From the NCBI GenBank assembly GCA_013214025.1, contig JABSRN010000172.1:1-51718 (forward strand): a DNA stretch of 51,718 bases. The letters run 5' to 3'. Of the stretch, positions 1-51,718 are shown piece after piece (position 1 is the first letter of the stretch; every line of letters begins with the position of its first letter). A program made the translations under genes and the position numbers. The notes beneath the pieces are model-generated. The model was given only the letters and a program-made list of their open reading frames with translations. It ran no database searches and had not been told where the DNA came from. The stretch is from Polyangiaceae bacterium (GTDB lineage Bacteria > Myxococcota_A > Polyangia > Polyangiales > Polyangiaceae).

Positions 1-36
1 CACCGCTCCCGGCCAACTAACGGGGGGCCACTGGAG

Positions 37-465
37 GTGTGCAGGCGAGTCCGGACTCCGCCGATAGGGCGGATATGGCGGCTCGTGGATGTGAGACCGG
101 TTCGCCCTGTCACCCTGCCTTCCACCCACGGCCCGTTGGATCGCGGCTTGACTCGCGTCCCGGGGCTGGTGACGGCGTATTCGGAGCCGCGTGACAGCGA
201 AGCTTTGCTCGGAGCTACACGCCGAGTACTACGGTGCGGTCTCGGGGACGGCCCGGGCATGTATCACCGTGTCTCCCATTTTCTCCCGACCCAGGTTGGC
301 TGCGCTGATGCCGGCTCTGTTAGCGGCCGTTATTGTGAAGCGATCACCAACGGGGAACCTCTGGTGTGGGATACCCGTCACTTGACTCTCGCGGGGTCGC
401 GACGGCTGGTCGTGAAACTCGCGGCGATGCTTCACGGACTGGGTGTACCCGACCGACAGCCGTAG
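37..465 (+). pseudogene. Remnant of an SGNH-type acyltransferase (C-terminal end)
   Basis: The last third of this reading frame contains a YCEAITNGEPLVWDTRHLTL stretch followed by AGSRRLV. This matches the end of the SGNH domain fused to acyltransferase-3 (OafA-like) proteins, where a Cys, a DG..YWD motif and the catalytic D-x-x-H (here DTRH) precede a conserved Gly/Ala helix. Such enzymes O-acetylate cell-surface sugars. The N-terminal part of the frame has no recognisable acyltransferase features, and no membrane segments are present. A neighbouring frame (about 191-385) also carries protein-like sequence, suggesting frameshifts. The gene may begin upstream of the window. It is read here as a decayed 3' fragment; the family assignment rests on one motif. 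Confidence 0.45.
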
Positions 466-681
466 ACTCAGGCGGACGTCACGTCGAAACTCCACCACGT
501 GACTCGCGTTGGAGTGCGCAGCGTATTGGTGAGACATCCCAGCAACCGGCTGTGCAGGAGCTCGCGGGCATGGTGCTGGGGAAAGCCGTGCGGCTACGAG
601 CTCGCTCTGGCGTTGGCTCTTGTCGTCGGATACCGCCCCAGGGAAGTGGCGAACAATAGGGGGGTGTAGTAATTAGTCATC

Positions 682-1449
682 ATGTCCGTCTTTTACGCCG
701 CGGCGAATCTTCCGAAGTCCCTGGGGCCGCGCGCTGTCCGCCCCATCACGGCTGTGCTGCGGTTCGTGCAAAAGATCGCAGTGAAGGTGGCGAACAGCGG
801 TGCCAAGGCGACACCGTATTCGTCGACTCACGACTTACTGAAGGCGCGCTGGTTCGCGAATTACATCACCCCCAACAGTCGGGTACTGGACATCGGCTGC
901 GGGAGCGGTCGCCGCCTGATGGACGTCGGCATGTTCGTAGAGATCGAGGGCGTCGGGGTGGAGCTGACGCAGCGAACGCCACTGACCCCCTTGGTGCCGG
1001 AAGTCAGCGTGCCGGTGCTGGAACAGTTCAATGGAGAGACCCTTCGATACGACGACGGCGCCTTCGATGTCTCGATGATCTGTTACGTCCTGCATCACCT
1101 GTCGCCCGCCCATGCCACGCGATTATTGGGGGAGGCCATCCGGTGCTCGCAGCAGCGACTGCTCATTCTCGAAGACAGTTGCGTCGAGTTCGGGCTCCCG
1201 TATCGCGTGAGGAATTGGTGCCATGCGACGGAGGCGAACCTCGGCTACGCTGTGAGCTCTGAGAACTTCGTGCAGAACATGCAGCATGTGTTCCGCACCC
1301 ACGGCGAGTGAACTGAATTTTTTAGCGCCCTAGACGGCGTGGCCTCTGTTGACTGTGTTCCGTTATCGCCGATATCGGAGCACGAGCACCACACGTTGTT
1401 CGTCCTAGAACTATCCGGTTCCGCGAATATCGATACTGAGCAGGGTTAG
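682..1449 (+). pseudogene. Class I SAM-dependent methyltransferase, interrupted by in-frame TGA
   Basis: Residues 66-72 give the glycine-rich SAM-binding motif VLDIGCGSG, and a methyltransferase_11-like core follows. The open frame from ATG 682 stops at TGA 1309-1311 after 209 codons. The same frame then stays open to TAG 1447-1449, and this extension contains FSALDGV and EHEHHTLFVLEL, which look like the normal C-terminal strands of this methyltransferase type. The local sequence reads THGE-stop-TEFFSALDGV, where related proteins commonly have a Trp after the acidic residue. A TGG to TGA change is therefore the simplest explanation. Other genes here end normally at TGA, so general recoding is unlikely. 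The substrate is unknown; the next genes act on fatty acids. Confidence 0.6.
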
Positions 1450-1909
1450 TTCCGCTCAATCCACCGCGCCTGGGCGCGAAACGGGGAGAAGTAGCAGGGG
1501 TGATGAGTCTCGCGACCTTGAGGGGTCGGCAGTGTCGTGTTGACGACGGCAGCCAGCCCAATCGAGCCCTGCTCAACCGAGCCCTGCTCAACCGAAGTCA
1601 GCCCGCCGAACGGTGGTGGGAGCGCGCCGATGGGTGGCTCAATGAAGAGGCGGGAGATACTCCCATTCGGACGGGCGTTCATTGCCTGTGCTTGAATTGT
1701 ATTTTTCCGCCCACGTTAGATGCCGGGTGATGTCCGTGAGAGAATTGCGGTGTTTTTCGCTATATTCGTTCATGCTTGGAGCGAAGCGCCATCGGAAGCT
1801 CCGCGCGGGTCGTCGCAACCACGTCGGCTGATCTGAAAACTTCAGCTGCGATGGAGTACACCATAGGTCGCGGGTTAAGATCCGCAGGCGCAGAACTGAA
1901 CAGAGCAAC
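1450..1909. other. Gene-poor gap before fabB
   Basis: About 460 bases separate the interrupted methyltransferase from fabB. A short frame (1500-1730) begins after a GGGG-rich stretch, but its protein is low in complexity and includes the repeat-encoded RALLNRALLN. I do not support it as a gene. The gap holds a 15-base tandem duplication and presumably the fabB promoter, which I cannot place with certainty. Confidence 0.4.
1563..1592. repeat. 15-base tandem duplication
   Basis: The unit CGAGCCCTGCTCAAC occurs twice without spacing and is followed by a partial CGA start of a third copy. It lies in non-coding sequence upstream of fabB. No function is visible; replication slippage would explain it. 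Confidence 0.8.
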
Positions 1910-3127
1910 ATGAAGAGAGTCGTCATCACGGGCATGGGGGTAGTCTCCAGTCTTGGCAACAACAAACAAGAAGTACTAGCCAGCCTGCAGAACGGCACTT
2001 CCGGCATTGAGTTCATGCCCGAGTATCGGGATCTGGAGTTGCACTGTCAGATCGCCGGCACGGTCGATATTGATACGAAGGCTCGGGTCAAGCACAAGGT
2101 CCGGCGATTTATGGGCGAGGCCGCGGCCTACAGCTACATAGCCATGGAGGAGGCCATCGAGGATGCGGGGCTCGAAGAGCACGACGTGAGTTCGCCGCGT
2201 ACAGGTCTCATCGTTGGTTCGGCGAGCGGCGCACCGTCCAAAGCCATAGAAGCGAGTGAACTGTTCAAGGTAAAGGGGCTGCGGAAACTGGGGCCCTACC
2301 GAATCACCCAGACCATGAATAGCTCGGTGTCGGCATGTCTCACCACGCCATTCAGGATCCAGGGCATCAGTTATTCGATGTCGTCGGCATGCGCCACTAG
2401 CTCCCATTGCATCGGATCGGCGCTGGACCAAATTCAGATGGGCAGGGCCGATGTCATGTTCGCGGGCGGTGGCGAAGAAGTGAATTGGCGTCTCAGCTGC
2501 TTGTTCGACGCCATGCATGCGCTGTCTACGGGCTACAACGATACGCCCCAAGAAGCGTCGCGACCCTACGACAAGACTCGCGATGGCTTCGTCGGATCGG
2601 GTGGCGGTGGTATCTTGGTTCTTGAGGAACTGGAGCACGCCAAGGCCCGAGGGGCGAACATCTACGCAGAGCTCGTGGCATACGGCGCGACGTCGGATGG
2701 CTACTCGATGGTGTCTCCGTCCGGGGACGGCGCTGCTCGCTGTATGAAACAAGCGCTTGGGGCATTGGACGGCCCGGTAAACTACATCAACGCTCACGCC
2801 ACCAGCACGCCGGTGGGCGATGTGATCGAACTCGGCGCGATACGCACGGCCTTCGGGGCTGAGATTCCACCGATCAGTTCCACGAAATCCCTCAGTGGTC
2901 ATGCGTTAGGCGCCGCTGGCGTTCACGAGGCGATCTACTCCCTGATGATGCAGCGACACGGTTTCATTGCCGCGTCTGCCAACATTAGCGAGCTAGATCC
3001 CGAGGCCGTTGGCATGCCGATCGTGACTGAAACTCAAGAGACAACAGACATGCAGCGTGTCATGACCAACAGCTTTGGATTCGGCGGGACGAACGTCTCG
3101 TTGGTGTTTCAGAAATTCGAAGGATGA
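1910..3127 (+). CDS. fabB: Beta-ketoacyl-ACP synthase I (FabB)
   Basis: FabB condenses malonyl-ACP with acyl-ACP in fatty acid elongation and, in the E. coli type, carries the cis-unsaturated C10 intermediate forward. The 405-residue length and the start [18 protein letters not shown] match E. coli FabB closely. The catalytic Cys is C161 in [10 protein letters not shown], with His296 (HATSTP) and His331 (GHALGAAG) completing the triad and Lys326 present. GFGGTN near the C terminus is the usual glycine-rich end. It is followed after 58 bases by a desaturase gene on the same strand, so both probably serve unsaturated lipid formation. No fabA is in the window. The ATG at 1910 gives the full conserved N terminus, although its ribosome site is weak. 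Confidence 0.95.
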
Positions 3128-3185
3128 ATTACCGACGAGCGAATATGTCTCTACCAGACCGCATGTTGGATGATGAGGCAACCGT

Positions 3186-4331
3186 ATGAGCGAACTTGAA
3201 CTGAATTCCCGCGGGGAGTACGTGCGCGCGCTCAAAGAAGTGTTGCCCGAGGAAGCATTCAGTCTTCAGCCCAGGCGTCTCTTCTGGATCCCGTTTCATC
3301 TGATGCTGATCGCCGCGGGTGTCTCGCTGATTTTGCACGATACCTCGTGGCTAAAAAACGTCTCGTGGCTTCAGCTGGAGTTGCCGATTCTTGCGCAAGT
3401 TGCCCTAGGCATGATGATCGGTCACAGCTACGGATGTTTGCTCTACCTGGGTCACGAAATCTTACATGGCTCGGTAATCGGCAATCGGAAGCTTCAAACG
3501 GTTGTCGGCGGTTTTTGCATGTTGCCCTACTGCATCTCTCCTGGACTCTGGCGGAAGTGGCACAATCAGTTTCACCACGGCAGGACCACCGTGCCCGGCG
3601 ACGATCCTGATTATTTCGGCGACGTACTGATGATTCGACGCAATCGTCCTGCGCGTTGGATCGCGGCGCTCGCGCCTGGCTCGGGCTACATTCGGAGTTG
3701 GTTCTTTCTTGGCTATTGGTTCTCCTTCCAAGCCATGTTGGTCCTCTTCATCCACAGTATTTACTACAAGTACTGGAGCCGATCGGAGCGGGTCGTGCAG
3801 TACGCGTACTTCGGGGGGGCGATGGCCGGTTGGCTCTCCCTGGCAGTGTACTTTGGCCCGCTCCAGTTTTTGTATTTGTACGCCATCCCCATGGTGATCG
3901 CTAATCTGGTTCAGATGGTCTACGTCGCCACCAACCACCTAAAGTGTGATGAGACGCCTAAGATCAATGACCCATTGGTGAACTCGCTCAGTGTGCAAGT
4001 GCCCGGCTGGGTGGATTGGATCCAATTGAATTTCAGCTATCACGTGGAGCATCACGTCTTTCCCAAGATGAGCCCGCGCTTTGCGCCGCTGGTGCACGAC
4101 GAGTTGGTTCGACTCTACGGAACGCGCGCTCGGCGGATCCCCTTGGGCACCGCGTTGCGGCAACTGTACGGCAGTCCGGCCGTCCACTACGGACCGAATG
4201 GTCTCGTGGACATGCGAACGGGGGAGGTTCACTCCACTCTCGGACGCAATGGTGAGCCTCCCCGGGTAGTCGATCACGTAAAGGTTCCGGTCCGCCCTCC
4301 GCGTCGCGAACCGAAGCCCGCCACCGTCTGA
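3186..4331 (+). CDS. Membrane fatty acid desaturase
   Basis: This 381-residue protein has the three histidine boxes of di-iron membrane desaturases: H90-EILH-94 in GHEILHGS, H126-NQFHH-131, and H286-VEHH-290 followed by VFPKM. Hydrophobic spans lie around residues 33-50, 65-88, 103-118, 172-192 and 205-247. Such enzymes use O2 and ferredoxin or cytochrome b5 type electrons to put a double bond into an acyl chain at the membrane. The FabB neighbour suggests the two act in one lipid pathway. The third-box form HVEHH resembles acyl-lipid and sphingolipid/omega-type desaturases, so regioselectivity cannot be told. A GAGG ribosome site precedes ATG 3186. The C-terminal 50 residues are Pro/Arg-rich and probably cytosolic. 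Confidence 0.9.
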   Translation: MSELELNSRGEYVRALKEVLPEEAFSLQPRRLFWIPFHLMLIAAGVSLILHDTSWLKNVSWLQLELPILAQVALGMMIGHSYGCLLYLGHEILHGSVIGNRKLQTVVGGFCMLPYCISPGLWRKWHNQFHHGRTTVPGDDPDYFGDVLMIRRNRPARWIAALAPGSGYIRSWFFLGYWFSFQAMLVLFIHSIYYKYWSRSERVVQYAYFGGAMAGWLSLAVYFGPLQFLYLYAIPMVIANLVQMVYVATNHLKCDETPKINDPLVNSLSVQVPGWVDWIQLNFSYHVEHHVFPKMSPRFAPLVHDELVRLYGTRARRIPLGTALRQLYGSPAVHYGPNGLVDMRTGEVHSTLGRNGEPPRVVDHVKVPVRPPRREPKPATV

Positions 4332-4370
4332 GTTTGACCGTCCGAATCCGAGGCCCGGCTTGTCCCGCGG

Positions 4371-4745
4371 TCAAGCCACGGGCTCGCCGACCCCAACAGA
4401 TTCGCAGATCTCGGCCACCCAGCGCTGCAGCTGCACCGGGCCTGCATACCCGGCGTCTCGGTCGAGCTCTTTGCCCTTGAAAAAGACCATGAACATGGGC
4501 ACGCCGTACACACGTAGCTTGGATACTAAGTCCGGTGATCGATCGGCATCGATGGTGACGATCTTGAGCGTATCTTGCGTCGTGCCCGCGAGCGCACAGA
4601 GACTGGCCTCCGCGAATTTGCAGGGAGGGCACCATTCTGACGACACTTCCACCACGACCGGCAGCGTAGCGCGCAAGACCTCGGACTCGAAGCTCGCTTC
4701 GGTCACAGTGAGAAGGAGGAGGCTCGCTTCGTTTGACTGCGGCAT
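4371..4745 (-). CDS. Thioredoxin-like protein
   Basis: Counting from ATG 4745, the protein has about 124 residues and a single thioredoxin fold. It shows the redox motif WCPPC (C39 and C42) and the cis-proline in GVPMFMVF (P83). WCPPC differs from the classical WCGPC, which usually shifts redox potential. No signal peptide is visible, so it should work in the cytosol. An in-frame GTG at 4754 would add three residues; neither start has a strong ribosome site. The gene lies 85-94 bases downstream of the lipoprotein gene ending at 4839 and may be cotranscribed with it. It converges with the desaturase gene. Confidence 0.85.
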   Translation of the reverse strand: MPQSNEASLLLLTVTEASFESEVLRATLPVVVEVSSEWCPPCKFAEASLCALAGTTQDTLKIVTIDADRSPDLVSKLRVYGVPMFMVFFKGKELDRDAGYAGPVQLQRWVAEICESVGVGEPVA

Positions 4746-4838
4746 CGCCAGCACAACTTAGCAACCGGTAGTCCCTAAGGTGAACTTATGGGCGTAATCG
4801 TTGACCGTCGCCCAATTGGTGCGGATGGCTTGATATAT

Positions 4839-6008
4839 TTACTGGTCCGCCGGAATCACGGTGGCGAGGCTCACCTCAAGCAAGTAGTCGAAAGCTATAC
4901 TGGGATCGGACGCGGAATGCCGGATCAAGTAACGGCCAGCCGCCAGCGTTACGGTTTGATCGGGACACTCTTGGGTGACGACTGTCGCGCTCACATCTCC
5001 TCCGACGTTCTCGACCGAGAGACGGGACTCGGGCACACCGGTGCACCAGTTGAAGTTGTGTTTGAGTACCTCGACGGTTACTTCCGACTCGACCGGTACA
5101 TTGAACTCGAAGAGATCGGGGTTGCATGCCTGTCCGCTGCCGCCCAAGCTGCCGTAAACGCGCCACGGTCCGTCACCGACGAGGCGGTTCGCGTTGGACG
5201 GCACACGGTTGGGCTCGGTCTCGTAGACGGTTTGCTGGTTGTTGAGATCATCCAGGCTGTTGATTTCTGATTGGCACGTCGAGCTGCAGCCGTCGCCGTC
5301 CTCATCGAGGGGCGGGAAGTTCGAGTTTGGATCGCAGCCTTCGCCTGCTACCCGTTCGCCGTCCCCGCATACCACGCGGACCGCTTGCACGCTGCCGGCG
5401 GCGCCAGTGCTCAGTCCGTCGACGCTGAGAATATAGTTCCCGGTCAGATCCGCGTTGATGACCATGCGCTCAAAATCGCCAGTGTCACAGGTATCGCTAG
5501 CTCCTTGGCAAGATGTGGCGTTGCAGTCGGACAGCCAATAGAGGACAGGATCCTGACTTCCTTGGGCCGGGGCGGTGATGTGCCAAGTTTCTCCGGCTTC
5601 GAGGTGGAGTGCGAAGAAGGCGTCAACGCCGTCTGCCGAGCTGCCGACCCCGCAGCTCGTGAGATCCGAGAAATTGTCCCCCATGCCGGCGGTGTTGATG
5701 GACAACGAGCTGGTGCTTGAGCTGAGCTGCATCAAGCCAGCTGTCGGCTCGCAGCTGTCCGAGGGGGAGCCTGTGGGACCATTGCCACCGCTGCCACCGG
5801 TTGCGTTGGTCTCGCCGCCTCCAGATGCGGTGCCGCTCTGACGGTCGCTGCCGTCAGGAGTTGTCGTGGTGCTCCCGCCTTGTCCGACCCCAGCATCAGC
5901 GGGGTTCCCGGGGGGGGCTTCGAGTTTGCCCTCGAGTTCGGAGCTGAAGATGCAGCCGCCCAGCCAGAGGGAGAGCAGGATGGGCGCGGAGTAGCGGGAA
6001 GTACGCAT
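4839..6008 (-). CDS. Secreted lipoprotein with DUF4215-type Cys repeat
   Basis: The 389-residue product starts with a lipoprotein signal ending LWLGGC (C19), so it should be lipid-anchored in the envelope. A low-complexity Gly/Ser/Thr linker covers roughly residues 30-85. Two beta-rich segments follow (about 90-210 and 265-385). Each resembles the pre-peptidase C-terminal-like domain often found in secreted myxobacterial proteins: aromatic residues, YILSVDG and YLIRHSASD strands. Between them, CGDGERVAGEGCD and DGDGCSSTCQ form the Cys pattern of the DUF4215 myxobacterial repeat. No catalytic motif is seen. It is likely a surface or periplasmic binding protein. The ATG at 6008 directly precedes the signal peptide. 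Confidence 0.8.
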   Translation of the reverse strand: MRTSRYSAPILLSLWLGGCIFSSELEGKLEAPPGNPADAGVGQGGSTTTTPDGSDRQSGTASGGGETNATGGSGGNGPTGSPSDSCEPTAGLMQLSSSTSSLSINTAGMGDNFSDLTSCGVGSSADGVDAFFALHLEAGETWHITAPAQGSQDPVLYWLSDCNATSCQGASDTCDTGDFERMVINADLTGNYILSVDGLSTGAAGSVQAVRVVCGDGERVAGEGCDPNSNFPPLDEDGDGCSSTCQSEINSLDDLNNQQTVYETEPNRVPSNANRLVGDGPWRVYGSLGGSGQACNPDLFEFNVPVESEVTVEVLKHNFNWCTGVPESRLSVENVGGDVSATVVTQECPDQTVTLAAGRYLIRHSASDPSIAFDYLLEVSLATVIPADQ

Positions 6009-6053
6009 TCAGGGGTCGGTCGTGCGCCTGGGCTTCCAGGAGCTAAAGGTCGG

Positions 6054-6293
6054 CTATGACTCTACCGCGTCTCGCCGGGGCGGGAGGCTAATGTTGGGAC
6101 TCGCCCGGTACCGCGAGGGGGGGGCCGGGGATCGATACTGGGCTGAGGGTACTGCTACTGGAATTCGGAGTTCCCGAATGTTCAAGAGGCGGGTTCGCAG
6201 CGTCGGCGCTTCGAACACCGGATCGAAGGCGCACCGATCCCCCGAGGCTAAGCGACTCAGGTGCTCGTCCGTCGAGGGTTCGGTATCAGTCAT
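6054..6293 (-). pseudogene. Possible 5' remnant of an ECF sigma factor gene
   Basis: The first 29 codons read MTDTEPSTDEHLSRLASGDR then CAFDPVFEA. This is the usual opening of ECF sigma-factor region 2 (LxRLAxGDRxAFDxVFE). After this the frame becomes Arg/Pro/Ser-rich, with no region 2.2-2.4 or region 4, and ends after 79 codons. It therefore looks like a truncated or frameshifted remnant. It lies 60 bases downstream of the Cys-rich peptide gene in the same direction. ECF sigma genes beside small Cys-rich secreted peptides occur in metal-stress loci, but this copy cannot encode a working sigma factor. A chance resemblance remains possible. Confidence 0.35.
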
Positions 6294-6353
6294 TGGTGGG
6301 GTTTGGAGTCTTAGACCCTGGTTGCGTAGACGCTGACGTGCTCCAGCATCCGC

Positions 6354-6494
6354 TCAGCAATCACACTGGACACATTGGCATTGTCCACACCCACAAGCCG
6401 CGGCAGCGAAGCCAGCGAAGCCAGCGAAGCCAAGCGTGGTCATGGTAATTCCTAGGGCCAATACGATCTTGTTCATCTTCTTTAGGGGGTTCAT
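6354..6494 (-). CDS. 46-residue secreted CXC-repeat peptide
   Basis: This small gene encodes a basic start (MNPLKKMNK), a hydrophobic signal segment (IVLALGITMTTLGF then AGFAGFAAAA) and a 13-residue tail CGCGQCQCVQCDC. The six Cys fall at residues 34, 36, 39, 41, 44 and 46, a strict CXC-XX-CXC-XX-CXC array running to the last residue. After Sec export, cleavage before or near C34 would release a thiol-dense peptide. C34 could alternatively be a weak lipobox Cys (AAAC). Such an array suggests soft-metal binding (Cu, Zn, Cd, As) or a modified-peptide precursor; both are inference. A purine-rich AAAGAGA lies about 5 bases upstream of ATG 6494. An ATG at codon 7 is an alternative start. I recognise no family. 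Confidence 0.6.
   Translation of the reverse strand: MNPLKKMNKIVLALGITMTTLGFAGFAGFAAAACGCGQCQCVQCDC
6405..6431. repeat. 9-base tandem repeat, three copies
   Basis: AGCGAAGCC is repeated three times in a row. On the minus strand it encodes the GFA-GFA-GFA stretch at the end of the hydrophobic segment of the small Cys-rich peptide. The 9-base unit keeps the frame, so copy number changes would lengthen or shorten the signal segment by three residues each. Confidence 0.9.
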
Positions 6495-6702
6495 CTTGTC
6501 TCTTTCCGGCGGCGGTCAATCGGCACGCTCACCAGACCTAGGCAGCAGAAACCCCAAGCGTGACCCCCAGACAAAAAAACTTCACCTCCGGCGATTTTGC
6601 CGACGAATGCCCGGTTTCGTAGCGACCGGATCCATTCGGAGTGGGGTCAGTCGGTCACAGCGGCCGGCCCCAGCGCCCCGCGATAGCGGCGTGGCAGTAG
6701 TC

Positions 6703-7287
6703 TCACTCCTGGGTGAAGCAGAGGCGAAAATCGTCGATCAGAGGATCGCAGGTTTCGGAGGTTGGCCTTCCGGTGTCGTCACAAGTCACGGTCGCGAAAG
6801 CTACACATTGCATGGCGAGATCCCACTGGTAGGAGCAATCAACGGTCGCTATCGGGGGGTTGAGGTTGCCCTCGCAATCCAGCTCGCACTCTTCCGCAGT
6901 CGGGGTGCGCTCGCAGCCTGCATCGCTCATCGAGCCGCAGCCCTCCTCGCACAGGACGTCTTTCCCAAGTCGAGGTCCAGCATCTACAGGAGTGGCTGCG
7001 TCCGCTGAAGCGGCGGCGCCACCCGAACCGCCAATGCTGGTGCTGCCGCCGTAGCTGCCGGAGTCTTCTTCGGAGTTACCGGTACCGCCGGTACCCGAGC
7101 CGCTACTAGAGTCGGGACTGGCATCAGTCGACGCCCCGCTTCCCCCGCTGCCCGTCGGGCTGCTGGCGCCGCTGTCGGTTTCCGGGTTTCCCGAACCGGA
7201 TTCCTCAGAATCCTCCCCGCCGCAGCCCAATACGGCGACGGAAGCGATAAGCGCGAAGCGCGGGAAGAGTCGTGCGATGCGCGCCAT
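6703..7287 (-). CDS. Lipoprotein with Gly/Ser linker and Cys-rich tail
   Basis: Starting at ATG 7287, the protein has 194 residues. The signal peptide MARIARLFPRF.. ends in a lipobox SVAVLGC (C22). Residues about 25-90 are a Ser/Gly/Thr-rich linker. The C-terminal 80 residues hold about ten Cys, including CEEGCGSMSDAGCE, CELDCE, a later DCSYQWDLAMQC, and CDPLIDDFRLC, forming a small disulfide-stabilised domain common in myxobacterial surface lipoproteins. An in-frame ATG at 7314 would add nine polar residues before the signal and is less likely. The function is unknown. It shares this linker-plus-Cys-domain plan with the protein at 48360-48953. Confidence 0.75.
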   Translation of the reverse strand: MARIARLFPRFALIASVAVLGCGGEDSEESGSGNPETDSGASSPTGSGGSGASTDASPDSSSGSGTGGTGNSEEDSGSYGGSTSIGGSGGAAASADAATPVDAGPRLGKDVLCEEGCGSMSDAGCERTPTAEECELDCEGNLNPPIATVDCSYQWDLAMQCVAFATVTCDDTGRPTSETCDPLIDDFRLCFTQE

Positions 7288-7769
7288 GGGTTCTCCTGAT
7301 TGTGGGGAGCACACTACGCCTTATGAGTTCAGTAGGCGAGGGCATTGAGCGCCGCTGGTCACACCGGTGGTCAATACTTTCGATTCAGCTCACAAAGTTT
7401 TATCCCACCCCATTTCGGCTGATGTTGGCCGACCGGAGGTCCGCTTGTCGCTGTTTGCTTGGGCCGGCTTCCGGACGCGTGCTCCGGAAAAAGTCTAAAC
7501 GAAGGATTTGGGCTAAGTACCAAGGCCGAACACCTAGTTTGAATAAATGTTCGTCTGGTCAGACCGTGTCTTGTTCGGTGTTGCCCCAGGCCGTTCTCGC
7601 GCTGCCTGTTCGTGTCCGCGCCGGTCTGGGGGCAGTGCCCTCCACTTGGCTGTAGACCGTGCCGTCCGGGACAACTTGCAGGGGGCGAGTGGCGCGCCAT
7701 CAGCTGGTTTCCGACAGGGGCGCGTCAGTCAGCCGACGATTGGACAGCGCGAAGGGCGCGGGCCACAAC
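7288..7769. other. Intergenic region without a supported gene
   Basis: About 480 bases lie between divergent genes, so promoters for both the lipoprotein (minus) and the HugZ-like gene (plus) should be here. The 12-base palindrome GTCTGGTCAGAC at 7553-7564 could be an operator half or chance. The overlapping open frames on both strands show no recognisable domain or good ribosome site. Confidence 0.4.
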
Positions 7770-8579
7770 ATGAATATGACCGATGACGCTCACGCCCGAC
7801 CCACATCCGAGGTCGAAGGGCCGTTGTACGACCCAGAGGTTCCGACGCCGACTCATGGAGAGCGGGCTCGAAGCATGGTGTCCCAACTCGGCACCGGCAC
7901 CCTGTGCACCATCGCCGAGCAGCCAGCGGGATTTCCCTACGGATCGCTCGTTACCGCGGCCTTTTTAGGTTCTGAACCGGTGTTCCTGCTGAGTGAGCTA
8001 GCGGAGCATACGAAGAATCTGAAGCTGGACTGTCGCGCTTCATTGCTGATGGCTGAGACGGCAGCCAGCGATCCCTTGGCGAACGGTCGCGTTACCCTCC
8101 TCGGCTCGTGCGAGCGCGTAGCGGACGACGATACAAAACCCACCCGCGAGGCGTTTCTTAAAGCGCATCCAGCGGCAGCCTATTACGTAGACTTTCGCGA
8201 CTTCGGCTTTTGGAATCTTCACGTAGAAAGCATTCGGTATATCGGCGGATATGGGCGCATGTCCTGGGTGAGCCAAGAGGACTGGACGTTGGCTACAGTG
8301 GATCCTCTCGCGGATCGGGCGGCGGGCATCATTAGCCACATGAATGCGGATCATGCGGAAACCATGGTCACGATGTGTCGAGCCTTCAGCCGAGCGACGG
8401 ATACGATATCCGCCACGATGACGGGCGTGGATCGCTACGGATTTGAAATGTCGGCGACCACGGCGGCGGGCCCGCGGCCGATTCGCCTCGCGTTTCCGGA
8501 GGCTGTCGCATCGTCTGACGAGACCCGCAAGGCCATCGTGGCGATGTATCGGCGAGCCCAAGAAAAGATAGGCAAGTAG
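7770..8579 (+). CDS. HugZ-like pyridoxamine-phosphate-oxidase-fold protein with DUF2470
   Basis: The 269-residue protein has a split-barrel flavin/heme-binding domain in residues about 25-180: RSMVSQLGTGTLCTIAEQPAGFPYGSLVTAAF, LLSELAEHTKNL, GRVTLLGSCERV and FGFWNLHVESIRYIGGYGR. A C-terminal DUF2470 domain follows (ADRAAGIISHMNADHAETMVTMC). This two-domain plan is that of HugZ/HutZ-type proteins, which bind heme and in some bacteria degrade it, and of related proteins of unknown activity. The HMNADH motif carries the conserved His residues. ATG 7770 fits the N terminus of the family and has a GAAGGG upstream. A longer in-frame extension to 7659 is Arg-rich and unlike the family. No heme uptake genes adjoin it. 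Confidence 0.8.
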   Translation: MNMTDDAHARPTSEVEGPLYDPEVPTPTHGERARSMVSQLGTGTLCTIAEQPAGFPYGSLVTAAFLGSEPVFLLSELAEHTKNLKLDCRASLLMAETAASDPLANGRVTLLGSCERVADDDTKPTREAFLKAHPAAAYYVDFRDFGFWNLHVESIRYIGGYGRMSWVSQEDWTLATVDPLADRAAGIISHMNADHAETMVTMCRAFSRATDTISATMTGVDRYGFEMSATTAAGPRPIRLAFPEAVASSDETRKAIVAMYRRAQEKIGK

Positions 8580-8667
8580 CCCCGGCGGCGCGGCTCGGTG
8601 GGTCGAATCGGGGGGGCGAACGCTCCTCTGCATGATTTGTATCCGCCGATGAAACGCGCGAGCTGAT

Positions 8668-8977
8668 TGATGTCGCCCCTGTTTCGACCGAACACCTTTT
8701 CCAAGGAGTTCAAGATGTCGAAATCAATCAATTTGCAGCCAAAGAAGTCGGGCCAGCGGCGTCGGTTCACAGCTGAACAGAAGCGTGTCCTGCTCGACGA
8801 AGCCACCAAGCCGGGCAATTCGGTAACGGAAGTAGGGCGTCGCTATGGCGTTTCGCCGCGCATACTGTTTCAGTGGAAACGAGCCATGGACGACGCAACG
8901 AACAAGAGCCTGAAATCGAATGAACGAGTGGTGCCCGAGAGCGAGGTGAAGAAGCTCAAGGCGCGCGCCTCGAATCA
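8668..8977 (+). mobile_element. Left end of an IS3-family element, truncated
   Basis: The left end begins TGATGTCGCCCCTG at 8668 and continues to an AACACC box at about 8691, which resembles the TG...CCCC...GGACACC terminus of IS3/IS150-type elements. The orfA start follows at once. Element sequence ends near 8970-8978, where the reading changes abruptly to histidine kinase sequence in another frame. The orfB integrase and the right inverted repeat are absent. The end resembles the one at 51580 in about 9 of the first 12 bases. Confidence 0.6.
8715..8977 (+). pseudogene. Truncated IS3-family transposase OrfA
   Basis: ATG 8715 follows an AAGGAG ribosome site at a 6-base spacing. Residues 1-88 form the helix-turn-helix part of an IS3-type OrfA: RRRFTAEQKRVLLDEA, then GNSVTEVGRRYGVSPRILFQWKRAM, then the start of the leucine-zipper region (SEVKKLKARASNQE). 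OrfA normally binds the IS ends and is joined to the OrfB integrase by frameshifting. Here the zipper breaks off at about codon 87, and the frame ends at 9041 in sequence belonging to a kinase gene read out of frame (SPRWPRWAPGSL). It cannot support transposition. Confidence 0.75.
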
Positions 8978-10537
8978 AGAAAAATCGCCGCGATGGCCTC
9001 GCTGGGCGCCGGGGTCGCTCACGAAATCAAGAACCCACTAACGGGCGTGATCGGAATCACCCAGGTGCTAAAAGGGCAGGCGGAGCGGCGTCCGGATTCC
9101 GAGAGGGAGAGTCGGCTGCTAGAAAAAGTGGAGTCGGAGGCGTTACGGATTCGCGACATCGTCCAAGAGATGTTGTCGTTGTCCCAGGAGCAACAGCCCG
9201 AAGGTTTCACCGCCGTGAAACTCGCCGAAGTAGTGGAGACCGTACTCGAGTCCCGGGTGGAATTGATCGAAGCCGCCAAGATAAAGGTTCAAGCGCAGCT
9301 TGAGCCCGGTTTGACTCCCGTGATGGGAAACGCCGGACAGTTGGAGAACGCGATTGCGCAGTTGGTCGACAATGCCGTCAACGCCATGCGCGGCGACATC
9401 CGGAGCTTGAACATATCCATCGAGTCTCTCGATGGGGAGCTCCTGAAATTGTCAGTCGCGGATACGGGCCGAGGGACTGGTCTGGAGCTGTGTCTGAAGC
9501 CCACCGATGATTCGCCCGAGCCGAACATCGACCGCGAAGAGCTCGCCTTGCGGATAGGACAGTTGGCGAGGCGGAGGGAACGTCTCGCGCACCTGGCGAC
9601 GGTGGGCGAGATGGGGGCGGGAATTATTCACGAGTGCCGGAATATTCTGACGGGGGTACTGGATCTGTCTCAGGTGGGCGGCGCTCGGTCTGACCATCCG
9701 GCGACTGTGCGGCTGTTGGGCATGATCGAGGAGGAGGCGCGGCGCGCCACAAGGATATTGGCTAGCTATTTGGGCTATGCGCGAGCGAAAAACGAGAACG
9801 CGGTGCCCGCCCAACTCGCTGAGTGTTTCACCTTCGTGGACGGCTTGGTCTCCAACCAGCTTCGCCTGACTCAATGTCAGCTCGCTGTTCAGATCCCGCG
9901 CGGTCTGCCCCCGCTGATGTTTCGCGCTGGCCAGCTGCAACAGGTGTTGGTGAATCTGGTGTTCAACGCCGCTCATGCGACGGGCCGGGGCGGTTGGGTG
10001 ACACTTCGTGCCGACGCCGTGGACGAGGAATACGTGAAAATTGAGGTGGAGGGTTCCGGGACCGGGGTCCCTGAAGCACTACGAGAGCGAATCTTTGAGG
10101 CATTTTTTTCGACCAAGCCCGAGGGGGAAGGGACCGGATTGGGCCTTTCCATCAGTCGCCGAATCGTGGAAGCGCACGGTGGCACGCTGACGGTCCGGGG
10201 AGCAGTCCTTTGTACGCGGGGCGGCGGCGCCGAGTCGGCCCGCACGGATTCCTCCTTCGCTGTTCTTGAAGATCGCCGCTGGCGGCCAGCGCAAGCTCAG
10301 ACGCCGGGAAACCGTACTGCAAGGGCAGACGACGCCGGGTACAATTGTTCGCGTAAACGGCGAAAATACGTAGTCGATGAGCAGGGGCGCTTTAGTGCAC
10401 GGGTCAAGCTCACTGAGGGGCGCAACGAAATCGAAGTTGTGGCGCGTGACGTGCTGGGTCGCACAAAGAAGGAATCGTCGGCGCCGATCATCGTTGATAC
10501 CCGACCGCCGGCCGTGGCGGGCGAAGTTGTCTGGTAG
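8978..10537 (+). pseudogene. Mosaic of two histidine kinase fragments and a FecR-like domain
   Basis: One open frame joins pieces that do not normally occur together. Numbering starts from ATG 8993. Residues 1-165 are a HisKA/HATPase start with H10 in VAHEIKNPLTG, an N box (QLVDNAVNAM, about 123-132) and a G1 box (VADTGRGTG, 155-163), but nothing after G1. Residues 185-402 are a second kinase core with H213 (IIHECRNILTG), N box (NLVFNAAHA) and a G2-type GEGTGLGLSISRRI. Its G1 box reads EGSGTGVP, with Gly354 in place of the usual Asp. Residues about 425-514 resemble a FecR/glucodextranase-type beta domain (GRFSARVKLTEGRNEIEVVARDV). Sensor and response-regulator parts are missing. It is probably debris from rearrangement beside the IS end rather than a working kinase; a chimeric assembly is also possible. 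Confidence 0.6.
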
Positions 10538-10734
10538 TCAGGGGTGCGCTTACAGAAGTGCGGGTGCGGTGGTACCCAAGAGCCGCGGGCGGAATCGCAC
10601 TCACAGGGATGCGCCGACAAGCTGTGCGGAACATGCCAGGACGACTCACGTATCGACAGATCCACGCGTCCGAGACTCATGGTATGTATAGCAATCGAGC
10701 CACCGGCTCATGACAACACCTGTACGGGGGACCC

Positions 10735-11889
10735 ATGCCTAACTCTTCGCTTATCGAAAAAGTCGACTACATTATTGCCCTCGACGAGAAACCGGTTCTC
10801 CGGAACTTGCTCATCACCCAGTGTTACGCGGACCTCGCCCACGGAATGGCTGGCGTTCTCGGGCAAGACAACGCGAACTGGTGCAACTTCGCCACCTGGG
10901 CGTCGAAAACAGCCGGGCGATTCATTCGTCAAGACGAGATACCGGACGTGTTTCGCGACATTCTGGGTAACTCGAAGTCGTTACGTGCGCGGCTATCGGT
11001 TCGGGTGGACGATCTGGGCAACGTGATCAAGCGCCGTAAGAGTCAGCAAGATAAAGTCATCGGCGTGCTGGGTCTTGTGGACCGAATTGCCCTAGACGTC
11101 TCAGCGCAAATCGCAGGCGGAAACCTACGCGTGTTCTCCGAGCTAGCGCCGGTCTTCGCGCAGTTCATCGACGCTTACGAAGGCGTTGAGGAGCCAAAGC
11201 GCAAAGCGCTCAAGGCGATCCAGAAAAAGCTCAAGGACGGACCCAGTAGTCAGGGCGGGCAGACGCTACTGAAGGAGGCCTTGAGTAGCTATTACAACGC
11301 CCTCGTCGAGAAGGAGCCCAAAGAGAAGGCGGAGCTGATGTTGCTCGCCAATGGCCTAACCGGTCTGCATGAACAAATTCGACTCCAGGAGTTCATCGCG
11401 GGCTCGTTGAATGCGCCCATCGATGATGCGGTGGGTGCGAGTATCGTGGATATGGCGGCGATCTTACCCGACCGAATTGAGCCCGGGGTGTTCCGAGCGA
11501 TGCGTTTCTTCGCCCGACCGGTCATCGGCGAGATTCGCAGTCTGTGGCTCGATTTTTCAACGGACGAATTGATGACGCTGTCGATTGGCAATGATCGATT
11601 GCGGCTGGGCAAGGATCTGAAGCCCCCGCCAGCAGGCCCCCTCTTCCCCCCCCAACTCTTGGATATCACCAACGTCAATTTGGGAATGGCTCTGGATCAA
11701 TACCAGGCGCTCACCGACGGTAGCGATGACAGCGGAGCTGAGGATTGGACCCGGCTGGGCGACAGGATGCGCTTCATCTACGAGTTGTTCCGCTCCAGGC
11801 AGCAAGTTTCGGCGTTGTTTGAACCGCCCTTCGCGCCGATTCAACACCGCGCGATCTTGGACGGTGTGGTACCAGAGGGCCCGCTCTAG
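10735..11889 (+). CDS. Conserved-looking protein of unknown function
   Basis: The 384-residue product has no signal peptide or clear membrane segment and is rich in helices. Its most distinctive stretch is LITQCYADLAHGMAGVLG then NWCNFATWASKTAGRFIRQDEI at about residues 26-70. I recall the NWC-FA-WAS-QAG pattern from hypothetical proteins of actinobacteria and myxobacteria, without an assigned function. A Lys-rich helical segment lies near 155-195. The C-terminal third contains FARPVIGEIRSLWLDF and PLFPPQLLDI. ATG 10735 has a GGGGGA ribosome site a few bases upstream. It stands alone between the mosaic region and a minus-strand gene. The gene is intact, in contrast to its left neighbours. Confidence 0.7.
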   Translation: MPNSSLIEKVDYIIALDEKPVLRNLLITQCYADLAHGMAGVLGQDNANWCNFATWASKTAGRFIRQDEIPDVFRDILGNSKSLRARLSVRVDDLGNVIKRRKSQQDKVIGVLGLVDRIALDVSAQIAGGNLRVFSELAPVFAQFIDAYEGVEEPKRKALKAIQKKLKDGPSSQGGQTLLKEALSSYYNALVEKEPKEKAELMLLANGLTGLHEQIRLQEFIAGSLNAPIDDAVGASIVDMAAILPDRIEPGVFRAMRFFARPVIGEIRSLWLDFSTDELMTLSIGNDRLRLGKDLKPPPAGPLFPPQLLDITNVNLGMALDQYQALTDGSDDSGAEDWTRLGDRMRFIYELFRSRQQVSALFEPPFAPIQHRAILDGVVPEGPL

Positions 11890-12028
11890 TGCGGGATTTA
11901 GATACACGGTCGGGCAATCGAGTCATTCGCTCACCTTGCGTGAGTGTCACTCGAATTTTGAGCCTAAGATCGTAGCTGCCACATGTTTTTCATGGTCGCG
12001 ATTCCCATCAACTGATGTGAATCGCCCA

Positions 12029-12649
12029 CTAGCCGATGTCCTTCTGGCTGGTGGAAACCCCGCCGGACACTATGAACGCCATCAGATCCGCGCTGTCGGC
12101 TTCGATCGGTGTGACTCGATCTCGTTCGACCAGAATCAGGTTGCCAGCGAAGTTGTAGGATTGGGGGAGGTAGACGGCGACGTGTTTGCTCGAAAACGGC
12201 ACGTCCTCCCGCGTCAGAAAACCCACCACGTGAATACCCTTTTCGGGGTCCAGCGCGACCATCACGGGGCTCTGGAAACTCTTGTGTTTTCCGAGCACGG
12301 CATTGACCAGATCTTTGATGGAGCCGTAGAGCAAACGCAGCAACGGGACCTTTCGCATGCTGCGTTCGGCTTCGCTGAGCACAGCTGAGCCGAAGACACT
12401 GGATGCAAAGGCGCCGGTTCCGGTGACGCCTGCGCAGAGCAGGATCACTACGAAGAGAGGCATACTGACGGGGACCAGGGTGTCTAGCGCTGCAATGACG
12501 AGAAACACCACGTACACGGTCACAACAATCGGGGCGACCACGAGGCACCCCTGAAGGAAGTAGCGCAGCATCAGTCGTGCCAACTCCGGCAAAGTGGGCG
12601 GTTGATCCGCATCATGGGGTTGGATCGGGCTCGGAGGCAGAGAACTCAT
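12029..12649 (-). CDS. DUF502 family membrane protein
   Basis: The 206-residue protein has two transmembrane helices near residues 31-55 (GCLVVAPIVVTVYVVFLVIA) and 62-85 (SMPLFVVILLCAGVTGTGAF). The family's cytosolic or periplasmic domain follows: LSEAERSMRKVPLLRLLYGSIKDLV, VALDPEKGIHVVGFLTRED, VAVYLPQSYNFAGNLILVERDRV and FIVSGG. This order matches DUF502 proteins throughout. Their function is unsettled; links to membrane trafficking have been proposed from plant relatives. It lies 112 bases downstream of the PKD-repeat lipoprotein gene on the same strand. Confidence 0.85.
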   Translation of the reverse strand: MSSLPPSPIQPHDADQPPTLPELARLMLRYFLQGCLVVAPIVVTVYVVFLVIAALDTLVPVSMPLFVVILLCAGVTGTGAFASSVFGSAVLSEAERSMRKVPLLRLLYGSIKDLVNAVLGKHKSFQSPVMVALDPEKGIHVVGFLTREDVPFSSKHVAVYLPQSYNFAGNLILVERDRVTPIEADSADLMAFIVSGGVSTSQKDIG

Positions 12650-12761
12650 GCCGCTAGCCTAGCGGCAGCCAGCCCATCAGGCATACGAAAGCGCTCGAAT
12701 CGCGACTCTAGCCCCGCTCAATCCCGGCGAAGGAGACGATGTGTCCGATCCGGGTCGGCGA

Positions 12762-14528
12762 CTAGCGGTTGCGTCTGGAGTCGTTGCGGGTGTTGATGTT
12801 CGGCTCCCCGCCTATCGACAGATCAGTGATCTGACAATCTCCGTCATCGTCGATGGTGACGTCAGCCACTCGCCAGAAACTGATCTCGCGGTCCTCGAGA
12901 GCCACCGGACCGAAGGTCTCGCGGGGTTGGGTCTCGGAATCTTTGCAGTAGATGGTGACCGTAACGCTGGGCACGCCGTTTCGGTGGTCCCAGTTGTGGA
13001 CCCCGATGCGGTATGTGCCCGGTGCCGGACGGAAAATATTAACGTTTTCGGGGCCAAAGCCCTCGGTATTATCGAGGTCGAGGTGAGGATTGTCTTCCCG
13101 CAGGTTGGTTCCCCAGTTCAGTACTGAGCCGCCTGCACAGTTGCTCCAATAGCACTCGTTGTTGCTTTCGTTCCAGTCCGTTGCCAAGGGATTGAGTAAG
13201 TGCAAATCCATGTCGCTGTTGCCCACGTCCCAGAACATTTCGACCCGGAGACCGTTAATATTGGTAGCGGCCACCACGCTATGGCACGTCGCGCTCATGC
13301 CGGTGTCGTCGGTGGCCGTGACTTGTAGCTCGTATTCTCCCGCCACGTCAGTCGTGAGTTCAGTGCTGGCGGTATTCGTAGGTTCTGGACCCTCGGTCAC
13401 GGAGCCCGGCGGGACGGATATCAGTTGCCAGTTCCATTCGACGATGGTTCCGTCGTCCACCGCGCTGGCGGTGATGTGGGAGAGTTCCAGGGGCGCGACG
13501 GTCAGCCGAGCAGGGCAGGTCACCGTCGGTGCGCTCGGCTCGGCAATTACCGACACTGCGCAACTTGCGCTGAGACCGTCTGCGTTTGTCACGACGTAGC
13601 TTAGGGAGTAGTCGCCCGCCTTGTCGGGGCTAAAGCTTGTGATTGCGGTATCAGTGGGAGTCGGAACCGCGGAACTTAATTCCGGTGCGCCGTCGACGGA
13701 CCACGAGTGAGACGCGATGTCGTTCGGCTCAACAGCAGTAACGGCCAACTCGATGGCTTGTCGGCTGGGGCCTCGGAATGGTTCGGTCGGACATTCCAGG
13801 ACGGGCGCGCCGGCTACGGCGACGACGACACTGCAGGAGGCTTCGAGCCCGTCCAAATTGACGACTACCAGTTGCACAACGTAGATGCCCTTGGCGTCGG
13901 GCCCAAAGATGAGCGTGTCTGTGTCGGCGTCCGTCAGCCGGGGTTGGGAGCCAACGGGCGCTTCGATAACCTCCCAGCGGAGGCTGCTGGCGCCGCTGTC
14001 GGTAAGCGCACTTCCGGAAAGCACGACAGGAATATTGATGCGCGTCTGGACTTCGCCTTCGGAGCAAATCGCTACGGGTGGCGTGTCGACGGTATGCACG
14101 AGCGACACGCACTTGTCGGAGTTGCCTTCACTGTTGGTTGCGGAAAACTCGATCTCGTAGTGTCCGCCGATGTCGGGGGTTAGCTGTGCCGTGTTGGGTT
14201 CGGTGAGCAGCGTGAGTTGCGCCTGGCTGCCGTCCGGGAATCCAGAGAGACGGAAGCCCCCCTCAGTGATCGGCGTGGTCGATTCGATGAACGCTTTGAG
14301 CGCCACGGGACGGCTCGGCACGGTATCCAAATGCTCGGGAACACAGAGGGTATCGATAGGGCTGGTGAAGTTACTGGCGTCCGGGGATTTGGCGCCTGCG
14401 TCGCCTGCGTCGCGGCCAACAACTGGCCTCAACTCCTGGGGGGTACTGCGTGAGCCGCATGCCGTGAACGCGGCGGAACAGAGCAGGGCGGCGAGTATGG
14501 TACAGCGGACGCGGGATCGTGAAGGCAT
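12762..14528 (-). CDS. Large lipoprotein with PKD-like repeats and a YfaP-like C-terminal domain
   Basis: Counting from ATG 14528, the protein has 588 residues. The signal peptide ends with a lipobox AAFTAC (C24). Residues about 60-410 hold four PKD/Ig-like repeats, each about 85 residues, with recurring endings of the form GxYxLxxxxTNxxGxSxxC; each repeat carries a Cys pair. The last 165 residues (from LRVEMFWDVGNSDMDLHLLNP to VPSVTVTIYC) form the DUF2135/YfaP-type beta domain common in secreted myxobacterial proteins, with acidic loops that could bind Ca. It should be an envelope-anchored adhesion or binding protein. An in-frame ATG at 14561 would put eleven residues before the signal and is less likely. 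Confidence 0.8.
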   Translation of the reverse strand: MPSRSRVRCTILAALLCSAAFTACGSRSTPQELRPVVGRDAGDAGAKSPDASNFTSPIDTLCVPEHLDTVPSRPVALKAFIESTTPITEGGFRLSGFPDGSQAQLTLLTEPNTAQLTPDIGGHYEIEFSATNSEGNSDKCVSLVHTVDTPPVAICSEGEVQTRINIPVVLSGSALTDSGASSLRWEVIEAPVGSQPRLTDADTDTLIFGPDAKGIYVVQLVVVNLDGLEASCSVVVAVAGAPVLECPTEPFRGPSRQAIELAVTAVEPNDIASHSWSVDGAPELSSAVPTPTDTAITSFSPDKAGDYSLSYVVTNADGLSASCAVSVIAEPSAPTVTCPARLTVAPLELSHITASAVDDGTIVEWNWQLISVPPGSVTEGPEPTNTASTELTTDVAGEYELQVTATDDTGMSATCHSVVAATNINGLRVEMFWDVGNSDMDLHLLNPLATDWNESNNECYWSNCAGGSVLNWGTNLREDNPHLDLDNTEGFGPENVNIFRPAPGTYRIGVHNWDHRNGVPSVTVTIYCKDSETQPRETFGPVALEDREISFWRVADVTIDDDGDCQITDLSIGGEPNINTRNDSRRNR

Positions 14529-14688
14529 GCGAAGCGGGGAGTCCTTTACAATACAGCGCACTTTCGATCGCGGGGCAAACTCGGAGCTGCGGCGGAGCTG
14601 CCGACTCCCAACCGGCGGGGAGCGATCTGGTGGACGAGCGGGCGGAGGACCCCCGATTTACCCTGAGATTGAGCGTTGAATGCGCGTT

Positions 14689-16410
14689 TTATTCGACGGG
14701 CGCGAGGATGCTGCTTAGAAATTTAGTCCCGAATGTGCCGTAGGCGTCGTTCGCGATATCATCGTAGATGCCCACTACCCCGGGAGAATCTTCCTCAAGC
14801 ATCAGGCTTATGTCCGGTGGGCGCCACCGCGAGTACTTAAATTGCAGAATTTCGTCCTGCCCGGGGATCCGAAAACGGGTCCGATAGACGATCCCAGCAC
14901 CGACGAACACGCTGCGCGGATTGTGCAACACGAAGCCTCCGGAGAGGTCGACTCGATGGTGGATGAACAGCGTGGGGACTTCGACCGGGCCAGTTTCCGC
15001 AGCTTCATCGGCTCGGGGCCCGTGTTCAAAGTGTAAGATCTCGGGACGGAACGCGGCGTTGAGTTTTGTCGTGATCAGTTCGGCGAGCTTGGTCTCTTGG
15101 ATGATGGATCGCTTGTCGTCGAAGTATTGCGAAGGAACGGCTTCCGGCCCCATGAAGTACGCGCTCAACTTCACCTGCGCATCCGCTTGCCGGAAGCTAT
15201 CACCTTGTTCGTAACGGAAGCGGATGGCAACATCCGGGCCGTGTTCCGCCGAATAATCAACCAGCCGTTTGATGAACGGAATGAGCTTCTTGTTCCACAG
15301 GGATGCGATTTTTTCGAAATCGGTGATGGTGGCCTGCATGATCTGTTTGCGAGCCGCCAGTAGCTCTTGGCGTACGGGTTCATGATTGGGGTGGTCGACC
15401 TCGAAGCGATCGAGTCCCGCGAGGGTGCCGGTCACCTTTCCGGCGTTCAGCGCACGAAGAAGCGTGGTCCGTAGGGCGCGTTCCATATCACCGGCGATTT
15501 CGGAGCTTGGATGCGCGCTGATGTACTTCTCGACTGCGTGAACGCCAGCCGTCACAGCTACGGCCAATTCCGCCTGGGGCAGCAGGACACGAGTCACCTG
15601 GGGCCGGGAACCGCCTCGTTTGAGGTAGGCCTTGTAACTTTGGACCGTGTCGGCGTCTCCTGCGGCTTGAAAGATGCGGGCCTCGCTCAAATGGTTTCGG
15701 GCGTAGCCGAGAGGAGCTATCAGGATCCCTGCCACCAGCAGTGCGAGGACCGGCCAGATTTTGCCCCACAATGGTTCGGAGAATGTGAGTGGTTGCATTT
15801 CCTGAAAGGGGCTGGAGTATTCGCTTTCCACCAGCGGGCTGATACGAGCCAATTCTCTGCGGCGTTCGGACGCGACAGCCTTCTTGTACAGGCCTTGACT
15901 GTCGAGGATCGCTTTGCTCTTGGATGCGTGCAGGCTTGGCTCAACGTCGAAGTGGTGGCTGTAGCCGTTGGCGAACTCGAGCTTGAGCCCACCGTCAGTG
16001 GGGGATATCTGTTGCAGACTATCCATTGGGTAGTAGCGAATACTGGCTGTTCGCGCGTCGAAGAGGCCGGCAGGAAATAGGTATGTGCCGGGGGCAAATG
16101 GCAATCGTGCGGGCCTGCCCTGCCGCCGAATTGATGCCAAAGCGATACCCAGTCCGACAGCTTCCACACAAGCGATGGCGGCGATTTCGCGCTCCGATAG
16201 CAACGCAAACGCGCTCTCCAACTTTCCGGAGCCGGGGATCAGCAGGCCTCCGGCTCCTAGGGCGATGGCCCCGCCCAGAACCTGCAAGGCTCGCTCCGTC
16301 TTCGTCTGTAGCGGAGAGCCCAGTAGTAGGGGCACTCCTTCACCTTGGATGGAGTCGATGAGGCGATCCTGAATAGGTCGCGAGAGATTGAAAAATTCCA
16401 CAGATTGCAT
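14689..16410 (-). CDS. Membrane protein of unknown function
   Basis: From ATG 16410 the protein has 573 residues. Two hydrophobic stretches near residues 42-60 (ALQVLGGAIALGAGGLLI) and 72-92 (IAAIACVEAVGLGIALAS) precede a soluble segment. A further transmembrane helix follows near 218-238 (WPVLALLVAGILIAPLGYA). The large C-terminal part is helical up to about 400 and then beta-rich, with FRYEQGDSFRQADAQVKLSAYFM and IYRTRFRIPGQDEILQFKY. A YPMDSLQQI...GLKLEFANG stretch in the middle resembles a PH-like domain. I recognise no family. The open frame continues upstream to 16704, but that part would overlap doxX and has no membrane-protein character, so the later ATG is preferred. Confidence 0.7.
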   Translation of the reverse strand: MQSVEFFNLSRPIQDRLIDSIQGEGVPLLLGSPLQTKTERALQVLGGAIALGAGGLLIPGSGKLESAFALLSEREIAAIACVEAVGLGIALASIRRQGRPARLPFAPGTYLFPAGLFDARTASIRYYPMDSLQQISPTDGGLKLEFANGYSHHFDVEPSLHASKSKAILDSQGLYKKAVASERRRELARISPLVESEYSSPFQEMQPLTFSEPLWGKIWPVLALLVAGILIAPLGYARNHLSEARIFQAAGDADTVQSYKAYLKRGGSRPQVTRVLLPQAELAVAVTAGVHAVEKYISAHPSSEIAGDMERALRTTLLRALNAGKVTGTLAGLDRFEVDHPNHEPVRQELLAARKQIMQATITDFEKIASLWNKKLIPFIKRLVDYSAEHGPDVAIRFRYEQGDSFRQADAQVKLSAYFMGPEAVPSQYFDDKRSIIQETKLAELITTKLNAAFRPEILHFEHGPRADEAAETGPVEVPTLFIHHRVDLSGGFVLHNPRSVFVGAGIVYRTRFRIPGQDEILQFKYSRWRPPDISLMLEEDSPGVVGIYDDIANDAYGTFGTKFLSSILAPVE

Positions 16411-16573
16411 GGTGCAGCTATGTTCGACGACAGAAGCACGGATCGTCAGTGGATGACAACAGCCGTTGAGCGCGTAGTTGGCTGCCTTCAGCCCCCCGGC
16501 TGAGACTCCGTTCCATTCGTGCGCGTTTTTGCGTCGAGTGTGCCGAAACAACGGGGCAGGTTGCCTGAAAGTT

Positions 16574-16978
16574 CTAGTTCCAGCGATCTCTTTTGAGAGA
16601 GATTTTTCCACCGCCAATAATCGCGATGACAATTGCGCCGAAGAAGTACAGGCTCTGAAGTTCCAATTGCCATTCGCCGTGTTTCCCGAGTGCGAACAGA
16701 GCATCTGGGTGCGCGAGCCCGACAGCTATCCCCATGTTGAACGCGAACACGGCTGATGCAGGTCGAGTGAACACGCCGAGCAGCATCAAGGTGGGGGCGA
16801 GCACTTCGCCTACGTACACACCGTGGCTGAGGAATTCCGGGAGCCCTCGCGAGACGAGCAATTTTTCAATTCCAGGGATGCCGGCGTGGAGCTTGTGCAC
16901 ACCGTGAAAAAGCATATTGCCGGCAATCGCAGCTCGAAGAATGAACTTCGCCCAGTCGCTTCGGTCGAATCTCGCCAT
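16574..16978 (-). CDS. DoxX family membrane protein
   Basis: From ATG 16978 the 134-residue product has four hydrophobic helices and the DoxX family pattern: LRAAIAGNMLFHGVHKL in helix 1, GVYVGEVLAPTLMLLGVFTRPAS in helix 2, and FAFNMGIAVGLAHPDALF and LELQSLYFFGAIVIAII after that. DoxX-like proteins sit in the cytoplasmic membrane; members are linked to thiosulfate oxidation, oxidative stress defence or quinone chemistry, and the exact role here is unknown. An upstream ATG at 17014 would add twelve residues with no family match. It is divergent from the glutaredoxin-type gene across about 236 bases that must hold both promoters. Confidence 0.85.
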   Translation of the reverse strand: MARFDRSDWAKFILRAAIAGNMLFHGVHKLHAGIPGIEKLLVSRGLPEFLSHGVYVGEVLAPTLMLLGVFTRPASAVFAFNMGIAVGLAHPDALFALGKHGEWQLELQSLYFFGAIVIAIIGGGKISLKRDRWN

Positions 16979-17214
16979 GCCAGGGGTATTCGCGGAAGCG
17001 CACGGCGACAGCAAGGGTCTTCGCCCGCGCCGGTGATTTTCAGGCCCCGCGCGTTGCCTGGTCGTTCAACGAGGGCCGTCGCCGTCGGATGATGCGTATT
17101 GGGCCGGTACTTGGAGAATCGGGAACTTATGTAGCGGCTCGAAGCTGTGCGCCACTGCCGGGGGAGTGCTGGAAAGCTGCGTGTCGGCGTCGGCTGTGGT
17201 ATTTATGTACAGAG

Positions 17215-18207
17215 ATGGTGGGAACATGCGCGAAACACGGCCTCGCAGCGGGGGACGATGGCAGCTGTATGCTGTGCCGTCGCGAGGCGGCCGGGCTCGC
17301 TGGCGTCGGAGGTGTCGACGGAGGCTCGCAGCGGCCGCCGCCGACGCGGGCGCCGGATTCCCAGCTCGGTTTCGGGATGACGCAGCCCGTACGGGACGCT
17401 CCCAGTGCCGTCGAGGCCCTTGAGGGAACCCTCCACGTAAATCCCGATGGGCGAGTTTCTGGGGCCGGCAACCGGGCCGCTATGGATGCTGTGCCAGCCG
17501 GAGGGGGTGGCGCCCCGGATGTACGGCGCGACGCGCGGCCCGGGCATCGAGGCGACGCCGACGGCGGGGGCGGTGGATTCCTACCAGCCTATCGGGAGGC
17601 TCGACGGCCCCCCACGGCCTTACTTCGATTGTTGCCGGTATTCGCCATGGGAGGAGCCTTGATGGCTTTGTTGGCACTCCGCCCCGAGCGGGCGCCGCTC
17701 CGTCAGGTAGATCATGCGCCTGAGGGGGCTTTGGTGATGCGCACTGGAATGACGGGCGCAGCGCGCACGCCCCAGAAAACCGAGTTGAGTGACGAGGGTG
17801 AGGAAGGACAGGGGCAGGGATCCAACCGAGGCCTCACGCGCTTTGCGCTCAGCCCCTCGCCGACCTCCGCCGAGCCGCCGTCGACGGACCGCCAAACGGA
17901 TGCGGGCGCGCCCGAGGATAAGGAGGATAAGAAGGCGTTGTCCGATGCGCGCGAGGATGTGGAAGTGCTGCTGTACTACGGCACATGGTGCCGAGTTTGC
18001 GACGCTGCGATATCGTACATGGACGAGAAACAGATCCCATACTCCAGTTTGGACATCGCCGATCCCCTCGCAAAAGAGCAACTCACACAGCTCAATTCTC
18101 GGGGCGGGGTTCCCACCTTCGACATCGACGGGGTGGTGCTGGCTGGTTTCAGTCCGGCTAGATTCGAGGCCGCCATGGACGCAGCCGCGAAGAAACGCCT
18201 CGATTAG
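17215..18207 (+). CDS. Membrane-anchored glutaredoxin-like protein with N-terminal zinc motif
   Basis: From ATG 17215 the protein has 330 residues. C5-x2-H8 and C18-x2-C21 (TCAKHGLAAGDDGSCMLC) form a short zinc-binding knuckle. A Gly/Pro/Asp-rich disordered stretch leads to one transmembrane helix at about 135-155 (LLRLLPVFAMGGALMALLAL). A charged linker follows, then a glutaredoxin-like domain from about 247 with redox motif C259-RVC-262, cis-Pro300 in GGVPTFDIDG and a C-terminal GFSPARFEAAM helix. The CRVC motif is unusual compared with CPYC. The short N-terminal part is expected in the cytosol and the redox domain outside the membrane, judging by charge; this is inference. An upstream extension to 17089 is less likely. 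Confidence 0.75.
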   Translation: MVGTCAKHGLAAGDDGSCMLCRREAAGLAGVGGVDGGSQRPPPTRAPDSQLGFGMTQPVRDAPSAVEALEGTLHVNPDGRVSGAGNRAAMDAVPAGGGGAPDVRRDARPGHRGDADGGGGGFLPAYREARRPPTALLRLLPVFAMGGALMALLALRPERAPLRQVDHAPEGALVMRTGMTGAARTPQKTELSDEGEEGQGQGSNRGLTRFALSPSPTSAEPPSTDRQTDAGAPEDKEDKKALSDAREDVEVLLYYGTWCRVCDAAISYMDEKQIPYSSLDIADPLAKEQLTQLNSRGGVPTFDIDGVVLAGFSPARFEAAMDAAAKKRLD

Positions 18208-18249
18208 GCTCTCGTTGCCGCGCACTTGCCGGTCGCTGCCCGGAGTGCC

Positions 18250-18942
18250 ATGAATCCGAGGATGTTTGGGCGACCCCTTGTAGTCAGTGGCTGGGCGATC
18301 GGGCTGGGCTGTGCGCTGGGGATCGCCGCCTGTGTGGCTCAGCCGAGCCGCACGCCCCTGGGCGGCGCGGAGGATTGGGCCCTGAGCACGACCCCCGCGG
18401 CAGACAAGCGCGCAAGATCGGTGTCCCCCTCTGAGGACAAGCCGGAGCCCGAAGCAAAAGAGCCCCGGGTGGCGAAGAAGGAAAAGAAGAACGAGGAGTC
18501 AGACGCCGGCGAAGCAAAGCTTGCGCTGGGAGGCGACGCGGGAGCTCCCGAGCGGCCCTTCGCTCAATGGGTGGGCCGATACGAAGGAAAGGATACGGCG
18601 ACCACCCGCTTCGGCGGCAACCCCGAGAAGGTGGAACACGACCCCAACGCGGTGCTTCGTGTTGATGACGCCGATGGCTACAAAATTGTCATTGTTGATT
18701 CTAACACCGGGGGCGACATCTGCTCCATGTCCGCGACTCCCGATGGAGCCGTGCTAAAGATTGATGATGACGCCGAGTGTTTCAGTTCAGGGCCAGCGGT
18801 TGGTTCAGTGGTCTCGGGTACGGCCGCACGTCGAGGCGACGAGATCATCTTCGACATGGCAATTATCATCCGGGTGGACTCGCTGGAAGGGGCCCTCGAA
18901 GGCTCGCTGGATTACCACTTCGAAGGCGAGTCCTCGTCGTGA
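18250..18942 (+). CDS. Small envelope lipoprotein
   Basis: From ATG 18250 the protein has 230 residues with a lipoprotein signal ending LGIAAC (C28). A charged Lys/Glu-rich linker covers about 45-95. The C-terminal domain begins with WVGRYEGKDTATTRFGG and is beta-rich (DGYKIVIVD, VLKIDDDAECFSSG, DEIIFDMAIII, GSLDYHFEGE), resembling a lipocalin- or META-like barrel, although no family is certain. It starts 42 bases after the glutaredoxin-like gene and probably shares its transcript. The TTG at 18226 is an alternative start without benefit. Confidence 0.7.
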   Translation: MNPRMFGRPLVVSGWAIGLGCALGIAACVAQPSRTPLGGAEDWALSTTPAADKRARSVSPSEDKPEPEAKEPRVAKKEKKNEESDAGEAKLALGGDAGAPERPFAQWVGRYEGKDTATTRFGGNPEKVEHDPNAVLRVDDADGYKIVIVDSNTGGDICSMSATPDGAVLKIDDDAECFSSGPAVGSVVSGTAARRGDEIIFDMAIIIRVDSLEGALEGSLDYHFEGESSS

Positions 18943-18979
18943 GCCCTGCGGTTCATAGCGGAACCGGCGGGATTTGATC

Positions 18980-19981
18980 ATGTCAGGCCGCATCTCCTTG
19001 GAGGTTCTGACGTCGTCTGGACGCGTAGGGGCGTTTGACCGCGCGTTGCACGACGCTGGCTCGGCTCCTCTATGTCGCGGCTCTGTCAGTACGGTTCAAA
19101 TCAACGTGGGTCGAGTCTGCAACCAAGCCTGTTTGCACTGTCACGTCGAGGCAGGGCCCCAGCGTACTGAGCTCATGTCGCAGGCCGTGGCCGACCGGGT
19201 GCTGGAACTATTAAGCGCGTCCCCGCAAGTGGAGACGGTGGACATAACCGGCGGCGCACCGGAACTCTGCCCGGAGTTCCGGCGACTGGTTGTGGAGTCG
19301 CGTCGGCTGGGACTCCAGGTGATCGATCGGTCGAACTTGACGATTCTGTTCGAAGCCGGTCAAGAGACCTTGGCGGCATTCTTAGCCGAGCAGCGCGTGC
19401 ATATCGTCGCGAGTTTGCCCTGCTACAGCGAGTCGGGAGTGGACGCGCAGCGAGGGCACGGCGTGTTTGAGCCTTCCATTCGGGCGCTGCAGCTGCTGAA
19501 CAGCTTGGGCTACGGTATCGACGGGAGTGGGTTGACTCTCGACTTGGTTTACAACCCCGGTGGTGCGTTTCTGCCGCCAGCTCAGGCAGAGCTCGAAGAG
19601 CAATACAGGAACGAGCTCAAGCAGAACTTCGGGATCGGTTTTTCTTCACTACTAACTCTGGCGAATATGCCGATCAAACGCTTCGCCCACGCCTTAGAGC
19701 GTGACCATCAGATGGCAGACTACATGGCGCTGCTTGAGCAAAGCTTCAACCCAGCGACGATTCCGGGTTTGATGTGCAGCTCTCAAATCAGCATCGGCTA
19801 CGACGGTTTATTCTACGACTGCGATTTTAACCAGATGTTGGATCTCAACATCCGTCCTCGGAGCATTTTTGACGTCTCCAGCTATGATGAGCTAGCCGGC
19901 GCTGAAGTGATGACGGCGAGTCACTGTTACGGCTGTACGGCTGGTTCAGGATCCAGCTGTGGTGGCGCCTTGCTGGATTGA
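18980..19981 (+). CDS. arsS: Radical SAM enzyme ArsS (arsenosugar biosynthesis type)
   Basis: The 333-residue protein has the radical SAM cluster motif C47-NQAC51-LHC54 after QINVGRV, then DITGGAPELCPEFR and VIDRSNLTIL. The C-terminal DUF3641 part contains LDLVYNPGGAFLPP, TLANMPIKRF and a Cys-rich ending (CSSQISIGYDGLFYDCDFNQ, HCYGCTAGSGSSCGG). This layout matches ArsS, which transfers the deoxyadenosyl group to dimethylated arsenic in arsenosugar formation. An ArsM methyltransferase is the usual partner but is not adjacent here. Some family members carry selenocysteine; here the C-terminal sites are ordinary Cys codons. ATG 18980 is chosen over the TTG two codons earlier. It lies 37 bases after a lipoprotein gene. 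Confidence 0.85.
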   Translation: MSGRISLEVLTSSGRVGAFDRALHDAGSAPLCRGSVSTVQINVGRVCNQACLHCHVEAGPQRTELMSQAVADRVLELLSASPQVETVDITGGAPELCPEFRRLVVESRRLGLQVIDRSNLTILFEAGQETLAAFLAEQRVHIVASLPCYSESGVDAQRGHGVFEPSIRALQLLNSLGYGIDGSGLTLDLVYNPGGAFLPPAQAELEEQYRNELKQNFGIGFSSLLTLANMPIKRFAHALERDHQMADYMALLEQSFNPATIPGLMCSSQISIGYDGLFYDCDFNQMLDLNIRPRSIFDVSSYDELAGAEVMTASHCYGCTAGSGSSCGGALLD

Positions 19982-20000
19982 TTCGGCGGAGCTTGGGCGG

Positions 20001-20032
20001 TGCGCAGCTAATGCCCCTGCGCAGCTAATGCC
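20001..20032. repeat. 15-base direct repeat, 2 copies
   Basis: TGCGCAGCTAATGCC occurs at 20001-20015 and again at 20018-20032, two bases apart, just after arsS. It lies in the non-coding gap before the EF-hand gene. No function is visible. Confidence 0.8.
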
Positions 20033-20177
20033 TCAAGGCGCCGCGACGAGCTGGCGATACCAGCGTTTCCAGCGCCGAGGAGAGGGCCGTGCACAGCCCG
20101 TTGGAACTTTGCTTTGAAACGGTCCGTGGACCAAATGTGGACGGCGATGCGGGGGCAGGCTAATCTGAGCAATCAGC

Positions 20178-20414
20178 ATGGCGTGCATCGACCCGGGTCG
20201 CATTCAGGAAGTTCGTGAGCTATTCGGCTATTTCGACGCCGATAGAAATGGCTATCTAGATCCTGACGAGTTCGAGCGTTTCCTCGCCGCCCTGGCAGAG
20301 GGCGAAGCGACGGAGACGCCGACAAAGGTGAGCTTCGACCACGTCGATACGAACAAGAACGGACGGATCGAGTTCTCCGAGTTCTTGGACTGGTGGCTCG
20401 GCCGCCATAAATAG
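20178..20414 (+). CDS. EF-hand mini-protein (calmodulin-like pair)
   Basis: The 78-residue protein consists almost only of two EF-hands. The loops are DADRNGYLDPDE (about residues 20-31) and DTNKNGRIEFSE (about 57-68), both with canonical Asp/Asn at positions 1, 3 and 5, Gly at 6 and Glu at 12, so both should bind Ca2+. No signal peptide is present, so it is likely a cytosolic calcium sensor or buffer. It converges with the aldehyde dehydrogenase gene, ending 19 bases from it, and is not part of that operon. ATG 20178 gives a compact N terminus. Confidence 0.85.
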   Translation: MACIDPGRIQEVRELFGYFDADRNGYLDPDEFERFLAALAEGEATETPTKVSFDHVDTNKNGRIEFSEFLDWWLGRHK

Positions 20415-20433
20415 AACCGGCGGCGGCGGACGG

Positions 20434-21954
20434 CTAGCGCCCGTACATCAGGCCGATCAGCTTGTCGAGGTGTCCCGCCTGCTTGGGGGCGTAGGGGAAC
20501 CATGGGAATTCGGTCTTCCGGCGTCGAGTTTCGATCAAGAGTGATTGTGGGACGGCGAATTGTCGTAAGCCCTCCGGACCGCCGTGACGGAAGCCCAGCC
20601 CGCTGGCTTTCACGCCACCGAAGTTCAGGTTCTGCACGCCGGCCGACAGGACACACTCGTTGACACAGGTATTGCCGACCTCCAGCATTTTAGCGACCTC
20701 GATCCCTCGAGCGATATTTCGAGTCCACACGCTGGAGTTGAGACCGTACTGGCAATCGTTCGCGAGTTCGATAGCTTCGTGAGAGTCCTTGACGACCTGA
20801 ATCGCCAGCACAGGACCGAAGGTTTCCTCCTTCATGATCTCCATGCTGTGATCGACGTTGGTTACGACAGTGGGAGCGAAGTAGACGCCGGCTCCTTCGC
20901 CGGTGCGCTTGCCGCCGATCAGGACGGTCGCGCCCTTTTCGAGGGCGTCCTTGAGCTGGCTTTCGACAATGTTCACCTGATTGGCGCTTGTGAACGGTCC
21001 GTAGTCGATCTCGGCATCGATTCCGTTTGCGCCGACGCGAATTTCTCGGAAGTTTTCCACTACCTTGTCGATGAATTCGGCGGCCACGGCGGCTTCGACG
21101 TAGACGCGTTCCACGGACATGCAGACTTGGCCGCCCATCAGTAGGCTGCCAAAGGTCGCCCCGGCCGCTGCGCGATCTAGATCGGCATCTTCCAAGACAA
21201 TCATCGGATCTTTTCCGCCGAGCTCAAGCAAGACCGGCGTCAACCGCTGACTCGCTCGTGCCATGACTCGACGTCCCGTCTGAGGGGAGCCGGTCACGCA
21301 AATCATGTCGACATGGTCGACCAGTGCTTGACCCGCGGCACCCTCGCCGATGGCTACCTGCAACACGCTGGGGGGCAGAACGCGATTCATCAGCTCTATG
21401 GTGCGCTTGACGGCTAGGGGCGTGAGCTCCGAAGGCTTGATAACGACGGAGTTGCCGGCCAACAGAGCGGGGACGGCGTCGCCAAGGGAGAGTGTGAGCG
21501 GGGCGTTCCAGGGGCTGATCACTCCAACGACTCCATGGGGCTTGTAGACGATGCGCCCCTTTTTGCCGAACAGAGGTGCGGTGCCGACTTTGCGTGTCTT
21601 CAGCCAGCCGGGGGCCTTGGACGCGATGTGCCCGATGTCCATGCATACGGATAGCAATTCACCCACGACGTCGGCACGGGCCTTGCCGGTTTCTCGCTCA
21701 AGCAGAGAGAAAATTTCGGTGCGACCTTTGGCGACCTCGTTGCGAGCTCGCTTGATGTACTTCACGCGCTCTTTGACGCTGAGCTGACTCCAGTCTTGTC
21801 CCGCGCGTCGAGCGTTTTCCACCATCTCGGTGACACGTTCCGGGGAATTGACCGGCAATTCTTCGATTACCGAGCCGCTGACTTTGTCGAGAACCTTCAG
21901 GGTATCTACAACTGGCGGGCGGCTCTCGTCGATGTTGGTAACGCTAGCGGTCAT
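20434..21954 (-). CDS. NAD(P)-dependent aldehyde dehydrogenase
   Basis: The 506-residue length is that of the ALDH superfamily. The motifs are SPWNAPL (Asn150), KPSELTPL, TGSPQTGRRV, Glu245 in LELGGKDPMIVLEDADLDRA and the catalytic Cys278 in GGQVCMSVERVYV. It oxidises an aldehyde to the acid in the cytosol. The overall pattern is near the medium-chain and coniferyl/benzaldehyde-type ALDHs, so the substrate is uncertain. It is the last gene of the tetR-P450-cruF-like-STAS-like run and starts 73 bases after the preceding gene. In that setting it would finish oxidation of an alcohol made by the P450 and oxidised by the SDR. Confidence 0.9.
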   Translation of the reverse strand: MTASVTNIDESRPPVVDTLKVLDKVSGSVIEELPVNSPERVTEMVENARRAGQDWSQLSVKERVKYIKRARNEVAKGRTEIFSLLERETGKARADVVGELLSVCMDIGHIASKAPGWLKTRKVGTAPLFGKKGRIVYKPHGVVGVISPWNAPLTLSLGDAVPALLAGNSVVIKPSELTPLAVKRTIELMNRVLPPSVLQVAIGEGAAGQALVDHVDMICVTGSPQTGRRVMARASQRLTPVLLELGGKDPMIVLEDADLDRAAAGATFGSLLMGGQVCMSVERVYVEAAVAAEFIDKVVENFREIRVGANGIDAEIDYGPFTSANQVNIVESQLKDALEKGATVLIGGKRTGEGAGVYFAPTVVTNVDHSMEIMKEETFGPVLAIQVVKDSHEAIELANDCQYGLNSSVWTRNIARGIEVAKMLEVGNTCVNECVLSAGVQNLNFGGVKASGLGFRHGGPEGLRQFAVPQSLLIETRRRKTEFPWFPYAPKQAGHLDKLIGLMYGR

Positions 21955-22027
21955 GGTGAGGGTTCCTTCGGAGTCTGTAGAGGGGGGGATAGGGGAGGAG
22001 TGTCAAAGCTCGGCGGGAGCTGTGGGA

Positions 22028-22462
22028 CTAGTGAGTGGTTTTGGATTGGGACGCCAACTGGGCCAGACACCAATCGCGCCCCTCTTGAAAGGTAGCGACC
22101 ACTAGACTGGCTTGGGGAGAGCTTTCTACATCGTTTCGCATCCACATGATGCCGGTGAGTAGGCCCCGGAGTAGGGCTGATTCGGTCACAATGGCGACCG
22201 ATGGGTTTTGATAGGGCTCGGGGCCGATGGTTTGTACGATCCAGTTGTGCATATATTCGCGGCCTTCGCGGCCGAGGGTAACGGACACCTCAGGAGAGTT
22301 GACCAGCATGGCGAAGCCCTCTTTCCGTGACATGGCGTCAGCAATGCCGTGGCAAAGCTCTTTGACGTTGGCCATGCTCAAATCCCCCGCCCGGATCTGA
22401 ATGACGAGCAACGGCCATTCCGTGTCGTCAAACTCAATCCGCTGCGGGGACGAATCAGCCAT
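22028..22462 (-). CDS. SpoIIAA/STAS-like small protein
   Basis: The 144-residue soluble protein starts QRIEFDDTEWPLLVIQIRAG and alternates strands and helices: KEGFAMLVNSPEV, REYMHNWIVQTIGPEP, SVAIVTESALLRGLLTGIMW, SLVVATFQEGRDWC. This resembles the SpoIIAA/STAS-like proteins frequent in myxobacteria, judged by pattern only. No catalytic site is visible. Its start overlaps the end of the cruF-like gene by 8 bases, which points to translational coupling and a role in the same pathway. It may bind a lipid or act as a regulatory partner; this is inference. Confidence 0.6.
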   Translation of the reverse strand: MADSSPQRIEFDDTEWPLLVIQIRAGDLSMANVKELCHGIADAMSRKEGFAMLVNSPEVSVTLGREGREYMHNWIVQTIGPEPYQNPSVAIVTESALLRGLLTGIMWMRNDVESSPQASLVVATFQEGRDWCLAQLASQSKTTH

Positions 22463-23333
22463 AGCTCTCGGTCGATTGGGCGGGGGCTTCGGTCGCGGGG
22501 GAGTCTAGCGGCTGAGCCGTGCGTGCGAATCCGCGCCGCAGCATCACAGTGAGGAACGTCACATAACACGCGGTGAAGAAACAACCGGAGAGGAGGATGC
22601 CTTGGATCGGAGTGCCTTCCGGTAGATCCGGGTTGCCCATGAGGTAGAGCGTCGTACTGAGCATGAACACGTACACGGCGGAGTCGCTCATCAAGCTCCA
22701 CATGGGCTGGTGCGGAAGACGGTAGGCGCCTTTTGGCCGGGTACCAGCAGGAATGGTCCAGCGGTCCACGAGCTGATTGAGGCCCACCGACGTAAAGCCC
22801 GTAAACGCCCAACCCGCGTAGTTGCTCAGCGGGACGTCAAAGTGCATGCCCGGAGGATCGTAGTGATAGAGGCTGCCGAGCGCCCAGTAGTCGCCGAGAT
22901 GCGTCACCGGATCCACCACGATGTCCATCCACGTGACGAGCAGTGTCGCGACGAGAGTCAACTTGAGAGACAGCGCTGTCTCCCGACTTTCTACGCGCTG
23001 GATGCCGCGGGAGGTTCGTTCCAGTGGTGAGAGGCAGGTGAGCGCCAAGGAAAAGCCGAAGTAGGTGAGGCAGGTGAAGCTCAATGAGGCGAAGAGCGGC
23101 ACGCCGGCGATCCAGAATTCGTCTTGGAATCTATCGGCATGGTAAATATACATGCCGAAGGGGAAACCCGTACGGATGCTGCTCGCTTCTACAGCCCAAC
23201 CGACGAAGGTGCCGAGTACGAACCAAACGCCGGCTCGCAGATAACCGCGTTCCGCAGGAGCGACGATCCAGAACGCGATTATCAGCAGCACCACGTAGGG
23301 GCGCTCAGTGAACATGGCGGATACGTAGTTCAT
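22455..23333 (-). CDS. Carotenoid biosynthesis membrane protein (CruF/DUF422 family)
   Basis: The 292-residue protein has about seven transmembrane helices. Family marks are GWAVEASSIRTGFPFGMYIYH, GVPLFASLSFTCLTYFG, TWMDIVVDPVTHLGDYWALG and FDVPLSNYAGWAFTGF, with the conserved acidic residues WMDIVVDP. DUF422 proteins include CruF (carotenoid 1',2'-hydratase) and bisanhydrobacterioruberin hydratase, which add water to terminal double bonds of acyclic carotenoids at the membrane. Whether this member acts on a carotenoid or another isoprenoid cannot be told. It follows the P450 gene after 39 bases and overlaps the STAS-like gene, so it belongs to their operon. No phytoene synthase or desaturase is in the window. 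Confidence 0.8.
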   Translation of the reverse strand: MNYVSAMFTERPYVVLLIIAFWIVAPAERGYLRAGVWFVLGTFVGWAVEASSIRTGFPFGMYIYHADRFQDEFWIAGVPLFASLSFTCLTYFGFSLALTCLSPLERTSRGIQRVESRETALSLKLTLVATLLVTWMDIVVDPVTHLGDYWALGSLYHYDPPGMHFDVPLSNYAGWAFTGFTSVGLNQLVDRWTIPAGTRPKGAYRLPHQPMWSLMSDSAVYVFMLSTTLYLMGNPDLPEGTPIQGILLSGCFFTACYVTFLTVMLRRGFARTAQPLDSPATEAPAQSTESYG

Positions 23334-23372
23334 GGGCTGTTTTCCTCGTTCATGGGCTGTCTTGCTTGCGTC

Positions 23373-24716
23373 TTAGCGGGCGGCTCGTCGAACGGTGCCG
23401 GGCAATCCGCAAGTCGGAGAGACGATCGGGATGAAGCTGAGCTTAGGATTCGTGGTTTTTAGGGACCAGCTGTACTCGCGTAGCAGGGTCGAGATGACAA
23501 TTTTCGCTTCCATTAGGCCAAAGGCACGTCCGATGCACAGGCGCGGGCCGCCGCCGAAGCCCACCAGCGCGCATGGGGTGCTGCGGTGTTCCATGCGCGG
23601 TTCCAGAAAGCGGTCCGGATCGAACTCGTCCGCTTTGGGGAAGACGGAGTCCATACGATGGGTTGCCCAAGGCGAATAGATGACCTTGTCTCCGGGCTTG
23701 AGCTGGTAACCCTGGAACTCAATCGGCTTCAAGACACCCCGGAGGTTCAGGCTGATGGGGGGGTAGAGTCTTTCGATCTCGCGGAGTACCGCGTCGAGGT
23801 ATTCGAATTCACCGAGATGGTCCAAGGTAAGTTCGTCATCTCCGACGACTCGAATTTGCTCTTCGATGAGTCGCGTTAGCGAGGCGGTCTCCCGGGTAAT
23901 GCAAGGGAGAAAACTGGATAGGTAACTGCTCGTGGTATCGTGGCCCGCGAACATCAGAATGATCGCCTGCTGTACCAGCTCGTCCACGCTGAGGGTGTCG
24001 CCGTCTTCGTCCTTGGCGGAGATCAGTAGGCCCAAGCAGTCTTCTTGCTCGTCGTTGTTCGCTTTCCGTCGGGTGATTAGATCCTTCAGGTAAGTTTCGA
24101 GCTCGATGCGTGCGCGGATGCCGCGACCGTAGGTCGTCAGTGGGGAGTCGATACGCGGGAAGGCGCTGGAGCCTTTCGCCATGACCTCGTTGAGGTGAGC
24201 CAGGCGTTTCATGTCGCCCTTACCGCCGGTGCCGAGAATCAGCCGAGACATGACCTCGAAGGTGAGGTGACGGAAGCGATCATGCATGGAGCCTTCGCCT
24301 TCGCTGGCCCAATTGCTGATGTGCCGTTCGCTGCACTCCTTCATCACATCGAAGTACTTGCGCACCCCGCGGTTGTGGAAGGCGGGGGTCATTAACTTCC
24401 GGTTCCGGCGGGCGACGTCGCCGTCTTGGAATAGCAGTCCGTCGCCGAGTACGGCGGTCACGATCTCGTAACCTTCGGCATAGGAGAAGTACTCTCGCTG
24501 CTTGGTCATGATCATGCGGTTGGCTTCGGGGCCCATGAGCCCGATCATGCGCTGACCAAATAGTTCGATCTGGAAGACCTCACCGTACTCGCGATAGGCG
24601 TCGTACAAATACTTCCCCGGGTTGGACAGAAAGCCTCGCGGGTTGCCCACCCACGGGATTGCCCGGACGGTGGGGATTGGTTTGCTCTTCGTTTCTACGG
24701 GGGTTGCCTGGGTCAT
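23373..24716 (-). CDS. Cytochrome P450
   Basis: The 447-residue P450 has the I-helix motif FAGHDTTSS, the K-helix ExxR (EIERLYPP), the meander FDPDRFLEP and the heme loop FGGGPRLCIG with heme ligand Cys394. No membrane anchor is present, so it is soluble and depends on separate ferredoxin and reductase proteins, which are not encoded here. The sequence style is closer to CYP110/CYP120-like enzymes that hydroxylate fatty acids, terpenes or retinoids than to typical Streptomyces P450s; this is an impression, not a search. It starts 12 bases after the tetR gene and is likely cotranscribed with it. Confidence 0.9.
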   Translation of the reverse strand: MTQATPVETKSKPIPTVRAIPWVGNPRGFLSNPGKYLYDAYREYGEVFQIELFGQRMIGLMGPEANRMIMTKQREYFSYAEGYEIVTAVLGDGLLFQDGDVARRNRKLMTPAFHNRGVRKYFDVMKECSERHISNWASEGEGSMHDRFRHLTFEVMSRLILGTGGKGDMKRLAHLNEVMAKGSSAFPRIDSPLTTYGRGIRARIELETYLKDLITRRKANNDEQEDCLGLLISAKDEDGDTLSVDELVQQAIILMFAGHDTTSSYLSSFLPCITRETASLTRLIEEQIRVVGDDELTLDHLGEFEYLDAVLREIERLYPPISLNLRGVLKPIEFQGYQLKPGDKVIYSPWATHRMDSVFPKADEFDPDRFLEPRMEHRSTPCALVGFGGGPRLCIGRAFGLMEAKIVISTLLREYSWSLKTTNPKLSFIPIVSPTCGLPGTVRRAAR

Positions 24717-24728
24717 CGACGGGGACTT

Positions 24729-25445
24729 TCAGCTGGGGCTGGTGGGTGATTCGGTTTCGCGAGGGCGAAGCGGAGGGTGAACTAGGTTGTCGGGCAGCCC
24801 CAATACTTTCTTGGCCACGGCGATCGCATCGCGTCGGTGGGCCTCGTATTGTTTGGCGTCCATGGGATTGAACTGACGGCTGCCTGCAAAGGCAGGCATC
24901 GCTGCAACGAAAAACACGGTGGCGCCGGCCAAGGTGCTGGCGATGTGGAGAGGATCGCGACTCAGAGGCTTCAGCAGGCCCTGTTTCTCGCCGCGCTCCA
25001 GGACGTCTTCAATGAATTCGAAGAAGGGACCGGCGAACAGACTGCCCAAGCCTGCCTCACGGCTGTCGGCGTCGCTTTCCGCGTCGGCCGCGACGCGAAG
25101 AATCAGGCGGGCGAAGGTCGGCCGCTCACCGATGAAATCCATCCAGACATCGAGGGCCTCGAGCATTCGGGCGGGCAAGTCCGCCGCGCCGGCGTGGCTC
25201 AGGCTCAGGGCCTCCTGGATCCGAATAAAAAGGTCCGTGGTGAGCCGCTTGAGGGTCTTCTCGTAGAGCTCCTGCTTGTCCTTGAAGTGGTAAAAAATCG
25301 CGGCGCGTTTGATGCCACAAGCCGTGGCGACGTCCTCAAGTCGGGCTCGGTCAAAGCCATGTCGGGCGAAGTGCGTTTCAGCAGCGTCCAGGATGGCTGT
25401 TCGGGTGTCGGCGGCCTTGGAGCGTTTGCGAGTCGTTGAGGGCAT
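24729..25445 (-). CDS. TetR family transcriptional regulator
   Basis: From ATG 25445 the protein has 238 residues. The N-terminal helix-turn-helix is clear: TRTAILDAAETHFARHGFDRARLEDVATACGIKRAAIFYHFKDKQELYEKTLKRL. The ligand-binding helical domain follows and ends in a Pro/Arg-rich tail. TetR proteins usually repress neighbouring genes until a small ligand releases them. The gene heads the minus-strand operon and faces the SDR gene. The intergenic inverted repeats at 25451-25498 are the probable operator for both directions. An open extension upstream to 25514 would cover this operator and is rejected. Confidence 0.9.
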   Translation of the reverse strand: MPSTTRKRSKAADTRTAILDAAETHFARHGFDRARLEDVATACGIKRAAIFYHFKDKQELYEKTLKRLTTDLFIRIQEALSLSHAGAADLPARMLEALDVWMDFIGERPTFARLILRVAADAESDADSREAGLGSLFAGPFFEFIEDVLERGEKQGLLKPLSRDPLHIASTLAGATVFFVAAMPAFAGSRQFNPMDAKQYEAHRRDAIAVAKKVLGLPDNLVHPPLRPRETESPTSPS

Positions 25446-25450
25446 AGAAT

Positions 25451-25498
25451 TTACTTGCGAGTAAGCAAGTCCCACAGTATCTACCAACTCGCAAGTAA
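25451..25498. promoter_or_regulatory. Inverted-repeat operator between tetR and the SDR gene
   Basis: TTACTTGCGAGT at 25451-25462 and its exact reverse complement ACTCGCAAGTAA at 25487-25498 are separated by 24 bases. The first arm also sits in a smaller palindrome, ACTTGC-GAGTAA-GCAAGT (25453-25470), giving three related half-sites. The location directly upstream of the divergent tetR and SDR starts fits an autoregulated TetR operator controlling both. Binding is inferred from position and symmetry. Confidence 0.65.
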
Positions 25499-25541
25499 AA
25501 AAAGGGGCTGCCACACCCCAGGCCTAGGGAGCTATCGACAC

Positions 25542-26393
25542 ATGAGCGCAGAAAAACAGACCATTTTGATCACAGGCTGCTCGTCCGGTATCGGCTTTCA
25601 GATCGCTACTATCGCGGCTGAACACGGTCACACGATCGTAGCGACGGCCCCGACCGAGGCTCTGCTGGCGGATGTGCCCGAAACTGCTGCGATGAAGCTC
25701 GTGTTGGACGTGACCGACGCCGCCAGCATCGCCGCCGCAGTCAAAGCGGCGGAGGAGCAGCTGGGTTCGCTCACTTCCTTGGTCAACAACGCTGGCTATT
25801 GCCAGACGGGCCCGGTGGAGCTCATCGATGATGCCCGCTTGCGGAAGCAGTTTGATGTCAACGTGTTCGGCGCGATGGCAGTTGCCCGGGCAGTGATCCC
25901 GAGCCTTCGACGTGGCGGTGGGGGTCGTATCGTGAACTTGTCCAGTATGTTTGGTCAAGTCACCGTGCCGTACCACGGCGTCTACTGTGCCTCGAAGTAC
26001 GCCATCGAGGCTCTCTCGGATGCGTTGCGCATGGAGCTCAAAGAGTTCGGTATCGACGTCGTGTTGATCGAGCCCGGCTGGATCAAGACGCCGTTCTTGA
26101 AGACTGCCAACAGTTTGATTCCCGACGAGTGGCAGCAAGAAGGGGTGTACGCGACCAAGTTCAAACGCTTCCTCGAGCGCTCGGTCGAAATGGACGAAAA
26201 GGGTGGCAAGGTCGCTGACGCGCTAATGGGCACGCCGGAGCAGGTGGCAGGAATCGTCGTGCGCGCCTTAGAAGCCAAGCGACCGAGCGAGCGTTACCCC
26301 GTGACGGCGATGGCCAAGCTGCTTCCGCTGATGCAGAAGATGATGCCGACCGGTCTCTGGGATACCATGCAAAATAAGAGCCTCGGCGCCTAG
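25542..26393 (+). CDS. Short-chain dehydrogenase/reductase
   Basis: From ATG 25542 the protein has 283 residues. It has a classical SDR layout: cofactor motif TGCSSGIG near residues 12-19, LDVTD, NNAG, the catalytic Ser in IVNLSSMFG and Y-x3-K in GVYCASKYAIEAL, then EPGWIKTPF. The C-terminal half has a substrate-lid region (ANSLIPDEWQQ). It probably interconverts an alcohol and a carbonyl using NAD(P)H. It is divergent from the tetR operon over a shared operator, so it may supply the alcohol dehydrogenase step between the P450 and the ALDH. An open extension upstream of 25542 overlaps the operator and lacks SDR sequence. Confidence 0.9.
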   Translation: MSAEKQTILITGCSSGIGFQIATIAAEHGHTIVATAPTEALLADVPETAAMKLVLDVTDAASIAAAVKAAEEQLGSLTSLVNNAGYCQTGPVELIDDARLRKQFDVNVFGAMAVARAVIPSLRRGGGGRIVNLSSMFGQVTVPYHGVYCASKYAIEALSDALRMELKEFGIDVVLIEPGWIKTPFLKTANSLIPDEWQQEGVYATKFKRFLERSVEMDEKGGKVADALMGTPEQVAGIVVRALEAKRPSERYPVTAMAKLLPLMQKMMPTGLWDTMQNKSLGA

Positions 26394-26457
26394 GACCCAT
26401 GCATTCTTAATCTGTCGGCTGTTTGGAGGGCGCCTCGGTCGAGCGCGCGCTCTTCAG

Positions 26458-27492
26458 TCAGCTTGATTGAAGAGCTTCCGAGTGCAAACCGCACTCGCGC
26501 TGGGTCGCTAGTTCCCACCACCAGCGGGCCGCGCGTTCGTGTTCGCCAGGGCGGCTCGCTCGCGTGCAGGGCTCGCAGCCGATGGAGATGAAGCCTTGGT
26601 CGTGCAGTTCGTTGTAGGGCACGTCATTGTCTCGGATGTATTCCCAAACCTCCTGGCTCGTCCAGTTCGCTAGCGGATTGCACTTGATGAGTTGCCCGGC
26701 TTGGTTGTGGTGACTCTCGTCGAGGCCAATGACGTCGATATCTCCACGGGTCGCGGGGCTCTGGTCCTTGCGTTGCCCGGTGACCCAGGCTCGCTGTGGG
26801 GCGAGGGCTCGCTTGAGCGGCTCGAGCTTTCGCACGCCGCAGCACTCGGGATGCCCGTCTTCATAAAAGCTGAATAAGCCCTTCTTGCGAACGAAGGCCT
26901 GGAGGGGCTCGGTCAGCGGGGCCATCATTCTGATGTCAATTCCGTAGTGTTCCCGCACGCGGTCGATGAATCGATAAGTTTCAGGATGCAGTCGACCGGT
27001 ATCGAGACAAAATACGCTGAACGGCAAGCCGCTCTTTGCCGCCATATCGATCAGCACAACATCTTCAGCCCCGCTGAAGGCGATGGCGCAGTCGGTACCA
27101 TATCGCCTTAGCGCCCATTCGATGATCTTGTTGGGAGATTTGGGCTGGTACTCATCCGCCAAGTCGCTCAGCTGTTCGGGGCTCAACTTGCCGGCATCGA
27201 TGGGGCGCTTGCCCACCGCACGGCTTTCCGGAAACTCGGCCTTGATGAATCGGATGACACTCTTGAAAACGGTCTCGGCCCCGTCTCTTTCGACGATAAA
27301 AAGCGGAGCAATACTGACATCGAGACGCTCCGACAGCTTCATTCCGGCGGAATCCGGCTCGCCTTCGACGGCGAAAACGACGTTGTCTACTTTGTCCCAG
27401 AGGCCTCGCTGCTTGAGCATCTCCTCGGCTTGAACGCATTTTTTGCAGGGCTCTCCGCTTGCGAGCTGCTTTTTCACCATCGTAATAGTCAT
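26458..27492 (-). CDS. cysH: APS/PAPS reductase (CysH) with N-terminal thioredoxin-like domain
   Basis: From ATG 27492 (GAGGA ribosome site upstream) the protein has 344 residues. Residues 1-90 form a thioredoxin/glutaredoxin-like domain with C16-KKC19 and a probable cis-Pro (SIAPLFIV). Residues 115-344 are the reductase: AIAFSGAEDVVLIDMA (PP-loop type), FCLDTGRLHPETY, the Fe4S4 ligand pairs C217-C218 and C306-EPC309, and catalytic C334 in RECGLH. The two Cys pairs indicate an APS-type (assimilatory) enzyme that reduces APS to sulfite, needing a thiol donor. The fused domain probably feeds electrons in cis. No other sulfate genes adjoin it. The upstream open frame to 27588 overlaps the next gene and is not used. 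Confidence 0.9.
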   Translation of the reverse strand: MTITMVKKQLASGEPCKKCVQAEEMLKQRGLWDKVDNVVFAVEGEPDSAGMKLSERLDVSIAPLFIVERDGAETVFKSVIRFIKAEFPESRAVGKRPIDAGKLSPEQLSDLADEYQPKSPNKIIEWALRRYGTDCAIAFSGAEDVVLIDMAAKSGLPFSVFCLDTGRLHPETYRFIDRVREHYGIDIRMMAPLTEPLQAFVRKKGLFSFYEDGHPECCGVRKLEPLKRALAPQRAWVTGQRKDQSPATRGDIDVIGLDESHHNQAGQLIKCNPLANWTSQEVWEYIRDNDVPYNELHDQGFISIGCEPCTRASRPGEHERAARWWWELATQRECGLHSEALQSS

Positions 27493-27556
27493 TGGGGAAT
27501 CCTCGTAGCGCCCGAGCTGGCGACTGAGCGCGGGATAACAAAGCTTTTCGCTGCCG

Positions 27557-29035
27557 TCATGATTCCGGAACACCGATGGTTGGTTCACCGGATGTTCCGA
27601 GCCCCTGCTGGTGCTTCACGACCTGCGCTTCCAGAGGCGAATGGGCGTTCGCATAACTCACATTCCGGCCCAGGGCGACCACTCGGTCGTGCAATTCGGG
27701 TAGGAGCTCGTCGTATATCCAGATGTTAACCAGGGAGCTGGGGAAGGGGATCACGGCGCTCAATGTGTCCGTCGGAGTGTGAATCAACAGTGTGGATTTC
27801 CAAGCCGTGGCGACTACTTCCACCTTGACGATACGCGCCAAGGCGACGGCTCGCGTCGATATGGTCCGTCCCAGAAAGCTTCTGCCATGGCTGATGGTTC
27901 GGGCTCCCAGTTTGAACTGACGTCGCCCGAACAGGGGATAGGCCGCCAGAAGTAGCAACAAAGCGCTGGAGATGAGGGCGAATAGGCCCATGCTCAGCTC
28001 CTCGGTGGCAGCCCAGTTGCCCTGGCGGGCGTGCTCGGTGCCTAGGCTTAGCAATGCCTGCAGAGTGTGGAGAGTGGCGAGTAATACGGGGAAGGCCACT
28101 AGGCAGGTGGCGAAGCACAGTCCCAGGCTGCCCTCGGATTGCTGCCAGATTAGTTCCACCGCCAGTTCCTCCTCCGAGCGGTCACCGGGCGAGCTTCGCG
28201 GCTTACTGAGCGGAAGTTGGGCGGCCTCCCACTCAAGTCTGTCCCATACGAACAGGAACCCTGCGCTGCAAAATGGGCAGTTGAGATAACCCTTACCACG
28301 CACCTCTGGGCTTAACTCCAGTGGGGCTCCACAGGACGGACAGGGTTTCTCGTCGGGCACGGTCGCGCTGCCGTCGGCTTTCGAATGCGTGAGTGAGTAA
28401 TTAATGAAGCGCTCCAGCCAGCGTGCTTCCCGTGGCCCCCCGCATCGCAAGGACAGTTCCGTTGCTGTGCCGTTCTTCGCGGACACCGGGCGCAGCCGCA
28501 CGGATGAATTGACTCGGTGGGCGCGAGAGTCAGTCTGGACGGTGTACTCGTTTTTTCCGAATTGTCGTTCTTCCAGCTGATGGTATAGCAGTGCACGTTT
28601 CGGGCTCAGCTCGAGGTGCTGTTCCGAGCGATATCGACGGAACAGCAATATGGCGAGCAGCGCGCCGATCGTGAGCGCCGCGCCGGCGGCTAACCAGAGG
28701 GCTGCACCGTTGAAGCGCAATTCGGCCTCCGTGAGTAGCCGTAGACTGATCACGGCGCAGGCTGCGTAGCCGCCAAAAAGTGTCCATCGGTTGAGGAAGC
28801 TGCCAGCTGGGATCGTGAAATGGTACCGACCGAGCCGCTGCTTGATCAGGATGTGCGCCTTGGGCCCTTCGATGGTCTGAACGACTTCTTCGGTGCCGAA
28901 GGCGGCTCCGCAGTAGGCACAGCGCAACCAGCCTCGCCGGGCGATTGGCGGCGATACCCGGTTGTCCGCCCCGCAGGTGGGACAGCGACTTCGCTGATCC
29001 TCCCCGAGGGGGTGCACGTTGGCTTCGTCAGGCAC
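27557..29035 (-). CDS. Membrane protein with two zinc ribbons
   Basis: The 492-residue protein has two CxxC...CxxC zinc ribbons, one at residues 18-46 (CPTCGADN...CAYCGAAFG) and one near 230-255 (CPSCGAPLELSPEVRGKGYLNCPFC). Hydrophobic helix pairs follow each: about 85-125 and about 303-365. The final part, from about 370, is soluble and beta-rich (KLGARTISHGRSFLGRTISTRAVALARIVKVEV), like a PH-type domain. The duplicated ribbon-plus-helix layout suggests an internal duplication. I know no function for it. It ends 64 bases upstream of the cysH start and is on the same strand; the two may be cotranscribed. Confidence 0.7.
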   Translation of the reverse strand: MPDEANVHPLGEDQRSRCPTCGADNRVSPPIARRGWLRCAYCGAAFGTEEVVQTIEGPKAHILIKQRLGRYHFTIPAGSFLNRWTLFGGYAACAVISLRLLTEAELRFNGAALWLAAGAALTIGALLAILLFRRYRSEQHLELSPKRALLYHQLEERQFGKNEYTVQTDSRAHRVNSSVRLRPVSAKNGTATELSLRCGGPREARWLERFINYSLTHSKADGSATVPDEKPCPSCGAPLELSPEVRGKGYLNCPFCSAGFLFVWDRLEWEAAQLPLSKPRSSPGDRSEEELAVELIWQQSEGSLGLCFATCLVAFPVLLATLHTLQALLSLGTEHARQGNWAATEELSMGLFALISSALLLLLAAYPLFGRRQFKLGARTISHGRSFLGRTISTRAVALARIVKVEVVATAWKSTLLIHTPTDTLSAVIPFPSSLVNIWIYDELLPELHDRVVALGRNVSYANAHSPLEAQVVKHQQGLGTSGEPTIGVPES

Positions 29036-29286
29036 AGGATCTGGTTATGGGGGGGAGAGCCCGAATGGGCAACCCGGCGCTGATTTGGTAATCGTTGGAA
29101 GTACGGACCGCACGGCATATTCGGTCGGCCTCGGTAGGCGCCCGTTCGTTTGGGGGGAGGCCGTGCACCGGGGCGAACGGCCATTTTGTCGGAGTTATTT
29201 GGGTGAAATCGCCCGCAATGTCTGGGGGCGGCGACTGGCTGTAAATTTTCTAGTGCTTCTGCGACCCGGGGCACTAGGGTCCGGCC

Positions 29287-30117
29287 ATGACCGACGCACG
29301 CCGACGATTGAACGGATCCATTGGACTTCTGGCCGGGGCGTTGCTCGTGGCTCCTCTCAGTGGTTGCGCCTCTTCCGCCCGGGATGCAGAAGTGGCCCAA
29401 GGTGTTGCCTACGAGTCCGGCGTCTCGGAGTACGACGACTTGTTCGAAGACTTTGCGAAGGCGCAGTCTGTGAGCTCTGAGGTGTCCCGACGGTTGAAGT
29501 CTACGCAGAAGAATCTCGCGGATGAGCTGGGCCTGGAGAAGGGTGCCGATGTCGACGAGATCATCGCGATGGTGGATGGCAAGGCCTCCGAGCTGCGTTC
29601 ACGTGGCGTGATGCTGTACGCCGAAGACGCCGGCCGCCGGACGACGCTGTCTACTTCGGGGGACGCCAGCAAGGCGGATCAAAAATTCGCGGCCTCCGTG
29701 GAAGAGGCGCTGTCAGGCCTCGCTGAGCTATCCGCCGAGATCGAGAGAGCGAAGCACTCGACCAAGAAGTTTTCGTCCCGTCAGAAGGCGCTCCAGGGGG
29801 GACTCGGTGCGGCGTTCCGTACCAGTGGTGCTGTGGCGCGTCACAAGGCGAAACGAAACCTGGAGGCGGTGGCTTTGCTGACGGCTGAACTCAAGGTGTC
29901 GTTGTCCGAGGGCTTGGACAAGCTCGAGCGATTCGCCGAGGGCTTGCAGGTAGCGATTCAGGCGGAGAGTAGCATGCAGGCGGAACCCGCTGCCGTGGCG
30001 GAGCAGCCCTACGAGGTGGAGCAGCCTGCCGAGGAGCCGCCGGCGCAGACTGGCGGAAACGGAAACTCCGGCGGCAGGTGGGTAGCTCCAGCGGACGTCA
30101 CCCTAGATTCGGACTGA
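29287..30117 (+). CDS. Helical lipoprotein
   Basis: The 276-residue protein has a lipoprotein signal ending APLSGC (C27). Most of the mature part is charged, Ala/Leu/Glu-rich and helical (for example FEDFAKAQSVSSEVSRRLKS and AELSAEIERAKHSTKKFSSR), suggesting coiled coils. The last 50 residues are Glu/Pro/Gly-rich and disordered. The function is unknown. It faces the zinc-ribbon membrane protein gene across about 250 bases that must carry both promoters; I cannot place boxes in them. The next plus-strand gene begins 82 bases later and also encodes a lipoprotein. Confidence 0.75.
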   Translation: MTDARRRLNGSIGLLAGALLVAPLSGCASSARDAEVAQGVAYESGVSEYDDLFEDFAKAQSVSSEVSRRLKSTQKNLADELGLEKGADVDEIIAMVDGKASELRSRGVMLYAEDAGRRTTLSTSGDASKADQKFAASVEEALSGLAELSAEIERAKHSTKKFSSRQKALQGGLGAAFRTSGAVARHKAKRNLEAVALLTAELKVSLSEGLDKLERFAEGLQVAIQAESSMQAEPAAVAEQPYEVEQPAEEPPAQTGGNGNSGGRWVAPADVTLDSD

Positions 30118-30199
30118 CGGTTGACATGTGGTCAGCGCCCCAGCAGCCGGGTGACGATTGCGCGAAGGCATCCGAGAATGATCTGGCCTAGGAGCGACC

Positions 30200-30841
30200 G
30201 TGCTTGAGCTCCACAGCTTGTGGTCGCGGAGCCGAGGGGCGCTGGCGCTGGCTCTGGCTCTAGGCAGTGTCTGCTCGGGTTGTGCGTCAGTTCTGCCCCC
30301 ATCACCGCCGGCGACCCGGGGAGCGGCGCCCGGAACGTCCGCTGCCGGCGCTGATGGGCCCATACTGCCCGAAGGCCACTTTGATGGCGCGTTATTGGAC
30401 AGCACGCTATCGGATGGTGCGGAGATGTGGCGCGCCGCGGCCGCTGACGATCCGATCGACCTCGGACGTCTAGCAGACCGCGAAGGGGCCACCCGGCTGA
30501 TCGCATGCGTGCAGGCGGGTGGCGGCAAGGGCCGAGTGGCATTGAGGGCGCTGCCGCACACAGCTGACGTCCGCTCCGCCGTGGGCGAACTTTGTAGTCT
30601 GTTGGAGCACGCGGCGGGGCGGGATCAGCTGCTGGTGCTGGCGTCGCTACACCAAGTCTTGTCCGGAGGGATCGATGGGATCGATTCTGATACGGCCGCG
30701 TTATGCCGCGGCGTCCTAGCCCGAGTGAAGCCAGGATTGCCGGTGCCTGCGGACCGGGATCGCGTCGCCAGTGCCCTCGATTCGCTTTCCCCTCGGTCGG
30801 CTGTGACTGAAGCTGCGTCTGTAGCCCGCCCTCGGGAGTGA
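30200..30841 (+). CDS. Lipoprotein of unknown function
   Basis: The protein has 213 residues and begins at GTG 30200, which is the start that includes the whole signal peptide. The lipobox is SVCSGC (C28). The linker is Pro/Ala/Gly-rich to about residue 50. The mature domain is helical, with LADREGATRLIACVQAGGGKGRVALRALPH and SAVGELCSLLEHAAGRDQLLVLASLHQVL, similar in feel to HEAT-type repeats. The stop lies 39 bases before the PilT-like gene, suggesting one transcript. An envelope role linked to pili is possible but only inferred from position. Confidence 0.65.
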   Translation: MLELHSLWSRSRGALALALALGSVCSGCASVLPPSPPATRGAAPGTSAAGADGPILPEGHFDGALLDSTLSDGAEMWRAAAADDPIDLGRLADREGATRLIACVQAGGGKGRVALRALPHTADVRSAVGELCSLLEHAAGRDQLLVLASLHQVLSGGIDGIDSDTAALCRGVLARVKPGLPVPADRDRVASALDSLSPRSAVTEAASVARPRE

Positions 30842-30880
30842 CACGCTCCGCCGCGCTGGCGGGCATGTTATCGTGGCTTC

Positions 30881-31963
30881 GTGGAACATCAGGGACCGGC
30901 GGCCGCTGCCTCAAATCCGTACTCTTCCGAAGCGTACTTCCAGCAGCTATTACAGAAGGCCATCGCCGCCGGTGCGCGCGATATCCATTTAAAAGTCGGA
31001 CAGCCTCCGGGCGCGCGAGTCCGTGGTGAGATGCTTTATTTTCGGGTCGACACCATCCGTCCTGATCATACGGAGGCCATATCCCGGCATGTGATTCATG
31101 ACTCCGCGACCTTGGCGGATTTGGTCGCCCTAAGGGAGCACGACACGTCCTACGACGTAGACGGCTTGGGTCGCTTTCGGGTGAACGTGTATCGCCAGCG
31201 GGGCAGTCTCGCGATTGTCATGCGGCACATCCCTCACGAGGTGCCGACGCTAGAGCAGCTGGGCGCGCCAAAAGCGTGCATCGATCTAGCGAAGAAAGAG
31301 CGCGGGCTCGTTCTTTGTGTAGGGGCCGCCGGCAATGGCAAGAGCAGCACCCTGGCGGCCATGGTCGCTTACATGAACGCGAATCTGCCCCGACACATTG
31401 TCACCATCGAGGATCCTATCGAATTCTCTCACATCGACGATAAGTCCAGCATTAGCCAGCGAGAGATTGGTATCGACACGGTCAGTTTTGCTTCGGCCCT
31501 TCGGGCGTCCTTGCGTCAAGATCCCGACGTCATCCAGGTCGGCGAGATCCGCGATGGAGAGACCATGGAGACGGCGCTCAAGGCTGCCGAGACGGGCCAC
31601 TTGGTGTTGTCGACGCTTCATACATCTGACGTGCGCCGAACGATGAATCGCATCATCTCCCTATCCGAGGGGGATGCTGATGAACTTCGAGGGCGCTTGG
31701 GAGACGCGCTTCAGGGCATCATCGCCCAGCGCCTGCTCCAGCGTGCCGACGGCAATGGCATGGTGCTCGCCGCGGAAGTGATGGTGGCCAGCGGCTCGAT
31801 ACGGGAAACCATCAAACGGCCCCAGGGCAACCCTCCGATGAAGGAGCTGCTCGAGCAGGGCGTGCACCCCTACGGTATGCAAACCTTCGAGATGGACGTG
31901 AAACGCTTGGTCCGCGAAGGGGTGGTCACCAAAGAGGTCGCCCGCGCCTCGCTAGGGAGTTGA
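30881..31963 (+). CDS. PilT/PilU-type pilus retraction ATPase
   Basis: The 360-residue protein matches the PilT family in length and motif order. The N-terminal PAS-like domain has DIHLKVGQPPGARVRGEM. The Walker A is GAAGNGKSST (148-157), the Asp box VTIEDPIEF, the Walker B DVIQVGEIRD (216-225) and the His box TGHLVLSTLHTSD (238-250). Walker A has Asn where PilT typically has Ser (GPTGSGKST), a change also found in some PilT/PilU paralogues. These hexameric cytosolic ATPases retract type IV pili and drive twitching in myxobacteria. The start is GTG 30881. No pilB, pilC or pilin genes adjoin it, so it is probably an extra paralogue. Confidence 0.85.
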   Translation: MEHQGPAAAASNPYSSEAYFQQLLQKAIAAGARDIHLKVGQPPGARVRGEMLYFRVDTIRPDHTEAISRHVIHDSATLADLVALREHDTSYDVDGLGRFRVNVYRQRGSLAIVMRHIPHEVPTLEQLGAPKACIDLAKKERGLVLCVGAAGNGKSSTLAAMVAYMNANLPRHIVTIEDPIEFSHIDDKSSISQREIGIDTVSFASALRASLRQDPDVIQVGEIRDGETMETALKAAETGHLVLSTLHTSDVRRTMNRIISLSEGDADELRGRLGDALQGIIAQRLLQRADGNGMVLAAEVMVASGSIRETIKRPQGNPPMKELLEQGVHPYGMQTFEMDVKRLVREGVVTKEVARASLGS

Positions 31964-32205
31964 GAAGGGCTCCTGAAAGCCCCCAGCAGGAGCGTCGAAA
32001 GCCGGGGCACGACCCAGGCCACCAGAATTCGGCCCGGCTCTCCGGTATCGCGCGATTTGCTGCGTCTGCAGCCCCCAAAAAACGCCGAAGTCACGGGGTT
32101 TCCTGGTTTTTCTGGTTTTTCTTGGTTAGGCGTCCCCACGCGGGGTGCCACAGCTTCGGCCCGTCGCCTTTTGAGGAATGTCCCCGCCGTGTTAGATGCT
32201 CCCGC
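31964..32205 (+). promoter_or_regulatory. Leader region of bioB with pilT-end hairpin
   Basis: This 242-base gap holds a hairpin GCTCCTG (31969-31975) with CAGGAGC (31987-31993) right after the pilT-like stop; it has no T-run and could be a weak terminator. A tandem TGGTTTTTC pair lies at 32104-32121. The reading frame of bioB is open through the whole gap, but the translation is not BioB-like. No biotin-operator sequence was recognised. Confidence 0.4.
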
Positions 32206-33165
32206 ATGAACGCTGTTCGTCACGATTGGTCGGTAAAAGAAGCCCGAGCCCTTCACGATTTGCCTCTCTTTGAGCTGGTCGACAAGGCACGGGCACTGCA
32301 TCGGGAGCACCATCCGGAACAGGAAGTTCAGCTTTGCAGTCTGCTGAGCGTCAAGACCGGCGGCTGTCCCGAAAACTGTTCCTACTGCCCGCAGTCGTCT
32401 CACTACGACACCGCCGTCAAGGGCGAGCGCATGATGAAGGTCGACGAGGTGCTCGAGGCCGCGCGCACGGCCAAGGACCACGGAGCGACCCGCTTCTGCA
32501 TGGGGGCGGCCTGGCGCGAGGTGAAGGACGGCGAAGCTTTCGATCGCGTCATCGCGATGGTTCGTGGCGTCAAAGAACTCAAGATGGAAGCCTGCGTCAC
32601 CCTGGGCATGCTCAGTGGAGACCAAGCGCTGCGTCTGAAAGAGGCGGGTCTCGACGCCTACAACCACAACATCGATACCTCCGCCGGATATTACAAGTCG
32701 ATCATCACGACCCGCGAGCAATCGGCGCGCTTCAAGACTCTTCAGAACGTTCGTGATGCCGGGATAACCGTCTGTTGCGGCGGCATCATTGGCATGGGGG
32801 AGAGCATCGACGACCGCTGCGCAATGCTCGTGTCCTTGGCCACGTTAGAGCAACATCCAGAAAGCGTTCCTATCAACGCCTTGGTGCGCGTGCCGGGGAC
32901 ACCCATGGAGAACCTGCCGCCGATTGATTCCATGGAGTTTGTTCGCATGATTTCCCTGGCGCGGATTCTCATGCCCAACGCGAAAGTCCGACTGAGCGCG
33001 GGTCGTACTGAACTCAGTCGGGAGGCGCAGCTCTTGTGTCTCTACGCTGGCGCCAACAGCATCTTCTACGGCGATACCTTGTTGACGACACCGAATCCGG
33101 ATCTGTCTGAGGACCAGCGTCTGATCGAGTCCGCGGGACTGAAGGTTCAGGCACCAGGGCGCTAG
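32206..33165 (+). CDS. bioB: Biotin synthase
   Basis: BioB is a radical SAM enzyme that inserts sulfur into dethiobiotin. The 319-residue product has the SAM cluster motif C54-PENC58-SYC61 in KTGGCPENCSYCPQS, then CMGAAWREVKD, CVTLGML, YNHNIDTSAGYY and the Arg/Cys residues of the sacrificial Fe2S2 site (CVTLG, CCGGIIGMGE, RLSAGR). The length and order match the family. ATG 32206 was chosen because BioB sequence begins just after it; the open frame reaches back to 31960 without homology. No other bio genes are in the window, so biotin genes are dispersed. The stop codon lies inside a perfect palindrome. Confidence 0.95.
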   Translation: MNAVRHDWSVKEARALHDLPLFELVDKARALHREHHPEQEVQLCSLLSVKTGGCPENCSYCPQSSHYDTAVKGERMMKVDEVLEAARTAKDHGATRFCMGAAWREVKDGEAFDRVIAMVRGVKELKMEACVTLGMLSGDQALRLKEAGLDAYNHNIDTSAGYYKSIITTREQSARFKTLQNVRDAGITVCCGGIIGMGESIDDRCAMLVSLATLEQHPESVPINALVRVPGTPMENLPPIDSMEFVRMISLARILMPNAKVRLSAGRTELSREAQLLCLYAGANSIFYGDTLLTTPNPDLSEDQRLIESAGLKVQAPGR

Positions 33166-33181
33166 TCGAGACTAGCGCCCT
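33156..33181. terminator. 26-base perfect palindrome, likely bidirectional terminator
   Basis: AGGGCGCTAGTC at 33156-33167 is followed by GA and its exact complement arm GACTAGCGCCCT at 33170-33181. It would fold as an 11-pair stem with a 4-base loop. It overlaps the bioB stop and sits between convergent genes, which fits a shared transcription end. There is no U-run, so the class is uncertain. Confidence 0.55.
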
Positions 33182-33189
33182 CGAAGAAC

Positions 33190-34113
33190 TCAGCGTTTAC
33201 GCGCGGCGCGTCGAGAGCGCAGACGTAGCCACGCGAGTAGGCCCAGTCCGAGGCTCGCGGAGCCAACGGGTACGCCGCCGCCAGAGTCCGTGGAGCGTGG
33301 CGTCGCTGGCAGGGAGGCGACACTGCAGCCGCCCTCTTCCATTTTCTCTTGGCAGTAAGGCGAAAAGCCGTTGAATGGCACAAATTCGCTGCAGCTCTCA
33401 TTGGCGCCCGGCGGGTAAACGGCGCAAATTCCCGCTTGATCGTCCTCAGATATGGTGCGGAAGTTCGTGCCGCCGGGACTGTAGTTCTCGTACATGGTGG
33501 CGTCGCGAACTCGGGAGTGGGACAGACCGAGAAAGTGTCCGATCTCGTGAACGATGACGGACTGCAGATCGTTGATGACCCGGCCTTCGACCTGGAACTC
33601 CGTGTCCGCCGTGTTGATCTCGATGTCAGCATCGAGGATTTCGCCTGTTTCAGGGTCGAAGCTGATAGTGGTCAGAGCGAGCGTGATGCCGGGATCTTCG
33701 AACGGCCAGTCTTCGTCGATGTAAAGAAGCGTGTTGGCGTTGGGCTCAGGGGAGTTGACCCGGGCGCTCCCACAATAGAGTGGCGTGAGTTCGGGGATTA
33801 CCGACAGGCTCGGCGTGGCGCCTGCGCAGTCGGCGGACTCCCACTCGGCGAAGGCTTCGTCCACGTACACCAAACTTTGTTCGAAGGTGATGCCCTGGCT
33901 CAGCGAGCCGTCCTTGTGCACTCCCAGGGAGACGCAACCGTTCGCCCAGTACAGGGGCTCGCCACTGATGTTGCAACCTTCCGCTGTATACTCGCAGGTG
34001 TCCGTATCGCTGGCGATACAGGTGGTCGTGCGGCAATAGGCCGATGCGAAGCCGGGCTCGAAGAGGACCGCGGCAAAAACCGCCCAGCCGAGGTAGCGTC
34101 GCGAAGTCTGCAC
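33190..34113 (-). CDS. Secreted matrixin-like zinc metalloprotease
   Basis: Counting from GTG 34113, the protein has 307 residues with a signal peptide (RRYLGWAVFAAVLFEPGFASA). The zinc motif is VIVHEIGHFLGLSHS (H189, H193, H199), and a Met-turn candidate DATMYENY follows. Cys pairs in the N-terminal part suggest disulfides. The C terminus reads GGCSVASL, then a Ser/Gly linker, a hydrophobic segment (GSASLGLGLLAWLRL) and RSRRAARKR, resembling the MYXO-CTERM surface-anchoring tail. The start GTG lies 4 bases after the stop of the Tat-protein gene, which suggests coupled translation and supports it over an upstream ATG at 34197. It probably degrades extracellular protein. Confidence 0.8.
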   Translation of the reverse strand: MQTSRRYLGWAVFAAVLFEPGFASAYCRTTTCIASDTDTCEYTAEGCNISGEPLYWANGCVSLGVHKDGSLSQGITFEQSLVYVDEAFAEWESADCAGATPSLSVIPELTPLYCGSARVNSPEPNANTLLYIDEDWPFEDPGITLALTTISFDPETGEILDADIEINTADTEFQVEGRVINDLQSVIVHEIGHFLGLSHSRVRDATMYENYSPGGTNFRTISEDDQAGICAVYPPGANESCSEFVPFNGFSPYCQEKMEEGGCSVASLPATPRSTDSGGGVPVGSASLGLGLLAWLRLRSRRAARKR

Positions 34114-34117
34114 CGGT

Positions 34118-34681
34118 TCAGCGTTTGGTGGGATCCGCGAGGATTCGTTCGAGCTGGAGCAGGCTATTGCCAGGCAGTTGTTGGACGGCAGCGTCATCGA
34201 AACGCCGCAGCTCGGGGAGGACGGGGCTGGCGTGCAAGCGCAGCAGATCCTGCGAGTCTGCGAGCAGCGGGTAGTGACCCTGGGACATGGCGGTGACGTA
34301 GAGATCCGAGCGACGGCTGGGGGCTAGAAACATCACGCTGGCTTTCCCGCGGATCAGCGCTGCCTCACCGTGGACCAGTTGCCCGATCTCTCCGACACGG
34401 CCTCCGAGGGTACGGACGACGACCTCGGTCTCGCTCGTTTGCCCGCCGTTGACGGTCTGTTCGACGCGCACGGTGGTGAAGGTAACAATGCGTCTGTGAC
34501 CGCCAATTTCTTCCCACTGGGCGGTGCTGCCTAGGGGCGTGCCGACGATGCTGTGGGAGCTCCGGTGCAGCAATTCGGTTACGCTCACGGCGCGCGAGAC
34601 GGTCGCCTGGGCGATTCCGGGAGCGGCCGACGCGCCGGCCACCAGCCCGAGGCTTCGCAGGAAATCTCTTCGGTCAAGCAT
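34118..34681 (-). CDS. Tat-exported protein of unknown function
   Basis: The 187-residue protein starts with a twin-arginine signal, MLDRRDFLRSLGLVAGASA, followed by AAPGIAQA. The mature part is beta-rich, with RIVTFTTVRVEQTVNGG, EVVVRTLGGRVGEIGQLVHGEA and KASVMFLAPS, and no cofactor motif. Tat export usually means folding before transport. It is followed after 4 bases by the metalloprotease gene, so the two are likely made together, and the Tat protein could be a partner, inhibitor or chaperone of the protease; this is inference from coupling. ATG 34681 directly precedes the twin arginines. Confidence 0.8.
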   Translation of the reverse strand: MLDRRDFLRSLGLVAGASAAPGIAQATVSRAVSVTELLHRSSHSIVGTPLGSTAQWEEIGGHRRIVTFTTVRVEQTVNGGQTSETEVVVRTLGGRVGEIGQLVHGEAALIRGKASVMFLAPSRRSDLYVTAMSQGHYPLLADSQDLLRLHASPVLPELRRFDDAAVQQLPGNSLLQLERILADPTKR

Positions 34682-34796
34682 GAAGCAAGGCTAGCACACG
34701 ATTTGGTATCGGCCTTGCATTCCTCTGGCTCGGTCGGGCGGGCAGGGGAGAAATAGCGAAGGGGTGGTTGGTCTGCTAGATCCCAGAGGGTCCCCC

Positions 34797-37490
34797 ATGG
34801 TCGTTAGTCGAGAATCCCAACCGCCTCTCCTGGAGCGATTGTCGCGCACGCTCGTTCCTGAACTAAAGAGCTACCTGGTCCAGCATCAGGCCAAAGTGAT
34901 GGCCATGGTAGAGCCGGGCGACGAAACTTCCGGCGTTCCCGCTGGCGCGCATTACACTCGATGTGTCGACGGTTTGTTGACGTCGGTATTCGCGGCTGCC
35001 GAGTGCGCGCTGCGCTCGAATTCGACACACAAGCCCATCTGTTTGGCGGCGGTCGGCAGCTATGGCCGTGGCGTCATGTCGCTGTACAGCGACCTCGACG
35101 TTCGCTTGCTGTGTTCCGGGAACATCGACGACGCGGCGGAGGCCGCCGAAGCCATCCTGTATCCACTATGGGATGCGGGCCTCAACATCGGTCATCAGGT
35201 AGTCGAGCTAGAAAGTCTGCTTGAGTTGGCACGCAAAGACTTGCCGACAGCCACCACTTTGCTCGATTGGCGCAAGCTAGCTGGGCCAACAGAACTAAAC
35301 GGCGCGTTACAGCGCCGGGTGTTCGAGGGCGTTTTTGACCGCAGTGGCCTTAGAGATTTCTTGGACAAACTGGTCGAGAGTTCGTCGAAACGAGCGGCAC
35401 GTTTCGGCGACTCAGTCTTCTTGTTGGAGCCGGATATCAAGAACGGCGCGGGCGGCCTGCGCGATCTGGACATCGCTCACTGGGCGGCACGAGCCCGCTG
35501 GCAGTCTTCTTCCTGGTCGGGTCTGGTTCGTCTGGGGGTGCTCGTCAAAGGCGAGGGGGCGGAGCTAGCTGCCGCTCAGAGCTTCCTATGGCGCGTGCGC
35601 AATCAACTGCATGTGAAGGCCCAGCGTCTGAGTGACCGGCTCGGCTTCGAGCAACAAGAGATGCTGGCCGAAGCGCTTCACTACGGCACAAGTGGCGCGG
35701 CTGTGGAGTCGCTGATGAGCGACTACTACCGGCACGCAAGAACCGTCATTCGCGGGCGAGATATGTTGCTGGAGCGCGCCATGCCCCCGGCGCAACGGCC
35801 CCCAACAGAGAAGCTACTGGGTAACGGCCTGAAAATCGTCAACGGCGCGATGTCCTTGGTTGACCCTCGAGACATGGCAAACGATCCCGCGCTCGCGATG
35901 CGCGTGTATTACGAGGCCGTGCGTCGGCAGCTGCCGGTGTACAAGTTCGCCAGGCAGGTCATCGTTCGGTCGACTGGCTCCGCGGACTTTTGCAAGGCCT
36001 TGCGGGCTAGCGAAGAGGCGGCGACCATGTTTCGGCGGCTCGTGCGAGAGCCTCAGCAAACGAAGTTGCGCTTGGGTTCCGTTCTTCACGAGCTTCACGA
36101 TGTGGGCCTGCTGCTCGCCATGGTGCCGGAATTTGAGCCGGTGGTAGGCCGGGTGCACCACGATATTTACCACGTATACACCGTGGACGTTCATTCGATC
36201 CGCGCCGTGGATCGGCTGCGGGCGCTGACCCGCGGTGAACTAGCCGAAGAATTTCCGCTGGCGTCACGATTGGCCGCGGAGATAGCGCGTCCCACGGTGC
36301 TGTTCTTCGCCACCTTCCTGCACGATGTCGGCAAGGCCCTCGGCGGGAAGAACCACTCCGAGAACGGCGCCATCATGGCCCAAGAGATCGTCGCTCGCTT
36401 GGGTTTGAGCGAAGCGGATGTGACCGAGGTGGTTCACCTCATCAGCGAACACCTCCGCATGTATCACGTTGCGACACGACGGGACATCGATGACCCCCGC
36501 ACTATCGAGGACATGTGCGAAGCGGTGCATGGCCGGGAAGGTCTGCGCGAGCTGTACCTGCTGACGGTATCCGATGTTTCGACCACCAGCCCGACGGCGA
36601 TGACCAGCTGGAAGTCGCGGATGCTGGAGGAGCTCTACATCGCGACCCAACGAGTCTTGGAGGTAGGGGCCGAGAAACGCGATGGAAAACGCGTGCGCAG
36701 GGTCATCGAGTCCGTGCAAGCCCTCTGGGGAGACGCACCCGATCGAGAGTACCTGGACCATTTTCTAATCGCCTTGCCCGAGCGATATTTGTACGCGAAC
36801 TCTCCGGGGTCGATTGTCAAGCAGGCGCAGTTTGTCGCGGACAGCCGAGGCGAGCCCGTGAAACTGATGGTCTTGGGCAGCCGTGAGCCCTACGTTGAGA
36901 TCGCCGTACTCACCGAAGACCGCTTCGGAGCCCTGGCGCATATTGCTGCCAGTTTTTCGGCATCCCGGCTGCGAGTGATTGGCGCTCAGATCTATTCTTG
37001 GAACGAGATGGACGGTCACGGCCGTGTACTGGACATTTTCTGGGTCAGCTGCGGACTGGAGGTGGATTCGACCCTGCGCGCGGTTCCCAGTGTAGAGGAG
37101 AACCTCGGTCGTCTATTGCGAGGGGAACTCACCCCGGAACAACTGCTCGGGATGGGCGGGCGCGCGAGTTCCGACCCTCGACGAGATGGCCCCGAGATCC
37201 GGTCGAAGTTGAACATCGACAACCGTTGCGCCTCGCGCCATACGGTCATCGAAGTCATTACCCGCAATAGCTCGAACTTGCTGTTTCGGCTCGCCGACAC
37301 ATTGAACAACGCCGGCGTGCGAATCGACTTGGCTAAAATCAATACCGAGGGAGACCGCGTGGCGGACGTCTTCTACGTCACCGATACCGATGGCGCGAAG
37401 CTGGTGGATCCTGCGGCGCTCAGCGAAATCAAGCTGGCGGTGTACGAAACGCTAAAGCTAATCGATCAGGGCGATTCAGGCGCGGGCTAG
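34797..37490 (+). CDS. glnD: Bifunctional uridylyltransferase/uridylyl-removing enzyme GlnD
   Basis: GlnD adds or removes UMP on PII proteins according to glutamine level, setting nitrogen control. The 897-residue product has the usual order: a nucleotidyltransferase domain with GSYGRGVMSLYSDLDVRLLC (residues 87-106, metal ligands in DLD), the GlnE-like helper region with NGAGGLRDLDIAHW, an HD domain with FLHDVGKALGGKNHSENGA, and two C-terminal ACT domains (VEIAVLTEDRFGALAHIAAS and HTVIEVITRNSSNLLFRLAD). ATG 34797 has an AGAGGG site upstream; GTG 34764 is in frame eleven codons earlier and is possible. No glnB or amtB gene is adjacent. The gene ends just before a structured RNA region. Confidence 0.95.
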   Translation: MVVSRESQPPLLERLSRTLVPELKSYLVQHQAKVMAMVEPGDETSGVPAGAHYTRCVDGLLTSVFAAAECALRSNSTHKPICLAAVGSYGRGVMSLYSDLDVRLLCSGNIDDAAEAAEAILYPLWDAGLNIGHQVVELESLLELARKDLPTATTLLDWRKLAGPTELNGALQRRVFEGVFDRSGLRDFLDKLVESSSKRAARFGDSVFLLEPDIKNGAGGLRDLDIAHWAARARWQSSSWSGLVRLGVLVKGEGAELAAAQSFLWRVRNQLHVKAQRLSDRLGFEQQEMLAEALHYGTSGAAVESLMSDYYRHARTVIRGRDMLLERAMPPAQRPPTEKLLGNGLKIVNGAMSLVDPRDMANDPALAMRVYYEAVRRQLPVYKFARQVIVRSTGSADFCKALRASEEAATMFRRLVREPQQTKLRLGSVLHELHDVGLLLAMVPEFEPVVGRVHHDIYHVYTVDVHSIRAVDRLRALTRGELAEEFPLASRLAAEIARPTVLFFATFLHDVGKALGGKNHSENGAIMAQEIVARLGLSEADVTEVVHLISEHLRMYHVATRRDIDDPRTIEDMCEAVHGREGLRELYLLTVSDVSTTSPTAMTSWKSRMLEELYIATQRVLEVGAEKRDGKRVRRVIESVQALWGDAPDREYLDHFLIALPERYLYANSPGSIVKQAQFVADSRGEPVKLMVLGSREPYVEIAVLTEDRFGALAHIAASFSASRLRVIGAQIYSWNEMDGHGRVLDIFWVSCGLEVDSTLRAVPSVEENLGRLLRGELTPEQLLGMGGRASSDPRRDGPEIRSKLNIDNRCASRHTVIEVITRNSSNLLFRLADTLNNAGVRIDLAKINTEGDRVADVFYVTDTDGAKLVDPAALSEIKLAVYETLKLIDQGDSGAG

Positions 37491-37625
37491 CCGGGGAGCG
37501 ACCGGCTTTCGACGGGGCAGGGGCTTCTGTCTCCTGGTTGTGCCCGGCTGAGACGCGACTGCGACCCGGCGGCAGCACCCACTGGGTACCGGGTCTTCAA
37601 CCAGCGCGGAATATTCGGGCAGCAG
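37491..37625 (+). ncRNA. Structured RNA or leader with tmRNA-like 5' motif
   Basis: The segment starts GGGGAGCGACCGGCTTTCGA and continues CGGGG, which closely fits the conserved 5' end of tmRNA (GGGG...GGxTTCGACxxGG). Inside lie nested pairings: CTGGTTG (37534-37540) with CAACCAG (37598-37604), GACCCGG (37563-37569) with CCGGGTC (37589-37595), and ACCC with GGGT (37577-37587). GCCCG (37542-37546) with CGGGC (37616-37620) could form a pseudoknot. A peptide tag frame ending in Ala-Leu-Ala-Ala and the tRNA-like 3' half with a T arm are not found before the next gene at 37694. It is therefore either a partial or unusual tmRNA, a different small RNA or an mRNA leader. Confidence 0.4.
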
Positions 37626-37630
37626 TTTTC

Positions 37631-37655
37631 CTCAACACTGCCCGACAGTGTTGAG
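37631..37655 (+). terminator. Hairpin with 10-pair stem upstream of the TPR gene
   Basis: CTCAACACTG (37631-37640), loop CCCGA, CAGTGTTGAG (37646-37655) is a perfect stem-loop. A TTTT run precedes it and AATTG follows, so it lacks a clean U-run. CGGGCAG (37616-37622) can pair instead with CTGCCCG (37638-37644), which would disrupt this stem, giving an attenuator-like choice. Confidence 0.5.
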
Positions 37656-37693
37656 AATTGTCACCACGGGCTGAAGTCACGATACTGTCCCTC

Positions 37694-38734
37694 ATGATGC
37701 AACGACCTTGGCGCAGAAATTCCTCCAATCACGTGTGCCGGGCAATCGTCGTATTCGTTGCCGTCGCTTTACTGGGCGGTTGCGGAGGCGCGCAAACTAG
37801 CACCCAGGCTCCGTCGGACCCGCCCCCCACGTTGGACGCCGACGACACCGCGGCTCCATCCTCGAGCGCGGTGGCCAAGGCGATGGAGGCGATCAAAAAC
37901 GAAGACTTTGCTGCCGCCCAGCAAGCGTTGGCAGCGATCGCCACGGGGCCTACAGACGATGCCCAGGCTCACTACTATCTCGGAGTCGCTCTCGAAGGCC
38001 TGGGGAAGGGGAGCGAGGCTGAGGCCCAATACGCGTACGCCCTGGCGGCCGATCCGAAACTAACGGAGGCAGCTTTGAATCTATCGGCGGTACTGTTGGA
38101 CGCGTCCAAAGCAAAAGAAGCTCTGGAGGTGATCGACGCCGCCCTGGGGGATTCACCGGACTCGCCTATGCTGTTGGCGAACAAAGCCTTGGCGCTGTCG
38201 ATGGGGTCCGACACGAAACTCACTCTGCAAGCCTACGAAGCGGCGGTAGCCGTGGCTCCCGGCAATCACTCCCTGCACTTCGAGTACGCCACCATGTTGG
38301 CTCGGGACGGCAACAAGACGGCCGCACTGACGGAGCTGGACGTGGCGACGGAGTCCGATGACATCGCCGTGCTCGCGTCATCGGCGGACGCCTACGGTAA
38401 GTTAAAAGCCTTCGGCAAATGCATCGCCGCGCTGAACCGTGCTCTGGCGCAAAAGTCGGGCAACACCGGTCTCAGTTCGGAGCAATGGGCGCAACTTCAT
38501 CTGCAGCGGGGCATGTGTGAACACGGCGCCAAAGATGACGATTCAGCAGCCAAGGATTACCGAGCGGCCATCCAACTGAACGCGAAGTTGGCGGCGGCCC
38601 ACTACTACCTGGGCCTGCACCTAGCTAAGAGCGGGGACAAGTCAGCCGCGAAAAAGTCGTTGGAGCAGGCGGTGGCCTTAGACGCGAGCGGCCGAGTGGG
38701 CGCCGCTGCAGCCAAGGTAATGAAGCGGCTGTAG
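37694..38734 (+). CDS. TPR-repeat lipoprotein
   Basis: From ATG 37694 the protein has 346 residues, with a signal peptide and lipobox VALLGGC (C30). After a Pro/Thr/Asp linker, tandem tetratricopeptide repeats fill the rest: AQAHYYLGVALEGLGKGSEAEAQYAYAL, ALNLSAVLLDASKAKEALEVIDAAL, LHLQRGMCEHGAKDDDSAAKDYRAAI and AAAHYYLGLHLAKSGDKSAAKKSLEQAV. TPR lipoproteins usually scaffold envelope protein complexes, for example in pilus secretin or outer-membrane assembly. A second ATG directly follows the first. The structured segment just upstream could regulate it. It converges with parB. Confidence 0.8.
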   Translation: MMQRPWRRNSSNHVCRAIVVFVAVALLGGCGGAQTSTQAPSDPPPTLDADDTAAPSSSAVAKAMEAIKNEDFAAAQQALAAIATGPTDDAQAHYYLGVALEGLGKGSEAEAQYAYALAADPKLTEAALNLSAVLLDASKAKEALEVIDAALGDSPDSPMLLANKALALSMGSDTKLTLQAYEAAVAVAPGNHSLHFEYATMLARDGNKTAALTELDVATESDDIAVLASSADAYGKLKAFGKCIAALNRALAQKSGNTGLSSEQWAQLHLQRGMCEHGAKDDDSAAKDYRAAIQLNAKLAAAHYYLGLHLAKSGDKSAAKKSLEQAVALDASGRVGAAAAKVMKRL

Positions 38735-38830
38735 CCCGGTCTCACCCAGCGTCGCCAGCCGGGCGATGATATCCAGCGGTGCCGTGCCCTACCGTCGGCG
38801 CTGGGAGCTGCCGTCGACGGTGGCGAGGAT

Positions 38831-39733
38831 CTAGAGCAGACGCTCCAGCAGGCGATCCAGGTCGTCCAAGCTCGCATAATCGATTTTGATTTCGCCCTTT
38901 CCGTCGCGGTCCTTCACTGTGCAGGGGGCGCCCAATGAACGCGCTAGGCGGAGTTCTAGATCGCGGACACCTACGCTTTTTTTCTTCGGGGCAGGGGGAG
39001 TGATGTCGCCCGTATCTCGAGACGAACGGACGAGTGCTTCGGTCTGTCGCACGCTCAAGCGCTTTTTGAGCACGACGGCGGCTGCGCGAAGAATGCTCTT
39101 CTCGTCACCGGCTCCCAGCAGGGCGCGGGCATGGCCTTCGCTCAGTTCGCCGTCGACCACTGACTCACGGATCGAGGCGGGAAGTTTGAGTAGCCGCAGG
39201 GCGTTGGAAATAGTGGAGCGGTCCTTGCCGATCGCTTTCGCGAGGGAGTCAATGGTGTGTCCATGCTGGTGGACAAGCGCGTCGAGGGCTTCGGCGAATT
39301 CGATCGCGTTCAGATCTTCGCGCTGAACGTTTTCGATCAGAGAGACCTCGAAAGCTTGGGCGTCGGAAAAGTCTTTGACGATGACGAGAGGCTCGAGCAG
39401 TCCCGCCTTTTGGCACGCGCGCCAGCGTCGTTCGCCGGCCACAATCTCATACTTGTCGGACCCGCTGACTTTACGGACCACGATGGGTTCAATCAGTCCG
39501 TGTTCCTTGATGGATGCGGCGAGTTCTTCGAGCCGCTCGGGATCGAAATGTTTTCGTGGCTGTCCTTTTTTGGGAACGAGCTTTTCCAGTGCGCAAGGGA
39601 AGACCGTACGGTCGCCCGAGCTGGATGCTGGCTGGGCGGGTGCCGCCGGCGCGGCTGGGGTGGCGGCCGCCGCCGGGAGCAGCGCGTCGAGGCCGCGCCC
39701 TAGACCTCGTCGGGGCTTGGGTGGTGGGCTCAA
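38831..39733 (-). CDS. parB: Chromosome partitioning protein ParB
   Basis: ParB binds parS sites, spreads as a CTP-dependent clamp and guides origin segregation with ParA. The 300-residue protein starts RRGLGRGLDALLP, the usual ParB opening. It has the ParB/Srx nuclease-fold box PIVVRKVSGSDKYEIVAGERRWRA, then SLIENVQREDLNAIEFAEAL, a helix-turn-helix (DSLAKAIGKDRSTISNALRLLKLP), SEGHARALLG and a C-terminal dimerisation region. An Ala/Pro-rich linker occupies residues 20-42. Its ATG overlaps the parA stop by 4 bases, so translation is coupled. I did not see a parS palindrome around the operon. Confidence 0.95.
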   Translation of the reverse strand: MSPPPKPRRGLGRGLDALLPAAAATPAAPAAPAQPASSSGDRTVFPCALEKLVPKKGQPRKHFDPERLEELAASIKEHGLIEPIVVRKVSGSDKYEIVAGERRWRACQKAGLLEPLVIVKDFSDAQAFEVSLIENVQREDLNAIEFAEALDALVHQHGHTIDSLAKAIGKDRSTISNALRLLKLPASIRESVVDGELSEGHARALLGAGDEKSILRAAAVVLKKRLSVRQTEALVRSSRDTGDITPPAPKKKSVGVRDLELRLARSLGAPCTVKDRDGKGEIKIDYASLDDLDRLLERLL

Positions 39734-40500
39734 GAGGTGCCCTCAAGAAACTCGCGGGCTAAGGAGAGGTAGCTCTGGCTGCCCTTGCACTGCACGTCAT
39801 ACAGGATGGCGGGCATGCCGTGGGACGGGGCTTCGCTCAAACGAATGTTGCGGGGGATGACCGCGTCGAAGACTCGAAAGTGACGCTTCACCTGGTCTGC
39901 CACTTGATGGGCGAGTCGGTTCCGGGGATCCCACATGGTGAGCACCAGGCCCTCGACGGTCAGTCCAGGGTTCAAGCTGCTTTTGACGCGATCGATAGTG
40001 GCCATCAAGTAAGTGATGCCTTCCAACGCGTAGTACTCGGCTTGAAGTGGAACGATGACGCGGTTGGCTGCCCCCAATACGTTGAGCGTCAGTACGCCGA
40101 GGGACGGCGGGGAGTCGATGACGATGAATTCGTACTCCTTGAGGGCGTCGGAGCGCAGGACACGTCGGAGGTGTTTTCCACGATCCTCATCGTCGAAGAG
40201 TTCGTACTCCACCGCGGTCAGATCTTGGGACGACGGCGCGATGCGTAGCTTAGGCATCGCAGTTTCGTAAATCACCTCGGTGATGTCGGCACCGCCGATG
40301 AGTGCGTCGTAGATGGTTCGCTCCGCGGTGTTCGGTGCGATGCCCACGCCGCTCGAAGCGTTCGCCTGGGGATCGAGATCCACTAGTAGCGTATTGCGTT
40401 CTGCCGCGGCCAGGCTCGCTGCCAGATTCACGGCAGTGGTGGTCTTTCCCACTCCGCCTTTCTGGTTCGCGATGGCGATGATGTCGGGTCCAGATGTCAT
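39730..40500 (-). CDS. parA: Chromosome partitioning ATPase ParA
   Basis: ParA is the ATPase that moves ParB-bound origins along the nucleoid. From ATG 40500 the 256-residue product starts MTSGPDIIAIANQKGGVGKT, with the deviant Walker A KGGVGKTT, then LLVDLDPQANASSG (A'), FIVIDSPPSLGVLT (Walker B) and the C-terminal RLSEAPSHGMP. The open frame upstream to 40635 has no ParA sequence and is not used. The gene lies first in the parAB operon. Upstream, a plus-strand pair of small genes faces it, so the promoters lie in about 40501-40610. Neither gidA nor rsmG, frequent ParAB neighbours, is present here. Confidence 0.95.
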   Translation of the reverse strand: MTSGPDIIAIANQKGGVGKTTTAVNLAASLAAAERNTLLVDLDPQANASSGVGIAPNTAERTIYDALIGGADITEVIYETAMPKLRIAPSSQDLTAVEYELFDDEDRGKHLRRVLRSDALKEYEFIVIDSPPSLGVLTLNVLGAANRVIVPLQAEYYALEGITYLMATIDRVKSSLNPGLTVEGLVLTMWDPRNRLAHQVADQVKRHFRVFDAVIPRNIRLSEAPSHGMPAILYDVQCKGSQSYLSLAREFLEGTS

Positions 40501-40610
40501 GGCTACGGGGGACACTCTCTTATCGAAATTATCCGAAGAACACTCGTTTTGTTGGCGGTAATCCGAGGCCGGCATACATTGTGTGCAGATGTAGGTGTAA
40601 GTAGGTTTTT

Positions 40611-40811
40611 GTGAGTCAAGGTAAGTCAACAACAAGGTCCGCGCTCAGGCGCCAGCTCGAGACAGCGATGTCTGGGGTAGCTCTGCCGGCCACTCCGGCT
40701 GCCGAGCGGATTCTGTTGGAGCAGTTCTGGCAGCGGGATTCCGTTCCCGCCACCCGTCGAGTCTCCCCGACCCCACGCCCCACCCACCTGAGTCTCGTCC
40801 CGAACCCTTAG
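40611..40811 (+). CDS. Possible small basic protein
   Basis: A GTG-started frame of 66 codons lies divergent to parA and ends 10 bases before the acidic small gene at 40822. Residues about 8-43 (TTRSALRRQLETAMSGVALP then ATPAAERILLEQFWQRD) could form two helices, and the tail is Pro/Arg/Thr-rich. No family is recognised and the ribosome site is poor. It may be a real small gene cotranscribed with the next one, or chance. Confidence 0.35.
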   Translation: MSQGKSTTRSALRRQLETAMSGVALPATPAAERILLEQFWQRDSVPATRRVSPTPRPTHLSLVPNP

Positions 40812-40821
40812 GAAAAGTCCA

Positions 40822-41001
40822 ATGAGCACATCCCGTTATCGAAGTTTTGAAGATTTTACCCGTGACGAAATTCGTCCCAATTTACGGGCGGGCTGGTCGT
40901 TGGACAACATCAACGACCCCAGCGCTCGGGAGATCGAGTTCGGAATGGACCCATTCGAAGCTGCCTTGCTCGAGGCTGAGCAAGAGGAGGAGGACGAGTA
41001 G
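40822..41001 (+). CDS. 59-residue acidic protein between parA and tig
   Basis: ATG 40822 follows a TTAGGAAAAG ribosome site, and the stop is TAG 40999-41001. The 59-residue product reads MSTSRYRSFEDFTRDEIRPN and continues with LRAGWSLDNIND, EIEFGMDPFEAALLEAEQ and a final EEEDE. The sequence is ordered, not random: aromatic N-terminal motif, amphipathic middle helix and a strongly acidic tail. No membrane segment or Cys is present, so it is cytosolic. A strong intrinsic terminator follows 68 bases later, so it is a separate transcript from tig. I recall similar short RSFEDF-type proteins in myxobacteria but know no function. Confidence 0.65.
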   Translation: MSTSRYRSFEDFTRDEIRPNLRAGWSLDNINDPSAREIEFGMDPFEAALLEAEQEEEDE

Positions 41002-41068
41002 GACTCCCTTCCAGAGGCCAGGGAGTCCCTCCGGCCCCAAGAAACTACATCCCTCTCCGGGATACCCT

Positions 41069-41102
41069 GACCCCGCGGGCTGCCTCCTGCGGGGTCTTTT
41101 TT
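41069..41102 (+). terminator. Intrinsic terminator upstream of tig
   Basis: GACCCCGC (41069-41076) pairs with GCGGGGTC (41089-41096), followed at once by TTTTTT. This is a textbook rho-independent terminator ending the transcript of the 59-residue gene and isolating tig. Confidence 0.9.
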
Positions 41103-41160
41103 ATGCGGGGTATGGGGAACTTGACACCCGGCTCGGGCGCGGGCACGAGCGTCCCCACAA

Positions 41161-42432
41161 ATGCAGGTAACTCTAGAGAAACTAAGCCCCGTCCTTGTTG
41201 AACTGAACGTCGAAATCGATGCGAAACGCGTCGGGGTCGAGGTCAAGCAGGCCTATGCCGCCTTGTCGCGCACCGCCAAGGTCAAAGGCTTTCGCCCCGG
41301 CAAAGCGCCGCGCAAGCTTCTGACCCAGTTGTACGGTCCGCGCATCGCCGCTGACGTCGCCCAAAAGTTGGTGGACTCGACGTACCCCGAGGTGATTGCC
41401 GAGCAAAAGCTGCAGCCTGTCAGTCAACCGGCGGTAGAGCCCGGAGCCTTGAAAGAGACGCAGGTGTTTTCCTACAAGGCCCGTGTCGAGATCATCCCGG
41501 AAATCGAGAAGGTCGAGTACGAGGGCTTCGAAGTAACGAAGCCCAAGAGCGAGGTCGAAGAGAAGGCCGTCGACGAGGAACTCGAGAATTTGCGTAAAGC
41601 CAACTCGTGGCTCGAGCCTGCCAAAGAGAAGCGACCCGTAGAGGCCGGTGACGCCGTCGTGGTGGACGTCGATGTGTCCGTGGACGGTGAAAGTATCGAG
41701 GGCGCCGGCGGCGAAGGATTGAACTTCGAGCTCGGTGAAGGGAACCTCATCCCCGAGGTCGAAGAGGCCCTAATGGGAACGAAGGTCGGTGATGTCGCTG
41801 AGGCTCTCGCCGAGATGCCTGCCGGTCACCCCAACCCGAAGCTCAAAGGCAAGAAGGCCACGTTCAAGTTGACCCTCAAGGAGTTCAAGGTGCGTGTGCT
41901 GCCGAAGCTGGACGACGAGTTCGCGAAGGACTTGGGCGAGCACGAGACGCTGGACGAGGTCAAAAAGAGCGTTCGGGAGCAGCTGGAGAAGCGGGCGACC
42001 GAGGCCGCGGAAAATGCGGTCGCCGAAGCCCTCGTCGAGGCGCTGGCCAAGGCCAACCCCATCGATGTACCGAGCAGCTTGGTGGCCCGGCAGTCTCAGC
42101 AGACAGAGCAGGAGGTCATGGGTCAGGCCATGCGCGCCGGCCAGTCGGGCGGCTTGCCCCCGGAATTGAAGGGCAAGATCAAGGAAGACAGCGAGCGCAA
42201 GGTGCGTGCGGGCCTTCTAATGGCCGAGATCGCCAAACAAGAGGAGATCAAGATCGGCGAGCCGGAAATCGAGGAAGGCCTGAAGGAACTGGCCGAACAG
42301 ACCGGCAGGAACATCGCCAAGCTGCGGGCGGAGTACAAATCCGCTCAGGCCCGCGAGACCTTGGTCGGGATGATTCTTGAAAATAAGGTACTAGACATCA
42401 TCGAATCCAAGTCCAAGATTACCGAAGAATGA
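41161..42432 (+). CDS. tig: Trigger factor
   Basis: Trigger factor is the ribosome-bound chaperone that meets nascent chains. The 423-residue protein has the ribosome-docking loop GFRPGKAPRKLL (E. coli GFRKGKVP) in the N-terminal domain, a PPIase/FKBP-like domain at about 155-245 (GDAVVVDVDVSVDGESIEGA, FKLTLKEFKVRVLP) and a helical C-terminal cradle with repeated Lys/Glu pairs. It heads the run tig-clpP-clpX-lon, a conserved order in bacteria. The gap to clpP is 141 bases, so clpP may have its own promoter. Confidence 0.95.
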   Translation: MQVTLEKLSPVLVELNVEIDAKRVGVEVKQAYAALSRTAKVKGFRPGKAPRKLLTQLYGPRIAADVAQKLVDSTYPEVIAEQKLQPVSQPAVEPGALKETQVFSYKARVEIIPEIEKVEYEGFEVTKPKSEVEEKAVDEELENLRKANSWLEPAKEKRPVEAGDAVVVDVDVSVDGESIEGAGGEGLNFELGEGNLIPEVEEALMGTKVGDVAEALAEMPAGHPNPKLKGKKATFKLTLKEFKVRVLPKLDDEFAKDLGEHETLDEVKKSVREQLEKRATEAAENAVAEALVEALAKANPIDVPSSLVARQSQQTEQEVMGQAMRAGQSGGLPPELKGKIKEDSERKVRAGLLMAEIAKQEEIKIGEPEIEEGLKELAEQTGRNIAKLRAEYKSAQARETLVGMILENKVLDIIESKSKITEE

Positions 42433-42486
42433 AATCTCACTCACGTTATGGCGCGAGTGGGCGGTAGTGTTGAGAAGAACCAAGCA

Positions 42487-42516
42487 ATTTCTATCAGCGG
42501 CATTGTTGTTAGAAAT
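42487..42516 (+). promoter_or_regulatory. Inverted repeat upstream of clpP
   Basis: ATTTCTA (42487-42493) and TAGAAAT (42510-42516) form a 7-base inverted repeat with 16 bases between. It sits 58 bases before the clpP start, where an operator or promoter element might be expected. No known heat-shock operator (CIRCE) is present. The assignment is by position only. Confidence 0.35.
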
Positions 42517-42573
42517 CGCGGGGTGTGGGATTTGTGGTGATGTGTGAGCCGCCTCGGCCACTCTGGAGGATTG

Positions 42574-43239
42574 ATGAGCAAACGACCGGAAACGCGTGCC
42601 CAAGCGATGCAGCTGCTCGAGCGAACGAGCGCGAACGTAATCTACCCACACGTGGTGGAGACGACCCATCGCGGGGAGCGTACTTGGGATATTTTTAGTC
42701 GGCTCTTGAAAGACAGAATCGTCTTTCTCGGGAGCCAGGTGGACGATGATGTCGCGAACATCATCATCGCCCAGTTCTTGTTCTTGGAGAGCGAGGAGCC
42801 CGACAAGGACATTCAGCTGTACGTGAACTCGCCGGGTGGCGTGGTGTCGTCAGGCTTGGCGATTTACGACACGATGAGATACGTGCGGCCCAAGGTCAGC
42901 ACTATCTGTATCGGTCAGGCAGCGAGCATGGGTGCCGTGTTGCTGGGTGCCGGTGAGAAAGGGCGACGCTATGCGTTGCCCCACGCTCGCGTCATGATCC
43001 ACCAGCCTCTCGGTGGCGCTCGAGGTCAGGCAACGGACATCGAGATCCAGGCGAAAGAGATCCGTCTGTTGAAGGACGTGATCACCGACATTCTCGTCGA
43101 GAGCACGACCCAGACCCGGGACAAGCTCGCCGCGGACATTGAGCGCGACTTTTACATGAGCGCAATCGAGGCAAAGGAGTACGGGCTTGTCGACGAGGTG
43201 TTCCTGCCAAAAAAGGACGACGCGGAAGAAAAAAAGTAG
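42574..43239 (+). CDS. clpP: ATP-dependent Clp protease proteolytic subunit
   Basis: ClpP forms the tetradecameric serine protease chamber fed by ClpX. From ATG 42574, preceded by a GGAGG ribosome site, the protein has 221 residues. The catalytic triad is S118 (GQAASMGAV), H143 (HARVMIHQP) and D192 (IERDFYMS), matching E. coli ClpP spacing. The substrate strand [17 protein letters not shown] is present. The N-terminal 25 residues before VIYPHVVE are a propeptide-like part. The C terminus is highly charged (KKDDAEEKK). An in-frame start at 42544 is rejected because it has no ribosome site. Confidence 0.95.
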
Positions 43240-43253
43240 GCGCGAGAAAATAA

Positions 43254-43272
43254 ACTCAGATTTTTTCTGAGT
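43254..43272 (+). terminator. Hairpin after clpP
   Basis: ACTCAGA (43254-43260), a TTTTT loop and TCTGAGT (43266-43272) form a 7-pair stem-loop 15 bases after the clpP stop. The T-run is in the loop, not after the stem, so termination efficiency is uncertain. Confidence 0.5.
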
Positions 43273-43768
43273 CTAATTATCCGCCCAACGCGCGCCGCTT
43301 GGACGTTCATGCCGCCGAACCGGGTCCGAATCGACCCGTGTTTGGCGGTATTCGGTTTGTGTTGGGGCTCGTTTCCGTGTCCTCCAGGGAGCCGGCAGGG
43401 GCGTGCTGACGCCGTTCAGAGAACCCAGGTGGGCTGGTAGGAGGCCAATACTCCCGGATTCGTTGGGAGTTTTCGTGATCCGCTTTTGGTGTGTCGCGAG
43501 ATGGCCTACCGGTACGGCCCCCGCGGGCGACATGTGTGTAACTTGTGGACGCGATTTGCCGGCGGGGTAGGGCGTTTTGCGTTGGCGGTTAGCTTGCTCC
43601 GGGGCGTTCCGCGCCTTAGACTTCGTAGGTCAGAAAAGCGATTCGCACTACCCGAAGTGACCTTAGGGAAGTGTGTGAACCAGACGTTGGATCGACTAGC
43701 AAACCGCGATTCGCAGGCACCTGGGCCGGCGCGTCAATGTTTTAGACACTAAGTAGAAAAGAGCGACC
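43273..43768. other. Long gap between clpP and clpX
   Basis: Almost 500 bases separate clpP from clpX, more than is usual for this gene pair. The open frames here (for example 43486-43752 plus and 43273-43533 minus) show no domain, signal peptide or ribosome site. The gap should hold the clpX promoter. I see no RNA gene in it. Confidence 0.4.
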
Positions 43769-45034
43769 GTGGAGCGGCGAAGAGACGACTCAAACGGAAA
43801 TCTATCCTGTTCCTTCTGTGGCAAGTCCCAGAAGGAAGTCAAAAAGTTGATCGCGGGGCCCACCGTGTACATCTGCGACGAATGCATTGCGCTCTGCAAT
43901 GACATCATCGCCGAAGAGATCGAGAAAGACGAACCCTCGTCCGGATCCGATCCGATTCCGAAGCCCCAAGAGATCAAGGCTATCCTCGACGAGTACGTCG
44001 TAGGGCAGGGACGCGCGAAGAAGAACCTCTCCGTCGCGGTGTACAATCACTACAAACGTGTCGACGGACGCGTGGGTTCTGACGAAGTGGAGCTCGCCAA
44101 GAGCAACATCCTTCTGCTTGGCCCCACCGGTAGCGGCAAGACTCTGCTCGCGCAGACTCTCGCTAAAATCCTCAAGGTGCCCTTTGCGATTGCCGATGCC
44201 ACCACGCTGACGGAAGCCGGCTACGTGGGCGAAGATGTGGAGAACATCATCGTGCAGTTGCTACAGAACGCTGACCACGACGTAGAGCGCGCACAACGCG
44301 GCATCGTCTACATCGATGAGATCGATAAGATCAGTCGGAAGAGTGACAACCCGTCCATCACTCGCGACGTCTCCGGCGAAGGTGTGCAGCAGGCCTTGCT
44401 GAAGATCATCGAAGGCACCATCGCCAACGTGCCGCCGAAGGGAGGTCGTAAGCATCCGCAGCAGGACTTCTTGCAGATCGACACCACGAACATCCTGTTC
44501 ATCTGTGGTGGCGCCTTTGTCGGCCTGGACGAAATCATTCAGCGCCGCACAGGGGAGTCACGGCTCGGCTTCGGCGCGGAGATCAAAAGCAAGAGCGAGA
44601 TCAAGCTGGGCGAGCTGCTGGAAAAGATTCAGCCCGAGGACTTGCTCAAGTTTGGTCTGATTCCCGAGTTCATCGGCCGTTTGCCCGTATTGGCGACCCT
44701 GCATGAGCTCACCAAGGACGCGCTGGTCGATATTCTGACGACGCCGAAGAATAGTTTGGTCAAACAATTCCAGAAGCTATTCGAGCTGGACGGGGTTAAA
44801 TGCACCTTCACCGAGGCTGCACTCGACGCGGTGGCGGAAAAGGCGCTGGAGCGAGAGAGTGGCGCGCGTGGCCTTCGAGCCATTCTGGAAGAGGCGATGC
44901 TCGAAATTATGTACGAAGTCCCGTCCGAAGAGGGCATCAAGGAGATCGTCGTGAACGAGGAAGTCATCAACAGCGGCGAAAGGCCACTGATCGTCTACGA
45001 GAAGGAAGAAAAGGCCGACGCCGCGGGCGCCTAG
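43769..45034 (+). CDS. clpX: ATP-dependent Clp protease ATPase subunit ClpX
   Basis: ClpX unfolds substrates and feeds them to ClpP. The 421-residue protein starts at GTG 43769. The N-terminal zinc-binding domain has C14-SFC17 and C36-DEC39. The AAA+ core follows with Walker A GPTGSGKT, the pore loop [10 protein letters not shown], Walker [13 protein letters not shown] and sensor [11 protein letters not shown]. The IGF-type loop that docks on ClpP appears as RLGFGAEI, a variation of the usual LGF. RH-type pore-2 and C-terminal lid helices ([21 protein letters not shown]) complete the protein. It is separated from clpP by 529 bases and from lon by 139. Confidence 0.95.
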
Positions 45035-45173
45035 CCGGTCGGTCGCTCTCCCAGGCTTCTGGCCCTTTTTGGTTCAGAGCAGCCGTTCGACGCGGTGCAG
45101 CTATCGGCGCCTGAGGTTTTTCTGCCAAGGCGCGGTCGCTTATCCCCCCTCACAACCCCCTATACCCAGCATA

Positions 45174-47681
45174 ATGGAGCTGATGTTTTTTAAGAACGAC
45201 TCCGAGAAACCGGCCGCGACATCTAGGCGAACGCTACCCGCGCTTCCGCTTCGGGACATTGTTGTCTTCCCCCATATGGTGAGCCAGCTGTTCGTTGGCC
45301 GCGAGAAGAGCATTGCCGCGCTCGATGAGGCCATGGCCCGGGATAAAGAGGTATTCTTGGCGGCTCAGAAGAACGCCAAGACCAACGATCCGGCGCCGGA
45401 CGATATCTACCAGGACGGCACCATTGGAACGATCGTGCAGCTGCTTCGGGTAGCGGACGGCACGGTCAAAGTACTGGTGGAGGGCAAGCGACGCGCTCGT
45501 ATCAAACGCTTTAGCGAAACTCGCGAGTACTTCCTGGTGGAGGTCGAGACGCTGGAGGACAGCGATTCCGGCGGGGTCGAAGTCGACGCGCTCGACCGCA
45601 GTGTGCAGAGCACCTTCGAGATTTACGTAAAGCTGAACAAAAAGGTTCAGCCGGAAGTCTTGATGAGCGTTCAAAGCATCGAAGACCCTTCCAAGCTCGC
45701 TGACACCATCGCTGCCAACCTGCCGACCATCAAATTGGTGGATCGCCAAGCACTTCTTGAAATGCCCGCGCCCAAAGATCGGCTCCAGCGTCTCTACGAA
45801 TTGATGCAGGCGGAGATCGAGATCCTCCAGGTGGAGAAGAAGATTCGCTCCCGCGTCAAGAAGCAGATGGAGAAGACGCAGAAGGAGTACTACCTAAACG
45901 AGCAGATCAACGCGATCCAGAAGGAGCTCGGTGGTAGCGAGAAGGACGAATTTAAGAACGAACTCAGTGAGCTAGACGAGAAGGTTAAGAGTAAACGTTT
46001 ATCGGACGAAGCCCGTGAGAAGGTGGAGAAGGAGCTGAAGAAGCTCAAGATGATGCACCCGACCTCCGCCGAGGCCACCGTGGTGCGGAACTACATCGAC
46101 TGGGTGTTGGCCCTGCCTTGGTACGAGAAGACCGAAGAGCGTTACAAGATCAGCGAAGCCGAAGAGATCCTCGACGAGGACCACTACGGACTCAAAAAAT
46201 GCAAAGAGCGCATTGTTGAGTACCTCGCCGTGCAGTCCTTAACGAAGAAACTCAAGGGTCCCATCCTGTGCTTCGTCGGTCCCCCGGGGGTTGGCAAGAC
46301 CAGCCTGGCGAAGAGCATCGCTCGGGCCACCGGACGAAAGTTTGTGCGGCTGTCCCTGGGTGGTGTTCGAGACGAAGCGGAGATTCGTGGTCACCGGCGC
46401 ACGTATATCGGCGCGCTCCCGGGCAAGATCATTCAGAACATCAAGAAGGCATCCAGCAGTAACCCACTGCTCCTTCTTGACGAGATCGACAAGATGAGCA
46501 CGGACTTCCGCGGCGATCCGGCATCCGCGTTGCTTGAGGTGTTGGATCCGGAGCAGAACCACTCCTTCAACGATCACTATCTCGATCTGGACTACGACTT
46601 GAGCGATGTGATGTTCATCACCACCGCCAACTCCCTGAGCGGCATCCCGATCCCATTGCAAGATCGCATGGAGATCATCCACCTCAGTGGTTACACGGAG
46701 TTTGAGAAGCTCAACATCGCTCTGAAATATCTCATTCCTCGTCAAAAAGAGGACTGCGGCTTGTCTGATGTGGATTTTGACATCACCGAGACAGCCATAC
46801 GGACGGTCATTCACCACTACACCAAGGAGAGTGGCGTCCGGAACCTGGAGCGCGAGCTAGCGAGCCTGTGCCGCAAGGCCGCGCTCAAGGTCGTACGCGA
46901 CGGCAAGGACCAGAGCATCCACGTACAGGGCGCTGAGGTGCCGACCTTCCTGGGCGTGCCCAAATACCGACTCGGCAAGAAGGAAGAGCAGGACGAAGTG
47001 GGCCTCACCCACGGTCTGAGCGTTTCCGACTACGGTGGCGACATCCTCGACTGCGAAGTGGGCGTCGTTCCCGGCAAAGGCAAGCTCCAGATCACCGGTC
47101 TGCTCGAGAAGGGCATGGAAGAGAGCGCCCAGGCGGCGATGAGTTACATCCGCTCCCGTGCCGGCGTGCTCCAGCTGGACACAGATTTTTACCAGAAGGT
47201 CGACGTACACGTTCACTTTCCGGATTTCGTTCGCAAGGACGGCCCCAGCGCGGGCGTGACCATGGCGACCAGCATCGCTAGTGCGCTCACTCGCATCCCG
47301 GTACGTAATGACTTGGCGATGACCGGGGAGATCACCCTGCGGGGTCGCGTGATGCCCATCGGCGGTCTCAAAGAGAAATTGCTCGCTGCCCACCGCGGGG
47401 GCATCAAGACCGTGCTGGTACCCAAGGACAACCGCAAGGATCTACGGGACGTACCGCGCCGTGTACTGCGTTCGCTCCGGGTCGTGATGATCGACCACAT
47501 GGACGACGTGCTCCGCGAAGCACTGGTCCTGGACGATGCTGAGGCGATGTTCGGCGAGCGCCGCTTGCACCTTGAGTACCGAGCGGGCGAACTCATCGAA
47601 GGCAAGAGCAGCAGTGGCGACCTACCGGCCACCGCTGTGTCCACTCCGACTGCCGAAGAACAGCCCGGCGCCGGTCAGTAG
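45174..47681 (+). CDS. lon: ATP-dependent protease Lon (LonA)
   Basis: Lon is a homohexameric protease that degrades misfolded and regulatory proteins. From ATG 45174 the product has 835 residues. It begins with the LON substrate-binding domain ([27 protein letters not shown]), continues with the coiled-coil region ([22 protein letters not shown]), the AAA+ domain (Walker [10 protein letters not shown], Walker [11 protein letters not shown]) and ends with the protease domain having catalytic Ser692 (KDGPSAGVT) and Lys733 ([14 protein letters not shown]). ATG 45183 is three codons later and has a GGAG close upstream, so either may be used. The C-terminal 30 residues are Ser/Thr/Pro/Glu-rich and extra to the core. 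Confidence 0.95.
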
Positions 47682-47710
47682 CGCGGCGAGAGAGTTGTGT
47701 GTCCTAGGGG

Positions 47711-47740
47711 CTCGACAACCCGCGCGTTGCGGGTTACGAG
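47711..47740 (+). terminator. Strong hairpin after lon
   Basis: CTCG-AC-AACCCGC (47711-47723), loop GCGTT, GCGGGTT-A-CGAG (47729-47740) forms a long stem with a small internal bulge, 30 bases after the lon stop. There is no U-run, so it could be a terminator of another type or an mRNA-stabilising structure. Confidence 0.5.
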
Positions 47741-47767
47741 TGCCGAGTTCGAGCTCTCAATGGGCCC

Positions 47768-47840
47768 GGGCGGGTAGCTCAGCTGGTAGAGCGCTGGCTT
47801 TACACGCCGGACGTCGCAGGTTCAAGTCCTGTCCCGCCCA
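47768..47840 (+). tRNA. tRNA-Val (anticodon TAC)
   Basis: The 73-base gene folds as a complete cloverleaf. The acceptor stem is GGGCGGG with CCCGCCC (47833-47839) and discriminator A. The D arm is GCTCAGCTGGTAGAGC, the anticodon stem-loop CTGGC-TTTACAC-GCCGG gives anticodon TAC, and the T arm is GCAGG-TTCAAGT-CCTGT. The CCA end is not encoded. It lies 87 bases after lon and presumably has its own promoter. Confidence 0.95.
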
Positions 47841-48272
47841 CTGGAAAACATGCCGGAACGGGGGATCTGGTGCGATGGGGGAAGGGGAGCGGGTACCCCT
47901 GCCGGTACTAAATGAACGGCTCCATCTTGAGTGCATTCGGGAGAACAATTCTCAAGTAGCTCGTCGACCAAACGGTCGCGCTCGGTTGTTTCCGTCGCGG
48001 CGATGCGGAGTCGAAATTTTCGCATTCGGACTTCCGTCGCCTCGAAGCCCGGGAACTGCGACGGCCGTTTGGCCTCTGCGGCAAGCATGGCGTCGCAGGT
48101 GCTTCAGGCGGACGAAGATCCCAACGAAGGGGTCGGCGAGCACCAGCGCGCTGCTGCTCGTAGGGGACGGTTGGCGGCAGTTTCTTTAGTGGTCTGGCGC
48201 GGCCCGGGCGGATGGGCCATCGAGCCGTCAATATACTCGACTGTCTCGTCAGGGGAAAATCTTGCTTCCCAT
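47841..48272. other. Gap after tRNA-Val
   Basis: About 430 bases hold no gene that I can support. A minus-strand frame (47822-48088) contains protein-like sequence such as RMRKFRLRIAATETTERDRL and VDELLENC, but it runs into the tRNA gene and lacks a ribosome site. It may be a decayed fragment. The 3' sides of tRNA genes are common integration sites, but no attachment repeat was found. Confidence 0.4.
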
Positions 48273-48310
48273 AAAAAAGGTCCGCATCCCGGAGGTGCGG
48301 ACCTTTTTTT
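48273..48310. terminator. Bidirectional intrinsic terminator
   Basis: AAAAAA then GGTCCGCA (48279-48286), loop TCCCGGAGG, then TGCGGACC (48296-48303) and TTTTTTT. The A-run and T-run make it work on both strands. On the minus strand it ends the lipoprotein gene whose stop is at 48360; on the plus strand it would stop transcription from the tRNA side. Confidence 0.9.
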
Positions 48311-48359
48311 AGGCGCGAGCGCCAGCGTCGAACTCGGTGTTCGACGGCGTGAGCCTAGC

Positions 48360-48953
48360 TCACGGGGTGCACATGGATCCGCTGAGGCGATCAGAACATG
48401 TCTCTCGCTCGTCATCGAAGTTACCGCAGACTCCGGTCGACATGCAGCAACCGGGCGACAGGGCTGTTCGGTCGCAGTCCGGGTCGTTGACGGCGCCGAG
48501 CTCCATGCCCATATCGGTGGCGCGTTCGCAGGCGCCCATCAAGATGAAGCCGCAGGTCTTGTTGTCGTTGGTGCAGCAAGTGTCCTCGACGAGGCAATCG
48601 GCATCCGAGTCACAGTTGCCGCCGAACTTACCGTCAGCGACGGGGTTGTTGGGGTCAGGCTGGATGGTGGACGACGCTGTGCCGCCCGTGCCCGAGCCAC
48701 CGGCGCCTCCCGAGCCACCGGTGTCTCCCGAGCCACCGGTACCGGTACTCGTTCCGCCGGTGCCGGTTCCAGCCGTGCTGGTGCCAGACCCGCCGGCGCT
48801 CGAGTTGGAGCCGCCGGTGCTAGCGCCGGAGTCGGAGCCGCTGTTGCCGCTGGTTTCGCTGGCTTCAACGCCACAAGCGGCGACGCCAAACGCCGATAAA
48901 AGACCGGCCATCGCGAGGATGGAATTTAGTGAAAATGAACGAACCTGAGCCAT
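48360..48953 (-). CDS. Lipoprotein with Gly/Thr linker and Cys-rich domain
   Basis: The 197-residue product has a lipoprotein signal ending FGVAAC (C27). Residues about 30-95 are a GTGGSG/GTST-type linker. The C-terminal 90 residues contain about ten Cys, with GGNCDSDADCLVEDTCC, CTNDNKTCGF, DCDRTALSPGCC and ETCSDRLSGSMC, a small disulfide-rich module often found on myxobacterial surface proteins. A perfect TGGAGG ribosome site lies 6 bases before ATG 48953. Transcription ends at the bidirectional terminator downstream. The ligand is unknown. It shares its design with the protein at 6703-7287. Confidence 0.8.
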   Translation of the reverse strand: MAQVRSFSLNSILAMAGLLSAFGVAACGVEASETSGNSGSDSGASTGGSNSSAGGSGTSTAGTGTGGTSTGTGGSGDTGGSGGAGGSGTGGTASSTIQPDPNNPVADGKFGGNCDSDADCLVEDTCCTNDNKTCGFILMGACERATDMGMELGAVNDPDCDRTALSPGCCMSTGVCGNFDDERETCSDRLSGSMCTP

Positions 48954-49381
48954 CGGCTACCTCCAAAAAATTAACTACGCTAAGCGCCGCTTGAGACGGC
49001 GCGGAAGCTAACACGCCGTGCGGGCTGCGGCGGGGGGCTTGCGAAACTAAGCATGGCCAATATTTCCGGTCGGCGGTGTGGGACGTCCGGCGGCACTCGG
49101 GAATCGAACGGTGAACCGGCGAAGCGAGGTTTTTCGCCTCCATTTTGCCTGTTTTCGGCGCGACGGCTGGTTGAATCCATTGGCAGCAGAGTATTCGCAA
49201 GCGGCCTGACCTATTCACCACAAGGGCTGACGCGGCGGTAGACACCATCGCCCCTCAGCGGCGCCGATTGCGAGATATCAGTCTTGTTTCCGCGAACGGT
49301 GCTGCGGGAACGCTGGATTCGATGGGACCGCCGCGGCGTTGATACGCTGCGGCGATGGATGCCACATCTGGAGGAATAGAG
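48954..49381. other. Intergenic region between divergent lipoprotein genes
   Basis: About 430 bases between two divergent starts should carry both promoters. Short frames such as 49053-49241 plus have no ribosome site or recognisable content. I see no RNA gene or repeat. Confidence 0.4.
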
Positions 49382-51175
49382 GTGGCACGCAGGAGCGTTC
49401 ATCGGAATATGCGAGGACTGTTGGCTCGAGGACTGATGGCGCGTGGACTGATCGGGCTTGTGCTGTTCACGGCGTGTGAAAGCTCGGCGCCGCCGGCGAC
49501 GGTTCCTCCCTCTGCGCCCTCCGTTGCTGCCTCGGCTGTAGCCCTGTCGGCTTCCGCTGGTTCCGGTGCGCCGTCTTCCAGTGTGGGCTTCGCCACTGCG
49601 CAGCCCACGGCTGTGAGCGAGGCAGACGTGCGCGCTCTTGTGGATCGCTGGACGCTCAGTCAGAACCAAGGAAACTTCGACGACTACCAGAGTTTGTTCG
49701 CCGAGCGATTTACCGGCGTCAAACGTATGGCCAATCAGACGCGCCGCTACAACCGGAAGAATTGGCTGCAGGATCGCGCGCAAATGTTCGCGAGGGATTT
49801 TGTTGTCAAGGCGGCGGGCCTACGGCTTGCCGTGACGGGCGAGTCGGCAGTGGTGCAGTTCACGCAGACGTGGAGCAGTGCGAAATTTCTCGATACGGGG
49901 CCCAAGCGCTTGGTGTTGGCCCGAATGGGTGACGGGCTCAAAATAGCTAGTGAGGAAATGCTGCAGTCGACCGTGGGAGGTGCCGCGCAGGATCTGCAGC
50001 CGCCGCGTCCCAGAGAGTTCGCGATGGTGTGGGAGGACTCGCTGGTGGTGGGGAAGTTGGAGTCGTTGAATGCCGTCACTGGTCATCCGCAATATGTGTC
50101 AAACGTGGTGGCAACGCGCACGGTTGAGCTAAACGGCGTTGCCGAAGTCCGAGAGGGAGCTGGTCGGACAGAAGTTTGATCTGTACAGCGTTGAGGGGCG
50201 CGTGTGCACGGTGAGTGTCAGTGGACTGTTTGTGAAGGCAGCCGCGCAGCCACATTTTGGTCAGATTCAGACGTGGAACGGTGAGCGCGAATCGCCTGTC
50301 GTCTCTAACTCTCAAAGAGCGACGGAATTGTGGAGTCTTTCGGAAATGGCGGGGCGTTATCTGATGGCTCGTTTCGAGGCAAAGGGGGAGTCGTGCAAGG
50401 GAGCGATGTGGGGTCGGGCAGCGGAACTCACGGCGCCCAAGATCTGGAAGCGACGCAGCACGACGCCGGACGAGAATGTGGAGATCTTCGACGTGGTGCG
50501 GAAGTACCCGGAGTACCGGAAGTATCAAAAAGGATACGTGGCGGTGAGTGGCAGCCGTGGCTGGTGGGACGAGAGTGCGCACTCTCGGGTGTTCAACGTT
50601 TTCGAAGATGGCCGTGGGGCGTTCTACGCTTCCATCACGCTGACTTCGAAAATCGCTCAGGGATGCGGCGGGGACTTCTCTCCGGATCTGTTTTTGCTCT
50701 TGAAGAAACACGGAGATAGCTATCGCATCGTATCGTATCGTATCGTCGGAGATGTCGGCGCACGTAGCCAGCTACTGGCCTCGGTTTCTCATCCCGATCG
50801 AGATGCTGGCGGCCTTCGATTTGGATGGCGACGGGGTGCCTGAGTTTTCGAGTCAGCACGATCTCGTTCGTCGAACTGGGGGCATGTTTCGCGCGGTGTA
50901 CAACGTGTCCCCCGGGTACTTCGACTGCCCCTGCTAGACGGGAAAAACTGCACCATCACTGAGACCGCTGAGAAGAACGGCGGCAAGTTGGACTGGGTTA
51001 ACTGTGGACTCTGCGCTGACGAGGGTGGCGCCAACGACGCGGTCGACGGTGTGCGACGAGGCGGACCGCCGGCTCTGGCCGCGTGGTTCAACGAATCCGA
51101 TAACTCCCTCATTATCCGACTCGGGGCTAGGAAAAACCATGTCATCACTACTTTGCATTTGTGATCAGGGCTACC
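49382..51175 (+). pseudogene. Lipoprotein gene broken by several frameshifts
   Basis: GTG 49382 follows GGAGGA at a 6-base spacing. The first segment (to about 50137) encodes a lipoprotein signal (GLIGLVLFTAC, C32), an Ala/Ser/Pro linker and an NTF2/SnoaL-like fold (VRALVDRWTLSQNQGNFDDYQSLFAERFTG, GLRLAVTGESAVVQFTQTW). Near 50137-50141 the coding sense moves to another frame (LPKSERELVGQKFDLYSVEG up to about 50745), then at the ATCGT repeat to a third (VASYWPRFLIPIEMLAAFDLDGDGVPEF, ending 50937). Sequence after that stop, in yet another frame (DGKNCTITETAEKNGGKLDW), may be the real C terminus. The pieces join sensibly, so it was one gene of about 550 codons. Neighbouring core genes are intact, which argues for real decay or switching rather than poor sequence. 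Confidence 0.6.
50722..50746. repeat. ATCGT pentanucleotide microsatellite
   Basis: ATCGC is followed by four exact ATCGT units (50727-50746). The repeat encodes SYRIVSYRIV in the current frame. Adding one unit (5 bases) would join the upstream frame to the downstream frame that encodes VASYWPRFLIP, so copy number could switch the gene between frames. Confidence 0.85.
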
Positions 51176-51525
51176 GAGCCTCCGTGGAAGAACAAGACGA
51201 CACTGTCGTTTGGATCAGCCACATGCTGCAAAAGGCAGACAACACCAGCACGGCGATGCTGCTGCGTGGCAGTGCCGTCAACTACGCTTACAAGGGGCAG
51301 GAGTCAGTCGCCGTAAAGTTCGGCGACTGGACCCAAGCGCACCCCGCTAACCTGCCGCGGGATCTCGCGGCTTATATCGCCGACGGCGGGGCATTGTTCG
51401 TGTTGAGCGAAGATGTCGCCAGCCACGGCCTGTCTGCCGGCGATCTCATTGATGGCGCCAAACCTGTGGCGCGCAGTGCTATCGCCAAGCTAGTGGGCGA
51501 GTACGATTTGGTCTCGCCCTGGTAA
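51139..51525 (+). CDS. DsrE/DsrF-like protein
   Basis: From ATG 51139, preceded by CTAGGA, the protein has 128 residues. It looks like a small alpha/beta DsrE-fold protein: TVVWISHMLQKADNTSTAMLLRGSAVNYAYKGQ, then AYIADGGALFVLSEDVASHGLSAGDLIDGAKPVA. In DsrE-type proteins a Cys in the middle region carries sulfur; here that position (FVLSEDVASHGL) has Ser, and the only Cys residues are at the N terminus (LLCICDQ). It may therefore not act in sulfur relay. It follows the broken lipoprotein gene on the same strand. Confidence 0.6.
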   Translation: MSSLLCICDQGYRASVEEQDDTVVWISHMLQKADNTSTAMLLRGSAVNYAYKGQESVAVKFGDWTQAHPANLPRDLAAYIADGGALFVLSEDVASHGLSAGDLIDGAKPVARSAIAKLVGEYDLVSPW

Positions 51526-51579
51526 GGGCGCGCCGCCCCCGGCGGTGTGCGTCACGCGGCTCGTTAGTCGGGGGACCCC

Positions 51580-51718
51580 TGAAGTGGTCCCGTCATAGCG
51601 GACACCCTGGGAGGGGGTTACTCTCCCGTGTGGAGTCCAAAATTGACCAAGCCGAAAAAGAAAAAGTCTAAGAAACCGAGGAGCCGGTATACGGCCCAAT
51701 TCAAAGCTGAGGCGGTGC
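51580..51718 (+). mobile_element. Left end of an IS3-family element (runs off the window)
   Basis: The left terminus starts TGAAGTGGTCCCGTCATAGC and ends in GGACACC at about 51600-51606, the usual IS3/IS150-type inverted repeat with a TG tip. An orfA start follows immediately. The right end lies outside the window, so intactness cannot be judged. It is not the same element as at 8668, although the ends are related. Confidence 0.75.
51628..51718 (+). CDS. Partial IS3-family transposase OrfA
   Basis: The frame from GTG 51628 (or TTG 51643) reads through a Lys-rich stretch TKPKKKKSKKPRSRYTAQFK followed by AEAV and leaves the window open. RYTAQFKAEAV is the typical beginning of an IS3-type OrfA helix-turn-helix domain (xYTxEFKxEAV). 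A GGGAGG lies about 13 bases upstream of the GTG. Only the first 30 codons are visible, so only the N-terminal DNA-binding part can be named. Confidence 0.7.
   Translation, partial: MWSPKLTKPKKKKSKKPRSRYTAQFKAEAV

Follow-up and report, generated by a model that had tools for sequence, protein, structure and literature searches.

The short cysteine-rich peptide described here belongs to a gene set found at scattered points of the myxobacterial phylum. From its sequences, this set resembles a metal switch of the copper type that produces a metal-binding peptide of its own. In relatives, the set forms a cassette in which a Cys peptide (gene 1, usually) is followed by an ECF sigma factor (gene 2) and a Cys-bearing membrane protein (gene 3). 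The peptide would, in what we regard as the likely explanation, be an exported, metallothionein-like buffer for Cu(I) or another soft metal under the control of a dedicated sigma/anti-sigma pair. The copy in the window (the whole 51,718-nucleotide stretch of DNA analysed) has kept its peptide gene, while the cassette behind it is truncated. The following features are referred to throughout:

6207..6272, minus strand: remnant of the N terminus of a cassette ECF sigma factor, TDEHLSRLASGDRCAFDPVFEA (hmmsearch, cassette sigma profile)
6354..6494, minus strand: open reading frame (ORF) encoding the 46-residue Cys peptide, with its stop codon (window ORF translation)
6357..6395, minus strand: C-terminal CXC-XX-CXC-XX-CXC array, residues 34-46 (alignment A2)
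6396..6494, minus strand: signal-peptide-like segment, residues 1-33 (sequence and alignment A2)
6499..6507, minus strand: purine-rich, Shine-Dalgarno-like GGAAAGAGA (read by eye)
6539..6564, minus strand: ECF-type promoter-like motif GTCACGCTTGGGGTTTCTGCTGCCTA, GTCAC-N17-CCTA (pattern and profile R1)

The ORF at 6354-6494 (-) translates to MNPLKKMNKIVLALGITMTTLGFAGFAGFAAAACGCGQCQCVQCDC followed by a stop codon, exactly the secreted-type frame with a perfect CXC-XX-CXC-XX-CXC ending that a sequence-only reading of this DNA had claimed. Its start contains lysine and leads into a hydrophobic stretch, and the tail CGCGQCQCVQCDC places C34, C36, C39, C41, C44 and C46 at the extreme C terminus, all six being invariant across the 10-sequence alignment A2. 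Within the signal-like segment, a 9-bp tandem repeat (about 6404-6431) encodes FAGFAGFA. A six-frame scan of the window finds the pattern CXCxxCXCxxCXC a single time, and the pattern is absent from a simulated 5.77-Mb second-order Markov sequence (one simulation only). A leave-one-out peptide HMM, built from nine relatives with the window peptide left out, ranked this frame first among 1327 window ORFs (E 4.4e-4), with a score of 16.9 bits that is to be read beside a composition bias of 14.5. The missing array in the simulation, the HMM rank, the existence of relatives and the rank of the promoter motif led us to reject a chance ORF, and the earlier impression that such an array exceeds chance is upheld. 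Lipoprotein-like genes with Ser/Gly-rich linkers lie on both sides of the peptide on the same strand (4839-6008 and 6703-7314 (-)), and neither matches Pfam at E <= 1.

A search of 97 related genomes at the protein level, which listed matches in 46 at E <= 1, yielded the first relative in G060 (E 0.006), whose signal-like segment is followed by CPCGDCPCGDCPCG with spacing identical to the window array. A two-row profile of the window and G060 peptides matched 35 of 183 genomes of the order at E <= 0.1 and brought in similar short peptides from five Sorangium-type genomes, G155, G051 and G011; the remaining rows of both searches were mostly parts of long frames (some were inspected), and neither search listed a genome of the window's own genus. 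Matches to a ten-row profile at E <= 0.01 fell in 14 of the 183 genomes, ten of them already inside the profile and three new (G053, G132 and G073); G084 (E 0.005) was dropped for want of the motif, as was a second G051 match (E 0.01). The G055 peptide was reached via its cassette gene 3. In 14 genomes, the window genome included and all from the same order, the peptide has three CXC units close to its C terminus, separated by linkers of 2-3 residues, and the short peptides of the 13 others, including Sorangium cellulosum, likewise have a signal-like start. Exact 2-2 linkers occur in seven: the window genome, G060, G057, G018, and Sorangium cellulosum So0157-2, So ce26 and So ceGT47 (G174, G175 and G176). 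This retention of the array with varying linkers is the behaviour that the sequence-only reading had proposed looking for among homologues, and the outcome that it named as a refutation, the lack of any homologue that keeps the Cys spacing, did not arise. Coding constraint is indicated in five Sorangium peptide coding sequences: their pN/pS, when pooled, is 0.31 (0.16-0.87 for single pairs), and codon position 3 holds 65 of 118 pairwise differences. A comparison at the DNA level matched the region in four of 39 genomes, one of them the own genome; the matches in G005 and G068 are just the 29-base FAGFAG repeat in unrelated reading frames without a Cys array, and that in G009 is a short stretch lying outside the peptide.

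Beyond its closest relatives, the cassette peptide is diverse. Some members end in ...CCPGPCCASGCPMCP or ...CCCDNCDGCDCGCD, and others take longer multi-Cys forms or have only ...CGLCPF. Because the variation is so wide (two to many Cys), common descent of all cassette Cys peptides is not established. The window peptide itself has the signal-like start, the three CXC units and the upstream GTCAC-N16/17-GCCTA motif that mark the family. Pfam searches with 10 CXC peptides returned a best E of only 0.029 (PF12749, one peptide), and NCBIfam searches with two gave no meaningful match. Together with the shared signal-like segment and array, these results favour the earlier suggestion of a thiol-rich, probably metal-chelating exported peptide of no described family. 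Its lipopeptide variant is not supported, as no lipobox-like motif is conserved before the first Cys in alignment A2 (by eye).

Among 377 genomes sampled across the phylum, 30 matched a profile of gene 3, a membrane-type protein of about 180 residues. Removing G000, the window genome (a relic fragment), and G441 (weak, no motif), and adding six loci from the two-row peptide profile, gave a set of 34 loci, outside which stand the gene-3 genomes G051, G132 and G008 and a second G363 match. The sigma gene precedes gene 3 in all 34 (32 by HMM; G266 and G009 by eye), and a secreted-type Cys peptide lies ahead of the sigma gene in 27. No such peptide was seen in the other seven cassettes (G002, G095, G108, G076, G066, G032 and G021), nor in the Myxococcus- and Archangium-type loci. 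Gene 2 is identified as a sigma factor by TIGR02937 in all three members tested (62.5, 54.2 and 47.9 bits against a cut-off of 42.9) and by Sigma70_r2 in three members (47.4, 41.1 and 25.8 against 24).

In our alignments of gene 3, one Cys is invariant and three are nearly invariant across 29 diverse members, and six are invariant across 18 named members. The better conserved members share a Cys hairpin, H-x-C-x4-C-x3-C-x3-C, and a further Gly-Cys site. AlphaFold2 (18 sequences) predicts six helices for the M. xanthus member, and at 95-104 a hairpin that bears Cys, with a mean pLDDT of 80. Since gene 3 has no Pfam relative (NrsF, PF06532, matched 0 of 29 members at E <= 1) and a PDB fold search with the model found nothing better than E 1.1, it is from gene order and predicted shape that we name it a probable anti-sigma factor.

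A shared promoter-like motif, GTCAC-N16/17-GCCTA, ties the peptide to the cassette. It stands ahead of the sigma gene in 31 of the 34 loci, 21 with the strict form and 10 with a variant second box, and is absent there in G002, G066 and G032; the loose pattern that served to find the variants also gave three additional, chance-like matches. Among the 18 named gene-3 loci, 16 have the motif ahead of the sigma gene; nine of the 18 repeat members of the 34-locus set, and the nine new ones all carry it. GTCAC lies 51-84 bases before the peptide start in 22 of 24 loci (the window, the C159 relic described below, G051 and 21 cassettes) and 33 bases before it in two. Cassette loci totalling 346 kb contain 26 copies of the strict motif, a count that includes the loci where it was first noticed. 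Ten first-order Markov simulations gave 1.2 on average (range 0-6), and 200 kb of other loci in related genomes gave none.

The site at 6539-6564 (-), ahead of the peptide ORF, is the sole strict match in the window. Profile R1 was built from 28 sites (alignment A8), none from the window genome, and its boxes are invariant by construction, since the sites were chosen from 55 strict-pattern finds, all with 17-base spacers. Within the window this profile places the same site first (15.3 bits, E 0.0022). When 150 of 5490 first-look candidates from the own genome were scored, the C159 relic ranked first (20.7 bits, E 0.004) and the window site second, at an E of 0.25 that is not significant genome-wide; ranks 3-7 lack a full box.

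Genes behind further copies of the motif bear on the identity of the metal. In Myxococcus xanthus AM003, the motif precedes an outer-membrane efflux (OEP) gene followed by an RND gene, and at L161 it precedes a short ORF that is followed by a multicopper oxidase gene. In G032 the motif stands ahead of an OEP gene whose score slightly exceeds the cut-off (23.9 against 22). By eye only, the gene behind the motif is OEP-like in G051 and oxidase-like in G008. That copper-type efflux and oxidase genes share the promoter motif lends weight to the earlier metal-chelating proposal. In G002, where the motif is absent, an RND gene is followed by the sigma gene, with a P-type ATPase bearing heavy-metal domains in the vicinity. 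These neighbourhoods point to copper as the metal of the cassette, with silver or mercury as possible alternatives; room for mercury is left by MerT-like genes in G076, scoring below cut-off (13.5 bits against 32.9), and, by eye, in G066.

The M. xanthus locus (AM003, L162:2204-6491) holds a sigma gene, the Cys membrane protein, a lipoprotein-like CCEMC protein, a second motif copy and the OEP-RND operon, and its sigma/Cys membrane protein pair is a candidate regulator of a Cus-type system. In G076 (L125:3211-6679), three motif copies surround the sigma/gene-3 pair, accompanied by a CCPW protein, the MerT-like protein, a rhodanese and a YnfA-family protein.

In the mechanism that we propose, the peptide would probably be exported by the Sec system, and, either in the periplasm or in the cell's surroundings, its six thiolates would buffer Cu(I) or a comparable soft metal. 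Gene 3, with its six predicted helices and Cys hairpin, would hold the ECF sigma factor until metal bound at its Cys residues caused release. The freed sigma factor would then drive transcription from GTCAC-N16/17-GCCTA, that is, of the peptide and of its own gene, and in some genomes it may also act on the efflux (OEP/RND) and multicopper oxidase genes.

In the window, sigma homology behind the peptide stops after about 22 codons. The remnant at 6207-6272, possibly starting from an ATG at 6293, is found by the cassette sigma profile with an i-Evalue of 3.2e-5 (the next window ORF has E 1.4); a single blastp comparison with the G060 sigma factor gave merely E 0.26, and Pfam and NCBIfam gave nothing. 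No further sigma homology was found behind it, and the best gene-3 profile match in the window is not significant (E 0.27), so that the peptide is not followed here by an intact sigma gene and gene 3. A second decayed cassette lies elsewhere in the same genome (G000:C159:15954-16192, locus L109), where a promoter and an MNRIRKMNKL start are joined to a gene-3 Cys-motif fragment; its promoter/start region aligns with the window at a local score of 61, against 25 or less in 200 shuffles. This fragment is the only gene-3 match in the genome, which is 97% complete and contains no intact cassette that we could find, and its best sigma matches reach 55.9 bits, against 110-309 for cassette sigmas. 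From the two remnants we conclude that two cassette copies have decayed, with the peptide intact in one, and the lack of any intact sigma or membrane gene of the cassette kind in this genome makes the window peptide an orphan. Such an orphan is in decay, unless another sigma factor serves it.

These remnants leave a considerable, if somewhat less than even, chance that the window ORF is a dead relic from which nothing is made, its motif and peptide being chance survivors; this would be compatible with the explanation given above. The early end of the sigma homology, the second relic on C159 and the want of an intact cassette all fit such an end, as do the multiplied 9-bp repeat in the signal region and the missing Pro of the CPC units, although the latter is missing in G011 and G053 as well. 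Against decay of the peptide gene itself, the frame, start, RBS-like site, six Cys and both promoter boxes are all intact, the genome encodes other ECF factors, and about 3% of it is missing from the assembly.

The position of the peptide admits another function. Copper leader peptides of the CruR and CutF types govern how the gene behind them is translated, through metal binding and export during their own synthesis, and the Cys peptide could similarly be a nascent-chain sensor for the sigma gene, which it precedes in most cassettes and whose start also lies behind the window peptide. We think this unlikely. In G051, the peptide sits with its own motif on a different contig (locus L077) from the sigma/gene-3 cassette, with no adjoining sigma gene seen; some members are long multi-Cys proteins (for example, G225, G286 and G027); and four cassettes with no peptide (G095, G021, G108 and G076) nevertheless keep the motif before the sigma gene.

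Highly improbable, in our judgement, is a precursor of a modified natural product, namely a bufferin-like metallophore processed by an MNIO enzyme: bufferins are likewise Sec-exported Cys peptides, and sigma/NrsF genes occur in Buf1 clusters (excerpts of PMC12452194), and an MNIO gene (PF05114) is present somewhere in 27 of 36 genomes, the window genome included, but nine genomes have none, seven of these nine carry the peptide (among them G011 and G053, 97-98% complete), and no bufferin family appeared among the Pfam matches of the 10 peptides. Where MNIO and cassette share a contig, the only case in which distance was judged, the nearest pair is about 42 kb apart (G095, itself without a peptide), and in the finished chromosomes of Sorangium the separation exceeds 0.7 Mb. 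In the other genomes that have both, MNIO gene and cassette are on separate contigs. The window genome has two convergent MNIO genes (G000:C22:8735-12308) on a contig other than that of the window. MNIO modification thus appears unlikely as the general case, and of the sequence-only reading it is the exported thiol peptide that survives, the lipopeptide, and the modified product as the general case, being unsupported; the cassette, the promoter motif and the orphan state had escaped it.

Returning to the exported metal buffer, a wider version can be put forward tentatively, with a chance that we place just below even. Myxococcota at large would make unmodified, Sec-exported, metallothionein-like peptides, small enough for gene callers to miss, under their own pair of ECF sigma and six-helix Cys anti-sigma factors and its promoter; the Myxococcus pair would also regulate a Cus-type efflux operon, and the peptide might feed back on the sensor by taking up the inducing metal. 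If this is true, Myxococcota own an extracytoplasmic switch dedicated to soft metals, with secreted thiolate peptides among its outputs, which makes a parallel to the bufferins, though apparently one without enzymatic modification. For Myxococcus xanthus and Sorangium, the work names a sigma factor, a promoter sequence and candidate targets that can be put to the test, and it adds two protein families, the CXC peptides and gene 3, for which no Pfam model was found. The gene set is apparently undescribed, judging by the titles and abstract openings that searches of an open-access library listed.

Among known systems, metallothioneins offer a likeness, seen in sequence alone, in their short, Cys-rich form and CXC-type array. 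The cassette peptides differ from them in their signal-like start, their sigma cassette and the want of a confident family match. A regulatory likeness is to Caulobacter SigF-NrsF, which, in excerpts of PMC3511200, combines an ECF sigma factor, a six-TM negative regulator with conserved Cys, a response to metal, and small DUF2282 targets that have a membrane/signal segment and a shared promoter motif. There, substitution of two conserved Cys of NrsF causes sigmaF to accumulate in the soluble fraction (PMC3511200), and the DUF2282 proteins have been identified as bufferins (excerpts of PMC12452194). Gene 3 resembles NrsF in its conserved Cys, its predicted number of helices and its place beside a sigma gene, but has no PF06532 match; the 10 CXC peptides belong to no bufferin Pfam family and have no linked MNIO that we could see, and the cassette peptide gene stands ahead of the sigma gene. 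CorE of Myxococcus xanthus, a second likeness, is a copper-dependent myxobacterial ECF sigma factor acting on cuoB and copB (excerpts of PMC3107203). According to the same excerpts, the copper sensor of CorE is a Cys-rich domain within the protein itself, and no anti-sigma factor is cotranscribed with it, whereas the eight cassette sigmas that we aligned are without a Cys-rich tail and have a Cys membrane protein encoded behind them.
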